A stretch of 64,000 bases of DNA, taken from assembly GCA_024276075.1 (NCBI GenBank), contig JAJRXX010000003.1, positions 1 through 64,000 on the forward strand, given 5' to 3'. Position numbers and translations under genes: made by a program. Under the pieces are notes generated by a model. The model was not told the origin of the DNA. It searched no databases and was given only the letters and a program-made list of their open reading frames with translations. Positions within the stretch are counted from its first letter, which is position 1, and each line of letters opens with the position of its first letter. Of the stretch, positions 1 to 64,000 are shown piece after piece. Source of the stretch: Planctomycetota bacterium. Its GTDB lineage: Bacteria; Planctomycetota; Phycisphaerae; Phycisphaerales; Phycisphaeraceae.

Positions 1-65
1 CCTGACAGCGCGTCGCCGGCTAGACGTGACAGCATCGACTTGTATTCGTTAAACTCTTTTGGCAT
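1..65 (-). CDS. possible 5' end of a divergent gene, cut by the window edge
   Basis: On the minus strand an ATG at 65 opens a frame that stays open to the window start, beginning MPKEFNEYKSMLSRLAG. The residue mix (charged and amphipathic) looks protein-like, and the position is right for a gene divergent from the Rieske gene at 99. Only 21 codons are visible, no strong ribosome binding site precedes the ATG, and nothing is recognisable. A chance frame is quite possible. Confidence 0.3.
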   Translation of the reverse strand, partial: MPKEFNEYKSMLSRLAGDALS

Positions 66-98
66 TTTGTCACACGCATCGTAGGACCCCCACCCATT

Positions 99-452
99 AT
101 GTCCAAGTGGATCGACATCGGCTCTCAAGACCAATTCGCCCAAGGGTCGTCTGCCTGCATCACGGTCGAAGACGAGTCCGTGGTGATCTGCAACGTGGAC
201 GGCCAACTCGCCGCGGTGCTCAATGTCTGCCCGCACGCCCACCTGCCCATCGGTGAAGGCGAGCTACGCGGGAGTATCCTCGTGTGCCCATTTCACGGGT
301 ACGCTTATAACGTCCTAACAGGCCGAAACGCGGACTTCCCAAACGAAGAACTACCCGCTACGACTTTTCCGATTCGCGTCACCGAAGCGGGACACGTCGA
401 GATCGATATCGCCAACCCCAGCGACCACCGGCTCAAAACAAGCGACTCATAA
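99..452 (+). CDS. Rieske [2Fe-2S] ferredoxin, NirD-like small type
   Basis: A 117-residue protein that is a single Rieske domain. The cluster ligands are C44/H46 in CPHAH and C63/H66 in CPFHGY, the standard CxH...CxxH pattern. There is no signal peptide or membrane anchor, so it is a soluble cytoplasmic electron carrier of the kind that feeds dioxygenases or resembles the small subunit of nitrite reductase. No oxygenase or reductase partner is adjacent; the next gene is a peptidase 85 bp downstream. The fold is certain, the redox partner unknown. Confidence 0.9.
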   Translation: MSKWIDIGSQDQFAQGSSACITVEDESVVICNVDGQLAAVLNVCPHAHLPIGEGELRGSILVCPFHGYAYNVLTGRNADFPNEELPATTFPIRVTEAGHVEIDIANPSDHRLKTSDS

Positions 453-537
453 CCGGCAACACTCAACACCTTATCACGCACACATTGATACCCATCCGGC
501 AAGTCGAATTATGATGATCAACTAAAATTAACCGACC

Positions 538-1920
538 ATGCTCGACAGCGTCCTCCAACATCTAGATACCGATCAAGACCACGCGATTGATCGGCTCAAG
601 CAATTCCTAGCCATCCCCAGCGTAAGCACCGACCCCGCGTTTGCCATGCACGCGCCGCGTGCTGCGGATTTTGTCGCCGATGCGTTGCGTAACGCCGGGC
701 TCGACGCCACGATACACGCCACCCCGGGGCACCCGATTGTCCTGGCTCACACGCCTGCTAATCAATCACCACCCGACGCGCCCCACCTGCTCTTTTACGG
801 CCACTACGACGTCCAGCCACCCGATCCGCTCGATGAGTGGACCTCGCCCCCGTTTGAGCCTGTGGTGCGTGACGGAGCGATATTTGCCCGCGGTGCCAGC
901 GACGACAAAGGTCAGGTCGCGTGTTTCCTCGAAGCATTGCACGCATGGAAACACGCACACAACCGCCTGCCGATCCGCGTCACCGTTTTGATCGAAGGCG
1001 AGGAAGAGTGTGGCAGCGGAAACCTACGCCCCTTTATCGAGTCGCACCGTAAGCAACTGACCGCAGACGTAGCTGCCATCAGCGACACACTCATGTGGGA
1101 CCCCCAGACCGTCGCCATCACCTACGGCCTACGCGGGCTACTGTACTTCGACGTGCAGTTGCACCACACCAATCGTGACCTGCACTCGGGAATGTACGGC
1201 GGCACGCTGGCCAACCCCGCAAACGTCCTGACAAACGTCTTGGGCAGGTTGTTCGACGATTGCCACCGGGTCACGGTACCGGGCTTCTACGACGACGTGA
1301 TCCCGCCCAACGAGGGCGAACGGCAGCGGTGGTCCGAGTTGGGGTTTGACGAAGGGGAGTTCTTTGCTCGCGTCGGCGCACAGCAACCACACGGTGAAAC
1401 GGGGTACTCGACGCTCGAGCGCAAGTGGGCGCGTCCGTCCTGCGACATCAACGGGCTGTACGGCGGGTACGCGGCACCCGGTGCCAAGACGATCATCCCC
1501 GCGTTTGCCGCTGCCAAGGTCAGCTTCCGCTTGGCACCGAACCAAGACCCAGGCAAGATCGCCGAGGCCTTTACCGATTGGCTTAAATCACATAACACCC
1601 ACGGCTGCCGATGGCAGATCACCCAATTCGGCGCGGCTGACCCCGTGGTCGTGGCCAGTGATTCGCCCTACATCACCGCTGCGGCACAGGCCATCGAGCA
1701 TTGCAGCGGACACCCACCCGTACTGATCCGTGAGGGCGCGACCATCCCCGTGGTAGCTGACCTCAAGCAGGTATTGGGGATCGACACGCTCTTAATCGGG
1801 TTCGGCTTGGCGGGCGACCGCATCCACGCGCCAAACGAGAATTTTAAGCTCGCTAGCTTTACCCTGGGATGCCGAACCTACGCGGCACTGCTGGACAAAC
1901 TCAGTCATATACAACGATAA
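538..1920 (+). CDS. M20 family metallopeptidase (dipeptidase-like)
   Basis: A 460-residue zinc peptidase of the M20/ArgE/DapE clan, full length. Metal ligands are visible: H89 and D91 in GHYDVQPP, bridging D122 in ASDDKG, and the catalytic and ligand glutamates at about 156-157 in EGEEECGS. A dimerisation (lid) insert follows in the middle third. The long N-terminal part and the HYDVQPP form resemble the cytosolic dipeptidase/CNDP-like group more than ArgE or DapE. It has no signal peptide. Likely role is cytoplasmic di- or tripeptide cleavage; the substrate cannot be read from sequence. Confidence 0.9.
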   Translation: MLDSVLQHLDTDQDHAIDRLKQFLAIPSVSTDPAFAMHAPRAADFVADALRNAGLDATIHATPGHPIVLAHTPANQSPPDAPHLLFYGHYDVQPPDPLDEWTSPPFEPVVRDGAIFARGASDDKGQVACFLEALHAWKHAHNRLPIRVTVLIEGEEECGSGNLRPFIESHRKQLTADVAAISDTLMWDPQTVAITYGLRGLLYFDVQLHHTNRDLHSGMYGGTLANPANVLTNVLGRLFDDCHRVTVPGFYDDVIPPNEGERQRWSELGFDEGEFFARVGAQQPHGETGYSTLERKWARPSCDINGLYGGYAAPGAKTIIPAFAAAKVSFRLAPNQDPGKIAEAFTDWLKSHNTHGCRWQITQFGAADPVVVASDSPYITAAAQAIEHCSGHPPVLIREGATIPVVADLKQVLGIDTLLIGFGLAGDRIHAPNENFKLASFTLGCRTYAALLDKLSHIQR

Positions 1921-1936
1921 TTTTCCCAGACGCGCT

Positions 1937-2356
1937 ATGACGAAAAACGCTCACAACCCGTCTCAACACACCGACCATCGCTACGTTAACCGAGTACGCC
2001 GACTTGTTCGGCTGCAATACCCGCTGGTATTGACGACGCTGCTGTTGGGTGGTGTGTTTCTGGGCGGCGGGTTTCGGCTCTACACCCATCACCGCAATCA
2101 AGCACGCGCGGTGCTCGATCACCCGCATCAAAAACTCCTTCAGGGCACCACACGCGAGATGGCCATCGCGATCGATCTGGACCGAGCCCAGAAGCAAGGC
2201 TGGCTAAACGGCATCGAGACGGGCATCCCGATCGGCGCGACGCTGGCTGTGGGGGTATTGCTGGTCTTCCTGGCGGTCGTCCTCATGTTCGGCGGGCGCA
2301 AGGACAAACTACTGCTGAAGTACTTCGACCACGCTGAAGGCACGAAGCAGCACTAA
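1937..2356 (+). CDS. hypothetical small membrane protein with two membrane segments
   Basis: A 139-residue protein starting 17 bp after the peptidase gene, so probably co-transcribed. A basic N-terminus precedes a first membrane helix at about residues 31-50 (LVLTTLLLGGVFLGGG). A loop of about 45 residues follows, then a second helix at about 98-118 (LAVGVLLVFLAVVLMF) and a short charged tail. I do not recognise a family. The two-helix layout with a middle loop would suit an inner-membrane protein. Confidence 0.6.
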   Translation: MTKNAHNPSQHTDHRYVNRVRRLVRLQYPLVLTTLLLGGVFLGGGFRLYTHHRNQARAVLDHPHQKLLQGTTREMAIAIDLDRAQKQGWLNGIETGIPIGATLAVGVLLVFLAVVLMFGGRKDKLLLKYFDHAEGTKQH

Positions 2357-2479
2357 TTTAGCCGCCTCACCCCTCAAAACCAGCAGAAAATGCTTGGGTT
2401 TCTGCTCATCACGTGTACAATCGTGTCTTGTTGCCCACGACCGTCATATCCGCAAAGCCATAACCTTCAGAGAAAGCAC

Positions 2480-4255
2480 ATGCCCCATAAGCCTACTATC
2501 CGCCTAGCCGCCCTGATCGCTCTGGCCACCACCGCCGCCTTACCTCAACCCGCTGCCGCCGACACGATCAACTTCACCAACCAAGGCACCTTCACCACCA
2601 GCACCCTACAACTTAACAACGTCACCATCACCGCATTGAGTTCACCGGGCAACCCAGGCACCGTGAACGTCCTTAACTTAGCCGGCCTGGGCGTCGTGGG
2701 AGGGATCGGCAATACCGTCGTCGACACCGCCGAGGCTCTCACTTTTTCGTTCAACACTTTTCTCGGCGCCGACGTCTCGTACTCTGTGTTTTTCGCAAGC
2801 AACGGTAACGGCAACGGCACGGTCGGTGACGCGATCATCGAGGCCTTCGGCCCCAACGGCATCTCACTCGGCACCGTCAACACGACCAGCGGCAGCCTTA
2901 TGTCTGTCTCGTCCAGATTCGGCAATCAGCTCATCAGCGGGTTCAAAGTCCAGGCCAACGGCGATCTCCACCGCATCGGATTGCTCACCTTCACACGCGT
3001 TACTGAAGTGCATTGGCGCGACACCACCACCGGCCTGTGGGACGTCTCCGCCAACTGGGCGCCCACCGTTGTACCTATCGGCGTCCTCGACACCTTCATC
3101 GACCCCACCATCGGCCAGACCGTCACCGGGCCCGCCACCGGATCGATCGTTAAGTCTCTGACCATCGGCGCCCAGACCGCCGGCACCGCTGTGCTATACC
3201 TCCAGTCCACAGGCGCTCTGCTAGTTAACGAAACCACCACCCTCACGCCACGAGGACGCATTACCGGAAACGGATCGCTGCACGCGACGCTGGGCATCAC
3301 CAACGGCGGCGAGATCGACCTCGGGGTTGCCTCGCTGACGCTCTCCGGCGGCACGCTCTCCAACTCTGGCCTCGTCCGCGGCAACGGTCAAATCGACAAC
3401 GACCTCACCAACGCACCCACAGGCGAAATACGCGCCGACGCCAACCGACGCATCCTCTTCTCAGGCTCGACCAACACCAACGACGGAAACATCAACCTCT
3501 TCGACGGCACAGTCGAGTTCAAAAACGGCCTGACCAATTCCGCTCTTGGCGTCATCGCTGGCGAAGGCAAGCTCATTACCGGCACACAACTCGACAACGC
3601 AGGCGCCATCGCGCTGACCGGGCCAACCCAAGTCCTGGGCGACGTGGTCAATACCGGTACCGTCATCATCTCCGGGGCGGCTACCGTCACCTTCTTCGAT
3701 GATGTCATGCACGACGAATCGCAAAACGCGAACGCGCTCTTCCGCGTCAGCGCGGGCGCCACCGCGGTGTTCCTGGGCGCATTCTCCGTCAACGGCTCCG
3801 TCGATGGCGCGAACGGCGCGGTCCTGATCGAGGGCGACCTGCGCCCCGGGTCGAGCCCGGGCACCGCTTCTTTCGAAGGCAACCTCGCCACCGCGCCGAC
3901 CACACGCACTCAGATCGAGATCGCGGGGCTAGCACGCGGCGTCGATTACGACACCATCCACGTGGGCGGCACGCTGTCACTCGCGGGTGAGCTGGACGTG
4001 CAGGTAATCGACGGCTTCGCGCTGGGACCTAATCAGGCCTTCGACATCCTCCACGCCGACGCGGGCATCACCGGCCAATTTAACGGCTTGACCGACGGCG
4101 ATCGTGTCGGGGCATTCTCCGGCAACGACCTGTTCATCGGCTACAGCTTCAACAACGTCACGCTGTTTACAGTACCCGAACCAGGAACGTTGGCGCCCTT
4201 CGTCATAACCGCAGTGGCCCTGTTGCTGCGGCGCGGCAGCAGAGCAATTGCTTAA
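2480..4255 (+). CDS. PEP-CTERM sorted surface/exported protein, beta-rich
   Basis: A 591-residue secreted protein. I chose the ATG at 2480 because it gives a clean Sec signal peptide (MPHKPTIRLAALIALATTAA, cleavage after about AAA). An upstream in-frame start would add a Cys-rich stretch. The body is Gly/Thr/Asn-rich with repeated short strands of the type GxLxNxGxI, suggesting a beta-helix or autotransporter-like passenger. The C-terminus has a PEP-CTERM sorting signal: VPEPGT, a hydrophobic helix and a basic end (LLLRRGSRAIA). Such proteins are processed by an exosortase, which is not in this window. No enzyme motif is seen. Confidence 0.85.
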   Translation: MPHKPTIRLAALIALATTAALPQPAAADTINFTNQGTFTTSTLQLNNVTITALSSPGNPGTVNVLNLAGLGVVGGIGNTVVDTAEALTFSFNTFLGADVSYSVFFASNGNGNGTVGDAIIEAFGPNGISLGTVNTTSGSLMSVSSRFGNQLISGFKVQANGDLHRIGLLTFTRVTEVHWRDTTTGLWDVSANWAPTVVPIGVLDTFIDPTIGQTVTGPATGSIVKSLTIGAQTAGTAVLYLQSTGALLVNETTTLTPRGRITGNGSLHATLGITNGGEIDLGVASLTLSGGTLSNSGLVRGNGQIDNDLTNAPTGEIRADANRRILFSGSTNTNDGNINLFDGTVEFKNGLTNSALGVIAGEGKLITGTQLDNAGAIALTGPTQVLGDVVNTGTVIISGAATVTFFDDVMHDESQNANALFRVSAGATAVFLGAFSVNGSVDGANGAVLIEGDLRPGSSPGTASFEGNLATAPTTRTQIEIAGLARGVDYDTIHVGGTLSLAGELDVQVIDGFALGPNQAFDILHADAGITGQFNGLTDGDRVGAFSGNDLFIGYSFNNVTLFTVPEPGTLAPFVITAVALLLRRGSRAIA

Positions 4256-4357
4256 CCCTCCGCTTTCTTGCACCCCGTCGTCCTCAACGCAGATGTATCG
4301 TCTCGAATAAGCTGTGACGCCTCTGACAAAACGGCCTGCCGGTGCTATAAACCCTTC

Positions 4358-5506
4358 ATGCTCGTCGACGGCCGCCACTACCGCACCATCTGGGAAAAGC
4401 CACCCGCTAACGAACGCGACCTGCCCAGCGTGATCCAGGTCATCGACCAGCGGGCGTTGCCCTTTGAGTTCGTCGTCGAGGACCTGGCCACGGTCGATGA
4501 TTTTGCGCGTGCAATCGCTGACATGCACGTGCGCGGCGCGGGCCTGATCGGAGCGGCTGCGGCGTACGGCATGTATATCGCCACACTGAACGCACCCGAT
4601 GGCCACGCTTTCGGTGCTGCGATCGACCAAGCGGCGCGGCGGATGCGGGCGACCCGGCCCACAGCGGTCAATCTCACGCATGCTGTGGACCGGCAGCTTG
4701 CCGCTATCGCCGGGGCGCCTTCCGTCAAGCAAAAACGTGATGCGGCGCTGCACACCGCGCGCGCTATCGCTGACGAGGACGCGGATCACTGCTGTGCGAT
4801 CGGCACCCACGGCTTGGCGATCATCGAGGGGATCCGCCGCCACAAGACCAGCGGGGAACCCGTTAATATCCTGACGCACTGCAACGCCGGCTGGCTGGCG
4901 TTCGTCGATCACGGTACCGCCACCTCGCCGATCTATGCTGCCCACGACGCGGGTGTACCCGTCCACGTCTGGGTCGACGAGACCCGTCCGCGAAACCAGG
5001 GCGCGTCGCTGACGGCGTGGGAACTGGGCAACCACGGCGTGGAGCACACCGTCATCGCTGACAATACCGGCGGGCACCTCATGCAGCACGGCATGGTCGA
5101 TATGGTCATCGTCGGCTCCGATCGCACGACGCGTGCCGGCGACGTGGCTAACAAAATCGGTACCTACCTCAAAGCTCTGGCTGCGCACGACAACGGCGTG
5201 CCCTTCTACGTGGCGCTACCGTCCTCGACCATCGACTGGTCGATCACCGACGGCTTAACCCAAATCCCCATCGAACAGCGGAACCCCGATGAGGTGCGAT
5301 TCATCCAAGGCGCGGTACACGACTCGGTCCAGAAGGTTTTGCTGACGCCGCCCAATTCGCCTGCTGCGAACTATGCATTCGACGTCACACCCGCGCGGCT
5401 GGTGACCGCTCTGATCACCGAGCGGGGCGTGTGCGCACCACAAGAAGATAAGCTCGTGGAAATGTTCCCCGAACACCGCACCAAAACGTCGATTGCCCAG
5501 TCATGA
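4358..5506 (+). CDS. mtnA: S-methyl-5-thioribose-1-phosphate isomerase
   Basis: A 382-residue MtnA, which converts methylthioribose-1-phosphate to methylthioribulose-1-phosphate. Family motifs are present: RGAGLIGAAAAYG, the active-site Cys in LTHCNAGWLA, DETRPRNQGASLTAWEL, and the catalytic Asp in VGSDRTTRAGDVANKIGTY. I use the ATG at 4358 (MLVDGRHYRTIWE). An earlier in-frame start at 4268 would add 30 residues that do not look like the family. The stop overlaps the next gene's ATG by four bases (ATGA), so the two are translationally coupled. Paralogous archaeal R15P isomerases and eIF2B are the alternatives, but the motifs favour MtnA. Confidence 0.92.
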   Translation: MLVDGRHYRTIWEKPPANERDLPSVIQVIDQRALPFEFVVEDLATVDDFARAIADMHVRGAGLIGAAAAYGMYIATLNAPDGHAFGAAIDQAARRMRATRPTAVNLTHAVDRQLAAIAGAPSVKQKRDAALHTARAIADEDADHCCAIGTHGLAIIEGIRRHKTSGEPVNILTHCNAGWLAFVDHGTATSPIYAAHDAGVPVHVWVDETRPRNQGASLTAWELGNHGVEHTVIADNTGGHLMQHGMVDMVIVGSDRTTRAGDVANKIGTYLKALAAHDNGVPFYVALPSSTIDWSITDGLTQIPIEQRNPDEVRFIQGAVHDSVQKVLLTPPNSPAANYAFDVTPARLVTALITERGVCAPQEDKLVEMFPEHRTKTSIAQS

Positions 5507-6108
5507 CCGACGAAGGCGTTATCAAATTTCACTGCCAATGGGAACAGGCACCGCCCGTTTCAGAGTCGCTCTATGGGCAAATCAACCCCTGGCGACAGGC
5601 GTTGTACAATCGACGACTGATCGGGGCTGATCCTCAGGGCATCGGTTACGGCAACCTCTCTTTCCGAGACCCCGACGAGTTAAACACGTTTATCATTACC
5701 GGGTCCGCTACCGGCGGCGTTGCGCAACTCACACCCGACCACTACACACGCGTCACCGCTTACGACCTCGACGACAATAGCTTGACGTGTCGCGGCCCGG
5801 TGCGTGCGTCGTCCGAATCGCTCACCCACGCGTCGCTGTATAGCCTCAACCCAGCGATCAAAGCTGTGGCTCACATACACAGCAAGGACCTGTGGCAGCG
5901 ATTGATTCACACGGTACCCACGACCGACGCGAGTGTTCCCTACGGTACGGTTGCGATGGGCTGCGAAATGGCACGGCTGTACCGCGAGACTGACCTTCCT
6001 GGCACGCGCCTGCTGGTGATGGCCGGCCACAGAGACGGGCTGATCGCGTTTGGTGACACGCTCGACGAGGCTGTGAGCCGACTCTTATCCTGCGAGAAAG
6101 GTGGCTAG
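5503..6108 (+). CDS. class II aldolase/adducin family protein, probable methylthioribulose-phosphate aldolase or dehydratase
   Basis: A 201-residue class II aldolase-fold protein. It shows the zinc ligands in AHIHSKD, a third His in MAGHRDG, the catalytic-Glu region SSESLTH and the phosphate-loop-like GNLSFRD...FIITGS. It starts inside the mtnA stop codon, so its substrate is probably the MtnA product. Two known enzymes fit: MtnB, the methylthioribulose-1-phosphate dehydratase of the methionine salvage pathway, or the Ald2-type aldolase of the dihydroxyacetone-phosphate shunt, which releases DHAP. MtnC, MtnD and MtnE are not nearby, which slightly favours the aldolase. The fold is sure, the exact reaction is inference. 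Confidence 0.8.
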   Translation: MTDEGVIKFHCQWEQAPPVSESLYGQINPWRQALYNRRLIGADPQGIGYGNLSFRDPDELNTFIITGSATGGVAQLTPDHYTRVTAYDLDDNSLTCRGPVRASSESLTHASLYSLNPAIKAVAHIHSKDLWQRLIHTVPTTDASVPYGTVAMGCEMARLYRETDLPGTRLLVMAGHRDGLIAFGDTLDEAVSRLLSCEKGG

Positions 6109-6123
6109 CTACAGACAATCAGC

Positions 6124-6149
6124 CCGCTCCCTGGCGGTCGCAGCTCGTA
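6124..6149 (+). repeat. dispersed repeat family R1 (GCTCCCTGACGG...GGCTCGT), variant copy
   Basis: A copy of the short dispersed unit GCTCCCTGACGGTCGCGG followed by CTCGT, here with two substitutions (CTGGCGG, GCAGCTCGT). It sits between two convergent genes. Better copies are at 25827, 26398 and (inverted) 38251. Confidence 0.65.
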
Positions 6150-6180
6150 CAGAACATTCCCACACAGCGATACGGTGGGT

Positions 6181-6660
6181 TTAGCCGTCTTGCGGCTCGA
6201 CCTGGGTCGCGGCTGCACGCAGATAGTCGTCGAGGTACCGGTCAACGAACAGGTCCAGTGCTTCGACCGTCAGTTTGTGGTCCATGCCCCAGATCGAAGC
6301 GCGCAGATCGACAAACTCGGGGTCGAGCTGGATGACCTTGTGGTTGTCGTGCACAAGCGCGGACTTGAGCTTGTTGGCGTAATAGGCGCTCAGTGCATTG
6401 ACGCCCGGCCCACCGATGCTGATCGTAGGTCGCCCCTGTAGCGACTCCTGGTTGACGTACCAGACGTCCGAACACACGATCGGCGTGACCAGGACGTTCA
6501 ATCCCCCAGCCTGTTTCTCCAACCAATTATCTACACTGTCACACAGTTGGTACGCCAGCGGCCTATCGGCGACCTCGGCACGCAGGTGTGCGCCGACGAC
6601 GATCAGCAACAGGTTGGCGATCTCAATACCCGCTTCGGATTCAGAGATTTCTTCGGACAT
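6181..6660 (-). CDS. conserved-looking hypothetical protein downstream of argF
   Basis: A 159-residue soluble protein from the ATG at 6660; an in-frame GTG at 6684 would add eight residues. It lies 58 bp after argF on the same strand and may end the argB-argF transcript. It is acidic at the N-terminus (SEEISESEAG) and mixed alpha/beta afterwards, with one Trp- and Tyr-containing stretch (VCSDVWYVNQE) and a small Gly-rich turn (SIGGPGVNALS). No membrane segment, signal peptide or known motif is visible, and I do not recognise the family. Confidence 0.6.
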   Translation of the reverse strand: MSEEISESEAGIEIANLLLIVVGAHLRAEVADRPLAYQLCDSVDNWLEKQAGGLNVLVTPIVCSDVWYVNQESLQGRPTISIGGPGVNALSAYYANKLKSALVHDNHKVIQLDPEFVDLRASIWGMDHKLTVEALDLFVDRYLDDYLRAAATQVEPQDG

Positions 6661-6718
6661 AGACTGCTTCGTTTCTTGCGTCACCCACCGTACTAACTCG
6701 GCCCACCGGGGGCCAGCT

Positions 6719-7642
6719 TCACACCCCGCCCATGAGCACGGCTAACAACCCCTTCTGCGCATGCAGGCGGTTGTGCGCCTGAGGGAAGACGCGGCTGCGT
6801 GACCCGTCGATGATCGCGCTGGTAATCTCGACATCCCGGTACGCGGGCAGGCAGTGCAAAACAATGGCGTGCGACGGTGCAGCGGCGATAAGCTGATCGT
6901 TGATCTGGTAATCCTTAAATGCTTCGCGGCGCTTGGCGGACTCGGCCTCCTGACCCATGGAGACCCAGGTGTCGGTGTAGACCGCGTCGGCGTGGCGCAC
7001 CGCTTCGACCGGGTCGTGGGTCATGTCGAGCTTCATGCCCGGCGTCTGCGACCTGATGTGCTCAACCATCTGAGGCGCCAACTCATATCCCTGCGGGCTG
7101 GCTAAGACGAAGTTCATGTCGAACCTGGCGCAGATCATCCCGAGGCTGCGGGCGACGTTGTTCCCGTCGCCGACATACGCCAGCGTGCGGCCAGACAGGT
7201 CACGCCCAAACTCGTCCATCATGGTCATCACATCGGCCAACGCTTGGCAAGGGTGTGACTCGTCGCTAAGCGCATTGATGACCGGTATGGTGCTGTGCGT
7301 CGCGAGGTCGATCAATTTTTGATGTTCGTAGACTCTAGCCATGATGCCGTGGACGAGGCCGCTCAAGACGCGCGTCACGTCGGCGGGGTGCTCACGCTTG
7401 CCCAGGCCCACCTCCTCCCACCCCAAGCGGATCGCGTGCCCCCCGAGTTCGATGATCGCTTGATGAAAGCTGACGCGGGTGCGCAGGCTGGGTTTCTCAA
7501 ACATCATGGCCAACGTCTTGCCCGCGAGGATCGGCTCGTTGGGCTGCCCGGCGAGGCGCTGGTCCCGCAGCTTGTACGCCACATCAAACAGGTGATCCAA
7601 CTGTTTGCGCGTCGTTTCGTCGAGTGATAAAAAATGTTGCAT
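6719..7642 (-). CDS. argF: ornithine carbamoyltransferase
   Basis: A 307-residue ArgF joining carbamoyl phosphate and ornithine to citrulline in arginine synthesis. The carbamoyl-phosphate loop is SLRTR (STRTR class), followed by HPCQALAD. Ornithine-binding DTWVSMGQE and the catalytic Cys motif HCLPAYRD are all present, so it is ornithine- rather than aspartate-specific. I prefer the ATG at 7642 (MQHFLSLDE), the usual family start; a GTG-like start 21 bases earlier is also open. It follows argB by 80 bp on the same strand. Confidence 0.95.
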   Translation of the reverse strand: MQHFLSLDETTRKQLDHLFDVAYKLRDQRLAGQPNEPILAGKTLAMMFEKPSLRTRVSFHQAIIELGGHAIRLGWEEVGLGKREHPADVTRVLSGLVHGIMARVYEHQKLIDLATHSTIPVINALSDESHPCQALADVMTMMDEFGRDLSGRTLAYVGDGNNVARSLGMICARFDMNFVLASPQGYELAPQMVEHIRSQTPGMKLDMTHDPVEAVRHADAVYTDTWVSMGQEAESAKRREAFKDYQINDQLIAAAPSHAIVLHCLPAYRDVEITSAIIDGSRSRVFPQAHNRLHAQKGLLAVLMGGV

Positions 7643-7722
7643 AACAATCGACCCATTCCACACACACAGTAACCCACCACTACCAACACCCCGCGTCGCA
7701 GCTCGCTGACGGAACTGACCTC

Positions 7723-8634
7723 TTACTCTAAGACAATCTCGGTACCGACGCCTGTCTGAGTATATATCTCAAGCATCAGGGAGTGGGGAATGCGCCCGTC
7801 GATGATGTGCGCCTTGGTCACCCCGGCCTCGAGTGCAACAAAACAGGCTTCCACCTTGGGCAACATACCCGCTTGGATAATGCCAGTCTCGACGAGTTTT
7901 TGGATCTGACCTTTGGTCAGATGGCTGGCAATGCTATCGGGTTCCGGTGTAGTCCGTATGCCGTGCGTGTCGGAGACGACGACGAGCTTTTCCGCTGATA
8001 TTGCAGCGGCGACATGCCCAGCGACGAGGTCAGCATTGACATTGAGCTTGCCCCCGGCTGCGTCACGAGCGATCGGCGCGATGATCGGTATGTACTGTGC
8101 GGCCACCAATGCGTGCAACAGGTCCGTATTGACCCACTGCACGTCCCCGACCAAGCCGACGTCTATCTTGCGCTCTTTGACATCACTTGATCCATCGCCG
8201 TCGCCCTGCTGCGGTGGGGCATCGAGGAACATGCGGTTGGCAAAGATGACACAACTCGCCAGGCTGTGCAGACCCATCGCCTTGGGGCCAAATTCGTTGA
8301 CCTGATCCACAATCGACTGATTGACTTGATTAACCAATACGTGCTCGGCGATCGCCAGTGTGCGCTCGTCGGTATACCGCCTGCCTTGCACAAAATGCGC
8401 CTCGAGCCCCGCGTCCTGCATCGCTTTGGTAATGCCGTTTCCACCGCCGTGCACGATCACCGGACGGATACCCACCGCGTGCATAAAGCACACGTCCTGG
8501 ATCAGGCTGCGCAGCACGTTCGGCTGATCCATGATCGAGCCGCCGACCTTGACGACCACGGTCTTGCCGTCGAATCGGCGTATGTACTCATACGCCTCGA
8601 CCAGCCCCGCAGCTTTGTTGATTGCATTATCCAT
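7723..8634 (-). CDS. argB: acetylglutamate kinase
   Basis: A 303-residue amino-acid kinase that phosphorylates N-acetylglutamate, the second and usually feedback-controlled step of arginine synthesis. It has the N-terminal KVGGSIMD lysine motif, VHGGGNGITKAM and the C-terminal ATP-binding features. The ATG at 8634 is preceded by AGGA eight bases upstream. A Gly/Asp-rich, probably disordered insert (about residues 139-158, QQGDGDGSSDVKERK) in the middle makes the protein slightly longer than the typical ~295. It leads the minus-strand argB-argF pair; the other arg genes are not here. Confidence 0.94.
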   Translation of the reverse strand: MDNAINKAAGLVEAYEYIRRFDGKTVVVKVGGSIMDQPNVLRSLIQDVCFMHAVGIRPVIVHGGGNGITKAMQDAGLEAHFVQGRRYTDERTLAIAEHVLVNQVNQSIVDQVNEFGPKAMGLHSLASCVIFANRMFLDAPPQQGDGDGSSDVKERKIDVGLVGDVQWVNTDLLHALVAAQYIPIIAPIARDAAGGKLNVNADLVAGHVAAAISAEKLVVVSDTHGIRTTPEPDSIASHLTKGQIQKLVETGIIQAGMLPKVEACFVALEAGVTKAHIIDGRIPHSLMLEIYTQTGVGTEIVLE

Positions 8635-8941
8635 CACATCAGGTCCTGAACGTGTTGCGTGTGTTAAACGGCAAAGCGTAAGAGTTTATCCCCCTTACCC
8701 AAACCCTACCAACCGACCCGCCCACATCGTAGCGGTGTTGAAAACCGTCAGCCGACGTCAGGCCCGATGTGGCGTGAAAACCACACCGCCACACGGATCG
8801 CTGAGTTGAGCATCTCAGTCAATCAACCACAAACGCCTTTGCCATATCTATTTAATTACATTTTCGGCTTTAGGCATCAACGTTGCACTTACCCAAGCGA
8901 CGCGGTTAAGATGGACGCCTAGAGGGAGAAAAAGAAACATC
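8635..8941. other. intergenic gap between divergent argB and the VanZ-like gene
   Basis: About 307 bases without a convincing gene. It must contain the divergent promoters of argB (leftward) and the VanZ-like operon (rightward). I see no good -35/-10 pair, no ARG-box-like palindrome and none of the dispersed hairpin repeats. A strong ribosome binding site (GGGAGAAAAAG) lies just before 8942. Confidence 0.5.
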
Positions 8942-9442
8942 ATGCTGGCAAAACGCACCCAACGAGTTGTCTCCGGTGCCGCCGCTGCGGTGGGCTTCGC
9001 TACCTTATATCTGGCGAGCCAAACCTTCGCCGGCGACTTCAACCCCGTAATCGTATCCCAGGAAACGGTGCACAACGCGGGGCACGTGGTGGTCTACGGC
9101 GGTTTGGCGTTACTGCTGACAAAGGGTCTGGGTAGGCGACGGATCCACCTGGCGTGGCTGATCAGCATCGCTCTGGCAACGGGTGAGGAACTCTACCAAA
9201 CGACCGTGCCCGGCCGCGTCGCTTCGTTCCAGGACGGCATGCTCAACATCATCGCGATCACTCTGGCGCTAGCACTCGTAAACCTCGAGCCCGCTATCCG
9301 GGCTACATATCAAATGATTTTTAGCAACCCTGACAACCCGCGTCACGCGACACCCGGCGACGCGCTGCATCAACAACAACCGGATTCGTCCAACGCCGCG
9401 ATAGCGCTGACCGAAACCGCAATCGGGAGAGACATAATATGA
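8942..9442 (+). CDS. VanZ-like family membrane protein
   Basis: A 166-residue protein with about four membrane helices and the VanZ-family pattern: a His-rich turn HNAGHVVVYGGLALLL, then an acidic E-x-Y-Q element GEELYQTTVPGRVASFQDG followed by N-I-I-A. VanZ-like proteins are small membrane proteins of unclear role, some linked to teicoplanin tolerance. The start has a strong purine-rich ribosome binding site. It overlaps the next gene by ATGA, so the two are translated together. The C-terminal 40 residues are Gln/Asp-rich and probably disordered. Confidence 0.75.
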   Translation: MLAKRTQRVVSGAAAAVGFATLYLASQTFAGDFNPVIVSQETVHNAGHVVVYGGLALLLTKGLGRRRIHLAWLISIALATGEELYQTTVPGRVASFQDGMLNIIAITLALALVNLEPAIRATYQMIFSNPDNPRHATPGDALHQQQPDSSNAAIALTETAIGRDII

Positions 9443-10065
9443 AACAGCGAGCGATCTGGCTTTCATTCTGGATGACGATGGTCTACTGGTTAGGCGGAGC
9501 GTTCGGCTGTAGCGCACCGGCGAAGTTCGACGTCGTTGATCTATCTCACGAACACGCGTCCACTGCGGTCCATGATCGGGTGATCGACACCGAGCCGTCT
9601 TTGAAGGGGCTAGACCGATCACATTGGGCGAAGATAACCGTTCAGCCCGCCGACGGGGTCACGCAGCACGGCCCGATTATTTTTAAAGACTCCGTCGTCT
9701 CGCGAGGTGTCAATATCGCACCGCAGCACGAAGTGAAACTAAACCTGGACGTTATAAAACTGCCCGCAGAGGACTTTTCTCGCGTCCACCGCAACGCGGC
9801 GGCCACCGAGCAGCAGTTGACTCGTGCACTGGACGGCTACCGGGCACAGAACTGGAGCGCCGCCAACCGCATGGGCCTCGTGATGCAGCCGATCAAGATG
9901 ACGCTCGATCTGGTTTCGGCACCGATTCGCCCGTTTGTCAAGACCGTGCAGCCTGATACCGACGATACGCTGATAATCGAGCAGGAATTGGTCGTTGATG
10001 ATGACGCCGCTGCCAATATCGAGACGGTTGTAGGCAGCCCTGAAATAGAGGAACGGGTTTGGTAA
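9439..10065 (+). CDS. hypothetical exported protein, possible lipoprotein
   Basis: A 208-residue protein with a hydrophobic N-terminal signal ending GGAFGC at residue 24. That Cys could be lipidated, although AFGC is a weak lipobox. The mature part is polar, about half acidic or basic, with no recognised domain and a very acidic segment near the end (about residues 175-190, LVVDDDAAANIE). Coupled by a four-base overlap to the VanZ-like gene, so it may act with it at the envelope. I do not recognise the family. Confidence 0.6.
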   Translation: MKQRAIWLSFWMTMVYWLGGAFGCSAPAKFDVVDLSHEHASTAVHDRVIDTEPSLKGLDRSHWAKITVQPADGVTQHGPIIFKDSVVSRGVNIAPQHEVKLNLDVIKLPAEDFSRVHRNAAATEQQLTRALDGYRAQNWSAANRMGLVMQPIKMTLDLVSAPIRPFVKTVQPDTDDTLIIEQELVVDDDAAANIETVVGSPEIEERVW

Positions 10066-10305
10066 TTCACAGCGGCTGGTAATTGACTTCGTTGTCTGAT
10101 TACCATTGCTCGGTGCCCGATCGACGCTTTGCATTTTACAGCTCGGTTTCGGCTCAAATGAATCATTTCTTGCGTCCGGGGAATTAATTGACGCGTGACA
10201 TTTAGCGACACGATTCGGTAGCCGTCATCAATTGCGGACCACTGCGCATGCCTCTATCGTGACGAATTGCTACGCAACACACGGTTTTAGAGACGGGGTC
10301 TGTTG

Positions 10306-13035
10306 ATGGGAACGGTTAGTTACGACGAGCAAAGCTTGATCGTTGACGGTCGACGGGTCTGGCTGGTGAGCGGGTCTGTCCACTACGCCCGGATGCCACG
10401 GGAGCAGTGGCGAGAGCGTATCCGTGCTGCCAAGCAGGCGGGGTTGAACTGCATCGACACGTACGTGTTCTGGAACCAACACGAACTGGAGCCGGGTGAA
10501 TTTAATTTCGACGGCGACCTCGACTTGGCCGCTTTCATTGAGGTCATGGGTGAGGAAGGGATGTACTGCATCCTACGACCGGGCCCGTACATCGGCACGG
10601 GTTGTGATCATGGCGGGCTACCGCCTTGGCTGCTGCGCCAAAGCGGTATCGGGCTGCGTCAGGCGAACGGCCCGTTCCTCGAAGCGTGCTCGCGATACAT
10701 CAGTGCGGTGCTCGACCAAGTGGTACACCTGCAAGCGACCTCGAGCAACGGCGGACACATCCTGATGATGGCTGCGGAGAACCGTTGGTTTTGCCAGGAC
10801 GCGAATCAGGCTCAGCGGTACCTGTTGGAGATTAGCCGTTACCTGCGCGAGGGCGGCTGCACCGTTCCGATCATTGAATGCAACAACCTCTGGTCAGCAA
10901 CGGAAGGCGCGATCGCAGGTTGGAGTGGGTCACAGCACCTGGCTGGCGACCTGCGTCAGTTACACTTGGTACAGCCTCACGCACCGAGACTATTGATCGA
11001 ATACGAAACCGGCGAGCCAGCTCGATGGTCGGTTAAGCACGAGCGGGACATTGAGCCGTGGCTGCATGAGTATCACCTTGCTAGCGTCCTGGCGGTCGGC
11101 GCTCAATACAACATCTGCCCGTTCCACGGCGGGACTAACTTCGGGTTCATGGCCGGGCGCACCGCGGCGTCACGATCTTCCTATGTGACCACCGCCCACG
11201 ACTGCGACTCGCCGCTGAGCGAATCGGGTGGCCGGGGCCTGAAGTACCTGGCGACGAAACGCGTGAGTGTCTTCGCGAGCCAATTTGGCCAATTGTTTGC
11301 GCACCTCAACCCCGATCAGCAGCACACAGCCATTACACCTTCGGGTGATCGACACGGCTTGAGCGTGGTGCACCAACACGGGTCCATGGGTCAGGTCGTG
11401 TTTCTGTTCAAGCATAAAGACGAAAAGATACGCCACGCCCACGTGCTGCTGCCCGACGGGACGACCATGACGGTGCCGATGGGTGACGACGCGGTAGCGT
11501 GGTTTGTACTCGATGCTGACCTGGGCGGTGTGGCAACGCTCAATTACACCAACCTTCGCCCGTGGGCGTTCCTGAATGGGAACATGCTCGTGGTATTCGG
11601 CCCGGCGGGAAGTGATGGGGTGGTCTGCGTCAACAACACCCCGCTTCGAGTGAAGGTCCCGAAGGGGCAAACGCCGCTGGTCGAACGATACGAAGAACTG
11701 ACGGTCGTGGTGCTCAACCGCGATCAAGTCGACGCGACGTATATCAGCCCCGATGGCCTTGTGGTCGGTGCTGGTGGACTAGACGAGTCTGACCACCCGA
11801 TTGCTGTGAAACCATGGGCGCAGATCACGACGATCAATGGGGACGGCCAAGTTCAACGCACCGCAAGCAAAACGATCAGGCTACCCGCGACGCCCAAACT
11901 GACCGGCTGGCAAGAGGCTAACGTCGATGAAATCCTTAGCGGCGAGAGCGAAACTTTTGAACCGATCGACGGGCCCGCAAGTCTCGAAGCCCTTGACTGC
12001 GGGTTCGGATACGGTTGGTACAGGCTATCGCTCAAGTCATGCGTAGCCGGCAAGGCCATGGTACCCGAATCGGCGGACCGCTTGCACGTTTACCAAAACA
12101 ACAAACTCACCGCGGTGCTTGGCAACGGACCCGGTGCACAGGATGACCCCGTGAGCCTGAGGCTGGGCGAACAAACCGTGATCCTGGCGGACAACCTCGG
12201 GCGCTCCAGCGACGGCTGGCTACACGACCAGCGAAAAGGAATCTTCGGGCACATCTATGATGTCAAGGCTCTGAAACTAACCAAACCCAAAGTCGTGCAA
12301 CAGTACGCACCCGACCTGTCGGCGCTCAATAGGTTTTTTCCGTTTACTCGGATCGGCGAGCAGCGTATGGGCGACACGCTGGTGTGGAAGCTCAAGCCGG
12401 CGGGTAAAGGCCCGACAATTATCGAACTCGATCGGCTCCCATGGCGGGCTGTGCTCGTGGTCAACGACCAAGCGGTGGGCGCGTACGACCCCGACTTGAG
12501 CGGTGGCTTTGCGAGGTTTGTCCTGCACCGGGGCGAGCACCTGAAAGTAAGAGGGGCAAACACGGTCACGCTCGCGGCGTTCGACAAGCTCGATCCGAAA
12601 GAGTTGACGGTTGCCAAGCTCTCAAAGCACGTGCGGGTATATCACGCCACGGCGAACATGACGGCCAAGGCGTCTTGGGCATTTGCGAAATGGTCGGTGC
12701 CCGAGGATTCCGCATTTGGGCCTATGAGTAAAACACACACGGCTGTGCCACGGTGGTACCGGTGTCAATTTAAGGTATCTCGTATCGACGCTCCGCTGTG
12801 GGTGAACCCCGACGGCATGAACAAGGGCCAAATATACCTCAACGGTCACAACGTCGGCCGATATTTTGTCGCCACCCACACCGGCTCGGATGTACCGCCT
12901 CAGAAGTCGTATTACCTGCCCGAGCCGTGGCTCAATCGCAACAGCGACAACGAACTGGTCCTATTCGACGAGCACGGCCGTGGACCAAAGAAGTGCCGGC
13001 TTGTCTACGGTGACATGATCCCACGCGGCAGATAA
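10306..13035 (+). CDS. GH35-like beta-galactosidase family protein, probably altered active site
   Basis: A 909-residue protein whose first ~330 residues are a GH35 (beta-galactosidase) TIM barrel: SGSVHYARMPREQW, YVFWNQHELEPGEFNFDG, ILRPGPYI, GLPPWLL. The C-terminal half holds jelly-roll-like domains, ending in the family's typical NxxxxGRYF turn (NGHNVGRYF). The nucleophile position is kept (E232 in LIEYETGE). The acid/base motif, normally QVENEYG, reads AAENRWF, so Arg160 stands where the catalytic Glu belongs. No signal peptide is seen. It may be a non-hydrolytic sugar-binding homologue, or an enzyme with a relocated acid. ATG at 10306 is preferred over the adjacent TTG. Confidence 0.85.
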   Translation: MGTVSYDEQSLIVDGRRVWLVSGSVHYARMPREQWRERIRAAKQAGLNCIDTYVFWNQHELEPGEFNFDGDLDLAAFIEVMGEEGMYCILRPGPYIGTGCDHGGLPPWLLRQSGIGLRQANGPFLEACSRYISAVLDQVVHLQATSSNGGHILMMAAENRWFCQDANQAQRYLLEISRYLREGGCTVPIIECNNLWSATEGAIAGWSGSQHLAGDLRQLHLVQPHAPRLLIEYETGEPARWSVKHERDIEPWLHEYHLASVLAVGAQYNICPFHGGTNFGFMAGRTAASRSSYVTTAHDCDSPLSESGGRGLKYLATKRVSVFASQFGQLFAHLNPDQQHTAITPSGDRHGLSVVHQHGSMGQVVFLFKHKDEKIRHAHVLLPDGTTMTVPMGDDAVAWFVLDADLGGVATLNYTNLRPWAFLNGNMLVVFGPAGSDGVVCVNNTPLRVKVPKGQTPLVERYEELTVVVLNRDQVDATYISPDGLVVGAGGLDESDHPIAVKPWAQITTINGDGQVQRTASKTIRLPATPKLTGWQEANVDEILSGESETFEPIDGPASLEALDCGFGYGWYRLSLKSCVAGKAMVPESADRLHVYQNNKLTAVLGNGPGAQDDPVSLRLGEQTVILADNLGRSSDGWLHDQRKGIFGHIYDVKALKLTKPKVVQQYAPDLSALNRFFPFTRIGEQRMGDTLVWKLKPAGKGPTIIELDRLPWRAVLVVNDQAVGAYDPDLSGGFARFVLHRGEHLKVRGANTVTLAAFDKLDPKELTVAKLSKHVRVYHATANMTAKASWAFAKWSVPEDSAFGPMSKTHTAVPRWYRCQFKVSRIDAPLWVNPDGMNKGQIYLNGHNVGRYFVATHTGSDVPPQKSYYLPEPWLNRNSDNELVLFDEHGRGPKKCRLVYGDMIPRGR

Positions 13036-13054
13036 CCTGCTGGCGGCTGGGTGG

Positions 13055-13116
13055 CACAGCTTGCTTGCAAGCTGTGGTTGGGCCAGTCGTGACTCACTGA
13101 TTGCAAGCAACCAGTG
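13055..13116. repeat. pair of R4-type hairpins in one intergenic block
   Basis: Two successive palindromes: CACAGCTTGC/GCAAGCTGTG at 13055-13076 and CACTGATTGC...AACCAGTG at 13095-13116, bracketed by GGTGGCAC and GTGCCACCC. The linker GTGGTTGGGCCAGTCG and following GACTCAC (13074-13097) recur at 33636-33659 with one change. It lies just after the GH35-like gene and could also act as an RNA-stabilising 3' structure. Confidence 0.75.
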
Positions 13117-13163
13117 CCACCCCCATTTCGTGACCGCTATTCCCGTGTGATACGTGCATCATG

Positions 13164-13219
13164 TCCTGACGGTCGCAGTTCGTCGTGGCGACACGGGATT
13201 TCAAACCGATCCACATTGG
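13164..13219 (+). repeat. R1 (partial) followed by R8 repeat unit
   Basis: A truncated R1 copy (TCCTGACGGTCGCAGTTCGT) is followed directly by an R8 unit, GGCGACACGGGATTTCAAAC then CGATCCACATTGG (13187-13219). R8 recurs at 31047-31079 and 58780-58802. The block ends 44 bp before the GroES gene. Confidence 0.6.
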
Positions 13220-13262
13220 CTGATCGCCTTGGTTTTGAAACCCGAGCCGAATACCCCTTACA

Positions 13263-13589
13263 ATGCCACCTATGAACAAAACCACCAAAAGCAAGGCTGT
13301 GCTCGAGACGGTCGAGCCGATCGGCAAGCGCGTGCTGATCCGCAAAGACGAAGATAAGAAGAAGACCAAATCGGGTATCCATCTGCCCGACAAGATTGAG
13401 ATCCCGACGCTGACCGGCCGCGTGGTGTCCATATCCACGGAGGTCGAATCCGATTCGAATTACCCGATCGAGCAATACGATCGTGTGCTGTTCAACCCGA
13501 AGGAGGCGATCCCCGTCGACTTCGAAGGCGACAACCGTCTGTACGTGGTACCGATTGAAAATATCGTAGCGGTGTTCCGCAAAGCATAA
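13263..13589 (+). CDS. groS: GroES-like co-chaperonin (Hsp10), not next to groEL
   Basis: A 108-residue protein with the Hsp10 fold pattern: PIGKRVLIRKDEDKKKTKSGI HLPD in the mobile-loop region, then a Gly-poor central part and the C-terminal strand RLYVVPIENIVAVFRKA. The mobile loop keeps KTKSGIHLP but the usual Gly-rich GxVVAVG motif is replaced by TGRVVSIS. An ATG at 13272 is an equally good start. No groEL follows; aroA is next. It either pairs with a GroEL encoded elsewhere or is a second, specialised GroES. Confidence 0.8.
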   Translation: MPPMNKTTKSKAVLETVEPIGKRVLIRKDEDKKKTKSGIHLPDKIEIPTLTGRVVSISTEVESDSNYPIEQYDRVLFNPKEAIPVDFEGDNRLYVVPIENIVAVFRKA

Positions 13590-13659
13590 TATTCCACTAC
13601 GCCAAAGCTAATCACCCAACCACGACCCCATCGAAGTGACCCCAACGCGGCCCTGATCC

Positions 13660-14979
13660 ATGAACGACTCGCTGGCCATCACGCCTATCAGGCCGTTCAA
13701 CGCCACGGTCCGCCCACCGGGGTCGAAGAGCCTGACCAACCGTGCATTGCTCCTGGCAGCGCTGGCACAGGGTCAATCCGTCATCCACAACCCGCTGCTC
13801 GCTGACGATACGCGCCAGATGCTCGGCGCCCTGGAGGCGTTGGGTTTGGCACCGGTGATGGAGCAAGACGGCGAGCGCATCCGGCTAACCGGGCAAGCGG
13901 GAAAATTACCAAACCCCTCCGGCAACACTCAGCTACACCTCGGTAACGCAGGCACCGCGTTTCGGTTCCTCACAGCGGCCTGCTGCGTAGGCGAGGGTAC
14001 GTATGAGCTGGACGGCATCGAGCGCATGCGCGAGCGCCCGATCGGACAGCTTGTCGATGCGCTGCGTGGTATCGGAGGCCGGGTCGAGTATCTGGGGCAA
14101 GAGGGGTACCCGCCGCTTCGTGTAACGGGCACGAGGCTCCGGGGTGGTGAGATTGACATGCCACCTACGCTGTCGAGCCAGTACATCAGCGCGTTACTGC
14201 AAATAGGCCCCCGCTGCGACGAAGGCATCTCGCTGCGCTTCGATGGGCCTATCGTCAGTCGGCCATACGTCGAGATGACGCTGCGGCTCATGGCGCGGTT
14301 CGGCGTCAAGGCGAATGTGTATGGGCCATTTATCCGCATCAGTGTCGAGCCGGGCACCTACAAGGGCGCCGAGTACACGGTCGAGCCGGACGCGTCGAGC
14401 GCGAGCTACTTTTTGGCTGCGGCTGCGATCGTACCTGAGAGTCGGTGCACAATCGAAGGGCTGGGCAAAGGTAGCTTACAGGGCGACGTGCGATTCGCGG
14501 ACGTGCTGCACGAGATGGGCGCGGGGCTAATGTTTGGCCAAGATTTCATCACGGTAATAGCGCCGCCCAAGGGGCAAACGCTCCGTGGGATCGACGTGGA
14601 CCTAAACGACATGCCCGACATGGCGCAAACCCTGGCGGTGGTATCGCTGTTTGCGAAGGGGCAGACGACCATCCGCAACGTCGGCAACCTGCGAGTGAAG
14701 GAAACCGACCGCATCGCGGCACTGCAAAACGAACTAGCCAAACTCGGCGCAACCGTAGACGTTCAGGGCGACGACCTGACGATCACTCCCCCTGCCAACG
14801 ACGATTGGCTCCAAGGGCGCCAAGCTACGATTGACACCTATAACGATCACCGGATGGCGATGAGCTTTGCCGTGGCGGGGCTGCGCATGCCCGGCGTTGT
14901 GATCAACGACCCTGCGTGCGTGGATAAGACGTTTCCCGACTATTTTGAGCAACTCGAGCGGCTCGGTGACCCAATGTGA
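13660..14979 (+). CDS. aroA: 3-phosphoshikimate 1-carboxyvinyltransferase (EPSP synthase)
   Basis: A full-length 439-residue AroA, the shikimate-pathway enzyme that joins phosphoenolpyruvate to shikimate-3-phosphate. Diagnostic segments: PPGSKSLTNRALLLAA near the N-terminus, LGNAGTAFRFLTA (the PEP/glyphosate-contact loop), LRVKETDRIAAL and YNDHRMAMSFAVAG. Both globular halves are complete. It stands alone, 70 bp after groES, with no other aro gene in the window. Confidence 0.96.
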   Translation: MNDSLAITPIRPFNATVRPPGSKSLTNRALLLAALAQGQSVIHNPLLADDTRQMLGALEALGLAPVMEQDGERIRLTGQAGKLPNPSGNTQLHLGNAGTAFRFLTAACCVGEGTYELDGIERMRERPIGQLVDALRGIGGRVEYLGQEGYPPLRVTGTRLRGGEIDMPPTLSSQYISALLQIGPRCDEGISLRFDGPIVSRPYVEMTLRLMARFGVKANVYGPFIRISVEPGTYKGAEYTVEPDASSASYFLAAAAIVPESRCTIEGLGKGSLQGDVRFADVLHEMGAGLMFGQDFITVIAPPKGQTLRGIDVDLNDMPDMAQTLAVVSLFAKGQTTIRNVGNLRVKETDRIAALQNELAKLGATVDVQGDDLTITPPANDDWLQGRQATIDTYNDHRMAMSFAVAGLRMPGVVINDPACVDKTFPDYFEQLERLGDPM

Positions 14980-15086
14980 TTGAGTTACGGGCATCGCGGC
15001 GTGGTGCCGTGGACGGCTATGATCTGGTATCGTGCTGTGCTGGTAAAGCGTGCCTTATGAGTTGATCCTCGGACGATCTGTGCAAT

Positions 15087-15845
15087 ATGGTTTTAACCGC
15101 TGTGACATCAAAAAGTGATACCGCAGTAAGTCTCACGACCCCACGCCCGACTTGGCGGACGCACGTGGTGAGTTGGGTCTTCGGCAGGGTCAAGTACGCC
15201 GACACGATCCTCAATCGCCGCGCCGCTGACCTGGTGAAGAAACTCGATATCGCCAAGCACCTCCAACGCGACGGCCTCTACGTAGACATCGGCGCCGGCA
15301 CTGGGCACATCTCCGTTCAGATGGCAAGAGCGGCGTACGGCCTGGGCGCGAGGGTCATCGGCGTCGAGCCGATCATGAAACCCGCCAAACGAGCTGTGGC
15401 ACGCGCGAAGCACCGCACCGACGTGCCCGTACACTTTGTCAAAGGGATCGGGAACCGCTTGCCCCTGCCCGATCATACTGCGGACGGGGTATCGATATTT
15501 TTTGTGCTCCATCACATCCCCTACGATATTCAGTTGGCTGTGGTGCGTGAGATCACGCGTGTGCTCAAGCCCGGGGGGTTGCTATTTATTTGGGAAGACA
15601 CGCCTGAAAATGAGCGGGAGTACGCTGCCACCGAGGTCAGGGACCGACGGCTAAATTTTGAGTCCCGCAGCGAGCCTCATTACTACCGCTCGGGTGATCA
15701 GTGGTTGACGGTCTTTGCCGAGCACGGCGTCGAAATGATTAGCCGCAGCTACTTCGAGAGTTGCCCCGCGACGCCTAGTCGGGCTGCGGTGAGACACACG
15801 GGGTTTGTGATGCGGCGTCAGACGAACAACCCCGCTGGCATATAA
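15087..15845 (+). CDS. class I SAM-dependent methyltransferase
   Basis: A 252-residue protein with a Rossmann methyltransferase core: motif I YVDIGAGTGHISVQMA, the motif II acid in IGVEP, and the post-II/III segment DGVSIFFVLHHIP followed by LKPGGLLFIWEDTPE. It resembles the UbiE/Methyltransf_11 group acting on small molecules. The first ~45 residues form a charged helical extension. The substrate is unknown; the neighbours are aroA and an ABC exporter. No membrane segment is present. Confidence 0.82.
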   Translation: MVLTAVTSKSDTAVSLTTPRPTWRTHVVSWVFGRVKYADTILNRRAADLVKKLDIAKHLQRDGLYVDIGAGTGHISVQMARAAYGLGARVIGVEPIMKPAKRAVARAKHRTDVPVHFVKGIGNRLPLPDHTADGVSIFFVLHHIPYDIQLAVVREITRVLKPGGLLFIWEDTPENEREYAATEVRDRRLNFESRSEPHYYRSGDQWLTVFAEHGVEMISRSYFESCPATPSRAAVRHTGFVMRRQTNNPAGI

Positions 15846-15908
15846 AATCGAACCATTGCATTGCACGCAACCTGATAGACGACTCCTTCGCCCCGATTGA
15901 TAAAGCGT

Positions 15909-17771
15909 ATGAGTACCAAGACAACACGCAGCCCATTCTTGTCCTGTACAGCTCTGCTGCTGAACTACAAGCGGCAGATGGCCACGGCGCTAGGCGCTGC
16001 GGTCCTGACGGCTGGTATCTTCGGCGGTGGGTTGGGGATGATCCTGCCAACCTTGCAACTGTTGCTGGGCGAGAAACGACCGCTGCACGACCTGATCGAA
16101 CAGAGTCTAGGCTCTGCGGATCGACCGGTGATTGTGCAAAATTTTGCGGCATGGCTATCGGGGCACGTCCCAAGCGATCCTTTTTTTGCGTTCCTATCTG
16201 TAATGGCTGTAATCGCGGTACTCACGCTGGCGGGTAGCTGCGCGAGGTACGTGCACGAGGTAGTCACGCTAACGGTGGTGGCGCGTGTGGTGATGGCGTG
16301 GCGGACGCGGCTGTTTCGCCACCTGATCCGCGCCCGCATGGACCAGACGCTGATCCGCCCAAACGCCGACCACATCAGCCGAATCGTAACCGACGTGGAC
16401 GTCTTTGGGCGGGGACTATTGGCAATCCTCGGCAAAGCGGTCACGAAACTGGCGAATGGATTGGCAGCGGTCATGCTGGCGATGTGGCTCGACTGGCGGC
16501 TGACGCTGATCGCGATGATCGGCACGCCGTTGATCGGGGTGTTGCTACGCAAATTTGGCAAACGGATACGGCGGGCGTCCAGGCGATTGATGCAGCAGCG
16601 CGGGCACATGATCGGCGTGCTTACGGAGGCGCTGGGTGGCATCCGCGTGGTAAAGGTACACCACGCTGAGGGGTACGAACGTCGGCGGTTTGGCTTGATC
16701 AATCGTGCGGTGTTTAACGAAGAGATGCGGATGCGCCGGGTCAGGGCGCTGTCGTCGCCTGTGGTCGAGACGCTGGGACTGGTGGGTGTGCTGGCGGTAG
16801 CGAGCATCGCGGCTTGGTACATCTTCCGCCTAAACGTCGCTCCGGCGAAGTTCATGACCGTATTGATTGCACTGGGCGCTGCTGCGACAACGCTCAAGCC
16901 GCTGGCTACATTGAATAATCAGATTCAGGAGTCCAACGCGGCTGCGGCGAGGCTGCTGGAGATACTCGATATCACCGTCGAGCCCGCTGGACCCGAAGAC
17001 CGGTCAAGCCAACGCTTGGCGCGCCACCACCGCGACGTGGTGTTCGACGCCGTGACGTTTTCTTACCCCGGTCAAGAGACCCCAGCCATATCAGGGGTGT
17101 CGCTGAGCGTTCAACACGGCCAGACCGTCGCCCTGGTCGGCGCCAACGGCTCGGGTAAGACGACCTTGGTGAGCCTGATCCCACGGCTACTCGAACCCAC
17201 ATCGGGCAACGTGACCATCGACGGGATCAGCATCGGCGATATAAGTCTACGGAGCCTACGGAGCCAGATCGCTGTGGTCACGCAGCAGAGCGTGCTGTTT
17301 GAGGGCACGATCGCTCAAAACATTGCCTACGGTCGTCTGCACGAGGCGAGGGGAAAAATCGTCGCAGCAGCCAAGTCAGCGTATGCTCATGAGTTTGTCG
17401 CGGCGCTACGACGGGGCTACGACACCGTGCTCGGTGAGGGCGGCGAGGGCTTGTCGGGCGGGCAGAAACAACGGCTGTGCATCGCCCGCGCAATCCTACG
17501 CAACCCGGCGATCCTGATCCTCGACGAAGCGACCAGCCAGATCGACGCCGACTCAGAGGTCAAGATCAATCAGGCGCTCAGACAACTCCGCCACGGGCGC
17601 ACGACGTTTATCATCGCCCACCGGCTAAGCACCGTAATCGACACCGACCTGATCGCGGTGATGGACCAAGGACGCATCGTCGATCAAGGCACACACACCG
17701 AATTGTTAAACCGATGCGATGCGTATCAATCCCTGACAACCTCACAGCTACAACCCGTCAGCGCGACATGA
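15909..17771 (+). CDS. MsbA-type ABC exporter (fused membrane and ATPase domains)
   Basis: A 620-residue half-transporter. An N-terminal type I exporter membrane domain (six helices, about residues 25-330) is followed by an ATP-binding domain with Walker A GANGSGKTT, signature LSGGQKQR, Walker B ILILDEATSQID and the H-loop IIAHRLST. The NBD is complete. The ATG at 15909 is preferred; a TTG four codons earlier is also open. Lipid A-core flippase (MsbA), multidrug or peptide export are all possible for this architecture. The overall length and the soluble loop between the first two helices are MsbA-like. Confidence 0.88.
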   Translation: MSTKTTRSPFLSCTALLLNYKRQMATALGAAVLTAGIFGGGLGMILPTLQLLLGEKRPLHDLIEQSLGSADRPVIVQNFAAWLSGHVPSDPFFAFLSVMAVIAVLTLAGSCARYVHEVVTLTVVARVVMAWRTRLFRHLIRARMDQTLIRPNADHISRIVTDVDVFGRGLLAILGKAVTKLANGLAAVMLAMWLDWRLTLIAMIGTPLIGVLLRKFGKRIRRASRRLMQQRGHMIGVLTEALGGIRVVKVHHAEGYERRRFGLINRAVFNEEMRMRRVRALSSPVVETLGLVGVLAVASIAAWYIFRLNVAPAKFMTVLIALGAAATTLKPLATLNNQIQESNAAAARLLEILDITVEPAGPEDRSSQRLARHHRDVVFDAVTFSYPGQETPAISGVSLSVQHGQTVALVGANGSGKTTLVSLIPRLLEPTSGNVTIDGISIGDISLRSLRSQIAVVTQQSVLFEGTIAQNIAYGRLHEARGKIVAAAKSAYAHEFVAALRRGYDTVLGEGGEGLSGGQKQRLCIARAILRNPAILILDEATSQIDADSEVKINQALRQLRHGRTTFIIAHRLSTVIDTDLIAVMDQGRIVDQGTHTELLNRCDAYQSLTTSQLQPVSAT

Positions 17772-17787
17772 TCGCCGCGATTTAATT

Positions 17788-17917
17788 GCTAGAGCACTTG
17801 GCGTAATTAATCTCCATTGGCCGGGTGGCACGGCTTGCTTGCAAGCCGTGAAATACAGATGTCTGTTACACCTGCGATCCAATCAAGATGGCGAATATTG
17901 ACGCCAGTTGCTCTAGC
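17788..17917. mobile_element. MITE-like element, copy A
   Basis: A ~130-bp element with imperfect terminal inverted repeats: left GCTAGAGCACTTGGCGTA, right TTGACGCCAGTTGCTCTAGC. Inside is GGGTGGCA followed by a perfect hairpin (CACGGCTTGCTTGCAAGCCGTG split as two 11-base arms at 17829-17850), then AAATACAGATGTCTGTTACA. The interior matches a second copy at 62191-62320 almost base for base. No ORF fits inside, so it is non-autonomous; no transposase is in the window. It sits between two convergent genes. Confidence 0.8.
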
Positions 17918-17933
17918 CGCACCACCATTTTGT

Positions 17934-18842
17934 TTACGCTGCCCCGACCGTAAGCCACCCGGTCCATTCGTGTTGCTTGACCAAGCGGAGACGATCGACC
18001 AGGCGCGAGTCTCGGGCGAATAGCTGGCGTACGAGCGAGGGGTCGTTGCACTGACGGCTCAGGTGTAGCAAAACGACGTGCGCGGGTCCGCCGCGGGGGC
18101 AGCGATCGACGATACGACAGACAGCCTCGAACGCTTGCTCATTGGACAGGTGCCCGTGTCCGCCTGTGATCCTGCGTTTGAGCATGGCCGGCCGACCGCT
18201 GGCACGCTGCATCTGAGGGTCATAGTTGGACTCGATCGCCAACAGGTCGACGCCGACAAACCGGCTGATCATTTCGTCGGGCACCCGGCCCAAGTCGGTG
18301 GCGTAGCCAATCCGACCCCCATCGGCCTCGAGCAGATAACCCTCGGTGCCCGTGGAATCGTGAGGCAGCGAGACGGTGTGCGCACGCAGGCCGACGATCG
18401 GCTCGAAAGACCGGTTGTCGATCGTGTGCAAGAGCCCAGCCCGGTGCAACTGCCTCGCACCGTCGATGCGGTACAGGCTGTAGATGTGTCGGCTATGGAC
18501 GTAGACGTTAATACGCTGGCGAACAAGGGTCGCTAGCCACGTGGGGTTAAAGTGGTCCCGGTCGGCGTGCGTCAGGCAGATGGCTTTAACATCGCCGAGT
18601 GTCAGTCCGGTATTCTGGAGACGCTTGGCTGTGGCGCGTGGGCCGAACCCCGCGTCGATCAACACCGCCGAATCGCCCAGGCTCACGACCGCACAGTTTC
18701 CCGATGAGCCGCTACCCAGCACGCACAGGCGCAGGAGGATCGTGCTGTGTGGGTGTGCGGAATGATTCTGAATTGGTGTGCGCGTCGCGGTGGATGTGGG
18801 CTCTTCGAACAGCGACATTTGTGCGGGGCAATGCGACGACAT
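17934..18842 (-). CDS. MBL-fold metallo-hydrolase, YycJ/WalJ-like
   Basis: A 302-residue metallo-beta-lactamase-fold protein. The N-terminal strand VLGSGSSGNC and the metal motif LTHADRDH (HxDxDH form, differing from HxHxDH) match the YycJ/WalJ group of cytoplasmic nucleases or DNA-processing hydrolases. Further ligands are in SLPHDSTG, ATDLG and GHLSNEQA. The start at 18842 has GGAG seven bases upstream. The first ~35 residues are a disordered Ser/His/Pro-rich extension not usual in the family. Activity on DNA is inferred from family membership only. Confidence 0.85.
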   Translation of the reverse strand: MSSHCPAQMSLFEEPTSTATRTPIQNHSAHPHSTILLRLCVLGSGSSGNCAVVSLGDSAVLIDAGFGPRATAKRLQNTGLTLGDVKAICLTHADRDHFNPTWLATLVRQRINVYVHSRHIYSLYRIDGARQLHRAGLLHTIDNRSFEPIVGLRAHTVSLPHDSTGTEGYLLEADGGRIGYATDLGRVPDEMISRFVGVDLLAIESNYDPQMQRASGRPAMLKRRITGGHGHLSNEQAFEAVCRIVDRCPRGGPAHVVLLHLSRQCNDPSLVRQLFARDSRLVDRLRLVKQHEWTGWLTVGAA

Positions 18843-18885
18843 CCGTGTCTCCGATAGTGGTGAGCAAAGCGTAGTGCCGCTGCCG

Positions 18886-19134
18886 CTAGCGTACTTGCCT
18901 CAATTCGTCTTGCGTCTCGTCAATGGGTCCGCGACCGTAGTAGAACCGGTCGCTATAAAAGGGTGCCCCCATCGGCTTGTAAGACGAGTACTCGACTAGG
19001 CGATCGAGGCGCTGCGATACGCCGGGCTTAGACAGCGTACAACCCAAAAAACTCAGCGACAACGCCATGAGGGTCAACGTGCAAGCTGTGCTGCGTGTGA
19101 TGGCGTTTGGTACCTGATGCTTGAAATACACCAC
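18886..19134 (-). CDS. small predicted lipoprotein
   Basis: An 82-residue ORF read from the GTG at 19134 (a second GTG follows directly). The N-terminus is basic, then hydrophobic (LTLMALSLSFLGC), with a lipobox-like FLGC at about residues 28-31. A short Tyr-rich mature part (YSSYKPMGAPFYSDRFYYGRG) follows. The reading frame remains open further upstream to 19296, into the nuoB coding region, but that part is not lipoprotein-like. It lies 49 bp downstream of nuoB on the same strand. Family unknown. Confidence 0.55.
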   Translation of the reverse strand: MVYFKHQVPNAITRSTACTLTLMALSLSFLGCTLSKPGVSQRLDRLVEYSSYKPMGAPFYSDRFYYGRGPIDETQDELRQVR

Positions 19135-19183
19135 AGATGCCCCGGATTTATATTTAGCTATTTGCTCACCAACAAAAGAACGA

Positions 19184-19729
19184 TCACACCGTCGCTGGCG
19201 CGGGCATGGGCAGGTCGTATGCCTTGGCGGCGCGCTTGGAGCCCTTGGGTACCCCAATCGTCTGAGAGGTGATCTTGTCCTGAAGACGCATGACACCCTC
19301 GATCAATGCCTCGGGCCGAGGCGGGCAACCAGGGACGTAAACGTCTACGGGCACGACCAGATCGACGCCCTTGACCACGTGGTAGCCGTACTTGAAGTAA
19401 GGCCCCCCGCCGACGGTGCAGGCCCCCATGGCGATGACGTATTTGGGATCGGGCATCTGGTTGTAGAGCCGACGCACACGTGACGCCATCTTGTACGTCA
19501 CGGTCCCAGCCACGATCATCAAATCGCTCTGACGGGGTGTGGCACGGAAGGCACCGGCACCAAACCGGTCCAAGTCGAACCGCGACGCGCCGACCGCCAT
19601 CATCTCGATCGCGCAACACGCCAAGCCGAACGTCATCGGCCAAATGCTGCTCTTGCGTGCCCAGTTAATCACCCAATCGACCTGCGTGATGATCAGGCCT
19701 TCTTCAAAGCGGTTTTCAATCCAACTCAT
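19184..19729 (-). CDS. nuoB: NADH-quinone oxidoreductase subunit B, isolated from the rest of complex I
   Basis: A 181-residue NuoB, the subunit carrying cluster N2 near the quinone site. Cluster ligands are visible: adjacent cysteines in ACCAIEMMA, one in GACTVGGG and one in [14 protein letters not shown]. The start has an AGGGGG ribosome binding site. In most genomes nuoB lies between nuoA and nuoC; here the upstream neighbour is a divergent trk gene and downstream is a small lipoprotein. Either complex I genes are dispersed in this organism or this is a second copy. Confidence 0.93.
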
Positions 19730-19954
19730 AAGACCCCCTGGTTAGGCCCCGTGTTCTTAATCGGTCAATACCTGCTGCTTGATTCAATACAGCACCATCA
19801 TAAAACGTGGTGAGAGCGTTGGCCAATCGGCAAAAGTCAGTTCAATGGATGCAACGGGCTGATCACGCGACCAAAGAAATAAACCGCATCAACAGATTAT
19901 CGCCACACCAGGGTTTGTAGACCCAACAGACCGTGGGCTACCATCTCCAATATC

Positions 19955-21820
19955 TTGGCACGCACGACCGACTCACAGCCGCCAGCTTCCGCCCGGCCGA
20001 TCTTTTCCGCCGTAGGACCCGAGGTGCGCCAAGATGTGCTGCTGACCCGGCTGGGGCTAATCGGTACTGCCGCTGCGGGCGCGGTGATCGAACACGGCTT
20101 CCACACCCCTCCCGTGCCCGTGGGGCAGATACACCTGCTCCAAACGGTGCTGTTTGCGTTGTACCTTGTCGATGTGTGGCTTGGGCAGCGTGTGAACCGG
20201 TGGGGTCTACGTGACGTGGCGCCGGATTGGGCCGACGCGGTGCTCGCGGGGCTTGGTGTCGTGGGCATGGCACTTGGCGTAGGCATGCTCGAAGGTGCTT
20301 GGCACCTATTTGAACTGTCCGTTGTGCTGATCCTGATCACCGAGCTATGGCAACTAAACGTGGGTTTGTCTCGTCGGTTTCATCGGCCGGGCGCTTTGCT
20401 GCCGCTGAGCTTTCTGACCCTGATCGTGGTTGGCACCCCGCTGCTGATGCTCCCGGTAGCGGTACCACCGGGACAAACGATCTCCTGGCTCGATGCGGTT
20501 TTTACGATGACCAGCGCTGTGTGCGTGACGGGCCTGATCGTCCGTGACACCGCTACGCAGTTCACCCCCTTTGGCCAGACAGTCATCGGCGTGTTCATCC
20601 AATTGGGAGCATTGGGCATCATCATCTTCGGGTCATTAGCAACCGCGATGATCGGAGCACGCCTATCGCTTAAAGAGAATATGAGCCTCAGCTCGATGCT
20701 CAACGACCTGCCGTTGTACCGGATCACGTCTTTTGTACGTTTTATTGTGCTCGCTACGCTGCTGCTGGAACTGCTGGGAACCGCCCTGCTAATCCCGATG
20801 TGGGTGGGCGATCTGTCGCTTACCGAGCGTGTCGGATTGAGCCTGTTCCACGCGGTCAGCGCGTTTTGCAATGCGGGGTTCTCGCTTCAATCCGACAGCT
20901 TGACGGCATATCGGTATGCGCCGCAGGTGCACCTTGTGATCGTCCCGTTAATCGTGATCGGAGGGCTGGGCTTCCCGGTTCTGAGTGTTCTGTGGGAGAG
21001 CGTAAGGTGGCGATGGGCTCGGTGGCGGTGGGCTGGACGGCGATCCGGTTCGGGTGGGCAAAAAGTGGCTGGCAGGGCCTCTGGAAAATTATTTCGACTC
21101 GATCTGCACACGAAAATCGTGCTGTCCACGACGGCTACGCTGTACCTAGGCGGGGTGCTGATCCTGATGGGGGCACAACTCAAACCACAACTGGACGGTT
21201 ACTTTCAACAAGGGGTCACGGCGAATCAGGCCAGACCCGAAGCGCTGTCGGGACAAGGCGTGGTGGCGATGCTCGCCGACGCCAGCTTCATGTCGATCAC
21301 GTCACGCACAGCAGGTTTCAACACGGTACCAATGGACGAACTGGCCCCGGCGAGCCGACTGGTGCTCATGATATTAATGATGATCGGCGCCTCACCAGGC
21401 AGCACGGGCGGAGGCATGAAGACGACGACCCTGGCGGTGCTGCTGCTGACCGTGGCTGCGACGGTGCGTGGGCGAGACAGCACGGAAGTGTTTGCCCGCC
21501 GATTCACCGATCAGTTGGTACGCCGTGCGGCGACGCTGGCGGCGTGCTTTGTCGCCTTGGCGACGACGTCGACGCTGCTTTTGAGCTTTAGTGAGCCTTA
21601 CCCGTTCGGAAAGATCGCGTTCGAGGCGGTGAGCGCAGCGAGCACGACGGGGTTATCGCTGGGTATCACGGGTGATTTGACCGTATTCGGCAAGGGCGTC
21701 ATCATCGCGACGATGTTTCTGGGACGTATCGGCCCGCTGGCGCTGCTCGGCGCGTTGCTGTTTCGTGCAAAAGCGGTAAGGCCGTTCGCGTACCCCCACG
21801 AAGACGTCGCGATGGGTTAG
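19955..21820 (+). CDS. Trk/Ktr-type potassium channel subunit (TrkH/KtrB family)
   Basis: A 621-residue membrane protein of the TrkH/TrkG/KtrB family. Four selectivity-filter loops are seen: TSAVCVTGLIV, VSAFCNAGFSL, TSRTAGFNTV and VSAASTTGLSLG. Two to four extra N-terminal helices precede the four M1-P-M2 units, and a basic cytoplasmic loop (about residues 347-375, WRWARWRWAGRRSG) lies between repeats two and three. TTG at 19955 is the annotated start; GTG at 20024, after TAGGA, is an alternative. The single-RCK regulator gene follows 49 bp downstream, a KtrB-KtrA arrangement. Confidence 0.9.
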   Translation: MARTTDSQPPASARPIFSAVGPEVRQDVLLTRLGLIGTAAAGAVIEHGFHTPPVPVGQIHLLQTVLFALYLVDVWLGQRVNRWGLRDVAPDWADAVLAGLGVVGMALGVGMLEGAWHLFELSVVLILITELWQLNVGLSRRFHRPGALLPLSFLTLIVVGTPLLMLPVAVPPGQTISWLDAVFTMTSAVCVTGLIVRDTATQFTPFGQTVIGVFIQLGALGIIIFGSLATAMIGARLSLKENMSLSSMLNDLPLYRITSFVRFIVLATLLLELLGTALLIPMWVGDLSLTERVGLSLFHAVSAFCNAGFSLQSDSLTAYRYAPQVHLVIVPLIVIGGLGFPVLSVLWESVRWRWARWRWAGRRSGSGGQKVAGRASGKLFRLDLHTKIVLSTTATLYLGGVLILMGAQLKPQLDGYFQQGVTANQARPEALSGQGVVAMLADASFMSITSRTAGFNTVPMDELAPASRLVLMILMMIGASPGSTGGGMKTTTLAVLLLTVAATVRGRDSTEVFARRFTDQLVRRAATLAACFVALATTSTLLLSFSEPYPFGKIAFEAVSAASTTGLSLGITGDLTVFGKGVIIATMFLGRIGPLALLGALLFRAKAVRPFAYPHEDVAMG

Positions 21821-21869
21821 TGTCAATATCGCGTGTGACGACACCCGTTTAGAACAGAAAGACAGCCCC

Positions 21870-22553
21870 ATGCAGCGATTCGCGGTGATAGGTCTTGGTC
21901 GTTTCGGTTCTCGTCTGGCGGCAAACCTGGCGGCGGCGGGCCAGGAGGTGATCGCTATCGACAGGTCCGAGCGTATCGTGGAGGAGATGCGAGACCGAGT
22001 GACGCTGGCGGTCGCGTTGGACGCCACGGACGAGCAAGCGCTGCGGTCGCAGGGTGTGGATCAAGCAGACGTGGCTGTGGTGGGTATCGGCAATGACTTT
22101 GAAGCTGCGTCGCTGACGACGGTTATCTTAAAACAGATCGGGGTCGACAAAGTCATCAGCAGAGCGGCGACGCCGACCAGTGCCCATATCCTCGCACGGA
22201 TCGGTGCTGACGAGATTGTCAATCCCGAAGACGAATCTGCTGACCGCTGGGCGGTGCGCCTGGCGAATCCATGGTTTTTGAGCCACATCGAGTTGGATGC
22301 TGACTATAGCATCGTGGATATCGAAACGCCTTCTCAATGGATCGGTAAAACACCGAAAGAGCTACGGTTACGCAGTGATTTTGGCATCCACATCGTGGCC
22401 ATCAGAAAACGAGCACCTAGCACCGATCCCGACGGCGCCATGGTCCATACCGGTCTGCGTATCCCGATGCCTGATCAGCCTTTGCAAGAACAAGACATCC
22501 TGATGGTCATGGGCCCGGATGAGAAGCTAACCGATTTGCCCAAGCAGGAATGA
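21870..22553 (+). CDS. KtrA/TrkA-type regulatory subunit, single RCK unit
   Basis: A 227-residue cytoplasmic gating subunit. The N-terminal RCK_N domain has a Rossmann nucleotide site VIGLGRFGSRLAANLAAAG and the acid at the end of the second strand (AIDRSE). An RCK_C domain follows in the last ~85 residues, including DILMVMGPDEKLTDL. The length and single-unit layout match KtrA, which forms an octameric ring on a KtrB dimer and responds to ATP/ADP. It immediately follows a TrkH/KtrB-family gene, its likely partner. Confidence 0.9.
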   Translation: MQRFAVIGLGRFGSRLAANLAAAGQEVIAIDRSERIVEEMRDRVTLAVALDATDEQALRSQGVDQADVAVVGIGNDFEAASLTTVILKQIGVDKVISRAATPTSAHILARIGADEIVNPEDESADRWAVRLANPWFLSHIELDADYSIVDIETPSQWIGKTPKELRLRSDFGIHIVAIRKRAPSTDPDGAMVHTGLRIPMPDQPLQEQDILMVMGPDEKLTDLPKQE

Positions 22554-22678
22554 CGCTGACCAGGCGACTTGCCACGTCCCTAAATAAGACGATGATTCTC
22601 GGCTCGGTGACATGTTCTCACGTTATGGGTTGGGCTGTGTAAGGTCTGGCCAACGGGTGGGAACTGTGGAGGTCGTTT

Positions 22679-24022
22679 ATGAATGTTGTCATTTGTGGCG
22701 CCGGTGCGGTCGGGATTCACGCAGCCGAAGTGCTCGGCGCGGAAAACCACAGCGTCACCGTGATCGACAAGGCCGCTGACCGTCTCACGACACTGGAGGA
22801 ATCGCTGGACGTGCGAAGCCTGCACGGCAACAGCACCCACGCGGAGACGCTGCTGGAAGCTGGGTGCGGGTCGGCGGACCTTTTCATCGCGGCGACCGAG
22901 AGCGATGAGATCAACCTCTTGTCGGCGTCGATCGCGGCTGGGCTGGGCTCTGAGCGGACCATCGCGCGTGTGCATCACAGCGCGTATTTTGAGGAGCGTG
23001 GGATTACTTACGACAAGCACCTGGGGATCGATCACTTGGTCTGCCCAGACCACACGACAGCGGTCGCTATTGCCCAGGCACTTAGCAATCCCGGAGCTCT
23101 TGCGGTCGAACGATTCGCGCGAGGACGTATCGAGATGCAGCAGCTCCCGGTCAGCGACGACGCCCCGGCGATTGGTAAGAAACTCGCTGAAATCGGCTTA
23201 CCCGGGACCGCGCTGATCGCGTCGATCAAACGAGAGGATCAAGGGTTTATCCCGGACGCTGGGAGTACGATCCAGCGTGGCGACGTGGCTACATTGATCT
23301 GCGACGTGAGCGACTTTGAGCGTGCCCGAAAGCTAATCCACACCGCGTCGGCAAAGCGCAAACGCGTCATGGTGATGGGTGGCAGCGCGTTGGCGGTGTG
23401 GCTGTGTCGGCAATTGCACAGTCGAGCTTTTTCGGTGAGGTTGTTTGAGCCGAACCGGGCCCGGGCAGAGGAACTGGCGGCGAAGCTCGAGTGGGTCACG
23501 GTCATCTGTTCGGACCTGACCGATCAGGCTGTGTGGGAAGAAGAACAGCTCAAACAAACCGACGCATTCGTAACTGTCAGCAATAGCGATGAGCGTAATA
23601 TCCTCGCCGCTGCACGCGCTAAGAGCACCGGCACGGGTATGGCCATCGCTGTCCTGCAACAACCCACCTATCTGCACCTTCTGACACATGTCGGTATCGA
23701 TAAAGCGTTCAGCCCGCGAGTGACGGCTGTGACACAGATCCAGAATCTGTTGCACGTGGGCCCAATCCGCCGGCTGGCGACCCTGGCGGAGGGTATCGCA
23801 GACGTGTATGAAATCCGGGTTTCTCCGTCGGCGACAAGCGTGATCGGCACGCCGTTACGGGAATTGAAGTTTTCTTCTAAAACCCTCATCGTCGCCATCC
23901 AAAGCGGTGATGAAGTGCGTGTACCGGGCGCGAACGACACCATCGCGGACAACGATCGTGTCGTGGTGATCTCTTCGAGTGCCAATGAAAAAGAATTGAA
24001 AGCGATGTTCGGAGCCACCTGA
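22679..24022 (+). CDS. trkA: Trk system potassium uptake protein TrkA (double RCK)
   Basis: A 447-residue TrkA with two tandem RCK_N-RCK_C units. The first Rossmann site is VICGAGAVGIHAAEVLGAEN; the second begins RVMVMGGSALAVWLCRQL, with GGSALA replacing the strict GxGxxG. The C-terminal RCK_C domain is complete. A strong GGAGG ribosome binding site precedes the ATG. It is followed 85 bp later by a TrkH gene. The double layout pairs with TrkH, giving a second potassium uptake system beside the KtrA/KtrB-like pair. Confidence 0.93.
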   Translation: MNVVICGAGAVGIHAAEVLGAENHSVTVIDKAADRLTTLEESLDVRSLHGNSTHAETLLEAGCGSADLFIAATESDEINLLSASIAAGLGSERTIARVHHSAYFEERGITYDKHLGIDHLVCPDHTTAVAIAQALSNPGALAVERFARGRIEMQQLPVSDDAPAIGKKLAEIGLPGTALIASIKREDQGFIPDAGSTIQRGDVATLICDVSDFERARKLIHTASAKRKRVMVMGGSALAVWLCRQLHSRAFSVRLFEPNRARAEELAAKLEWVTVICSDLTDQAVWEEEQLKQTDAFVTVSNSDERNILAAARAKSTGTGMAIAVLQQPTYLHLLTHVGIDKAFSPRVTAVTQIQNLLHVGPIRRLATLAEGIADVYEIRVSPSATSVIGTPLRELKFSSKTLIVAIQSGDEVRVPGANDTIADNDRVVVISSSANEKELKAMFGAT

Positions 24023-24107
24023 TCGTCGGCAGTATCATGCGTCTGGATCGACTATCCATTGTCCGACCTATTCACAGCGTATCTGTTAATTCGGGACCTG
24101 ACTCGAA

Positions 24108-25685
24108 ATGAACCATCTCTACGTCATACGCCAACTCGGGCTGTTGATGATTGTGCTAAGCCTGTCGATCCTCGCGGTCGCTACATGGTCGGGCGTGGAT
24201 TACGCCCGAGGCGATGTGGGTGAATGGGTGTCGCTTGAAGCGCTGCTGCTATCGGTGGCTGTGGGATTGATCCTTGGCCTGATGTTGTGGCGTGTGAGTA
24301 AAGGTTGCGACGATTATCTAGGGCATCGAGAAGCGTTGCTGCTGGTGGCGATGAGTTGGCTCGTCGGCGCGGCACTGTCGGCGTTGCCTTATTGGCTGTG
24401 GGCGATCCTCAGTACAACATCCCCGCTAAACGACTCGGAGCACTTACTATCAAGCGGTGGGGGCACGTTGCACCCATTTATGTCGTATATCGATTGTTAC
24501 TTTGAAGCCATGAGCGGGCTGACGACGACGGGGGCAACGGTGTTAGACGATATCCACCCGCTGCCGCGTGGGCTGTTGCTGTGGCGTTCGCTGACGCATT
24601 GGCTTGGTGGACTTGGGATCGTCGTTTTGTTCGTGGCAGTGTTGCCAAATCTGGGCGTCGGGGGCAAGAAGCTGTTCCAGGTCGAGGCTCCCGGGCCCAC
24701 GAGCCAAGGGGTGAGACCTCGCATCCGTGAGACGGCCCGCCTGCTATGGATGATCTACTTCGGCTTAACGATCGCCGAAACGGTCATCCTGCGGGCGTTG
24801 GGGATGGACTGGTTCGACGCGGTCTGCCACACGTTTGCCACCCTGGGCACCGGCGGTTTCAGCACGCGAAACGCCAGCATAGGGGCGTATGACTCGGTGG
24901 CGATCGAATCAACCATTATTGTGTTTATGGTCTTAGCTGGTGCCAATTTCGGCGTGTATTATCATCTGATTCGAGGTCGGCTGCGTGCCGTCTGGTCTGA
25001 CCCGGAGGTGCGGCTGTACTTGGGCTTGCTGGTTCTCGGGAGCCTAATTGTAAGCTACACGCTTTATGACCAACCGATTGTCGGGACATCGGGGCGTATC
25101 TATGCGCCCTCGGTAGCGGAGGCGATCCGGCACGGTGTATTTCAGGTGGTATCGATCCAGACCACCACAGGGTTCTGCACCGCAGACTTTGATCAGTGGA
25201 GTTTCTTAGCCAAGACCGTGTTGGTCGGTCTTATGTTCGTGGGCGCGTCGGCGGGGTCGACTGGCGGCGGGATCAAGGTGATCCGATGCCTAATCGCATT
25301 TAAGGTGATGCTCGCGGACGTGGAACGGGTGTTCCGCCCCAACGTGGTCAGGACGATCAAGGTCGGCCGTACGACCATCGACCCTGAACTTCGGCTCAGC
25401 ACAGTGGTGTATATTCTAGGGATACTCGCGTTATTTCTGATCGGTGCCGTCCTGCTGATGCTCCTGGAGCCAGCCGGTCAGATCAGTTTTTCCACAGCCG
25501 CCACCGCCAGTGCCGCCACGCTCAACAACATCGGCCCGGGTTTAGAACTCGTCGGCGCCACCGAACACTACGGCTGGTTCAGCGCCCCAAGCAAGGTTGT
25601 GATGTGCGTACTGATGCTGCTAGGGCGTTTGGAGGTATACGCTATCTTCGTGCTGTTTGTGCCTCGCTTCTGGCGTGGGGAATAG
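24108..25685 (+). CDS. trkH: Trk system potassium uptake protein TrkH
   Basis: A 525-residue inner-membrane potassium channel subunit. Filter loops of the four pseudo-repeats: SGLTTTGATVL, ATLGTGGFSTR, TTTGFCTADF and LNNIGPGLELV, with Gly at each expected position. Length and the four-repeat layout with two N-terminal extra helices match TrkH. It directly follows trkA and is likely co-transcribed. The C-terminus ends soon after the last helix. Potassium uptake for turgor is the family role. Confidence 0.93.
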   Translation: MNHLYVIRQLGLLMIVLSLSILAVATWSGVDYARGDVGEWVSLEALLLSVAVGLILGLMLWRVSKGCDDYLGHREALLLVAMSWLVGAALSALPYWLWAILSTTSPLNDSEHLLSSGGGTLHPFMSYIDCYFEAMSGLTTTGATVLDDIHPLPRGLLLWRSLTHWLGGLGIVVLFVAVLPNLGVGGKKLFQVEAPGPTSQGVRPRIRETARLLWMIYFGLTIAETVILRALGMDWFDAVCHTFATLGTGGFSTRNASIGAYDSVAIESTIIVFMVLAGANFGVYYHLIRGRLRAVWSDPEVRLYLGLLVLGSLIVSYTLYDQPIVGTSGRIYAPSVAEAIRHGVFQVVSIQTTTGFCTADFDQWSFLAKTVLVGLMFVGASAGSTGGGIKVIRCLIAFKVMLADVERVFRPNVVRTIKVGRTTIDPELRLSTVVYILGILALFLIGAVLLMLLEPAGQISFSTAATASAATLNNIGPGLELVGATEHYGWFSAPSKVVMCVLMLLGRLEVYAIFVLFVPRFWRGE

Positions 25686-25826
25686 GGATAGGCTATCAAC
25701 AGAAGCGCAAACGGCTGACGCCAGCGTGGTGCGCGACAAGGGTGTAGGTTATGATACGGTATTGTTTTTCATACTAAGAGCGCCTAACAAAATGGATGCG
25801 GAGAACTTTTTAAAATACGAAAAAGT

Positions 25827-25856
25827 CCGCTCCCTGACGGTCGCGGCTCGTCGCGG
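25827..25856 (+). repeat. R1 repeat, near-consensus copy
   Basis: CCGCTCCCTGACGGTCGCGG then CTCGTCGCGG in the gap between trkH and the universal stress protein gene. Together with 26398-26428 it brackets the stress-protein gene with the same repeat in the same orientation. Confidence 0.75.
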
Positions 25857-25936
25857 CAGTACAATGGAATGGCTGAATCTTATTTTGACAGACGCTCTAA
25901 AGACGATCATGAGTCGTCAGGAACCAAAGGCATAGC

Positions 25937-26362
25937 GTGAGTAAAAGTAAGATACTGGTGGCGGTAAGCTCACCGTGGGCAAGCCAGAAGATCGCCGCCC
26001 CAATCGCTGACTTGGCGCGCCGCTTGGATGCACAAGTGGTGGTTGCCCACGTAGCTCAGCTTCACGACGAAGATGAGCACGAGACCGATGCCCAGCAACG
26101 CGGCGAGAAGACACTGCAGCTTTTAACCGACCAGCTCAACGAATCGGGCATCTCGACGGAAGGGTTGATGCTGTTCTCCGATGACGTGTCGAAAGCCATC
26201 CTGAATACCGCCAAAGCCCGCAGTTGCACGCTGATCATATTGGGTCTGACAGGCAAGGGGGTTCTTAAACGGCTGATCGCCGGTGACGTGCCCGCTAATA
26301 TTATCCGTCAAGCCGACCTGCCCGTGCTGCTGTGCCCGGCGAATTGGGTGGGCATGATCTGA
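25937..26362 (+). CDS. universal stress protein (UspA family)
   Basis: A 141-residue Usp-domain protein starting at GTG 25937, six bases after AAAGG. The N-terminal strand KILVAVSSPWA begins the Rossmann-like fold. The C-terminal ATP-binding pattern GLTGKGVLKRLIAGDVPANI resembles G-2x-G-9x-G-[ST], but the final Ser/Thr is replaced by Ala, so ATP binding may be reduced. It lies after the Trk cluster; Usp proteins often accompany ion transporters, so a regulatory link to potassium transport is plausible but unproven. Confidence 0.87.
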   Translation: MSKSKILVAVSSPWASQKIAAPIADLARRLDAQVVVAHVAQLHDEDEHETDAQQRGEKTLQLLTDQLNESGISTEGLMLFSDDVSKAILNTAKARSCTLIILGLTGKGVLKRLIAGDVPANIIRQADLPVLLCPANWVGMI

Positions 26363-26374
26363 CCGCGTGCAGTT

Positions 26375-26428
26375 TTATACGCATTGCGTATAAGAGACCG
26401 CTCCCTTACGGTCGCGGCTCGTCGTGGG
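26375..26428. repeat. R6 palindrome plus R1 repeat
   Basis: A perfect palindrome-like hairpin TTATACGC/ATT/GCGTATAA at 26375-26393 runs directly into an R1 unit (CCGCTCCCTTACGGTCGCGG then CTCGTCGTGGG, 26398-26428). It occupies the space between convergent usp and pilZ genes. Confidence 0.75.
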
Positions 26429-26478
26429 AATCTGTTGCGATCAAAAACGAAAATGCTCTAAGCCACGACCGAGTGCGT

Positions 26479-27351
26479 TTAACTTGCACGATGGCGAAAT
26501 TTATTGAGCTGCTCACGCTGGACCTGAGCTGAGAAGCGGCAGATTACATTCTCATACTGCTGGCGTTCGGGTAGGTTTTCAAACTCGAATCGCAGCCCCA
26601 GATACTCGTGCCCCGCATCGGGTATCGATTCACGCCGAACCACACATGCCGGGATTGACATCGGCTGATCGTACCCGGGTAGTCTGAGCGTACAGAGCAC
26701 CCGATCAATGGCCCCTACGCGTTGGGTCTCTTCCAAAGAAACTTCCACACCAATGCCCTTGGCGCCGATGTTCACAAGTCGGCCCACGAAGCAGCTCTCG
26801 GGTTTGGCGGTATCGTTCGGCTGAGCGGCGTTGACGGCGAATACAACCGGCTCGATCTGCTCGTCTTCGACGGGGACACGGTAATAATCACGGCGCTGGG
26901 CGCTGCGTGCCCTGTGCAGTTCAAGCTCGACGACCGTCACGGACATTTTCTCGTTTAGCTGTTGGGTGCCCGTGCCGATCACCTTGGCTAACAATTCCCA
27001 CCGCTGACTGCCGTCGGCGGCCAAGATGCTCACCGCTCTGCCCTTGGCAAGGTGCCGTGCCGCCCACGGTTTTTTCGGCTGCTCAAGGCACAAGCCCCCC
27101 GTGTCCGGGTCAAACCGTATCAACCGGGTTCGATAGATCGGCCCTGTATCATCCGGGTCTGTTTCCGAAGCGCAGATGATCTGCACCGCTCCGTTTCGCT
27201 GTTGCAAGGCGTCGAGTGTCGTCTGCCAAGCCTGGCCATACCCGGGTACGATTGCCAATGGATATCCTCCGGAAGATACGACGACAAACACCGGAGCACA
27301 CGGAATCAGAAGCCCGAACGCTGGTGCGTCAGTGGGTGTTATCGGTGACAT
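26479..27351 (-). CDS. YcgR-like PilZ-domain protein (possible c-di-GMP flagellar brake)
   Basis: A 290-residue cytoplasmic protein with two domains: a YcgR-N-like split beta-barrel (about residues 75-165) and a C-terminal PilZ domain (about 170-275). The c-di-GMP-binding RxxxR is present (RRDYYRVPV). The second motif, usually D/NxSxxG, reads NIGAKG, with Ser replaced by Gly. The start has AAGGGG upstream. YcgR slows the flagellar motor on c-di-GMP binding; a flagellar gene block lies 15 kb away in this window. The first ~75 residues are not recognised. Confidence 0.8.
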   Translation of the reverse strand: MSPITPTDAPAFGLLIPCAPVFVVVSSGGYPLAIVPGYGQAWQTTLDALQQRNGAVQIICASETDPDDTGPIYRTRLIRFDPDTGGLCLEQPKKPWAARHLAKGRAVSILAADGSQRWELLAKVIGTGTQQLNEKMSVTVVELELHRARSAQRRDYYRVPVEDEQIEPVVFAVNAAQPNDTAKPESCFVGRLVNIGAKGIGVEVSLEETQRVGAIDRVLCTLRLPGYDQPMSIPACVVRRESIPDAGHEYLGLRFEFENLPERQQYENVICRFSAQVQREQLNKFRHRAS

Positions 27352-27395
27352 CGGAGCACCCCTTAATTTGGTTTGCCTTGCCGCCTGACTGGAGC

Positions 27396-27494
27396 GGTCC
27401 GCACAGCGGACCCTACAAGCTGTGTGTGGTACCGGATGCCACGGGTGTCATCACCCGTGGCTAAGTGGTGGGCCCACGCATTGCAATGCGTGGG
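27396..27494. repeat. composite repeat cassette R2-R3-R7
   Basis: Three different hairpins in a row. R2: GGTCCGC-ACA-GCGGACC with CTAC tail (27396-27416). R3: CCACGGGTG-TCAT-CACCCGTGG then CTAA (27439-27464). R7: a perfect 22-bp palindrome built from CCCACGCATTG and its complement (27473-27494). The cassette lies upstream of the small membrane protein gene at 27572 and of divergent pilZ. R2 and R3 recur elsewhere; R7 is seen once. Confidence 0.85.
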
Positions 27495-27571
27495 CTTCTA
27501 TGATGTGTCGTGGTCCCAGAGCATCACGCTGGTGAGCGTGTGCGTTGCCCGTGTCGGAGAAAGAACTTTCG

Positions 27572-27907
27572 ATGAGAGAACAACTGTGTATGCGGCTGAC
27601 GTGTGGTGTTGTGGTGCTCCAGGGCGCGGTGCTGCTGACACTTTGGGTGACGCCTACGTGGACCCCGCCCCGGATCAAGTTGATCGAGTTGCTCTGGGCG
27701 TGGATGCACCAGCCGACTTTTTACCCGCTGGCGGTCCTGGTCGCCGCGGGACCGGTGATGACGATCGCGGCGTGGGTCGGACGTGGCAGGCATCGGCTGT
27801 GGCTGGTGGTAAGTTGGCTGGTGTTCGCGGTGATCATCGTCAGGTCGTTTGGCGACCGAGCGGAAGCGATGATGCGCGTGCTCTGGTGGGTGATCACCGA
27901 ATCATAA
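27572..27907 (+). CDS. hypothetical small membrane protein
   Basis: A 111-residue protein from the ATG at 27572, with GGAGAAAG about eight bases upstream. Three predicted membrane helices: near residues 6-25 (RLTCGVVVLQGAVLLTLWV), 45-65 (YPLAVLVAAGPVMTIAAWV) and 72-90 (LWLVVSWLVFAVIIV). It has no recognised motif. It stands between two repeat cassettes, with R2-R3-R7 before it and an R2 unit after it. Confidence 0.6.
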   Translation: MREQLCMRLTCGVVVLQGAVLLTLWVTPTWTPPRIKLIELLWAWMHQPTFYPLAVLVAAGPVMTIAAWVGRGRHRLWLVVSWLVFAVIIVRSFGDRAEAMMRVLWWVITES

Positions 27908-27986
27908 TTTGTGGTGGATATGAGCCTAGAGCATTCTCTGATATCGCATACGGGTTTCTCAACGAGCCTAGCGCGTCATCTGGGAT

Positions 27987-28007
27987 GGTCCGCACAGCGG
28001 ACCCTAC
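27987..28007. repeat. R2 hairpin overlapping a gene end
   Basis: GGTCCGC-ACA-GCGGACC plus CTAC. The repeat reaches into the last codons of the minus-strand flippase-like gene and supplies its stop codon (TAG at 28006-28004). Confidence 0.85.
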
Positions 28008-29212
28008 ACGATTGGCGGTGGCTCGTGTGTATCGGCCTCGTGGGACGAGTCTATCTGCGGGTGCAGATGGATGTCGCCTTTGAGCAGGAACACAGACCCA
28101 ACGAGTGAATAGACCATCTGGTAGACGCGGATCATGATGAGCATGCCGACGACCTGATTCGCCAATGCCCCGCTGGGCGCGAGCATGGTCACAGCGAAAA
28201 ACTCCATCACACCGATGCCCTGTGGCGCGATCGGCAGCGCCCCGATCAGGAACGTCACCGGGATCACAATCATGAGCAAGCCCAAAGGGGTTTGTATGCC
28301 CAGGGCGTATCCCGCTGCGGCGGTGGCTAAGACCAGTGAGATGTGGATCCCGACGCTCATAAACACGGCGGTGAACACCACATTTATATGCCCACGGTAT
28401 GAAAACGCGGCTTCATCGATGGAGGCGAAAAACCGTTTTGCGGGGAGCTTAACGAGCAGCCAATCGACGCCAAGCGCTGCGCGTAGCCTGCGTGAGAAGT
28501 AGACCGCCGCCCCTACACACGCCCCGGCAGAGATAAGCCAAATGTTGAAGGTTATGGACCGTGCGACCTCATCGTGTAGGACAAACAGTCCCGCAAAACC
28601 CGCCAACACCAGCAACCCGGTGAGCCCGCAGACGCGATCGACAATCACGGTCATGACGGCTTCTGCGCGTCGTTGGCTACCCTTGGCGGCGTAGTAGGCT
28701 TTTATTACGTCGCCGCCTGTGGTGCCCGGCATGCAGAAATTAAAGAAGTTACCCACCATCGTGAGCCTGAATGCTTTCCAGATCGGAACGTCGATCCCCC
28801 GGACCCGCAAGAGCATCCACCAGCGCACCATAAGGATGGGGTAAATGCCCCCGACCACGAGCAGGCCCATCAGGAGCATGCTCTTGTCTGCTTTGGGAAG
28901 CATCGGTATAAACCCGCGAACAAATTTCGGGCTCTTGGGTCCGGCATCGAAGTCAGCTTGTGAGACTGAAAGCGTGTCGGGTGCTTGAGCGCTTTTCGGG
29001 AGTTGAACGGTAACTTGGCCCGAGGGGTTGCTGGGGTCGTACGTGCCCTGAACGACCTTGAACTTGGCGGGCTGATCCAAGACTTGGCCGTTTGGCAAGA
29101 CCGTGCCAACCGGGAATTCGATTTGGTCGTACCAGTCGACGACATAGACGATGTAAGCAATGCCGGCGACCGCTACCAGGGTGCGCAATATAAGTGAAAG
29201 GTATTTCTTCAT
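28004..29212 (-). CDS. lysylphosphatidylglycerol synthase-type membrane domain (UPF0104/AglD2-like) protein
   Basis: A 402-residue integral membrane protein with about eight helices in the UPF0104/LPG-synthase transmembrane arrangement (motifs NFFNFCMPGTTGGDVIKAYY and the late APQGIGVMEFF). It lacks the soluble lysyl-transferase domain of MprF, so it is a flippase-like membrane domain alone. An unusual exported-side loop of about 65 residues lies between the first and second helices (about 30-95). The stop codon falls within an R2 repeat, so the short C-terminus (EPPPIV) has been shaped by repeat insertion. The substrate is unknown. Confidence 0.82.
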   Translation of the reverse strand: MKKYLSLILRTLVAVAGIAYIVYVVDWYDQIEFPVGTVLPNGQVLDQPAKFKVVQGTYDPSNPSGQVTVQLPKSAQAPDTLSVSQADFDAGPKSPKFVRGFIPMLPKADKSMLLMGLLVVGGIYPILMVRWWMLLRVRGIDVPIWKAFRLTMVGNFFNFCMPGTTGGDVIKAYYAAKGSQRRAEAVMTVIVDRVCGLTGLLVLAGFAGLFVLHDEVARSITFNIWLISAGACVGAAVYFSRRLRAALGVDWLLVKLPAKRFFASIDEAAFSYRGHINVVFTAVFMSVGIHISLVLATAAAGYALGIQTPLGLLMIVIPVTFLIGALPIAPQGIGVMEFFAVTMLAPSGALANQVVGMLIMIRVYQMVYSLVGSVFLLKGDIHLHPQIDSSHEADTHEPPPIV

Positions 29213-29526
29213 GGCTTGTGGGCCAACCCCTTTGGGTGGGGGCTGCGACCGGGATTCACTGTGACGACCTCATCAGAATACTCGAAGTGTACCTATCGGC
29301 TTAAAACCCCGCCTGTTTGCACAACAGCATCGGAATGTGCCCTGCTGCCCTGCCAAGGCATGCTGGATACGAAAAAAAAAACGTCTGCCCCCACCCCGGC
29401 TACTACCAGGCCAAAGCAGACCGGCGTACACTCTCGGGCACACGGCGTACCCGAACATGGGTCAACGGATTCATACGGTATCACACACGATAATCGGGCG
29501 GATCGAATAACGGGCTGAATTCCATT
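29213..29526. other. gene-free gap with an A10 tract
   Basis: About 314 bases between divergent genes. Apart from a run of ten A at 29372-29381 and a few weak palindromes I see nothing: no repeat-family copy, no good promoter, no ORF with coding character. Confidence 0.5.
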
Positions 29527-30090
29527 ATGACGGATACCAATTCCAGTTCTCATCATAACGAATGGGACGTGCCCCTGGTCGGCCCGCCGGCCAATGCTCG
29601 GAAGCGTGCGTCATTCTGGGTATGGGTGATCGGCGGGGTTGAGGTGGTGGCATTCGGCTTTTGTGGTTTATTCCTGAGCGTGATGAGTCGGTTCACGGCT
29701 GGGGACTTTGAACAGGCTCTAACACCCGAACAGCTAAGCCAGTATTCTGAAGTGCAGCCGATGCTCAAGCCGGCAGCTGTGACGTTTTTGGTGTTAGGCT
29801 TCATACCCGGTCTGGTGTACGTGCTGCTGGGGTTTAAAGTCCGCAACGGCAATCGGCGGGCCACCACGACCGCGCTGATACTTGCGATGACACAGGGACT
29901 CGTGTTCGGCGTGCTGTTTCTGAGTAGCGTATTACACGCGGTGGGTCAGGGTGATCCAGCGGCATTAACAATTAATGTATTAACACTCGGTAGCTTGTTG
30001 GGTCTGTTGGGTATCGGCACGCACCGGTTGTGGCAGACCCGGACAGACGACGAGGAAGACGGCGAACCTATCGGGCTGCGGGACGATTAA
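29527..30090 (+). CDS. hypothetical four-helix membrane protein
   Basis: A 187-residue protein with four predicted membrane helices (around residues 33-55, 80-103, 115-140 and 150-172) between a polar N-terminus and a very acidic C-terminus (TDDEEDGEP). No recognised family motif. It is followed 52 bp later by another four-helix protein of similar layout (30143-30739). The two may be distant paralogues or partners in one transcript. Confidence 0.6.
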   Translation: MTDTNSSSHHNEWDVPLVGPPANARKRASFWVWVIGGVEVVAFGFCGLFLSVMSRFTAGDFEQALTPEQLSQYSEVQPMLKPAAVTFLVLGFIPGLVYVLLGFKVRNGNRRATTTALILAMTQGLVFGVLFLSSVLHAVGQGDPAALTINVLTLGSLLGLLGIGTHRLWQTRTDDEEDGEPIGLRDD

Positions 30091-30142
30091 CCGCGACAAA
30101 TTAACCGCGGTGCTGCAAAACGCACCGCCAAACGTCAGTATT

Positions 30143-30739
30143 ATGGAACGACCCGAATCGACACACACGGATCGGTCTTGCGATGCGAACGCAGCCATGG
30201 GCACCGACACCCCGCCGGTGCGGGCATTTGCCCAGGGTACGGGTGTGCTGCTTCAGGGGGTAGGGATGACATTATTCCTATCGACCTGCTGCGTGTGTTC
30301 ATTGGCGGGTCTGTGGGACCCGGTGGCGTCGCGGGCTCAAGTGATCGAACGTCTGGGGCAAGGAAGACCAATCGGCGTGACGCTTGGTGATCTGTTTCAT
30401 CAACCAGCCAAAGCAGGCATGATGCTCATGGTCATGTTCATGACGGTGGGCGGGTTGGCGATGGCGGGGTTTGGGTTGGGCCTACAATCTGATAGGCCTC
30501 GGTCGGCGTGGTGGGCATTTGTGACCACGGTGCTGATGCTGGTGGTCTTGTCGCTAGCGGGTACGGGTCTGTGGGTCGATCAGGCGTCGTGGGCGGTGCG
30601 TGTGTGGCACGGGCTTCTAACGCTGACCGTGGCTGTGATAGTCGGCTTTACGTGGGTCGCGCTCAGGCAGAGCCTGGCACACCCGCCACCACCTGAATTG
30701 GTCAGTGCTCCAGACCTCGACACGGATGCCAAAGACTGA
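30143..30739 (+). CDS. hypothetical four-helix membrane protein
   Basis: A 198-residue protein from the ATG at 30143; an in-frame GTG at 30110 is possible. After a polar ~30-residue N-terminus come four predicted helices (VGMTLFLSTCCVCSLAGL; MMLMVMFMTVGGLAMAGFG; FVTTVLMLVVLSLAGTGLW; LLTLTVAVIVGFTWVAL) and a Pro/Asp-rich tail. The first helix holds a CCVC cysteine group. No family recognised. It probably shares a transcript with the preceding membrane protein. Confidence 0.58.
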   Translation: MERPESTHTDRSCDANAAMGTDTPPVRAFAQGTGVLLQGVGMTLFLSTCCVCSLAGLWDPVASRAQVIERLGQGRPIGVTLGDLFHQPAKAGMMLMVMFMTVGGLAMAGFGLGLQSDRPRSAWWAFVTTVLMLVVLSLAGTGLWVDQASWAVRVWHGLLTLTVAVIVGFTWVALRQSLAHPPPPELVSAPDLDTDAKD

Positions 30740-31109
30740 GCCATCGGGTCGTGGTTCACTTTGAATACTTTAACAAGGGGTACCATCCCAAAAACGGTAT
30801 CAAGGGGTTTTTCAAAACGGGTTCAAAAGAAGAAGCCCACTCCCTGACGGACATGACGCGCAGACGTAACTCATACCAATCAAGATTAATACTTGCGCGG
30901 CATCTGCAAACGCGAAGACAAAACAGACAATAACTTACATCCTTTACAACGCGCTAGAACTATACGCAATGCGTATCACGGGTTGCAAGCAACCCGTGTC
31001 ACCCGACGCAGTGGTCCGCACAGCGGACCCTACACGGATACCCGGCGGTGACACTGGGATTCAAACTGACCCACTTCCGAAACATAGCCCGCACACAAGG
31101 ATTCGACCC
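30740..31109. other. gene-free, repeat-filled gap
   Basis: About 370 bases. It holds a degenerate R1 fragment (ACTCCCTGACGGACATGACG at 30839-30858) and the composite cassette annotated at 30961-31079. The segment between has no coding signal. A frame open through the cassette joins the next gene but does not look like protein. Confidence 0.6.
30961..31079. repeat. composite repeat cassette R6-R4-R2-R8
   Basis: Four repeat families stacked head to tail. R6: TATACGCAATGCGTATCA (30961-30978). R4: CACGGGTTGC...AACCCGTG (30977-30998). R2: GGTCCGC-ACA-GCGGACC plus CTAC (31013-31033). R8: GGTGACACTGGGATTCAAAC then TGACCCACTTCCG (31047-31079). The last unit ends 31 bp before the start of the prenyltransferase-repeat gene. 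Confidence 0.85.
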
Positions 31110-32324
31110 ATGATGATTTGCTCATGCTTTACACGCTGTTTGGGACAACGGTTGGCTGTGTATCGATCACTGTGGCGTGGCATGCGAATCGTTGCGTTGT
31201 CGCTGATACTGTGCGTGCCTGCTGCGGCGCTCGACGATGAGCACTGGACGCAAGGGAACGACGCGATCGGGCGGGGTATTTCGTATCTGCGCAGCACGCA
31301 GGGTGAGGACGGGAGCTGGTCGCCCGAACCCGGGCCTGCGGTGACCGCGATGGTGCTGGCTGTCATGCTCGATCGGCCAAATATCTCCAGATCAGACCCA
31401 GCGGTGCAAAAAGCGCTGGGCTACGTCTTGAGCAAGTGCCAACCGGACGGGGGCATACACGACGGCATCCTCGAAAATTACAACACGGCTATCAGTCTTG
31501 CTGCGCTGGCGCGCGTCAACGACCGCCCCGACGCTGCCGAGGCGATTGCCAAGGCGCAGGACTACCTGCGTGGGCTGCAGTGGCACGATCAGGCCGACCC
31601 GCAAGACCAGCCGATCGACGCGACGCATCCCTATTACGGGGGCGCGGGCTACGGCAAACACGGGAGGCCGGACATGTCCAATACCCAGATCATGGTCGAG
31701 GGGCTGTACCAGTCGGGCCTGGACTGCAATGACCCGGTGTTCATCCGGGCGATGGCGTTTATCACCCGATGCCAGGGCACACGTGCCAACACCGAATTCG
31801 GCGACAAAATCGTCCAAGACGGCGGCTTTATCTATGCGACGAGCGTTAACAAGGACCTGATCGGCGTGCCTCAGTCGATGGGCAGCCCGGAGCTGATCGA
31901 CGAGGCCAAGCAGGGTAAGCCCGTCAGCGGCCTGCGCACGTACGGCTCAATAACCTACGCGGGCTTTAAAAGTTACCTCTACGCTAACCTCGACCGCAGC
32001 GATCAGCGTGTCGCCGATGCCTACGACTGGGTCCGGAACAACTACACGGTCCGATACAACCCCGGCTTGCCCAAGCCACAGAAGATGCAGGGGTATTACT
32101 ACTACCTCATGACGTTTAGCAAGGCTCTCGATGCCTGGGGCAGCGACGTCATCACCGCTAGCGACGGCGTCGGACACGATTGGGCGAACGACCTGGTCGA
32201 GCAGCTCGCAAGCGTCCAACGCGACGACGGGTCGTGGACCAACCCCGCTGACCGGTGGATGGAAGGCGACGCGAACCTGGCTACGGCGTACGCCCTAACG
32301 GCGTTGGTGCACGCGCTGAAATGA
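31110..32324 (+). CDS. secreted prenyltransferase/squalene-oxidase repeat protein
   Basis: A 404-residue protein with an (alpha/alpha)6-toroid repeat signature. Repeats of the form GxSYLRSTQGEDGSW, ALGYVLSKCQPDGG, AQDYLRGLQW, and near the end LASVQRDDGSWTNPADRW, resemble QW motifs of squalene-hopene cyclases and prenyltransferase beta subunits. It is too short for a hopene cyclase and no DxDD motif is seen. The ATG at 31110 has AAGGA eight bases upstream and gives a signal-anchor or Sec signal ending CVPAAAL, so it is probably exported. Function unknown; such proteins are common in planctomycetes. Confidence 0.8.
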   Translation: MMICSCFTRCLGQRLAVYRSLWRGMRIVALSLILCVPAAALDDEHWTQGNDAIGRGISYLRSTQGEDGSWSPEPGPAVTAMVLAVMLDRPNISRSDPAVQKALGYVLSKCQPDGGIHDGILENYNTAISLAALARVNDRPDAAEAIAKAQDYLRGLQWHDQADPQDQPIDATHPYYGGAGYGKHGRPDMSNTQIMVEGLYQSGLDCNDPVFIRAMAFITRCQGTRANTEFGDKIVQDGGFIYATSVNKDLIGVPQSMGSPELIDEAKQGKPVSGLRTYGSITYAGFKSYLYANLDRSDQRVADAYDWVRNNYTVRYNPGLPKPQKMQGYYYYLMTFSKALDAWGSDVITASDGVGHDWANDLVEQLASVQRDDGSWTNPADRWMEGDANLATAYALTALVHALK

Positions 32325-32421
32325 GACGATATTTCGACGGCAATCGTCGGCGCAACCTTTACATTAAAAGGGCTATCTGAACTTTGCCCCTTGAGGGACA
32401 CTCTGGCCGATAGATGTTGTC

Positions 32422-33597
32422 ATGCTGCGTGCGGGACATGTACTACAACTAACCGTGGTCGCGATGCTGGGGCTGGCGACGATCGCTGTGCATTCAGCAG
32501 GCATGACGATCGACTCGTCGGGTCTGGGCTTGGGCTCCATGCTGCACAGCCGACACACGGTGTACGCGGTACTGGCGATCGGGTCGATGTGGGTGGCGAG
32601 CCGAGTTGATACACGAAAGGTATTTAGATCGAGGGTGCTAGGCGGCCCGGTGCTGTGGCTGGTGTGCGTATCGCTGATCCTGGTGGCGATGACGCTGATA
32701 CCGGGCATGGGTAGATCGGTCAACGGTGCGAGCCGATGGCTACGGCTGGGCCCGGGGCTATGGGGGTTGTCCTTTCAGCCCAGCGAATTGGTCAAATGGA
32801 CGCTCGTCTTGGCGGTGGCGAACTGGTGCGCCAAGCGGAGCGGGGTGATGAAACACTTCGGTAATGGGCTTGGTCCTTGCCTGGTGCTGGTCGCTGTATC
32901 GTGTGGTTTGGTGATGATCGAAGACCTGGGGACGGCTGTGCTGATCGGATTGGTGGCGGTGTGCATGCTGATCGCCGGTGGCGCGCGGTGGTGGCACCTG
33001 GCGCTGACGATCCCCCCTGCGGCTGGTGCGGTGGCTATAGCCATTGCGCAAAGCCCGTTCCGATTGGCGAGGTTGACCGCGTTTCTCGATCCCTGGGCAG
33101 ACCCGATGGGCACAGGGTATCACCCGATCCAGTCGATGCTGGCGATTGCTCAAGGCGGTGTGCTTGGCCGAGGGCTGGGAAACGGCATCCAGAAATTCGG
33201 ATACCTGCCTGAGGACACCACCGACTTCATCTTCGCGATCATCTGCGAGGAGTTGGGCATGGCGGGTGTAGGTCTGGTCGTAGGGCTGTACCTGATCATC
33301 GTGTGGACGGCGCTGGGTATCGCGCGTGACTGCCGCGACACTTTTAGCAGGCTGTTTGTGCTGGGCGTGCTGCTGACCGTGGGCATGCAAGCTGTGATCA
33401 ATATCGCGGTGGTCACGGTAATGATGCCGACGAAGGGGATCGCCCTACCGCTTCTGAGTGCTGGGGGTACGGGGTGGATCCTTACTGCTGCGGCACTGGG
33501 GCTGGTGGCTGGTCTCGACGATACGGATCACGTGGGGGTGGCATCAGGCGAATCTGATATGCCCCGCGATATGGGGTCGGTCACAAGCGCGACGTAA
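32422..33597 (+). CDS. FtsW/RodA/SpoVE family (SEDS) peptidoglycan glycosyltransferase
   Basis: A 391-residue SEDS membrane protein with about ten helices. Family hallmarks: SFQPSELVKW, IEDLGTAVLIGLVAVCMLIAGG, and GRGLGNGIQKFGYLPEDTTDFIFAIICEELG, which includes the catalytic-Asp region. SEDS proteins polymerise lipid II with a class B PBP. murG lies 236 bp downstream, so the pair is a remnant of the division/cell-wall cluster and FtsW is more likely than RodA. ftsZ, ftsA and other mur genes are absent here. Confidence 0.88.
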   Translation: MLRAGHVLQLTVVAMLGLATIAVHSAGMTIDSSGLGLGSMLHSRHTVYAVLAIGSMWVASRVDTRKVFRSRVLGGPVLWLVCVSLILVAMTLIPGMGRSVNGASRWLRLGPGLWGLSFQPSELVKWTLVLAVANWCAKRSGVMKHFGNGLGPCLVLVAVSCGLVMIEDLGTAVLIGLVAVCMLIAGGARWWHLALTIPPAAGAVAIAIAQSPFRLARLTAFLDPWADPMGTGYHPIQSMLAIAQGGVLGRGLGNGIQKFGYLPEDTTDFIFAIICEELGMAGVGLVVGLYLIIVWTALGIARDCRDTFSRLFVLGVLLTVGMQAVINIAVVTVMMPTKGIALPLLSAGGTGWILTAAALGLVAGLDDTDHVGVASGESDMPRDMGSVTSAT

Positions 33598-33635
33598 TAC
33601 GGATTCTGATTAAATTCCGTGCTTTAATCGCAGCA

Positions 33636-33777
33636 GTGGTTGGGCCAATCGTGACTCACGGGTTGCAAGCAACCCGTGCCACCCCGACGTCAGCAAATCT
33701 GTCCGGGCAGACCCGGACCTACAGGCTCGACGACGACACATGGTGGTGCTGAATGCCATGGGTGTATTCACCCGTGG
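33636..33777. repeat. composite repeat cassette R4-R5-R3
   Basis: GTGGTTGGGCCAATCG and GACTCAC lead into R4 (CACGGGTTGC...AACCCGTG, 33657-33678). R5 follows (GTCCGGGCAGACCCGGAC, 33701-33718), then R3 (CCATGGGTG-TATT-CACCCGTGG, 33756-33777). The cassette fills the ftsW-murG gap. The same order with R2 inserted is found after murG. Confidence 0.85.
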
Positions 33778-33833
33778 CTAAATGATTAGGGCCACACCCA
33801 CCTTGGTGAGGTCGTGGCGTTATCCTGTTGTCC

Positions 33834-34955
33834 ATGCTCAGTGGCCCGATTATTTTGTTTGCCGGCGGCGGCACCGGCGGGCACATCTTCCCCAACATCG
33901 CGGTCGCCGAACGGCTAAGCGAACAGGGTATTGACAGCAGTCAGCACCATTTTCTGGTGTCAAAGCGCCCGTTGGACGCTGCGATCCTTCAGGAACACGG
34001 GTTAAACCATACTGCTCTGCATATTGAACCACCCCCACGACGGTTGAGCGCGGTGTGGCAGCGACCCGGTTTTGTCGGGGCATGGTTCAGCAGCGTCGGA
34101 GAAGCGAGGCGGTGCATCGAGCAGACCGATGCTGCTGTGGTGGTGGTCACGGGGGGGTTTGTCTCGGCGCCTGTGGTTGTGGCGGCGCGACGTGCGGGTG
34201 TGCCGGTGGTGCTGATGAACCTCGACGCGCCTGCTGGCCTTGCGAACCGCTTGATGGCGCGGCGTGCCACAGCGGTATTTTCGGTCAGTAACAGTCTCAA
34301 CGGGCAACACATCGACGTTCCGCTTCGACGGTCAGCGGTCGGCACTGAGGACACGAAGGTTAGCCGAACGCGGTTGGGCCTAGACCCCGATCGGCTGACA
34401 CTGTTGGTCACGGGAGGCAGCCAAGGGGCTGAAACGATCAATCAGACAATGGTCGAGTTAGTCGCTATGGACCGGGTGCGCACGGTCTTTGAGGGGTGGC
34501 AGGTGCTGCACCTGACCGGTATAGCGCGTGAGGAAGGGGTCTCGGATGCGTATGAGCGGGCTGGCGTGAGTACACGGGCGATGCCGTTTTGCGATCGGAT
34601 GGGTTTGGCTTGGTCGGCATGTGATTTGGCAATCAGCCGAGCGGGCGCGGGCAGCGTCGCTGAGGTGTGGGCGAATGCGACGCCGACGATCTTCATGCCC
34701 TACCCGTTCCACAGGGATCAGCACCAGAAGCGTAACGCAGCACGTCTCGAAAAATTGGGCGGTGCGGTGGTGATTGACGATCGCGTTGACCCGAAGCTCA
34801 ACGCTAGCCTGTTGGCTGACAAGCTGGTCGCGTTGATGGGCGACGCCGATCGGCTAGAGGCTATGACCCGGGCCATGCGCGAGAATCCCCCGACAGACGG
34901 GGCTGGGATCGTCGCTGCGTGGCTCATCGAGCGGTGCGGTGCGCAGACTCGTTGA
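33834..34955 (+). CDS. murG: UDP-N-acetylglucosamine--N-acetylmuramyl-(pentapeptide) pyrophosphoryl-undecaprenol GlcNAc transferase
   Basis: A 373-residue GT28 enzyme making lipid II at the inner face of the membrane. The three Gly-rich loops are seen: LFAGGGTGGHIFPNIAVAE, the second in VVTGGFVSAPVV, and TGGSQGAETIN. The C-terminal UDP-GlcNAc site SRAGAGSVAEVWA and the following MPYPFHRDQHQ are intact. ATG at 33834 is preferred to a TTG two codons earlier. Its presence with the SEDS gene shows a normal peptidoglycan lipid II pathway. Flanked on both sides by repeat cassettes. Confidence 0.93.
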   Translation: MLSGPIILFAGGGTGGHIFPNIAVAERLSEQGIDSSQHHFLVSKRPLDAAILQEHGLNHTALHIEPPPRRLSAVWQRPGFVGAWFSSVGEARRCIEQTDAAVVVVTGGFVSAPVVVAARRAGVPVVLMNLDAPAGLANRLMARRATAVFSVSNSLNGQHIDVPLRRSAVGTEDTKVSRTRLGLDPDRLTLLVTGGSQGAETINQTMVELVAMDRVRTVFEGWQVLHLTGIAREEGVSDAYERAGVSTRAMPFCDRMGLAWSACDLAISRAGAGSVAEVWANATPTIFMPYPFHRDQHQKRNAARLEKLGGAVVIDDRVDPKLNASLLADKLVALMGDADRLEAMTRAMRENPPTDGAGIVAAWLIERCGAQTR

Positions 34956-34974
34956 TCGGTCGGCGGTCGTGGAT

Positions 34975-35117
34975 CACGGGTTGCGAGTAACCCGTGACAC
35001 CCGCCGTCAACAAGTCTGTCCGGGCAGGCCCGGACCTATTAGATGCACAGACGGAGTGGTCCGCACAGCAGACCCTACACGGGTACGAACGGATGCCACG
35101 GGTGTATTCACCCGTGG
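34975..35117. repeat. composite repeat cassette R4-R5-R2-R3
   Basis: R4 variant (CACGGGTTGC...TAACCCGTG, 34975-34996), R5 (GTCCGGGCAGGCCCGGAC, 35018-35035), degenerate R2 (GGTCCGCACAGCAGACC, 35058-35074) and R3 (CCACGGGTG-TATT-CACCCGTGG, 35096-35117). It fills the gap between murG and the polyprenyl synthase gene and parallels the cassette before murG. Confidence 0.85.
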
Positions 35118-35213
35118 CTAAATGAGTCCGACTACGATGGCCTGACGCGGCGTCTCATTGTCATAAATATGTTAAATTACGTATAATTGCGACATCTTCG
35201 GCGATCGGAATCC

Positions 35214-36119
35214 ATGATGACCCACACAGCAACCCAAGCTCAGGTATCGACAGCAGCTATGTTCACGCAACCGGCTAGCTTGGTCGAGGCTTACATGGCT
35301 ACATTCGTGGACGAACGAGCGCTCCCGACGAATCTCCGCGAAGCAATCCGCTACGCGGTGCTGGGCGGTGGCAAGCGTCTTCGCCCGATTCTGGCGATCC
35401 GTGCGTGTGAGGCTGTGGGCGGATCGGCACAAGCGGCTCTGGCGCCGGCCACGGCGATCGAGATGGTTCATTGCTTTAGCCTGGTGCACGACGATCTGCC
35501 CGCGATGGACGACGACGACTTGAGACGGGGTCGACCGACGCTGCACCGTCACACGAATGAAGCGATGGCCATCCTGGCGGGTGACGCGATACTGGCGTTG
35601 GCATTTGAGTTGATTGCCACACGGCTGGAACCAGCGGAACTGGTCGGCCCGATCACCACGGAGTTGGCCACCGCGACGAACGACATGATCGTGGGTCAGG
35701 TGCTCGACACGCTCGGGGGGCACGATCCGACGGACAGTCCGGTCGAATCGTTGCGTGCTACACATCGTCACAAAACGGGTGCGCTGATCCGCTGTGCGGT
35801 TCGCATGGGCGCGGTGTGCGGGCGAGCTGATCGGGCACAACTTGATTCGGTAACCCGTTATGCCGAGGCGATTGGGCTGATGTTTCAGGTCGTCGATGAC
35901 CTGCTCGATGTCACGCAGACGACAGAGACCCTGGGCAAAGCGGCGAACAAAGACTCCGACCAGGGCAAGCTGACTTACCCGGGGCTGCTGGGTATCGAGC
36001 AGAGCCAGGAGGAGGTCGCCCGGCTCAAGAACGAGGCGTATGAGGCGCTGGAGCCTCTGGGTGCTGGTGCTGACGCGCTACGAACGTTGTGCGATTACCT
36101 GGCGGTACGACAAAAATAA
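35214..36119 (+). CDS. ispA: polyprenyl (farnesyl/geranylgeranyl) diphosphate synthase
   Basis: A 301-residue trans-isoprenyl diphosphate synthase. The first Asp-rich motif is DDLPAMDDDD (about residue 93), with the conserved GGGKRLRP upstream and the second motif DDLLDVT at about 228. The two extra residues in the first motif (DDxxxxD form) are typical of bacterial FPP/GGPP synthases. The ATG at 35214 is preferred over a TTG 27 bases earlier. dxs follows 92 bp downstream, an arrangement common in bacteria, so both feed isoprenoid (quinone, undecaprenyl, carotenoid) synthesis. Confidence 0.92.
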   Translation: MMTHTATQAQVSTAAMFTQPASLVEAYMATFVDERALPTNLREAIRYAVLGGGKRLRPILAIRACEAVGGSAQAALAPATAIEMVHCFSLVHDDLPAMDDDDLRRGRPTLHRHTNEAMAILAGDAILALAFELIATRLEPAELVGPITTELATATNDMIVGQVLDTLGGHDPTDSPVESLRATHRHKTGALIRCAVRMGAVCGRADRAQLDSVTRYAEAIGLMFQVVDDLLDVTQTTETLGKAANKDSDQGKLTYPGLLGIEQSQEEVARLKNEAYEALEPLGAGADALRTLCDYLAVRQK

Positions 36120-36211
36120 CGACCGGAGTGCTCGCGGGACGGACTTTATTACAATACCCTGCGGCAGCTTGGTTGCGGTGGCCGTAACCAGGGACAAAGA
36201 AAGGCTCATCC

Positions 36212-38218
36212 ATGACAGATTCACGCTCGGGGCCGGCCAGGAAGCGTTCAAAACTGGGACTGCTTCCGACCATCGACACCCCCGCCGACCTGAAAAAGCT
36301 GTCGGTAGAGCAGTTGCCAGCGTTGGCGCAGGATATCCGTGATGCGATCTGCGACCAGGTATCCAAGACGGGCGGGCACCTGGCACCGAATCTGGGCACG
36401 GTGGAACTGACAATCGCGTTGCACTATGTCTTCGACTTCGGGCAAGACCGATTGCTATTCGACGTGGGCCACCAGTGCTACCCGCACAAGCTTCTGACCG
36501 GGCGGTTCAAGCTACTGTCCAAGTTGCGTCAGCGCGACGGCATGGCGGGATTCCCCGAACCACGAGAAAGCCCCTACGACCTGTTTAGCGTCGGTCACGC
36601 GGGCACGTCGATCTCCACAGCAGTGGGTATGGCCCGTGGAGACCAGATCAACGGGGAAGCGCACCGCAAAACGGTTGCATTGATCGGCGACGCCTCGATC
36701 GTCAACGGCGTAGCGATGGAGGGGCTCAACAACGCTGGCACGCTGAAGCGACAGTTCCTGGTCGTACTCAACGACAACGGCATGTCGATCGCCAAGCCTC
36801 AGGGCGCTTTGGCGGGGTACTTCGATAAGATCCGGGTCAACCCGCACTACGACGACCTGAAACGCCGCGCGCTGGACGTGATCAAGCGGCTCCCGGGCGG
36901 GTCCACGCTCGAAGAAGCGTATCACCGCTTGGGCGAGGTGACCAAAGCGGCACTGGCGCACGACCATTTGTACGAGCACTTCGGCCTAATGTGCATCGGC
37001 CCAATCGACGGACACGACCTGCCGGGGCTGGTGAGCATGCTCAAAGAGGTCAGAGATATCGACCACCCGGTGCTGCTTCATTGCAAGACGGTCAAGGGCA
37101 AGGGCTTTGACTTCACCGCAGGCGACCCGACAAAATTTCACTCACCCAAGCCGTTTGTGGTCGAGGGCTGCCGTGTGGAACTCAAGCAGAGCGGGCGGTC
37201 GTTTACGTCCGCATTCGCCGACGCCCTGATCGACGTGATGCAGCGCGACGAAAAGGCCTTTGCCGTCACCGCGGCGATGCCCGACGGCACGGGGATCGAC
37301 AAGGTCATGGGCCGGTTCCCCACGCGCACACTCGACACGGGCATCTGCGAATCACACGCGATGGACATGTGCGCCGGGATGGCCAAAACTGGACTGCGCC
37401 CGTTTTTCGCAGTCTACAGCACGTTTGTGCAGCGTGCGTTGGACCAAGTATTTCAAGAGGTAGCGTTGCAGGGTCTGCCGGTTCGTCTGTGCCTCGACCG
37501 TGCGGGCTACGTCGGGGGCGACGGCGCGGTGCATCACGGATTTATGGATATCGCGTTGTTCACGGCACTACCCGGCGTGGTGATGCTCGCCGCCAGCGAC
37601 GAGCCGAACCTGCGTGCGGGCTTGGAATTCATGCGTACCTACGACGCTGGCTGCTCGGTCATCCGCTACCCGCGAGATAATGTGGCTAAAAAGCCGTTGC
37701 AATCGTCACCGCCGGCGTTTGTGCTGGGTAAGGCCAACCTGGTCAAGCCCGCGAAAAAATCGCTCGGCGGCGACTTGGCGATCCTGGCATATGGTGCAAT
37801 GGTATACCCAGCCACCGAGGCAGCCAAAGAACTAGAGCAGCAAGGCTACGACATCGCGCTGTACGATGCACGGTTTGCCAAGCCGGTCGATATTGAATTG
37901 ATCGAGCAGTTGGCCAAAGCGGGCACCCCGGTCTTGACGATCGAAGACCACTCGCTTGCTGGTGGTCTGGGGTCACAGGTCCTCGAGGCGTGCAACGATC
38001 GGCGAATTTCAACCGATCTGATCTACCGTCTTGGCATGCCCGCCAAGTGGGTCTACCAGGACACCCGCGACAATCAATTGGCTGAGGTCGGACTCGACGC
38101 GCCGAGTATCTCGCGTCGTGTGCGTGATATCCTCGACCGTCACGCCAAGGGGCCTTTGAAGATCCACGTCGATGTCTCTCAAGCCACGGCGGCGCGAGAG
38201 AAGACGGTTACACACTAA
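36212..38218 (+). CDS. dxs: 1-deoxy-D-xylulose-5-phosphate synthase
   Basis: A 668-residue DXS, first enzyme of the MEP isoprenoid pathway (pyruvate + glyceraldehyde-3-phosphate). Segments: FDVGHQCYPHKLLTGR, the TPP-binding GDASIVNGVAMEGLNN, then the C-terminal half DRAGYVGGDGAVHHGFMD and the transketolase-like pyrimidine domain. AAAGG lies eight bases before the ATG. About 40 residues longer than usual, through a longer N-terminus (SGPARKRSKLG) and C-terminal tail. Probably co-transcribed with ispA. Confidence 0.95.
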   Translation: MTDSRSGPARKRSKLGLLPTIDTPADLKKLSVEQLPALAQDIRDAICDQVSKTGGHLAPNLGTVELTIALHYVFDFGQDRLLFDVGHQCYPHKLLTGRFKLLSKLRQRDGMAGFPEPRESPYDLFSVGHAGTSISTAVGMARGDQINGEAHRKTVALIGDASIVNGVAMEGLNNAGTLKRQFLVVLNDNGMSIAKPQGALAGYFDKIRVNPHYDDLKRRALDVIKRLPGGSTLEEAYHRLGEVTKAALAHDHLYEHFGLMCIGPIDGHDLPGLVSMLKEVRDIDHPVLLHCKTVKGKGFDFTAGDPTKFHSPKPFVVEGCRVELKQSGRSFTSAFADALIDVMQRDEKAFAVTAAMPDGTGIDKVMGRFPTRTLDTGICESHAMDMCAGMAKTGLRPFFAVYSTFVQRALDQVFQEVALQGLPVRLCLDRAGYVGGDGAVHHGFMDIALFTALPGVVMLAASDEPNLRAGLEFMRTYDAGCSVIRYPRDNVAKKPLQSSPPAFVLGKANLVKPAKKSLGGDLAILAYGAMVYPATEAAKELEQQGYDIALYDARFAKPVDIELIEQLAKAGTPVLTIEDHSLAGGLGSQVLEACNDRRISTDLIYRLGMPAKWVYQDTRDNQLAEVGLDAPSISRRVRDILDRHAKGPLKIHVDVSQATAAREKTVTH

Positions 38219-38250
38219 AAATATTTTCAATTCACCTAGGACGTATACAA

Positions 38251-38275
38251 ACGAGCCGCGACCGTCAGGGAGCGG
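38251..38275 (-). repeat. R1 repeat, inverted copy
   Basis: ACGAGCCGCGACCGTCAGGG then AGCGG: the exact reverse complement of the R1 consensus. It lies between convergent dxs and mazG, with an R6-like half-site AATGCGTATCA downstream (38300). Confidence 0.75.
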
Positions 38276-38308
38276 GCCTTTGTTAAAGCCAAACGCTACA
38301 AATGCGTA

Positions 38309-38635
38309 TCACTTGTGCCCCACCGGTCCCGAGCCTGTCAGGTACTTTTTGCGTACCGCCGCAGCTAGATCGACGTCGTTGATGTTCGCCAAGGTACACA
38401 GCCACGCCAGGACGTCGGCGAACTCTTCCTCAAGGTTATCTCGGCTACCCGGGTCACTGGTTGAGGATTGGACGTCTTGATTCCCAGATACGCTGTGCAG
38501 GGCTGTGGCCAACTCACCCACCTCCTCAATGAACCACATAAACGTCGCTGGCGTACCACGGGCGCTGTCGGCTTGATAGTATCGATCACGGATGTGCTGC
38601 TGGAACGCTTCGATGGTAAGGGGCTGTGGGTGCAA
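38309..38635 (-). CDS. MazG-like nucleotide pyrophosphohydrolase
   Basis: A 108-residue single MazG-type domain of all-alpha NTP pyrophosphatases. The metal motif is EEVGELATAL (ExxE) and the second half-motif EEEFADVLAWL (ExxD). I chose the TTG at 38635 because AGGAG lies six bases upstream; the frame also opens at 38671. Likely a housekeeping enzyme removing aberrant NTPs; related dimeric dUTPases or HisE-like proteins are alternatives. Confidence 0.82.
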   Translation of the reverse strand: MHPQPLTIEAFQQHIRDRYYQADSARGTPATFMWFIEEVGELATALHSVSGNQDVQSSTSDPGSRDNLEEEFADVLAWLCTLANINDVDLAAAVRKKYLTGSGPVGHK

Positions 38636-38734
38636 CGTGATGCTCCTGTCCGGGTGACGGCGCGGATTCAATTCCCCATTGGGTGTGTCCGGGCATATAC
38701 CCGGGCATTGTAGCTGAGCAGTTAAACTATTGAG

Positions 38735-40912
38735 ATGGCATCTATGACAAAGACACTAGGCGTGCAGGGTATGCGTTGTGCCGGCTGCGTGAGCGGCATC
38801 GAGAAGCGTCTGCGCGAGGTGCCGGGCGTAATCGAAGCATCGGTCAACCTCGCGACCGGTCAGGCGACGGTGACGCACGAGCCACGGACTGTGTCGGAAG
38901 CCGATCTGATCGAAGCGATCCGCCAAGCGGGCTACGACGCCAAGCCTCTGGATGCGGAGGCGCACGCCGAGCACGCACGCAGACATCACCACAACCACCA
39001 CGCTAACGGCGCCTCGCGTGAGCTATTGATAGGTTGCGCCGTCTTGGGTGGCATCGTGTTCGTGCTGGCCATGGCGCAACACACCACAACCTCAGCGTGG
39101 GCGCAGCTCCTGTTCGCGACACCGGTCCAAATATTACTTGGATTGCCGTTCTACAAGCGCACCTTTCGGGGCCTGCAGCATGGGCGGGTCAACATGGACG
39201 CGTTGGTGGCGATCGGAACGTCCGTGGCCTACGGGTATAGCCTCGTAGTGACCCTTAAGGGCGGTCGTGCTGTGTACTTCGACACGGCTGTGGTGATCTT
39301 GGTGCTGGTGGGCTTGGGTAGGCTGCTCGAATCGCGTGCCAAGGGCAGCGCCGCGGCAGCGATCCGGTCGCTGATGAACCTTCAACCGCCCGAAGCCACG
39401 GTAATCCGCAATAGCCAACAGGTCACGGTCCGTGTCGATCAGGTCAATCCCGGGGACATTGTTTTGGTCCGCCCCGGTCAGCGCGTGCCCGTCGACGGCA
39501 AGGTCATCAAGGGCCAATCGACGATCGACCAAGCTATGTTTACGGGTGAGTCGCTACCCGTCGAGGTCGGGCCTGGTGACGATGTAATCGGCGGGACGGT
39601 CAACCAGGTGGGTGCGTTTGAATTTAAAACGACCAAGACCGGCAAAACCACGCTGCTGGCGCAGGTGATCGACCTGGTCGAGCAGGCGCAGGGTTCCAAA
39701 GCGCAGGTCCAGCGGATCGCGGATGCCGCTGCGGGTGTGTTTGTCCCTGCAGTGCTGATGCTGGCGGTGTTGACGCTGCTGGCGTGGGGACTGGTGGGTA
39801 ACTGGCCACACGGGATCAGCGCCACGGTGGCGGTGCTGATCGTGGCGTGCCCGTGCGCACTGGGCCTGGCGACGCCTACCGCGATCATGGTAGGCACGGG
39901 TCTGGGCGCAAGCCACGGCATCCTTATTAAGGACGCTGCTGCGCTGGAGCGTGCGGGAAAATTAACACACGTCATCCTTGACAAAACGGGTACGCTGACG
40001 GTTGGCCGATTGGCGGTTAAGCTCGTCAAGCCGATCGACGACTCGGTGGACGGTGACGAGCTATTGGCCCTTGCTGCCAGTGTCGAGAGCCACAGCGAGC
40101 ACCCGCTGGCCAAGGCGATTGTGGACCACGCCAACCAGCAAGGCGTCGAGATGCATCCGGTCAGCGACTTTAAGAGCATGACCGCTTCGGGTGTGCGTGG
40201 TCAGGTCAAAGGGAAAACGGTCCTCGTCGGGCGGGTCAGCACGCTGCGTGAGCAAGACGTCGAGGGTGCCGACGAGCTACTCGAACAACGCGACGAGATG
40301 CTCGACGCACACCGCACGGCGGTGGCGGTGGCGGTGGACGGCAAAGCTGTCGGGCTGATCTCACTGGCTGACAAGCTCAAACCCAACGCGCCCCAGGCGG
40401 TTGCTGCGTTGCGTGAGCTTGGCCTCAAACCCATCCTCATGACTGGCGACCATACCACCACCGCCCGTGCGATCGCACAAGAGGTGGGCATCGAACCGTC
40501 GGACGTGATCGCCGAGGTGTTGCCCGCAGACAAGCAGGCGAAAGTCGCAGAGCTCCAGAAGAAGGGCTATATCGTGGCCATGGTGGGCGACGGGATCAAC
40601 GACGCGCCGGCGCTGGCGGGTGCTGACATCGGCATCGCCATCGGCGGGGGCACCGACATCGCCATGGAGGCGGGCCACGTGGTACTCGTCGGCGGCGACC
40701 TAGCGGGACTGCCACGAGCCATTCGGCTAAGCAGAGCGACCATGCGGCGGATTTACGCGGGTTTGTTCTGGGCGTTTGCTTACAACATGCTGCTGATACC
40801 GGTCGCCGCGATGGGCTATCTGCACCCGATGTTCGCAGCAGGGGCGATGTCGCTCAGCTCGGTAAGCGTGGTGCTCAATGCGCTGTGGCTGCGGCGGAGT
40901 TGGCGGCCATAA
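38735..40912 (+). CDS. copA: copper-exporting P-type ATPase
   Basis: A 725-residue P1B-1 ATPase. One N-terminal heavy-metal domain (C15 and C18 in RCAGC), then a His-rich linker (about residues 82-95, HARRHHHNHH). Membrane helices carry the CPC metal site (C372-C374, ACPCALGLATPT), TGES, the phosphorylated D416 in DKTGT, the SEHPL motif, and GDGINDAPALAGADIGIA. These mark it as Cu(I)-type rather than zinc/cadmium (which usually lack this N-domain Cys pattern plus N-Y/M-S in the last helices). No copper regulator or chaperone is adjacent. Confidence 0.92.
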   Translation: MASMTKTLGVQGMRCAGCVSGIEKRLREVPGVIEASVNLATGQATVTHEPRTVSEADLIEAIRQAGYDAKPLDAEAHAEHARRHHHNHHANGASRELLIGCAVLGGIVFVLAMAQHTTTSAWAQLLFATPVQILLGLPFYKRTFRGLQHGRVNMDALVAIGTSVAYGYSLVVTLKGGRAVYFDTAVVILVLVGLGRLLESRAKGSAAAAIRSLMNLQPPEATVIRNSQQVTVRVDQVNPGDIVLVRPGQRVPVDGKVIKGQSTIDQAMFTGESLPVEVGPGDDVIGGTVNQVGAFEFKTTKTGKTTLLAQVIDLVEQAQGSKAQVQRIADAAAGVFVPAVLMLAVLTLLAWGLVGNWPHGISATVAVLIVACPCALGLATPTAIMVGTGLGASHGILIKDAAALERAGKLTHVILDKTGTLTVGRLAVKLVKPIDDSVDGDELLALAASVESHSEHPLAKAIVDHANQQGVEMHPVSDFKSMTASGVRGQVKGKTVLVGRVSTLREQDVEGADELLEQRDEMLDAHRTAVAVAVDGKAVGLISLADKLKPNAPQAVAALRELGLKPILMTGDHTTTARAIAQEVGIEPSDVIAEVLPADKQAKVAELQKKGYIVAMVGDGINDAPALAGADIGIAIGGGTDIAMEAGHVVLVGGDLAGLPRAIRLSRATMRRIYAGLFWAFAYNMLLIPVAAMGYLHPMFAAGAMSLSSVSVVLNALWLRRSWRP

Positions 40913-40978
40913 TCCACTCCCCCCCAAAGACGGCCGTGATCCCGAGGCGGGCGTAACCCCAAGGTGACCGTAACCCTG

Positions 40979-41476
40979 CTATTCGCCCGGTGGCTCTTCG
41001 GAAATAGATTCCGTCTGCTTGCGGCGGTAGTCGAGCAGCCGATCGCGTGTGGCTGTGTCCGACAGCGCCAGGATCGCTGCGGCGAACAGTGCTGCGTTGA
41101 CCGCGCCGTGGCTGCCAACGGTGAACGTGGCGACGGGTATGCCCTTTGGCATCTGCACCGTCGCGAGCAGCGCGTCGAGCCCGCCCATGAGTTTGCCTTC
41201 CATGGGCACGCCCAGGACGGGCAGGTGCGTGTGAGCCGCGGTGACGCCCGCCAGGTGCGCCGCCATCCCCGCAGCGGCGATGATTACCTTTAGCCCACGA
41301 TCCGCAGCGGTGGTCACGTAGTCGTGCGCACGCTGGGGTGTGCGGTGTGCTGAGATGATCTTCATTTCCCAAGGGATCGCCAACTCGTCGAGCAGGCTCG
41401 AAGACTTGCGCATCGTGGGCGCGTCGCTGGCGCTACCCATGATGATCCCCACGATCGGATTGGTTTTATCACGCAT
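40979..41476 (-). CDS. purE: 5-(carboxyamino)imidazole ribonucleotide mutase
   Basis: A 165-residue class I PurE (N5-CAIR mutase) of purine synthesis. Key segments are GSASDAPTM, ISAHRTPQRA, AAAGMAAHLAGV and GVPMEGKLMGGLDALLATVQMPKGIPVAT. The length fits class I. purK is not adjacent. A TATAAT lies just upstream on the minus strand, inside an R6 repeat, but I find no properly spaced -35. Confidence 0.95.
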   Translation of the reverse strand: MRDKTNPIVGIIMGSASDAPTMRKSSSLLDELAIPWEMKIISAHRTPQRAHDYVTTAADRGLKVIIAAAGMAAHLAGVTAAHTHLPVLGVPMEGKLMGGLDALLATVQMPKGIPVATFTVGSHGAVNAALFAAAILALSDTATRDRLLDYRRKQTESISEEPPGE

Positions 41477-41769
41477 GATGAAAGATTATACGCAATACGT
41501 ATCAATCGTCGTAACAACTCGGTGCGCAGCGTCTGCGCGTCCATGGCGATCTTTGCGCAAGCGCTGATTTTGCGCACAAGGGTGCGCGGTGTGGCTGACG
41601 TAACACACCCGGGCCAACCACATTTATCGTAATTTGTTTTATACATTTGCTTTACGTGAATTTCTACCAGATGGAATCCGTCGCCAGGGGCGCGTTTTTA
41701 CATGAGTGGCACTGCGATTGCCTTTGTCTATGCGTGGCGTATATCCATGCGCCCGGAAAGGTTCGCTCG
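41477..41769. other. gap between divergent purE and the flagellar block
   Basis: About 293 bases. It contains an R6 repeat (41486-41504, TTATACGCAATACGTATCA), some GC-rich short palindromes around 41520-41590, and an AT-rich stretch ATCGTAATTTGTTTTATACA that might carry the flagellar promoter. No sigma-28 or sigma-54 consensus is convincing. Confidence 0.5.
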
Positions 41770-42003
41770 TTGACAGACAGCCTATTGAACATCATCAGGC
41801 AATCGGGGGACACGCATGTGGGTCAAACGCTCACCCGTCTGGCGCGTCTGGCAACAGCGGCACATCGGTATGAGGCAACCCGTCGGCTCGCCAACCAGGT
41901 TGTGCATCACCCGCTTAAACAGACTCATGCTGATGATTCATCATCCGTAGTTCATCTGTCCCGCACGGATGCGGGCACCGTCCACAAGGAGGTGGACCGA
42001 TGA
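41770..42003 (+). CDS. small ORF translationally coupled to flgF
   Basis: A 77-residue ORF from the TTG at 41770, preceded by GGAAAGG at the right distance. It ends with TGA overlapping the flgF ATG by four bases. A longer frame opens at 41647. The sequence MTDSLLNIIRQSGDTHVGQT is helical, then rich in Arg/His/Ala and polar. It does not match FlgM or another flagellar protein I know. The overlap and Shine-Dalgarno argue for translation; it may be a small coupling leader or an unrecognised flagellar protein. Confidence 0.45.
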   Translation: MTDSLLNIIRQSGDTHVGQTLTRLARLATAAHRYEATRRLANQVVHHPLKQTHADDSSSVVHLSRTDAGTVHKEVDR

Positions 42004-42785
42004 ATTACGGCTTGTATCTTTCCGCTTCGGGCGTCCTGACGAGTATGTATCGCCAGGACGTCTTTGCCAACAATCTGGCGAACGTGAATACGACCGGCTT
42101 TAAGGTCGATCTGCCCGCGGTTCGCCAGCGAGACCCCGAATCGACCGAGAACAGCTTCGGCTCCGACGTGAGCAAACGCCTACTGGATCGTCTGGGCGGC
42201 GGTGTCTTGGCGGGCCCGCAGCGCATCAGCTTTTCGCCCAGCTCACTGCAAAAGACCGGCGCACCGCTCGACGTGGCTATTGATTCGCCCCAAGCTTTCT
42301 TTGCGATCAGCGCGCAAGACCCCGGTGAGGAGACACCGAATATCCGGCTGACGCGTGACGGGCGATTTAGCCGTAACGAAGATGGGAACCTGGTCACGCT
42401 GGCGGGCGGCCACCGCGTGCTCGATGTCAACGACCAACCCATCGTGCTCCAGGACGGCGATAACGTCACCATCGACACGGCGGGCAGGATATTCCAGGCT
42501 GATGAGCAGATCGCTCAGATACAGGTCACCGGCGTGTCTGACACGAGCCGGCTAGTTAAACACGGGCAGAGCCTGTTCCGCTTCGACGGGAAAGAGGACC
42601 TGCGCGTGCCTGCAAAGATTACTTCGGTGCGACCAGGCTACCTCGAAGCCAGCGGCACCGATCCGATCAAGACGCTCATGAAACTTATATCCGCGACCAA
42701 GTCGGTCACCGGCAACGGCAACATGATCCGCTACCACGATCTGATGATGGACCGCGCGGTCAACGTGCTGGGCCGTGTGTCGTAA
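42000..42785 (+). CDS. flgF: flagellar basal-body rod protein FlgF
   Basis: A 261-residue proximal/distal-rod component. The N-terminal rod signature ANNLANVNTTGFKVDLPAV and the C-terminal D0 helix (LMKLISATKSVTGNGNMIRYHDLMMDRAVNVLG) are complete, with the FlgE/F/G-like central strand LDVAIDSPQAFFAIS. It is more divergent than the following FlgG and shorter, which fits FlgF; FlgG paralogy is an alternative. It starts inside the stop of the preceding small ORF and has a GGAGGTGG ribosome binding site. Confidence 0.85.
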   Translation: MNYGLYLSASGVLTSMYRQDVFANNLANVNTTGFKVDLPAVRQRDPESTENSFGSDVSKRLLDRLGGGVLAGPQRISFSPSSLQKTGAPLDVAIDSPQAFFAISAQDPGEETPNIRLTRDGRFSRNEDGNLVTLAGGHRVLDVNDQPIVLQDGDNVTIDTAGRIFQADEQIAQIQVTGVSDTSRLVKHGQSLFRFDGKEDLRVPAKITSVRPGYLEASGTDPIKTLMKLISATKSVTGNGNMIRYHDLMMDRAVNVLGRVS

Positions 42786-42843
42786 CGCGAAATTTTTTAT
42801 GGCAACAGATAAACGTAAATCTAGAAACTGAGGTCACACCCCC

Positions 42844-43653
42844 ATGGCGGTATCCGCTCTACACTCCGCTGCCACCGGCCTATCGGCGCTTTCGACTGAA
42901 ATCGATATCGTCGCCAACAACCTGGCCAACGTGAATACCACCGGCTTTAAGTCTTCCCGTGCTAATTTTGAGGACCTGCTCTACCAGCAGAAAGCACAAC
43001 CCGGCGTGGAGAACGCCAACGGCGACCAGCGCCCCGCGGGCATCTTCGTCGGGCTGGGCACACGTATCAGCAATACACAATTCGACTTCACCACCGGGTC
43101 GCCTGTCGACACGGGCAGGGACCTTGATCTGATGATCGACGGCAACGGGTTCTTCCAGGTAAGCGTGTTGCCCGAGATTGGTAACGGGATTGGCTACACG
43201 CGAGCGGGCAATTTCTTCGTCAACCGCGACGGTGAGGTCGTGCTGGGCAATTCCCAGGGCCCGCGTCTCGAGCCTCCTATTACCGTGCCCACGGACGCGC
43301 TGCGCATCGAGGTGAGCGCGGATGGTAATGTCTTCGCGTTCCTGCCCGCTCAGGTCGATCCCGCCAACCTCGGTCAGATTCAGCTTGCCAGCTTCGTTAA
43401 CCCCAACGGGCTGCAGTCGATCGGCGGGAACTTGTACATCGAGTCCACGGCATCCGGCCCCCCGATCCAGGGCAACCCGGGCGAGGGGCAATTCGGATCG
43501 ATCTTGCAGCGGTTTCTCGAGTCGTCAAACGTCGACCCGGTCAAGGAACTCGTGGCGCTGATCAAGACCCAGCGTGCCTTTGAGATGAACAGTCAAACGA
43601 TACAGGCAGCCGACCAGGCGCTGCAGGTCATCGGCAACCTCAGGCGGTTCTAA
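42844..43653 (+). CDS. flgG: flagellar distal rod protein FlgG
   Basis: A 269-residue FlgG. The N-terminus has ANNLANVNTTGFKSSRANFEDLLYQ and the central IDGNGFFQVSVLPE; the C-terminal helix SSNVDPVKELVALIKTQRAFEMNSQTIQAADQALQVIGNLRR is typical. It forms the distal rod passing through the P and L rings, whose genes follow. Spacing to flgF is 58 bp, to flgA 7 bp. Confidence 0.95.
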   Translation: MAVSALHSAATGLSALSTEIDIVANNLANVNTTGFKSSRANFEDLLYQQKAQPGVENANGDQRPAGIFVGLGTRISNTQFDFTTGSPVDTGRDLDLMIDGNGFFQVSVLPEIGNGIGYTRAGNFFVNRDGEVVLGNSQGPRLEPPITVPTDALRIEVSADGNVFAFLPAQVDPANLGQIQLASFVNPNGLQSIGGNLYIESTASGPPIQGNPGEGQFGSILQRFLESSNVDPVKELVALIKTQRAFEMNSQTIQAADQALQVIGNLRRF

Positions 43654-43660
43654 ATAAACC

Positions 43661-44788
43661 ATGAACACTAACCATCACAACAACACGATCAATACCCCGC
43701 TGGTCCGGCTGAGCCTGCTGATTTTTGTGATCGTCATGATGATATTCACCGTCGCCACGATCGCTGAGGGACAAACGGGCCCGAGCATCCGGCTACACGA
43801 TCAGGCTCACGTCGATGGCGACAAGGTTCGGCTGCGTAATGTGGCTGACCTCCAAGGCTCGGCTGCCGAAGTACTGGGGGATACCTTGATCGCGACCCTG
43901 AGTCCCAAGGAGCGTGAGACCACGGTGACCATCAACGCGGTGCGCAACGCTCTCACGGATCACAGCGTTAATTGGGGCATGGTTACGCTGCGCGGCTATG
44001 CTCGGTGTCTTGTGCGTCGCGCCGTCGATGAGCCGACATCGACCACAACGCCGGGGCCCCCCGTAATCGCTAACCCAATCGAAGAGGTCGGGCTGGACTC
44101 TGCCATAACGCTGCGTGACCGGGTAATCCAAATCATTGAGCAATACGCCCAGGTCAACCGCCAACAGTTGCGGATTACGTTCAACAAAAAGGATGGCGAC
44201 ACGCTGGCTCTGAATACTTGGGAGGACCGTTACGAGTTCGAACCGTTGGCGGCAGCACCCTACGGACGCGTGCCTATCGTCATCCGCCGATACCGCGACG
44301 GGCGACTGGTCCAGACGTACCGCGTCACGGCTGACGTAGTGAGGCGGTACATGGCGGTGACCGTCGTCAACTCCATGGGCCGTGGTCAGACCTTCGCCCC
44401 GGGCGACGTCGAAATCCGTGAGGTCTTCCTCGATAACAACGCGGACAAACCCATTACAAACCTGTCGCAGGTAATCGGCCAAACGGCTGGATCAGTCTTG
44501 CGTACCGGATCGGCAGTGTTTGCGCAACATCTGCGTTCACCGCTTATGGTCCGCAGGGGTGAGTTGGTCACGGTGCGATTTATCTCCGGCAATCTGGTGG
44601 TGAAGACCGTCGGCAGAGCGACGGAAGACGGGGTTATGGATCAGATGATCCAGATGCGCAACAACCGATCACGCGATACCTATCTCGCTCGCGTCACGGG
44701 TCCACAACAGGCGATGGCAACCGATTCGGGCCCCGCGGGCACATCCGTTGCCAATACGCCTAGACACCACAGCGGGAGAAAACCGTGA
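43661..44788 (+). CDS. flgA: flagellar P-ring assembly chaperone FlgA
   Basis: A 375-residue periplasmic protein. It has a hydrophobic N-terminal signal (LLIFVIVMMIFTVATIAEGQ), a long N-terminal region of low similarity, and a C-terminal SAF/FlgA domain (about residues 225-350, MAVTVVNSMGRGQTFAPGDVE...IGQTAGSVLRTGSAV). FlgA assists FlgI polymerisation into the P ring. It is longer than enterobacterial FlgA (~220) because of the N-terminal region. It ends with GTGA, overlapping the flgH start. Confidence 0.85.
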   Translation: MNTNHHNNTINTPLVRLSLLIFVIVMMIFTVATIAEGQTGPSIRLHDQAHVDGDKVRLRNVADLQGSAAEVLGDTLIATLSPKERETTVTINAVRNALTDHSVNWGMVTLRGYARCLVRRAVDEPTSTTTPGPPVIANPIEEVGLDSAITLRDRVIQIIEQYAQVNRQQLRITFNKKDGDTLALNTWEDRYEFEPLAAAPYGRVPIVIRRYRDGRLVQTYRVTADVVRRYMAVTVVNSMGRGQTFAPGDVEIREVFLDNNADKPITNLSQVIGQTAGSVLRTGSAVFAQHLRSPLMVRRGELVTVRFISGNLVVKTVGRATEDGVMDQMIQMRNNRSRDTYLARVTGPQQAMATDSGPAGTSVANTPRHHSGRKP

Positions 44789-45510
44789 CATACAGACATT
44801 TGCAATTGGGATTCGTGATCGCTGCTGTCGTATCCGGTGGCGGGTTTGCGTATGGGCAGAGTTCGTCGCTTTACGTCAGCGAAAACACCTCGACCCCCCG
44901 GCCGTTGATCTCGATCAACGGCGTGCCCGATCGCCTATCTCCTCAGATCGCACAGGTAAGCATGACGGCTGTGCGCCTGCCCGAGCCTCGTGAGTTCACG
45001 ATCAACGACCTGGTCACGATCGTTGTGCGTGAATCGACCGAAAGCGAATCGGAGAGCGAACTCGAAACCAAAAAGAGGGCCACGCTCAAGGCCCTGCTCG
45101 CCGCGTTTCCCAATTTTCAATTAAACAAGCTGGCTCAACTACAGCTTGGCCAATCGACCCTCAATGACGGAGAACCTGAATTTGACCTCACGGTCAACAA
45201 CAGATTTTTGAGCGAAGGCACATACGATCGCTCAGACTCCTTCACCACCCGGATCACGGCCAGGATTATCGACATCAAGCCCAACGGCACGTTCGTTCTC
45301 GAGGCCAGGAAATTCATAAGCAGCGACGGTGAGAGCCTGAACATCATCCTGACCGGTACCTGCCGCAAAGAGGATGTCGCCTCGGATAATACGATCTTGT
45401 CCACGCAGATTTACGACATGAGACTCGTTAAGGAGCACGAAGGCGAGGTCCGCGATGGTGCCAAGAAAGGCCTGCTGACCAAATTCTTTGAATTGCTTTT
45501 TAACTTCTGA
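44785..45510 (+). CDS. flgH: flagellar L-ring protein FlgH, without a lipobox cysteine
   Basis: A 241-residue FlgH forming the outer-membrane ring. It has the conserved central segment FTINDLVTIVVRESTESESESE and the C-terminal beta region, with GTFVLEARKFISSDGE. The start is GTG in a four-base overlap with flgA. The signal ends VSGGGFAYGQSS and has no Cys; classical FlgH is a lipoprotein. So either this FlgH is cleaved by signal peptidase I or it is anchored differently. This presence of FlgH implies an outer membrane. Confidence 0.88.
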   Translation: MTYRHLQLGFVIAAVVSGGGFAYGQSSSLYVSENTSTPRPLISINGVPDRLSPQIAQVSMTAVRLPEPREFTINDLVTIVVRESTESESESELETKKRATLKALLAAFPNFQLNKLAQLQLGQSTLNDGEPEFDLTVNNRFLSEGTYDRSDSFTTRITARIIDIKPNGTFVLEARKFISSDGESLNIILTGTCRKEDVASDNTILSTQIYDMRLVKEHEGEVRDGAKKGLLTKFFELLFNF

Positions 45511-45558
45511 CCATTGCTTAGCTGGCGCCCACCCACACGGGTGAGCAAGGATTAAATC

Positions 45559-46638
45559 ATGCTTCATCGCGGCACCATACTAACCCTGACCACCGTACTG
45601 ACGCTGAGCTTGACGGCTGGGGCTGCGGGCGTCCAGATCCAGGACCTGGTGCGCATTAAAGGGTCGGAATCAAACAAGCTAATCGGCATCGGCCTGGTGG
45701 TGGGCCTTCAGGGCACCGGTGACGGCGGAAAATTCCTGCCCGCCATGCGCCCGCTCACAGCGGTGATCCAACAGCTTATCGATCCAAACACTGTCGCGGG
45801 TGAGTTAGCCGACGCCAAAAACGTCGCGCTCGTGGCGCTGTCGGCGACGCTGCCGACTGTGGGCGTGCGTGAGGGAGACCGCGTCGACGTGCACATCAGC
45901 GCCATCGGCCCCGCCAAAAGCCTGGCCGGCGGAAGGCTCTTTACGATTCCCATGACGGGCCCCCTGCCCGGCTCGCCTATCTTCGCTTTTGCGGAAGGCG
46001 CAATCACCATTGAAAACTCCGACATCCTCACCGTGGGTCTGGTCAAGAAAGGCGCTCAACTCACGCGCGACGTGCTGACCAGTAGCCTCGATTCCGCGGG
46101 ACGGCTCACACTCGTTATCGACGACACACACGCCTCGTGGCCGACCGCGAACAATTTGGCCAATCTCATCAACGGCGTCATGGCGCCGGAAGGCGAGATA
46201 TTGGCGATGGCGTTTGATCAGAAAAATATTGTGATCCGAGTCCCCAAATACGAGCAGTCCGATCCCGCAGCGTTTATCAGCCAAGTCCTTCGATCGTTTG
46301 TCGACCCGTCGCAGATCAGCACCGGTGCCCGCGTGGTGATAAACGATCGCACCGGCACAATCGTCGTCAGCGGAGACGTGCAGGTCTCGCCGGTGATCAT
46401 CTCGCACAAAGGCCTCACGATCACGACCATCACGCCACCAATCCAACCGACCGCCCAAAACCCGATTCAGGACGCGGCTGGTTTCGTATCGATCGACCCC
46501 AGTTCCATTGGCGGGGCACAACTGGCAGACCTGTTGACTGCATTTAACCAGCTAAAAGTCGATGCCGCTGACCGTATCGCCATCGTGAAGGAGATACACC
46601 GCAGCGGCAAACTGCACGCACAATTGATTGTGGAGTAA
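45559..46638 (+). CDS. flgI: flagellar P-ring protein FlgI
   Basis: A 359-residue periplasmic ring protein of normal length. After a signal peptide (TLTTVLTLSLTAGAAGV) comes the family start VQIQDLVRIKGSESNKLIGIGLVVGLQGTGDGGK. The middle part, with RVDVHISAIGPAKSLAGGRL, and the end LLTAFNQLKVDAADRIAIVKEIHRSGKLHAQL are also classic. It sits directly after flgH and before the rod-binding protein, the standard order. Confidence 0.95.
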   Translation: MLHRGTILTLTTVLTLSLTAGAAGVQIQDLVRIKGSESNKLIGIGLVVGLQGTGDGGKFLPAMRPLTAVIQQLIDPNTVAGELADAKNVALVALSATLPTVGVREGDRVDVHISAIGPAKSLAGGRLFTIPMTGPLPGSPIFAFAEGAITIENSDILTVGLVKKGAQLTRDVLTSSLDSAGRLTLVIDDTHASWPTANNLANLINGVMAPEGEILAMAFDQKNIVIRVPKYEQSDPAAFISQVLRSFVDPSQISTGARVVINDRTGTIVVSGDVQVSPVIISHKGLTITTITPPIQPTAQNPIQDAAGFVSIDPSSIGGAQLADLLTAFNQLKVDAADRIAIVKEIHRSGKLHAQLIVE

Positions 46639-46688
46639 TCGCACTGGTCTCCAATGAGAGCGACCACAACCCTGGTTTGGAAACAGAC

Positions 46689-47072
46689 ATGAACATATCA
46701 ATCCCCACCGTAACGACGACACAGCTCGCAAGCCCACTGACATCTGGGTCGGTGGACACGACGCCGTTCGCGCATCTGCTGTCACCCATAGACACGGCGA
46801 CCGACCGCGTCGCCCAATCAAAAGAAGAACAAGTACACGAAGCCGCCCAGGCATTGGTCGCGTCCACATTGATCAAGCCGCTATTGGCACAGGCACGCAA
46901 AGACCCGTTCCGCACCGACCTGTTCCACGGCGGATTTGCCGAAGACACCTTCGGCGCTCAGCTCGATTCTATCGTAGCTGAACAGATCACAGGCGCGACC
47001 AACCTATCAATCGTCGAGGCGATCTACGACCGCATCCTGAACACGGGCGGAAAGGTGGACACCCATGGATAA
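46689..47072 (+). CDS. flgJ: rod-binding protein (FlgJ N-terminal domain only)
   Basis: A 127-residue protein from ATG 46689 (TTG at 46677 also open). It holds the rod-binding Rod domain AAQALVASTLIKPLLAQARK and FAEDTFGAQLDSIVAEQI. It lacks the C-terminal muramidase domain of gamma-proteobacterial FlgJ, as is usual in many phyla; a separate hydrolase must then open the peptidoglycan. It overlaps flgN by eight bases. Confidence 0.85.
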   Translation: MNISIPTVTTTQLASPLTSGSVDTTPFAHLLSPIDTATDRVAQSKEEQVHEAAQALVASTLIKPLLAQARKDPFRTDLFHGGFAEDTFGAQLDSIVAEQITGATNLSIVEAIYDRILNTGGKVDTHG

Positions 47073-47568
47073 GCAACTGGCTCGTCTCGAAACGTTAATT
47101 ATTCAACAGACATCCGCCCACGAACGGCTGCTGTCGCTGCTGGAACATAAGCGAGAATCGCTGCGTACCGCTGACCGCGATCAGATGACACGGTGCACCG
47201 AGCAGGAAAACCTGGTGGTGCAGGAGATCAGTGAATTAGAAAAGGAACGGCTGGGACTCGTGGGCGAGCTCACGCTAATCGTCGATCCGTCGGCGAAGGC
47301 ACCCATGCGTCTGGCCGAGCTAGCACAACAGTTAGACGAGCCCGGCCGGGGACGTCTGCTGGTCCTGCGAAGCCAACTGCTTGACCGAATGAAGCAGGTG
47401 CAGCGCGAAACCGCGGTGGTCAAGCGTGCGACCGAATCGGTCGTGCGTCACATGCAGGGATTATTCCAGATGGTCGGCAACGCGGTGGGCAACGGCGGCG
47501 TTTACAGCCAACGCGGCGCGCCGCCTCAACACGTTTTAGCAGTTAATACATTTAACGCCACAGCTTAG
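47065..47568 (+). CDS. flgN: FlgN-type flagellar export chaperone
   Basis: A 167-residue, strongly helical protein with heptad-like Leu/Glu spacing (LARLETLIIQQTSAHERLLSLLEHKRESL). It resembles FlgN, the cytoplasmic chaperone for hook-filament junction proteins. It lies immediately before flgK and flgL, its usual clients. Sequence similarity in this family is low, so the call leans on position, size and helicity. Confidence 0.8.
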   Translation: MDKQLARLETLIIQQTSAHERLLSLLEHKRESLRTADRDQMTRCTEQENLVVQEISELEKERLGLVGELTLIVDPSAKAPMRLAELAQQLDEPGRGRLLVLRSQLLDRMKQVQRETAVVKRATESVVRHMQGLFQMVGNAVGNGGVYSQRGAPPQHVLAVNTFNATA

Positions 47569-47646
47569 ATGACTCGTTACGCACGCCGGCAATGAGTATT
47601 CACACCTGACAACGAAAACCCGCATCGGCTACACGGACACGACACC

Positions 47647-49353
47647 ATGGGTTTGAGCAGCGCATTACAGATCGGGCGAACGGGGTTGCTCGCCAGCCAG
47701 ACGGCATTGGAGGTCACGGGCAACAACCTGGCGAATATCGCCACACCCGGATACCACCGCCAATCTGTCGTCCTCTCGTCGGCGCGACCCAATGAGGTGC
47801 AGCGGGGTATATTTCTGGGGCAGGGTGTCGAGGTCCAGAAGATCGTGCGTAACGTGAACGAGGCGCTGGAAAACCGCATCCGAAACAGTGTCGCCGACCA
47901 GTCTTATTCCCTCGCTAGGGAGGAAGTCCTTTCGCAGATCGAGGCGATTCAAAATGAGCTGTCCGACATCGACCTGACCACGCGCCTGAACAATCTCTTC
48001 AACGCGTTCAGTGAATTGGCTAATACGCCACTGGACAATTCCGTGCGCACGGTCGTCGTCCAGGAAGCGCAAACGCTCGCCACCTACGCCAATAATCTCC
48101 GCGCCGACTTGACCACCCAACGCACGCAGGTCGATGCGACACTGGGTGACGCGGTTAAGTCTGCGGACGACCTGCTGACACGGATCGCTCAGATCAACCT
48201 GGAGATCGTCAAAACGGAAGCCGGTGCGGGCGGCGCGCACGGCCTGCGTGACGAGCGGGATTCGCTGCTGGCGGAACTATCCGGGTTCATTGATATATCC
48301 ACCGTCGAGCAAACCAACGGAGCGGTAGACGTATTCGTCGGGTCGCTGCCAGTCGTTTTAGGCAACACGAGCCGCGGTATTGAGCTGCGCACGCAGACGG
48401 TCAACAATCAGCCTATCGTCGAGGTGGTCATCAAAGACGATAAGAGCTTGCTTCAGCCAACTTCGGGTCAAATTGCAGCACTGCTCGACAGCCGAACGCA
48501 AGACGTCGACAACGCGATCAACACGCTCGACAACTTTGCCGCCAGCTTGATCTTCGAGGTGAACCGCGTGCACAGCCAGGGGCAGGGCCCCAAACCGTTT
48601 ACCTCCATCACCGGCGCCACGCAGGTCGCCGACCCGACGCTGGCGTTGAACGACCCCAATGCCGGGCTGGACTTCATACCGACGCACGGCAGCTTCCAGG
48701 TCCATGTCACACAGAAGTCAACGGGTCAGCGCATCTCAACCGTTATTAACATCGACCTCGATGGCATCAATCCAGCTACAGACACCACGCTTAATAGCCT
48801 CGCCACAACCGTCGGAGGCGTTGCCAATATCAACGCTTCCGTAACCACCGACGGCAGGCTACAGATATCTAGCGTCACGAATGATTTTGAGATCACCTTC
48901 AGCGACGATTCGAGCGGTACGCTCGCGGCACTGGGGATCAATACCTTTTTCACGGGTAAGGATGCCTTCGACATCCAGGTTAATAGCGTGGTATCGCAGG
49001 ACCCAGGCAGGATTAACACCGCGCTGGGACACGTCCCGGGAGATAACCAAACCGCCTTGGCGATCGCAGCGCTGCGAGATCAGGGCGTCACCACGACAAA
49101 CGGCGTGAGCCTCACCGAGTTCTGGAACAAACATATCCAGGACTATGCGGTGCGTACCGCACAGACTCAGCAGCAACTCGATGCTGACACGATCGTCCGT
49201 CAAAACCTCGAAGCCAACCAACAAGCGATCAGCGGCGTCAACGCCGACGAAGAGGCGATCAACCTCTTGATCTTTCAGCGCGCATTCCAGGGCAGCGCAC
49301 GGTTTATAAGCGTCGTGGACCAGTTGCTCGAAACGTTGATGGCATTGGTATAG
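47647..49353 (+). CDS. flgK: flagellar hook-associated protein FlgK (HAP1)
   Basis: A 568-residue FlgK. The N-terminal D0/D1 part is classic (SALQIGRTGLLASQTALEVT, NNLANIATPGYHRQSVVL). The C-terminal helix ends VNADEEAINLLIFQRAFQGSARFISVVDQLLETLMAL. One flagellin hook-IN-like unit is seen in the middle (ending TLAALGINT, about residue 425). It caps the hook for filament growth, after FlgN. Confidence 0.94.
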   Translation: MGLSSALQIGRTGLLASQTALEVTGNNLANIATPGYHRQSVVLSSARPNEVQRGIFLGQGVEVQKIVRNVNEALENRIRNSVADQSYSLAREEVLSQIEAIQNELSDIDLTTRLNNLFNAFSELANTPLDNSVRTVVVQEAQTLATYANNLRADLTTQRTQVDATLGDAVKSADDLLTRIAQINLEIVKTEAGAGGAHGLRDERDSLLAELSGFIDISTVEQTNGAVDVFVGSLPVVLGNTSRGIELRTQTVNNQPIVEVVIKDDKSLLQPTSGQIAALLDSRTQDVDNAINTLDNFAASLIFEVNRVHSQGQGPKPFTSITGATQVADPTLALNDPNAGLDFIPTHGSFQVHVTQKSTGQRISTVINIDLDGINPATDTTLNSLATTVGGVANINASVTTDGRLQISSVTNDFEITFSDDSSGTLAALGINTFFTGKDAFDIQVNSVVSQDPGRINTALGHVPGDNQTALAIAALRDQGVTTTNGVSLTEFWNKHIQDYAVRTAQTQQQLDADTIVRQNLEANQQAISGVNADEEAINLLIFQRAFQGSARFISVVDQLLETLMALV

Positions 49354-49385
49354 CGAAAATGCCGTAGCACCACGGGTAAGAAACA

Positions 49386-51359
49386 ATGTCACAGATCAAC
49401 ACCGCCATTGGACGCGTCTCCACGTTACTGAGCAGCAACCAATTGCTGGCTCGGCTGCGCAATACACAAACCCGGCTACTCGATGTACAGGACGACATCA
49501 GCACCGGAATCAAAATTTCTCGGCCTTCCGACGCACCCTCTGATACGTCAGCGATCCTCAAGCTCCAGGGCCAACTCGAAGCCCGTCAGCAACACGAACA
49601 GAATCTGCGATTTGGCCTGACGCTGCTCAATAATACGGATCAGGGGCTGAGCGACGCGTTTAACATCGTTCTGGATGCCAAGAGCATCGCGTCAAGCCAG
49701 ATCGGGGTCGGTTCCGACACTACCACCCGCCAAGCTCAATCGGTGAACATTGACGCTCAGATACAAGAGCTTGTGAGGATCGCGAATCGAGAAATCCAGG
49801 ATATCGCCCTGTTTGGCGGACAACAAAGCACACAAACCACCGGTGCCCTTTTCGTCGAATTCCTAGGGGGCATCCAATACGTAGGCTCCACGGAAGACCT
49901 GAAAGGCGACTTCGGTCTAAGCCAACCGCTGGCGATTAATACGAACGGACAAGACGCGTTCGGCGCGCTGTCGACCCGTATCAAGGGCAGCGTCGACCTG
50001 AACCCTGGTGCCACCGCAGCGACTTTTCTCAAAGACGTCAACGGCGCCCAGGGTGTAGGTATCCGCAAGGGCTCGATCACCGTAACCGTCGGCGCGTCCT
50101 CCACCAATGTTGATTTAACCACTGCCGAAACCCTCGGTGACGTCACCACCCGCATTAACGACGCAATTACCACCCTCGGCGGCGGCGGGTCGGTCAGCGT
50201 TTCGGGATCGGGTTTCGTCGTTACGCCAGGAGGCACCACCACCACCATCAGCGACATCGGCACGGGACAAACGGCTGCCGATCTGGGCATCAACGTTTCC
50301 GCTACGGTCCCGCCAAACCTTCCTGTAGCCGGCGCTGATATCGACCCCAAACTCACCGAGTTGACGACCCTGGCTTCGCTGGGCGTGGCGGTTGACTTGG
50401 TCAACGGGCTGAAAATCACACAGGGGAACCAGACAAAAACCGCGGACTTCAGCACCGCCACCACGATTCAGGACGCGATCAATGTCATTGATCAGCTTCA
50501 ACTGGGCTTGCGTCTAGAGATCAACGCCGCCGGTACGGGTCTGGACCTGATCAGCGAGGTCAGCGGGATTGATCTTTCTATCGGTGAGAACAGTGGCGGG
50601 ACAACGGCAGGCGACTTGGGCCTACGATCATTTGGAACCGCAACCCTGCTGTCAGACTTCCAGAATGGTGTAGGTGTGACCGGCGTCACGGGCCAGGACG
50701 ACTTCGCCATTGAACTGCACAACGGAACCACGTTCAACGTCAACATCGACGGCGACGCCACGGTCTCCGACCTGCTAGCCACGATCCAGACCGCCGCCAC
50801 TGGCGCCGGCCTGACCGTTGGCACACCGGGCACAGGGGGCACCGACTTCAACGTAGGCCTGGCGCTGGACGGCAATGGTCTGACATTTGAAGACGGCACC
50901 GCAGGCGCAAGTGCCTTCCGCGTGGTACAGCTTGGCACGTCACTGGCTGCTACCCATCTGGGTATCAACACCGATGCGGGCACAGGCAACTCCATCATCG
51001 GACAAGACGTCGCGCAGGTGCGTGTCGACAGTCTTTTCACCCACATGATTAAATTACGCGACGCTTTGGTGAATGACAGCTCGACTGGCATCACTTTTGC
51101 AGGAGAAGGGTTGGAAAAGTCGCTCGACGGACTGGTCCGTATCAGAGCGACAGTCGGCGTCCGAAGCAGACAGGTTGAATCAGAACAGGAAAGGTCAGCG
51201 GAATTGAAGATTACCGAACAAACGTTTTTGAGCGAACTGAGGGACACCGACCTGACAGAAGCGATTACAAAGCTTGCACAACTGCAACAGCAGCTCGAAG
51301 CGGGCCTACTGGTCGGGTCGCAGAACCTGCAACTTAGCTTGTTGAGTTTCTTGCGCTAG
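49386..51359 (+). CDS. flgL: flagellar hook-associated protein FlgL (HAP3), oversized
   Basis: A 657-residue FlgL, roughly twice the usual ~300. The ends are normal: N-terminal LRNTQTRLLDVQDDISTGIK and C-terminal LTEAITKLAQLQQQLEAGLLVGSQNLQLSLLSFLR. Between about residues 200 and 530 lie three tandem hook-IN-like units of about 110 residues, ending AADLGINVS (~297), AGDLGLRSF (~407) and ATHLGINTD (~520). These should build exposed D2/D3-like domains at the junction. Flagellin (486 residues) is also longer than the minimal form. Confidence 0.9.
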   Translation: MSQINTAIGRVSTLLSSNQLLARLRNTQTRLLDVQDDISTGIKISRPSDAPSDTSAILKLQGQLEARQQHEQNLRFGLTLLNNTDQGLSDAFNIVLDAKSIASSQIGVGSDTTTRQAQSVNIDAQIQELVRIANREIQDIALFGGQQSTQTTGALFVEFLGGIQYVGSTEDLKGDFGLSQPLAINTNGQDAFGALSTRIKGSVDLNPGATAATFLKDVNGAQGVGIRKGSITVTVGASSTNVDLTTAETLGDVTTRINDAITTLGGGGSVSVSGSGFVVTPGGTTTTISDIGTGQTAADLGINVSATVPPNLPVAGADIDPKLTELTTLASLGVAVDLVNGLKITQGNQTKTADFSTATTIQDAINVIDQLQLGLRLEINAAGTGLDLISEVSGIDLSIGENSGGTTAGDLGLRSFGTATLLSDFQNGVGVTGVTGQDDFAIELHNGTTFNVNIDGDATVSDLLATIQTAATGAGLTVGTPGTGGTDFNVGLALDGNGLTFEDGTAGASAFRVVQLGTSLAATHLGINTDAGTGNSIIGQDVAQVRVDSLFTHMIKLRDALVNDSSTGITFAGEGLEKSLDGLVRIRATVGVRSRQVESEQERSAELKITEQTFLSELRDTDLTEAITKLAQLQQQLEAGLLVGSQNLQLSLLSFLR

Positions 51360-51368
51360 GTAGCGCAA
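51351..51368. other. palindrome across the flgL stop codon
   Basis: TTGCGCTAGGTAGCGCAA: a perfect 8-bp stem with a two-base loop, including the TAG stop of flgL. No T tract follows, so it is not an ordinary rho-independent terminator. It may mark a processing or pausing site before the 143-bp gap to fliW. Confidence 0.5.
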
Positions 51369-51502
51369 TGCTTGCGCGGCGGACGCGGCTATCGGCCAGT
51401 CGCCCACCCGCCCAAAATTCTGACGGCTGGATGCCGTCACCCGGGTCAAAAATACCACCGGGCGAAAATCCAGGATGGATGGCCGCATAAGGGTCTCGAA
51501 TC

Positions 51503-51949
51503 ATGATCCTCAATACAACGAGATTCGGGTCGGTACAGATCGACAACGACCGGATCATCACCTTCGCAAAAGGGCTGCTAGGGTTTGGTGAGTTCACGCG
51601 GTACGCCCTTTTGCAACCCGATGACGACAGCTATTTTTTCTGGCTGCAGTCGATCGATGCAATGGACCTGGCGTTTGTGGTGACCGATCCTCGCCTATTC
51701 GTGTCGAGCTACCGGGTCCCGTTCAAGCGTGAACAAATGGAATCGCTAGACCTGGAATCGCTAGACGATGCCGAGGTGTACGTGATCGTAAACAAACACG
51801 AGGATGTCCTGACGGGCAATCTCCAGGGGCCTTTGGTGATCAACATCGCCACGCGGATCGGTCAGCAATTGGTGTTGTCCGATCGCCGTTTCACGACACG
51901 TGTGCCGTTGGTTGAATTGTCTGTCCCCGCCGAAGCGGTGCCTGCGTAA
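51503..51949 (+). CDS. fliW: flagellar assembly factor FliW
   Basis: A 148-residue FliW. The start MILNTTRFGSVQIDNDRIIT and the conserved GLLGFGEFTRYAL plus FFWLQSIDAMDLAFVV are typical. FliW binds flagellin or, when flagellin is exported, CsrA, releasing repression of flagellin translation. Directly upstream of csrA and then the flagellin gene, so all three players are in one locus. Confidence 0.94.
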   Translation: MILNTTRFGSVQIDNDRIITFAKGLLGFGEFTRYALLQPDDDSYFFWLQSIDAMDLAFVVTDPRLFVSSYRVPFKREQMESLDLESLDDAEVYVIVNKHEDVLTGNLQGPLVINIATRIGQQLVLSDRRFTTRVPLVELSVPAEAVPA

Positions 51950-52060
51950 TCACCGCTTCCTGATCGGCGAGGCGTATCTCGCCGCCATGGGACCGACGCA
52001 CGGAAGCGTCGGCAAATAAAAGTACGGTCGGCACATCGCCACTGGTCACGTAGCCGACCC

Positions 52061-52079
52061 AGGCCCCAGGAAGGAGCCT
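52061..52079 (+). promoter_or_regulatory. possible CsrA-binding hairpin in the csrA leader
   Basis: AGGCCCC-AGGAA-GGAGCCT: a six-pair stem with one C-A mismatch and a loop containing GGA, seven bases before the csrA ATG. It includes the AGGAAGGAG ribosome binding site. This would fit autoregulation by CsrA, known in other bacteria. The stem is imperfect, so this is inference. Confidence 0.5.
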
Positions 52080-52085
52080 TGCCCC

Positions 52086-52349
52086 ATGCTTGTACTTTCC
52101 CGTCAGCGCGACGAGACGATTATCATCGGCGACAACATCGAGATTACCGTCGTCGATATCCGTGGGGAAAAGGTCCGTCTCGGCATCAACGCGCCTCGGC
52201 AAGTACAGGTACACCGCAAGGAGATTTACTCAGCGATCACACGTGAAAACACACAATCGACTCAGGTGTGTCTCAATGACCTTAATGTAGCGAACAATAA
52301 CCTGCGGCGACTAGGCAGACCCACAAAGACCACGCCGCGGAGTCAATAA
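52086..52349 (+). CDS. csrA: carbon storage/translation regulator CsrA
   Basis: An 87-residue CsrA (RsmA family), a homodimeric RNA-binding repressor recognising GGA in hairpin loops. It has the two RNA-contact regions: MLVLSRQRDETIIIGD (L4) and APRQVQVHRKEIY (R44). A ~25-residue C-terminal extension makes it longer than the ~61-75 standard. Flanked by fliW and the flagellin gene, whose leader carries a CsrA-type hairpin, so its main local target is probably flagellin mRNA. Confidence 0.95.
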   Translation: MLVLSRQRDETIIIGDNIEITVVDIRGEKVRLGINAPRQVQVHRKEIYSAITRENTQSTQVCLNDLNVANNNLRRLGRPTKTTPRSQ

Positions 52350-52351
52350 AC

Positions 52352-52372
52352 CACGCAGGCTCTGACTGCGTG
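52352..52372 (+). other. hairpin after csrA
   Basis: CACGCAG-GCTCTGA-CTGCGTG, a perfect seven-pair stem three bases after the csrA stop. No T tract follows. It could limit read-through or be part of the flagellin leader structure if transcription continues from csrA. Confidence 0.5.
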
Positions 52373-52404
52373 AACCGTTGTAGATGACACCCACCGAGGC
52401 AGCC

Positions 52405-52424
52405 TCCCCGCAGGAATCAGGGGA
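52405..52424 (+). promoter_or_regulatory. upstream GGA hairpin in the flagellin leader (second possible CsrA site)
   Basis: TCCCC-GCAGGAATCA-GGGGA: five pairs closing a ten-base loop with GGA at 52413-52415. It lies about 50 bases upstream of the main hairpin. Paired CsrA sites on flagellin leaders are known from Bacillus hag. An alternative stem GGGG-AAGAA-CCCC competes with it (52420-52432). Confidence 0.5.
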
Positions 52425-52454
52425 AGAACCCCGGTAGGGAATAAGATGAACCAG

Positions 52455-52474
52455 GACAATCAAGGAGGATTGTC
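52455..52474 (+). promoter_or_regulatory. CsrA-type hairpin enclosing the flagellin Shine-Dalgarno
   Basis: GACAATC (52455-52461) pairs perfectly with GATTGTC (52468-52474), leaving a six-base loop AAGGAG. The GGA is in the loop and the Shine-Dalgarno AAGGAGGA spans loop and stem. The ATG of the flagellin gene follows immediately at 52475. This matches the known CsrA preference for GGA in a hexaloop and predicts direct translational repression. Confidence 0.85.
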
Positions 52475-53935
52475 ATGTCTCGAATCAATACAAATGTTCC
52501 AGCACTTATTGGCCAAAATAACCTTGCGAAGTCAAACGCCGACCTACAGGTTCGGCTCCAAAGGCTTAGTACAGGTATCAAAATCAACCGCGCCGCGGAC
52601 GACCCCGCGGGTCTGATCGTCTCCGAACGACTGCGAAGCGAGATCAGCAGCATCGGCAGAGCGATCGGCAACGCCGAACGGGCGGTCAACGTCATTGCCA
52701 CCGCTGAGGGGGCGCTGTCCGAGGTCTCCGCCCTGCTCAATGACATCAAAGGACTGACCGTCGAAGCCGCTAATACCGGTGCTTTCAGTAAAGAGGAGAT
52801 CGCTGCCAACCAGCTCCAGATCGACTCGGCTGTCGCCTCGATCACCAGGATATCTAATAGCACCAGCTTCGCAGGCCTACAGATGCTAAACGGGTCTCTC
52901 GACTATCTGACCAGTGGTATCAATTCCACTCAGATACAGGATGTCAAGATATTCAATGCCAACTTCGGCACCAACACGACCATCCCGACGACGGTCGAGG
53001 TACTCGCCAGCGCTAATACCGCCCAGCTATTCATCTCCGGCAACACCACCGGTTCAACCGGAGCGCTGCTCAGCAGTGTGACGTTTGAATTACAGGGTGC
53101 TAACGGCGTTGACGTGTTGTCCTTCGTGAGCGGCACGACCCTCTCGGCGGTGGTCTTCGCTGTGAATCAGCGTAAGGACGCAACGGGTGTCTCAGCCGTC
53201 TTGGTAAGCGCCACGGATCAGACCTCAGGGCTAATCCTTAACACCACGACGTTCGGATCCGAAGCGTTTGTCAGCGTCAATAAACTCAGCGGGGGCGCCT
53301 TCTTCCAGACCTTTGATCAACAAAACGGCAGCGCCGTTAATCGCGACACCGGTACCGACGTGCTCGCGCTGGTCAACGGCAACTTGGCCCTGGGTGACGG
53401 CACCGCGATCAGCCTCCGATCCAGCACACTCAACATCCAGATGAATCTGACGGTAGCTGCGGCACAGACCCAGTCGACTTACACCTTTACGGTCACAGGC
53501 GGTGGGAGCATCTTCCAGATCGGCCCGAAGATCAACTCCAATCAGCAGGTGGGCGTCGGTATCCAGTCCGTAGCCGCAACACGCCTGGGTAACGAGACGT
53601 TAGGGTTCCTGAATACCATCATTCAGGGTGGGTCCAACAGCCTCGTCGCCGGGAAGCAACGAGAGGCGTCTCAGATCATCGACGAGGCCATTGATCAGGT
53701 CTCCACCATGAGAGGCAGACTCGGAGCGTTTGAACGCAATACGCTACAAACCACGATCCGCAGTCAACAGATCGCATTGGAAAATCTAACCGCGTCTGAG
53801 AGCTCAATCCGTGATACCGATTTTGCTGTCGAGACGTCACGGCTAACCCGAGCACAGATTCTGGTCAACGCGGGCACGTCGACACTGGCGCTGGCGAACT
53901 CGTCGGCCCAGAACGTGCTGGCACTACTGGGATAA
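52475..53935 (+). CDS. fliC: flagellin
   Basis: A 486-residue flagellin. Conserved ends: N-terminal NLAKSNADLQVRLQRLSTG and INRAADDPAGLIVSERLRSEI; C-terminal ASESSIRDTDFAVETSRLTR ... NAGTSTLALANSSAQNVLALLG. The variable central part (about residues 170-370) forms outer D2/D3 domains and is Thr/Val/Asn-rich. The last CsrA-FliW regulated step in this locus. Its leader hairpin is annotated separately. No fliD or fliS follows; the next gene is on the opposite strand. Confidence 0.96.
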   Translation: MSRINTNVPALIGQNNLAKSNADLQVRLQRLSTGIKINRAADDPAGLIVSERLRSEISSIGRAIGNAERAVNVIATAEGALSEVSALLNDIKGLTVEAANTGAFSKEEIAANQLQIDSAVASITRISNSTSFAGLQMLNGSLDYLTSGINSTQIQDVKIFNANFGTNTTIPTTVEVLASANTAQLFISGNTTGSTGALLSSVTFELQGANGVDVLSFVSGTTLSAVVFAVNQRKDATGVSAVLVSATDQTSGLILNTTTFGSEAFVSVNKLSGGAFFQTFDQQNGSAVNRDTGTDVLALVNGNLALGDGTAISLRSSTLNIQMNLTVAAAQTQSTYTFTVTGGGSIFQIGPKINSNQQVGVGIQSVAATRLGNETLGFLNTIIQGGSNSLVAGKQREASQIIDEAIDQVSTMRGRLGAFERNTLQTTIRSQQIALENLTASESSIRDTDFAVETSRLTRAQILVNAGTSTLALANSSAQNVLALLG

Positions 53936-54092
53936 ACCGGTAGCACATGAATTACACCCAGATGAGCCGTGACCCTTGAATTGGTGTTGGCGTAACGACA
54001 CGGCACGGCTTGCTAGAGTGGGAAATAGGAGGGGAGATGGGGTCGGGTAACGGCCTGTCTCCAACAAGGGTTTGGCGCGTTTCGCCGCAGTG

Positions 54093-54698
54093 CTATGGGG
54101 CAACCGGCACCGGTAGGCCCAGGAAATTCGCCAACAGACGATGACCCTCGACGGTCAAAAAACTCTCGGGGTGAAACTGAACCCCTTCAAGCGATGCATC
54201 GCCGAACACCCCGGGGCGGGCACGCATGCCCATGATCTCGCCCTGTTCGGTCCACGCGCTTCGCTCAAATCGCTTGTCGTCGAACGAGTCCTTTAAGACA
54301 ACCAAGCTGTGGTACCGGGTAGCGGTAAAGGGATTGCTCAAACCCTCAAAGATCGTTCGGTTATCGTGGTGGATCGGCGACGTCTTGCCGTGCATCAACC
54401 GGTCGTTGCGGTCCACGGTCATGCCAAACACGTGCCCGATGCACTGGTGTCCCAGGCACACGCCAAGCAACGGGACCTTACCCGCAAATGCCTGGATCAG
54501 ATCGTTGGACACCCCCCCTTCTCGCGGCGTGCACGGGCCAGGCGAAATGATCACGTGGTTGGGCCCCAATGCCACCGCTTCGTCCACGGTGATCTTATCG
54601 TTTCGGTAGACCTGGACCTCCAGGCGCGCGTCGATCTCCCCGATCCGCTGGACGAGGTTGTAGGTAAAGCTGTCGTAATTATCGATAAGCAGGATCAT
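54093..54698 (-). CDS. trpG: anthranilate/aminodeoxychorismate synthase glutamine amidotransferase
   Basis: A 201-residue class I glutamine amidotransferase. The N-terminal [27 protein letters not shown], the nucleophile Cys in [14 protein letters not shown] and [10 protein letters not shown] are complete. It supplies ammonia to TrpE (tryptophan) or PabB (folate); the dual-use TrpG/PabA form is common. trpE, trpD and pabB are not adjacent. Convergent with the flagellin gene. Confidence 0.92.
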
Positions 54699-54839
54699 GG
54701 CTCTATCCTATACCAATCGTCATAAATATTGTCCTATTTGCCCTTGTACGTGGGAGCAGATTTCACAAATACTTATGCCTGCACAACGCGGTCAAAAAAT
54801 ACGCGCGCATAGACAGCCCCACACCAAAGACCACAGCGG

Positions 54840-57800
54840 TCAACCCTTGACCACGATGTTGACCATACGGCTTTTCACAACGATCACTTTGCGTATCGCT
54901 TTACCATCGATTTGAGATTTCACTTTTTCGTGGGCCAATGCAGCGAGTTCGATGGCCTTCTCATCCGCGTCGGCGGGGACGGTGATCTTGCCCTTGAGCT
55001 TGCCGTTGACCTGTACCGGATACTGCACCTCGTCCTCGACGAGCATCGCGGGGTCGTAAGTCGGCCAAGTCTCATATGACAGCGATTGGTCGTGGCCGAG
55101 CCTGCTCCAAAGCTCTTCCGCGGCGTGCGGGGCCATGGGGCTCAGGCACAGCAGCATCGGTACCGCCGCCTCGCGCGGGACGCGGTCCAGGGCCACCAGT
55201 TCGTTATTGAGCTCGATCAGGGCGGCGATCGCCACGTTAAACGACATCGACTCCATCGCGTCGGTCACCCGCTTGATAGTCTGGTGCAATTTGCGGCGAA
55301 TCGCTTCGGTCGCTGGCTCGTCAGATACGAGTAGCGTCTCGCTGTCGTCGTCGATGAAGTTTCGCCACAGCCTTTGGAGGAACCGATGGACGCCGACGAT
55401 ATCGCGTGTCCGCCAAAGCTTGGACTGATCCAGCGGGCCCAGGTACATCTCGTATAGCCGAAGTGTGTCGCAGCCGTATTGCTCACAGATGTCATCAGGT
55501 GCAATGGCGTTCTTGAGGCTCTTGCCCATCTTACCCATCTGGGCGTTGACCTCTTGGCCCTCAAAAAAGTACTTGCCGCCCTTCTCCTGTACCTTTTCCG
55601 CTGATACGTAGACGCCCCGCTCGTCGGTGAACGCGTGAGCCTGGATGTAACCCTGGTTAAACAACCGTCCGAACGGCTCGGGGGTGCTCACGTGCCCCAA
55701 GTCGTAAAGCACCTTGTGCCAGAACCGCGCGTACAACAGGTGCAGCACCGCGTGCTCAGCGCCGCCGACATATAGGTCCAACCCGCCCTGCGCTGCCTGA
55801 CCCGGCTTGCCTTGACTGGTCATCCAATATTGCTGTGCCTGGTCGCCCACAAACCGATCGGCATTATGCGGGTCGAGAAACCGCAGATAGTACCAGCACG
55901 AGCCAGCCCACTGCGGCATCGTGTTTAGCTCGCGGGTGTACCGGACGCCATCGCGCTCGACGACGCGCCACGACTGCGGCGCCCTGCCCAGCGGGGGCTT
56001 TGGAGGGGCAGCGGGATCATCGCTAGCGGTGAGCTTAAAGTCCTCCATCTCCGGCAGCTCAACGGGCAGTTCCGACTCGTCGATCGCCATGATCTCGCCG
56101 TTGGGCCCGTGCAAAATAGGGAACGGCTCACCCCAGTACCGCTGCCTGCTAAAGAGCCAATCACGGAGCTTAAATTGCGTCGTCGCCTTGCCGAGCCCCT
56201 TTGCCGTCAGCCACGCGGTGATCGTGCGTTTCGCCTCGTCGGAAGATAGGCCGTTTAGTGATATTTCGTCGTTGGCAGAATGCGCGCCGATGCCGGGCTC
56301 CGTCACCGCTTCGCCCAAGTGCTCGGCAAGTCGACCCTGTTTGCCAGCGGTCAGCAGCGCAGCGAACCCGTCGTGCAACAGGTCGTCCATCGCGTCCTGC
56401 CACAACGAACTGATCGACCCACGAGCGGATATGCCCGGGGCACCCGATTCACCGGTCCCGCGCCGCGTTGCAACCGTCTCCCAGACGGTGTCGTAATCAT
56501 GGCGAGATTGATTCACACACAGGGCTACGAAATCGACCAACATCTGCCGCGTTGTTTCGTCATCTTGCCCGTTTTGGTCGAACCGCTGGCAGAATGCAGA
56601 CACCGCACCCAATACCGACGTGTAGACCACGTCCCGGATCGGCAGATTAAATTGCTTGGCAAACGCAAAGTCCCGGCTGTCGTGCGCGGGCACAGCCATG
56701 ATCGCACCGGTGCCGTAGCCCATCATGACGTAGTCGGCGATCCAAATGGGTGTCTTCTCGCCGTTGACGGGGTTGATCGCGTAGCCGCCTGTGAAGACGC
56801 CCGTCTTCTGCTTGGTCTCCGCTTGGCGATCCGCGTCCGCCTTCGCCGCTGCCTGCGCACGGTAGTGGTTCACCGCTTCGTCGTAATCGGCTGTGGTAAT
56901 GGTCTCCACTAGCGGGTGCTCGGGTGCCAACACCATATATGTCGCCCCGAACAGCGTGTCGGGCCGGGTTGTGAAAACGGTGATGACCTCGTCACTGCCG
57001 GCGACCGCGAAATCGACCCTGGCGCCGTCGGATCGGCCCACCCAGTTGCGCTGCATGAGCTTGATCGGCTCGGGCCAATCGACCTGGTCGAGTTCTTCGA
57101 TTAATCGCGGTGCGTATGCGGTGATGCGGAGCATCCACTGCCGCAACGGGCGCTTGAAGACCGGGTGGTTCCCCCGTTCGCTGCGCCCGTCGTTCGTGAC
57201 TTCCTCGTTTGCCAGGACCGTCCCCAAGGCTGGGCACCAGTTTACGGGTACCTCGGCCATATACGCCAAACGCTGACCCTCGAGCACGTCCCGCTGCTGG
57301 TCTGCTGATAGCTCGAACCATTTGCGTGCGCCGACCGGCGTACCCGCGATGGCGTCGAGACCCTCGCCTTGAACTGCGTCGATCAGCTCGCCCTCGGGAC
57401 CGATGTACACCTGCTCGGACTCAAGCAATTGTACCAGATCGGTGATCGGGCGCGCCTTCTGACCAGCAGGGTCGTACCAACTGTTGAACATCTGCAGGAA
57501 TATCCACTGCGTCCAACGGTAATACCCCGCGTCGGTCGTCGCCAGGCAGCGGTCCCAGTCGTAGCTCAAGCCCAGTTGTTTGAGCTGGCGGGTCATGTTG
57601 GCGATGTTCTTTTCGGTCGTGATGCGCGGGTGGACCCCGTGCTCGACAGCGAACTGCTCAGCGGGCAGGCCAAACGCGTCGTAACCCATCGGGTGCAGCA
57701 CATTGTGCCCGGTCATCCGCTTGTAACGCGCCACGATATCCGTAGCGATGTACCCCAACGGGTGTCCCACGTGCAGCCCCACGCCCGACGGATACGGGAA

Positions 57801-57932
57801 CATATCGAGCACATAGAACTTGGGCTTGTCGGGATCGAACCCTTCGTCACCAGGGTTTGGCGTGCGGAACGTCTGGTGCTGCGCCCAGTGGCGTTGCCAG
57901 CATTCTTCGATCGCGACGAAGTCGTATCCCAT
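54840..57932 (-). CDS. leuS: leucyl-tRNA synthetase, with a large insertion
   Basis: A 1030-residue LeuRS; the usual bacterial length is about 860. HIGH motif HVGHPLGY near residue 52, KMSKS-type KMGKS at about 800, the editing-domain end MAVPAHDSRDFAFAKQF, and the C-terminal anticodon domain are all present. Extra length lies mainly at about residues 438-550 (nt ~56270-56620), between the editing domain and KLRDWLFSRQRYWGEPFPI. This acidic/Ala-rich helical insert contains LVDFVALCVNQSRHDYDTVW. It charges tRNA-Leu in the cytoplasm. Confidence 0.95.
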   Translation of the reverse strand: MGYDFVAIEECWQRHWAQHQTFRTPNPGDEGFDPDKPKFYVLDMFPYPSGVGLHVGHPLGYIATDIVARYKRMTGHNVLHPMGYDAFGLPAEQFAVEHGVHPRITTEKNIANMTRQLKQLGLSYDWDRCLATTDAGYYRWTQWIFLQMFNSWYDPAGQKARPITDLVQLLESEQVYIGPEGELIDAVQGEGLDAIAGTPVGARKWFELSADQQRDVLEGQRLAYMAEVPVNWCPALGTVLANEEVTNDGRSERGNHPVFKRPLRQWMLRITAYAPRLIEELDQVDWPEPIKLMQRNWVGRSDGARVDFAVAGSDEVITVFTTRPDTLFGATYMVLAPEHPLVETITTADYDEAVNHYRAQAAAKADADRQAETKQKTGVFTGGYAINPVNGEKTPIWIADYVMMGYGTGAIMAVPAHDSRDFAFAKQFNLPIRDVVYTSVLGAVSAFCQRFDQNGQDDETTRQMLVDFVALCVNQSRHDYDTVWETVATRRGTGESGAPGISARGSISSLWQDAMDDLLHDGFAALLTAGKQGRLAEHLGEAVTEPGIGAHSANDEISLNGLSSDEAKRTITAWLTAKGLGKATTQFKLRDWLFSRQRYWGEPFPILHGPNGEIMAIDESELPVELPEMEDFKLTASDDPAAPPKPPLGRAPQSWRVVERDGVRYTRELNTMPQWAGSCWYYLRFLDPHNADRFVGDQAQQYWMTSQGKPGQAAQGGLDLYVGGAEHAVLHLLYARFWHKVLYDLGHVSTPEPFGRLFNQGYIQAHAFTDERGVYVSAEKVQEKGGKYFFEGQEVNAQMGKMGKSLKNAIAPDDICEQYGCDTLRLYEMYLGPLDQSKLWRTRDIVGVHRFLQRLWRNFIDDDSETLLVSDEPATEAIRRKLHQTIKRVTDAMESMSFNVAIAALIELNNELVALDRVPREAAVPMLLCLSPMAPHAAEELWSRLGHDQSLSYETWPTYDPAMLVEDEVQYPVQVNGKLKGKITVPADADEKAIELAALAHEKVKSQIDGKAIRKVIVVKSRMVNIVVKG

Positions 57933-58032
57933 ACGCTAAAGGATAGCTGATTACTCGTTTTGGTTACAGCATTCGCACAGGTACCAGCAGCGCCTTTTCG
58001 ACCACACACAGGCAACATCGCTAGGGCCATGC

Positions 58033-58653
58033 TTAGAACGGGATCATCAGGCCGGAGTAGATCATGACCCCGTCGTAGCCGGGGTTCTTCAGTGGCCCGT
58101 CCTTGTTCGCATTTGAGATGTGCAGCCAGCGCACCCCCGACATGAGCCTTGCGCGATCCAATAGCTCAACGGTAAATCCAATCCCAGCCTGAGGCCTGAA
58201 GTTGAAGTGCGTGCCCACAGTCGGAAACGGGTCCGAGCTCTGCTGAAGCCCCGCACCCCCTTCGAGATAAAACGTCCACGGACCTTCCTTACGGAAGTGG
58301 TACCGCAACAGCAGGTCAACCCCAACGACCGAAGCGACGCCCTCTGTTCCTTCATTGATATTAATCTCGCCCGCCAACAACTCGATGTTAATCGACAAAT
58401 CGTCTTTCATGTAATACCCCGCGCCCACGTGCGCGGTGAAGACATTACCCGTCCTGTCGCCCAGCGCCGCTGAGCCATAGGTCTGAAAGGTCCAACTACC
58501 CGCCTTACCGAAGCCGACCCGTTGAACACCCTTCAGCGCACCGTCCCCAAACAAGTCAGCCATCACGCCCGTCTCGTCCGCCGAGGCACTGGCGCCCAAA
58601 GCAGCGCTTAGAGCCATGCCTAAACAAAAACAGAAACAGAAAACGCTCTGCAT
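58033..58653 (-). CDS. PagL-like outer-membrane lipid A 3-O-deacylase
   Basis: A 206-residue protein with a signal peptide (MQSVFCFCFCLGMALSAALG, cleavage near ASA) and alternating beta-strands ending in Phe (SGLMIPF), an outer-membrane barrel. The C-terminal WLHISNANKDGPLKNPGYDG matches the PagL active-site region: His and Ser in HISN, and an Asp where PagL has Glu. PagL removes a 3-O acyl chain from lipid A. It has a plausible promoter and a G10 tract in its leader. A generic acyloxyacyl-type barrel is the alternative. Confidence 0.75.
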   Translation of the reverse strand: MQSVFCFCFCLGMALSAALGASASADETGVMADLFGDGALKGVQRVGFGKAGSWTFQTYGSAALGDRTGNVFTAHVGAGYYMKDDLSINIELLAGEININEGTEGVASVVGVDLLLRYHFRKEGPWTFYLEGGAGLQQSSDPFPTVGTHFNFRPQAGIGFTVELLDRARLMSGVRWLHISNANKDGPLKNPGYDGVMIYSGLMIPF

Positions 58654-58932
58654 AAACCGGCCTTATTCTGTATCCCCCCCCCCGCGCGACAGGTCCGTAC
58701 CGCGACGATATTACAACAATCGGTACGACCGGCAACTTAGCGCGTTTCCCAATGGTCGTGGGTCATTACGATGACGCTCGAATTCAAACTGACCCACTAC
58801 CGTTTCCCCGGTAGATGTCGTGAAGAGGTTTTCCCCAAGTGTTTTTGTGTGTACGATTGCGAGGCTGCGGAGCGGGCCTTTGCCCCGCACGACGAGTTTC
58901 ACAGACGAGTTTTAACACTTTCATACGTGCCC
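58654..58932. promoter_or_regulatory. leader and promoter region before the PagL-like gene, with a G10 tract
   Basis: On the minus strand TTGCCG (58735-58730), a 16-base spacer and TAATAT (58713-58708) form a sigma-70-like promoter about 55 bases before the PagL-like ATG. The RNA leader then contains a run of ten G (C10 on the plus strand, 58674-58683), 20 bases before the ATG. The right half of the gap holds an R8 repeat (58780-58802) and the start region of the next plus-strand gene. Confidence 0.5.
58780..58802 (+). repeat. R8 repeat copy
   Basis: GAATTCAAACTGACCCACTA followed by CCG, closely matching the end of the R8 unit at 31047-31079. Located upstream of the carboxyltransferase gene, where it opens a false N-terminal extension of that frame. 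Confidence 0.6.
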
Positions 58933-60528
58933 ATGACCCAAAAACGCCACAAGACCACCGAGCACGCTGGCACACCGGGCAAGATCAATCTGATTGATTG
59001 CTCGCTGCGGGACGGGCATCAATCTCTGCTGGCCACACGCATGAGCACCGAGCAGACCCTGCGCGTGCTGCCGCTGCTGCGTGACAGCGGGTACACGATC
59101 CTCGAGCTGTGGGGCGGTGCCACGCTCGATTCGGCACTGCGGTTCACCCACGACGACCCATTCGAACGGCTCGACCGGTTCACTGAGGTATTAGGCAACC
59201 CGACGCCGAATTATTCCACAGCCTCGGACGCCAAATCCGGTGTCGGCGGGGTCTCGATCCGGTCGCTGTGCCGCGGGCAAAACCTCTTCGGCTACAGCCC
59301 CTACCCGGACAATGTCGTCGTCGAGTTTCTCAAGGAAGCGGTCCGATCGGGGTCCAACCGCGTGCGGGTGTTCGATGCATTAAACGACCACCGCAACCTC
59401 ACCACGGCCATCATGGCCACCAAGACCTTCAACGGCCACGCAGAAGCAGCGCTCTCATACACCACCAGCCCGGTCCACGACATTAATCACTTCGTAAACT
59501 TCGCTCGCCAAGCACTCGACTGCGGCGCCGATTCGCTAGCGATCAAGGACATGGCCGGCCTGTTGCACCCCGCCGACGCGTACGAGTTAATCGAAGCACT
59601 CAAGCAAAATTTTCCGGGCGTCGAGTTGACGCTCCACTCGCACTGCACCAACGGCTTGGCGGTCACCAGCTACATCGTGGGCATGCTCACGGGCGTCGAT
59701 CACCTCGATACCTGCTACGGCCCGATGGCGGGCGCCACCGCGCAGCCCCCCGCTGAGCTGATCGCATTCTTCGCCCACGAGTTGGGTATCCAGATCAACG
59801 TCGACATGAGCCTGGCCCCGCAGATCGATGCACAGCTACGGCAAATACGACAAGAACTAGCCGCCATCGACAAAGACCCGAAGCACATGGGCAACCCCTG
59901 GCCCACGCAGCCCGACGCCGATCTGCGTCAGAAGATCAGCCGGGCCGCCAAGCTGATCCAAAAGCGCGACCGCGATAGCCTCGACCAGGCCATCGCGATT
60001 ATCGAGGATGACATACTCGTCCCGCAGGGCTACCCCCCCATCGACCGCCGTCAGCTCGACGCCCAGGTCCCCGGTGGCATGCTCTCGAACCTCCACAACC
60101 AACTCAAGGAACAGGGCAAACTCGACGAGCTACCCCAAATACTCGAAGAAGTCCCCCGGGTGCGTAAGGCTGCGGGATTCGTCCCGCTTGTGACCCCAAC
60201 GAGCCAAATCGTCGGGACCCAAGCGGCGTTTAATGTCATCCAGGGTGAGCCTTACGGCTTTGTCAGCGAGCCGTTCCGTGATCTATTAATGGGTAAATAC
60301 GGCCGACTACCCGGGCCCGCTGATCCGCAGGTCCTGGCAAAAGTGGCCCGGGGTGAACCGCCCGCCATGAACCGGCCCGGCGAGTACGTCAGTGATATCG
60401 ACTTGGGCAAAACGTATGATGAAAACGCCGACCTGATCCGCTCGCACCGCGACTTGCTGCTGCTGCTGCTGTTCCCGGTACCGGCCCGGCAATTCCTAAA
60501 TAAACGCCTTGAGGCCGTCGCGCTTTAG
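58933..60528 (+). CDS. biotin-dependent carboxyltransferase subunit (oxaloacetate decarboxylase alpha / pyruvate carboxylase B type)
   Basis: A 531-residue carboxyltransferase TIM barrel plus conserved-carboxylase domain. Metal and substrate motifs: DCSLRDGHQSLLATRM from D22, RVFDALND, the catalytic Lys in KDMAGLL (K205), and Zn-binding LHSHCTNG (H235, H237). The usual C-terminal biotinyl Met-Lys-Met domain is absent; the protein ends after the conserved carboxylase domain, with a hydrophobic LLLLLLFPVP. The ATG at 58933 is chosen because upstream sequence is repeat-derived. The biotin carrier and carboxylase subunits must lie elsewhere. Oxaloacetate decarboxylase, pyruvate carboxylase or transcarboxylase 5S subunit cannot be told apart. 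Confidence 0.85.
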   Translation: MTQKRHKTTEHAGTPGKINLIDCSLRDGHQSLLATRMSTEQTLRVLPLLRDSGYTILELWGGATLDSALRFTHDDPFERLDRFTEVLGNPTPNYSTASDAKSGVGGVSIRSLCRGQNLFGYSPYPDNVVVEFLKEAVRSGSNRVRVFDALNDHRNLTTAIMATKTFNGHAEAALSYTTSPVHDINHFVNFARQALDCGADSLAIKDMAGLLHPADAYELIEALKQNFPGVELTLHSHCTNGLAVTSYIVGMLTGVDHLDTCYGPMAGATAQPPAELIAFFAHELGIQINVDMSLAPQIDAQLRQIRQELAAIDKDPKHMGNPWPTQPDADLRQKISRAAKLIQKRDRDSLDQAIAIIEDDILVPQGYPPIDRRQLDAQVPGGMLSNLHNQLKEQGKLDELPQILEEVPRVRKAAGFVPLVTPTSQIVGTQAAFNVIQGEPYGFVSEPFRDLLMGKYGRLPGPADPQVLAKVARGEPPAMNRPGEYVSDIDLGKTYDENADLIRSHRDLLLLLLFPVPARQFLNKRLEAVAL

Positions 60529-60606
60529 GGCCCCTGTGCATTTTGTGTATATTAATTGATTAGCCTTATCCACTGTTTATAACGCACTCCAAGGAGAATC
60601 CGCACC

Positions 60607-62103
60607 ATGGCGGAACAGAAACTCGCAGAACCCGAAACCCAAAACGATGACCTGGACGTCCGCCTCGAAGACGTCGGCCCGGCACGCAAGTGCCTGACCA
60701 TCGAGATACCCGCACAGCGCATCTCGGGCATCATCGAGGCGAACTACTCGCGGCTGGGAAACGACGCTGTCGTACCCGGCTTCCGCAAGGGGCGCGTACC
60801 CAGGCGGCTGCTTGAGAAGCGGTTCGGATCATCGCTCAAAGAGGACACGCGCAATCAACTCCTAGGCGAGTGCTACAAAGAGGCGATCGAGCAGCACAAG
60901 CTCGACGTCATCGGCGAGCCGGACATCAAAGACCTCGAAGAGATCACGCTCCCCGACGACGGGCCGTTATCGTTTAAGGTCGAGGTCGAGGTCTCACCCG
61001 ACGTCAATCTACCTGACCTCAAAGGCATCAAGGTAAACAAACCCAAGCTGACCATCACCGACAAGGACGTGGATGAAGAGGTGTCGCGCCTGCGTGAGCG
61101 GCTGGGCCAAACCATCGAGGTCAAAGATACCGCCGTCGAGGAACAGGACTACATCCAGGCAGACGTCCGTATCCTCGTGGGCAAAGACGCCAGCGACGAC
61201 GCCGACCAGATCAGCCACCACCCCGACACGTGGGTCTGGGTGCACGGCAAAGCCGAAGACTACAAAGGACACGTCGCAGGCATCGTCGTCGACAAGCTGG
61301 GCAAACACCTGCTGGCCAAGACCAGCGGGGATGCAGTCCGCATCTCACAGGTTGGCCCAAAACAACACGAAGACGAGCGGATCAAAGAGCAACCTATTAC
61401 CCTCGTTATCGTGATCAATTCGGTTCACCGCCACGAACCCGCCGAGCTAGCGCAGCTCATCGCTACTATGGGGGCCGATTCCGAAAAGGAACTGCTCGAG
61501 CACGTCAAGCAGGGCCTGATCGAACGCAACGAACGGCAGCAGGCCAGCACCATGCACGAGCAGGTCTGTGATTTCCTATTGGATAAAGTCGACTTAGCCC
61601 TACCCGAAGGCCTGACCAGTCGGCAAAGTGCCAGACAACTCCAGCGGCAAGCAATGGAAATGGCGTACCTGGGCACCGACACGCAGACCATCGAGCAGAA
61701 GATCGCCGAGATGCGGCAGGAGAGCACAGAAAAAGCCACCCGCCAACTCAAGCAATTCTTTATCCTCGACCAGGCTGCCAAGCAGTTGGACATCGAGGTA
61801 TCGGAGAGTGAGGTAAACGGCCGGATCACCATGCTCGCTGTTCAGCAGGGTCGTCGTCCTGAAAAGGTTCGCCAGGAAATGTCGCGCCAGGGCGAGATCG
61901 AATCGCTCTACCTTCAGATACGAGAGCAGAAGACCCTCGATAAAATCCTCGAGGAAGCTCAGATCATCGAAGCCGACGCACCGACCAAAGAACCTAAAAA
62001 ATCTAAAGAAACCAAAGAAGCCGCGGAAAAGAAGACGACGAAAAAACGCACCACCAAAAAGAAGACCGACACGAAACCCGACACAAAATCAAAGAAGCAG
62101 TGA
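60607..62103 (+). CDS. tig: trigger factor
   Basis: A 498-residue ribosome-bound chaperone. The N-terminal ribosome-binding domain has the signature GFRKGRVPRRLLEKRFG (about residues 58-75). The central domain, normally an FKBP-type PPIase, is hard to match: the segment from VEEQDYIQADVRIL lacks the usual FDGxxF pattern. The C-terminal arms are helical and complete. A Lys/Thr-rich tail of ~40 residues follows (KKTTKKRTTKKKTDTK), probably disordered. AAGGAGA lies upstream of the start. Usually linked to clpP-clpX; here clpX follows without clpP. Confidence 0.92.
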   Translation: MAEQKLAEPETQNDDLDVRLEDVGPARKCLTIEIPAQRISGIIEANYSRLGNDAVVPGFRKGRVPRRLLEKRFGSSLKEDTRNQLLGECYKEAIEQHKLDVIGEPDIKDLEEITLPDDGPLSFKVEVEVSPDVNLPDLKGIKVNKPKLTITDKDVDEEVSRLRERLGQTIEVKDTAVEEQDYIQADVRILVGKDASDDADQISHHPDTWVWVHGKAEDYKGHVAGIVVDKLGKHLLAKTSGDAVRISQVGPKQHEDERIKEQPITLVIVINSVHRHEPAELAQLIATMGADSEKELLEHVKQGLIERNERQQASTMHEQVCDFLLDKVDLALPEGLTSRQSARQLQRQAMEMAYLGTDTQTIEQKIAEMRQESTEKATRQLKQFFILDQAAKQLDIEVSESEVNGRITMLAVQQGRRPEKVRQEMSRQGEIESLYLQIREQKTLDKILEEAQIIEADAPTKEPKKSKETKEAAEKKTTKKRTTKKKTDTKPDTKSKKQ

Positions 62104-62190
62104 GCCAGACCGACCCCGCTTGAAATCCGCGCGTGTTTACAAACGCCCGAGCATGACGGACAATAACTCACTCATCGCATCTTCGACGCG

Positions 62191-62340
62191 TTAGAGCAAC
62201 TGGCGTCATTAATCTTCATTGACCGGGTGGCACGGCTTGCTTGCAAGCCGTGAAATACAGATGTTTGTTACACCTACTATCCAAAATCAAGATGGAAAAT
62301 ATTGACGCCAGTTGCTCTAAAACATACGCAGTGCGTATTA
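62191..62340. mobile_element. MITE-like element, copy B, with an adjacent R6 repeat
   Basis: The element at 62191-62320 has near-perfect terminal repeats, TTAGAGCAACTGGCGTCA and its complement TTGACGCCAGTTGCTCTAA. It contains the same hairpin (62231-62252) and AAATACAGATGTTTGTTACA as copy A. An R6 palindrome (ACATACGCAGTGCGTATTA, 62322-62340) follows directly. It lies in the tig-clpX gap where clpP is usually found. Confidence 0.82.
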
Positions 62341-62776
62341 TCCCCAGCCTTTCGACTGGATACTCACATTGACACTTCCATAAATCCGCTACGATGCAGC
62401 GATCGGTGTAACCTCGCGGGGACCGTGTTTCCCTCGCCAATGAGCCTGAATTACCCCGAATACCCGCCCCCCACACGCTCAGGGATTCCGATAACCTTGG
62501 TGGCCTAGGAAGCTTGGCAATCAACTGCTATCGAGGGGTAAAAAAGTTTTAAGTCCACCGATTGTTATTCGTCGCCAAGTGGATTTTCGGTGGTATAATT
62601 AATCAACTTTTAGCATTGGCCACAAAGCGTATGGCGAGAGCTTAAAGGCGCGGTCAAGCCCGCCTTACCGATAGACGATCTAGCTGATGGCGAGGGGACT
62701 GCGCTGGGTCGCACCACTTATTTTATCGGCCACGGACTGACCTCGGTACGCTTCGTTTTTTATACGGGACGTGATA
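62341..62776. other. leader and promoter region of clpX
   Basis: About 435 bases without a gene. The best promoter is an extended -10, TGGTATAAT at 62591-62599; the -35 (around 62571) is poor, which extended -10 promoters tolerate. The remaining leader of about 170 bases to the clpX ATG contains no recognised repeat or riboswitch. No clpP ORF is found. Confidence 0.5.
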
Positions 62777-64000
62777 ATGTCGAATGATCGCAATGGTGGA
62801 AAAGGTGGCCGGAGTGGGCCTAAAAGCGGCGGCGGAGATTCAGACGAAAGCGGGTTCAAGGGCCGCCGCGTCACCACCTGCTCATTCTGCGGCAAGAACT
62901 CTCGCGAAGTCGGGCCCATGGTCGAAGGCCCCAGCGATGTTTATATCTGTGCGAACTGCACGGAGCTTTGTCAAAACATCTTTAAGCAAGAGCGTCGGCG
63001 TGTGCAGTCTGGCAGGCCGGTGGTCGGGGCCATCCCCACACCCCGCCAACTCAAAGAATACCTAGATCAATACGTGATCGGCCAGGAACAAGCGAAACGG
63101 GCCATGTCCGTTGCTGTTCATATTCACTACAAGCGCCTGGCGGCGGCGGAAAAAGAATCCGGCATCGACCTCGATAAATCAAACGTCTTGCTGATCGGTC
63201 CGACCGGCTCGGGCAAGACGCTGCTGGCGCGTACGCTAGCAAAAACGCTACACGTGCCGTTCGCCATCGGTGACGCCACCACACTCACCGAAGCGGGCTA
63301 CGTCGGTGAAGACGTCGAAAACCTGCTGCTGAAGCTGCTGCAATCCGCGGACTACGACATCGAGGCGACGCAGCGCGGCATCATCTACATCGACGAGATA
63401 GACAAGATCGGCAAGACCAGCCAAAACGTCTCGATCACACGCGACGTCTCGGGCGAGGGCGTCCAACAGGCATTACTGAAGATGCTCGAAGGCACCGTGG
63501 CAAACGTGCCACCCCAAGGCGGACGAAAACACCCCGAACAACAGTACATCCAGATCGACACGAGCAATATTCTCTTTATCTGTGCCGGCACGTTTGTCGG
63601 CTTGGAGGATATCATCCGCAAACGCTTGGGCCGAAAGTCCATCGGCTTCGGATCTGAAACGACGGACGAAGAGCATTCAGACGACAAGGGCACGCTGCTA
63701 TCGCAGGTCACTCCCGACGATATTATTGAGTTCGGCATGATCCCCGAGCTGATCGGTCGCCTGCCGATCATCACCCCGCTAATGCCTCTGACCAGCGATA
63801 TGCTGGTGCAAATCCTTACCGAGCCGAAAAACGCGCTGATCCGGCAGTACCAGCATTTCTTTAAGATGGAAAATGCCGAGTTGGAGTTCACCCCCACCGC
63901 TCTATCCAAGCTAGCGGAAAGGGCGATGGCGCGCGACACCGGTGCACGGGCACTGCGCTCGGTTATTGAGGATGTCATGCTCGACCTGATGTATGATCTG
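62777..64000 (+). CDS. clpX: ATP-dependent Clp protease ATP-binding subunit ClpX (3' end cut by window)
   Basis: The first 408 codons of ClpX. After a Gly/Ser-rich start ([13 protein letters not shown]) comes the zinc-binding domain with CSFCGK and CANCTELC. The AAA+ domain has Walker [14 protein letters not shown], the sensor/pore region [12 protein letters not shown], Walker [12 protein letters not shown], and later [11 protein letters not shown]. It continues past 64000. ClpX unfolds substrates for ClpP. clpP is not between tig and clpX, so it must be elsewhere. The start was read directly from the sequence. Confidence 0.96.

Follow-up and report, generated by a model that had tools for sequence, protein, structure and literature searches.

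The flagellin gene of the window, i.e., the whole 64,000-nucleotide stretch analyzed, lies on the plus strand at positions 52475..53935 and encodes a protein of 486 aa with the Pfam domains Flagellin_N and Flagellin_C (PF00669/PF00700). Directly upstream, on the same strand, are fliW (51503..51949), encoding a predicted CsrA antagonist of 148 aa (Pfam FliW PF02623, E 3.6e-34), and csrA (52086..52349), encoding an 87 aa CsrA of the FliW type, with a C-terminal extension (Pfam CsrA PF02599, E 8.4e-25; NCBIfam CsrA). A sequence-only reading of this DNA had placed fliW and csrA next to flagellin, and Pfam confirms all three identities. The genes belong to a co-oriented flagellar cluster with the order flgF-flgG-...-flgN-flgK-flgL-fliW-csrA-flagellin. 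The first gene, flgF (42000..42785, plus strand), encodes a proximal rod protein; NCBIfam flgF is its best match but falls below the equivalog cut-off, with the FlgEFG subfamily above cut-off. In the plus-strand segment between flgF and fliW (42844..51359), flgG and flgL are called by NCBIfam and flgN and flgK by Pfam, and the flgA-, flgH- and flgI-like genes are placed by order and sequence only. A sigma-70 scan did not find a promoter.

The flagellin start site is preceded by the hairpin GACAATC[AAGGAG]GATTGTC (52455..52474, plus strand; loops are bracketed throughout), a predicted CsrA operator by its sequence, conservation, loop and fold. The arms, at 52455-52461 and 52468-52474, flank the loop AAGGAG at 52462-52467. 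The ATG is at 52475, so that the stem ends at position -1 with zero spacer bases; the perfect seven-pair stem first read from the letters is exact, and it abuts the flagellin ATG. The GGA sits 11 nt before the ATG and overlaps the ribosome site. Folded alone, the hairpin has a free energy of -7.1 kcal/mol (z = -4.9 versus dinucleotide shuffles), with the GGA single-stranded in the loop and an MFE frequency of 0.96, and the MFE fold of the 165-nt flagellin leader contains it. Of the 37,726 candidate start codons scanned (1.23 Mb of the genome), that of flagellin alone has a seven-pair ANGGAN hairpin at its ribosome site. Rfam covariance models gave no match over the hairpin and, elsewhere, sub-threshold chance matches only.

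In the linked CsrA, L4 is retained, as is the VHRKE motif, which includes the equivalent of R44, a residue important in CsrA (PMC3856055). Among solved structures, this protein best matches 5dmb_D, in an alignment of residues 2-76 that reaches the C-terminal region, and FliW best matches 5dmb_A; chains A and D of 5dmb are the partners of a solved FliW-CsrA complex. FliW is predicted, from the 5dmb_A similarity alone, to bind both CsrA and flagellin. Among the relatives, FliW is found in 59 of 61 and CsrA in 61 of 61, and the fliW-csrA-flagellin linkage is conserved. The genome also encodes, on another contig, a second, divergent CsrA (G000:C33:14848-15009; L002, L014) of 66 aa, and most relatives have such a paralogue (~50 bits). 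That this paralogue, which retains L4, reads the hairpins instead of the linked CsrA is quite unlikely: it has an insertion after residue 16 and a diverged C-terminus, it is the linked protein that resembles the FliW-binding CsrA of 5dmb, and it is the linked csrA that keeps its place between fliW and flagellin.

Conservation and loop signature of the flagellin hairpin

Relatives were gathered by DNA pattern, after a FliW single-protein query of genome contigs returned none. An exact-pattern scan of one genome per species (84,980 species) gave 41 contigs, and in nearly all Planctomycetota contigs among them the element directly precedes a flagellin ATG. The exact element also precedes a flagellin ATG in one Nitrospirota MAG, the genome of which encodes FliW as well. 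In other Nitrospirota flagellins, the CANGGAGG core is mostly retained but the stems are different and shorter, which makes convergence more likely than transfer. Exact 19-mer matches away from start codons (Thalassospira L073 and L098, Deltaproteobacteria L078, Pelagimonas L094) look like chance, as an estimated ~4 are expected in 257 Gb. In a Pirellulales MAG, the CACAATCAAGGAGGATTGTC hairpin recurs on the minus strand (L087:5950-5969), directly before a gene for an 894-aa non-flagellin with a signal-like N-terminus; it may be another CsrA target or belong to the ~4 expected chance matches. A covariance model (R1, ~20 bits) was judged too short for specific genome searches and was left unused.

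In Phycisphaeraceae, the family to which the window belongs, 30 of 32 flagellin orthologues, which share 57-80% protein identity, retain the 20-nt hairpin, and the flanks are nearly random. Hairpin columns carry ~1.5-2 bits, versus mostly 0.05-0.5 bits for the 31 upstream columns. This retention, together with the uniqueness of the seven-pair case in 1.23 Mb, argues that the hairpin is not a chance feature, and it answers the case that the sequence-only reading had named against itself, namely loss of the stem next to a preserved flagellin start. One flagellin leader (G003) retains GGC[ATGGAG]GCC. Class- and phylum-wide, the arms vary, in many lineages in paired fashion (GACAAAC/GTTTGTC, TTAATC/GATTAA, TCAGTC/GACTGA, ACAAC/GTTGT, GTAATC/GATTAC and GAAATC/GATTTC), and G-U pairs are present (GACAGTC/GATTGTC). 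These are the compensatory changes that the sequence-only reading had proposed to look for. Over 90 distinct leaders, paralogues included, the stem covariation score is 0.258 versus 0.155 (sd 0.015) in shuffles, with 0/500 shuffles reaching it; kinship among the relatives inflates shuffle-based scores, so slid controls and sequence-unrelated stems weigh more than shuffle counts. Thus, the stem is maintained by covariation, more weakly for the outer pairs, which are not universal: 62.9% of cells are paired, and in some families the simple stem is weak or missing. The simple stem is absent from one genome (G036) and from one class-level family (L122/L157/L158), though csrA and fliW are present. 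G036 has lost both the flagellin and the flgF hairpins, a double loss that proves nothing, as it is a single case and ~40% of same-family genomes are without the flgF hairpin.

Several variations on the leader were seen. In sister families (L041-L044, L047, L048, L050, L055-L057), the outer flagellin stem pairs are broken, and by eye an upstream AGCC can pair with a GGCT spanning and following the start codon (AGCCACAATC..GATTGTCATGGCT), a pairing that would draw the ATG into structure. In Nitrospirota and in further Planctomycetota classes, flagellin leaders (L306, L309, L311, L139-L151) have an extra upstream GGA hairpin, e.g., GGATGC[AGGAG]GCATCC or GCCGGAC[AAGGAT]GTCCGGC, a layout like that of the two-hairpin C. 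jejuni flaA leader. The source genome itself has further flagellin-like genes (C10:19811-21334, C74:27943-29469, C74:30203-31726 and C40:40061-40882), ~45% identical, the leaders of which lack a long hairpin. It follows that strong control seems limited to the fliW-csrA-linked flagellin.

The flagellin loop is an ANGGAN hexaloop closed by a C-G pair (CANGGANG), C-AAGGAG-G in the window, and the conserved core is C-A-N-GGA-G-G, where N is any base. Among flagellin leaders, 135 of 161 show C-A-N-GGA-x-G; those with C, A and GGA in place have A at N in 73 cases, C in 35, T in 19 and G in 14. The CANGGANG hexaloop is described for high-affinity CsrA/RsmE sites (PMC4894983, PMC7652899). A protein-free hairpin masking the ribosome site, incidental or serving, e.g., as a thermosensor or translation-rate setter, would also account for a strong Shine-Dalgarno held in a self-folding stem, and AAGGAGG is a good Shine-Dalgarno. 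We regard this alternative as unlikely. Selection for a Shine-Dalgarno alone predicts otherwise than a held C and A before an N that takes all four bases, a pattern that points to a CsrA/RsmE site. In addition, hexaloop size is constant while the stems change, the same loop occurs in csrA and flgF leader hairpins away from any Shine-Dalgarno, and, of 178 ORFs sampled from the genome, only two, flagellin and flgF, have CANGGANG at the ribosome site.

In 1.23 Mb (43% of the genome), 8 ANGGAN hairpins reach 6 pairs or more, versus 13 in shuffles. Thus, they are genome-wide no commoner than expected by chance, yet three stand in the leaders of one cluster: among the 8, only those of csrA, flagellin and flgF directly precede plausible gene starts. 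Elsewhere in the studied genome, TCGAC[ATGGAG]GTCGA (L249:6169-6192), before an SMC-like gene of 1328 codons, is a weak candidate CsrA site.

Hairpins in the flgF, csrA and fliW leaders

The feature is larger than was first claimed, as the flgF and csrA leaders have hairpins of the same class. The flgF ribosome-site hairpin, GTCCAC[AAGGAG]GTGGAC (41980..41997, plus strand), is distinguished by its loop core, covariation and rarity. A second, predicted hairpin, CCCGC[ACGGAT]GCGGG (41960..41975, plus strand), lies upstream, with a GGA-to-GGA distance of 21 nt. Among relatives, the sequence of the ribosome-site stem drifts and the pairing stays, all 8 pairs having changed on both sides. Its covariation, stronger than that of the flagellin stem, is 0.521 versus 0.197 (sd 0.029) in shuffles, and slid controls reach at most 0.152. 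The upstream hexaloop hairpin is found in 17 of 30 flgF leaders, versus 0.27 in shuffles (max 2). In more distant families, the flgF element is mostly missing.

In the csrA leader, CCGACGC[ACGGAA]GCGTCGG (51993..52012, plus strand), a 7 bp hairpin in the fliW-csrA gap, is a predicted CsrA autoregulatory site. Hexaloop hairpins occur in 24 of 32 same-family csrA leaders, versus 0.47 in shuffles (max 3), and in 21 of 61 other csrA leaders, with unrelated stems, versus 0.63 expected (max 3). At the csrA ribosome site, CC[AGGAA]GG (52066..52074, plus strand) is predicted to be a weak second CsrA site; relatives mostly have CC[ANGGAA]GG. A GGAAGGAG-type element, mostly CCANGGAAGGAGCC, is found there in 31 of 32 same-family leaders, and its structure is weak in the window.

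These leaders bear on a further reading of the flagellin element, namely an operator in the DNA, palindromic and bound by a transcription factor, that overlaps the start site by accident. A perfect inverted repeat with arms near-frozen in the family would fit such an operator. RNA-level covariation is seen, however: the flgF and csrA arms are paired though unrelated in sequence, the flagellin stem includes G-U pairs, the loop is conserved besides the arms, and the position is fixed relative to the start codon. We consider a DNA operator very improbable.

The fliW leader has the family-conserved element ATCC[AGGAT]GGAT (51468..51480, plus strand), which includes CAGGAUG, a match to the CsrB repeat CAGGA(U/A/C)G (PMC7652899). 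This CCAGGAUGG element usually lies 16-21 nt before the Shine-Dalgarno GGA and folds weakly alone. No enrichment of hexaloop hairpins is seen at fliW within the family (2 of 31, versus 0.53 in shuffles, max 3).

Some same-order genomes without detectable flagellin retain adjacent fliW and csrA: L324, L325 and L327 (G051, G055, G049) and L323 and L326 (G043, G059). Three of these flagellin-less genomes have a hexaloop hairpin upstream of fliW, e.g., ACAGCC[ATGGAT]GGCTGT or CGCAGCC[ACGGAT]GGTTGCG. FliW-CsrA may be non-flagellar in those genomes, or flagellin may have been missed or left unassembled.

A predicted FliW-CsrA circuit and its precedents

The CsrA-type reading of the hairpin is upheld by its conservation, the compensatory changes, the ANGGAN loop with its free N, and the adjoining genes for FliW and a FliW-type CsrA. 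We suggest that 52455-52474 is most likely a CsrA operator of the flagellin mRNA that is relieved by FliW, with the same CsrA acting also at flgF, at csrA and possibly at fliW. The genes, the hairpins, their conservation and covariation, the loop signature and its near-exclusivity in the genome are observed; it is from these that CsrA as the binder, translational repression as the effect and FliW as the antagonist are predicted. A CsrA dimer would grip the ANGGAN hexaloop of the flagellin mRNA, covering the Shine-Dalgarno and blocking the ribosome. Export of flagellin would free FliW, which would then bind CsrA and lift the block. It is very probable that this CsrA also acts at the tandem hairpins of the flgF leader, 21 nt apart at the cluster head, and on the csrA leader, i.e., in autoregulation; fliW, through its CCAGGAUGG element, is possibly also a target. 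Since the cluster with fliW, csrA and flagellin starts at flgF, CsrA may gate this late cluster both there and a second time at flagellin. Gating at flgF would require co-transcription.

The type of mechanism is already known from B. subtilis hag and C. jejuni flaA. The C. jejuni flaA leader (PMC4894983) has ANGGA hexaloop hairpins, one of them over the ribosome site, with compensatory stem changes, there within the genus, and FliW as antagonist, as is predicted here; its GGA-GGA spacing of 21 nt is that of the two flgF hairpins. In contrast to flaA, flagellin here usually has the ribosome-site hairpin only, tandem hairpins occur at flgF instead, and csrA has hairpins of its own. The B. subtilis hag-FliW-CsrA system shares the fliW, csrA and flagellin nodes and a site over the flagellin Shine-Dalgarno, here a predicted one; it differs in having two CsrA sites in the hag leader, and flgF and csrA hairpin nodes are not described in the cited text of PMC7652899. 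For C. difficile fliC, one site over the ribosome-binding site is enough for control by CsrA (PMC11898703), so that one flagellin hairpin would be adequate here; that system belongs to another phylum and, in the cited passages, concerns the fliC leader only. In E. coli, CsrA inhibits translation of the csrA mRNA and so regulates its own gene (PMC7652899), as is predicted here, but the predicted site here is a hairpin in the fliW-csrA gap, and E. coli, as described in that text, is without FliW and uses sRNAs as antagonists.

Several observations count against the CsrA model. The flagellin stem has 7 pairs, whereas most E. coli CsrA SELEX ligands have at most 4 contiguous pairs (PMC7652899). 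Some relatives with csrA and fliW are without a simple stem, as noted above, and there is a second CsrA paralogue. The flagellin stem is also near-frozen in genomes whose flgF and csrA stems are free to vary, and for this CsrA alone is an insufficient explanation. A stem frozen nearly letter for letter over ~30 genera might be recognized not by CsrA alone but also by another sequence-specific factor, so that the element would have two ligands; we hold this to be possible, if rather doubtful. A signal for mRNA localization, processing or RNA-RNA pairing would be an example.

Planctomycetes have been said to possibly use FliW (PMC4682653), and we found no description of these Planctomycetota leaders in the open-access literature. 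New here are, besides the phylum, flgF and csrA as nodes and a flagellin stem that is nearly frozen. The FliW-CsrA flagellin checkpoint would hereby extend to Planctomycetota, with strong comparative RNA evidence. The relatives constitute a natural mutagenesis set of candidate CsrA sites, including stems of 7-9 pairs, a length not favored in SELEX. The predicted circuit is wider than the textbook loop, as CsrA would act at flgF, the head of the fliW-csrA-flagellin cluster, and on csrA itself. Thus, this group of Planctomycetota very probably tunes flagellum production by a protein-RNA brake of the Bacillus/Campylobacter type, here wider and self-controlling.
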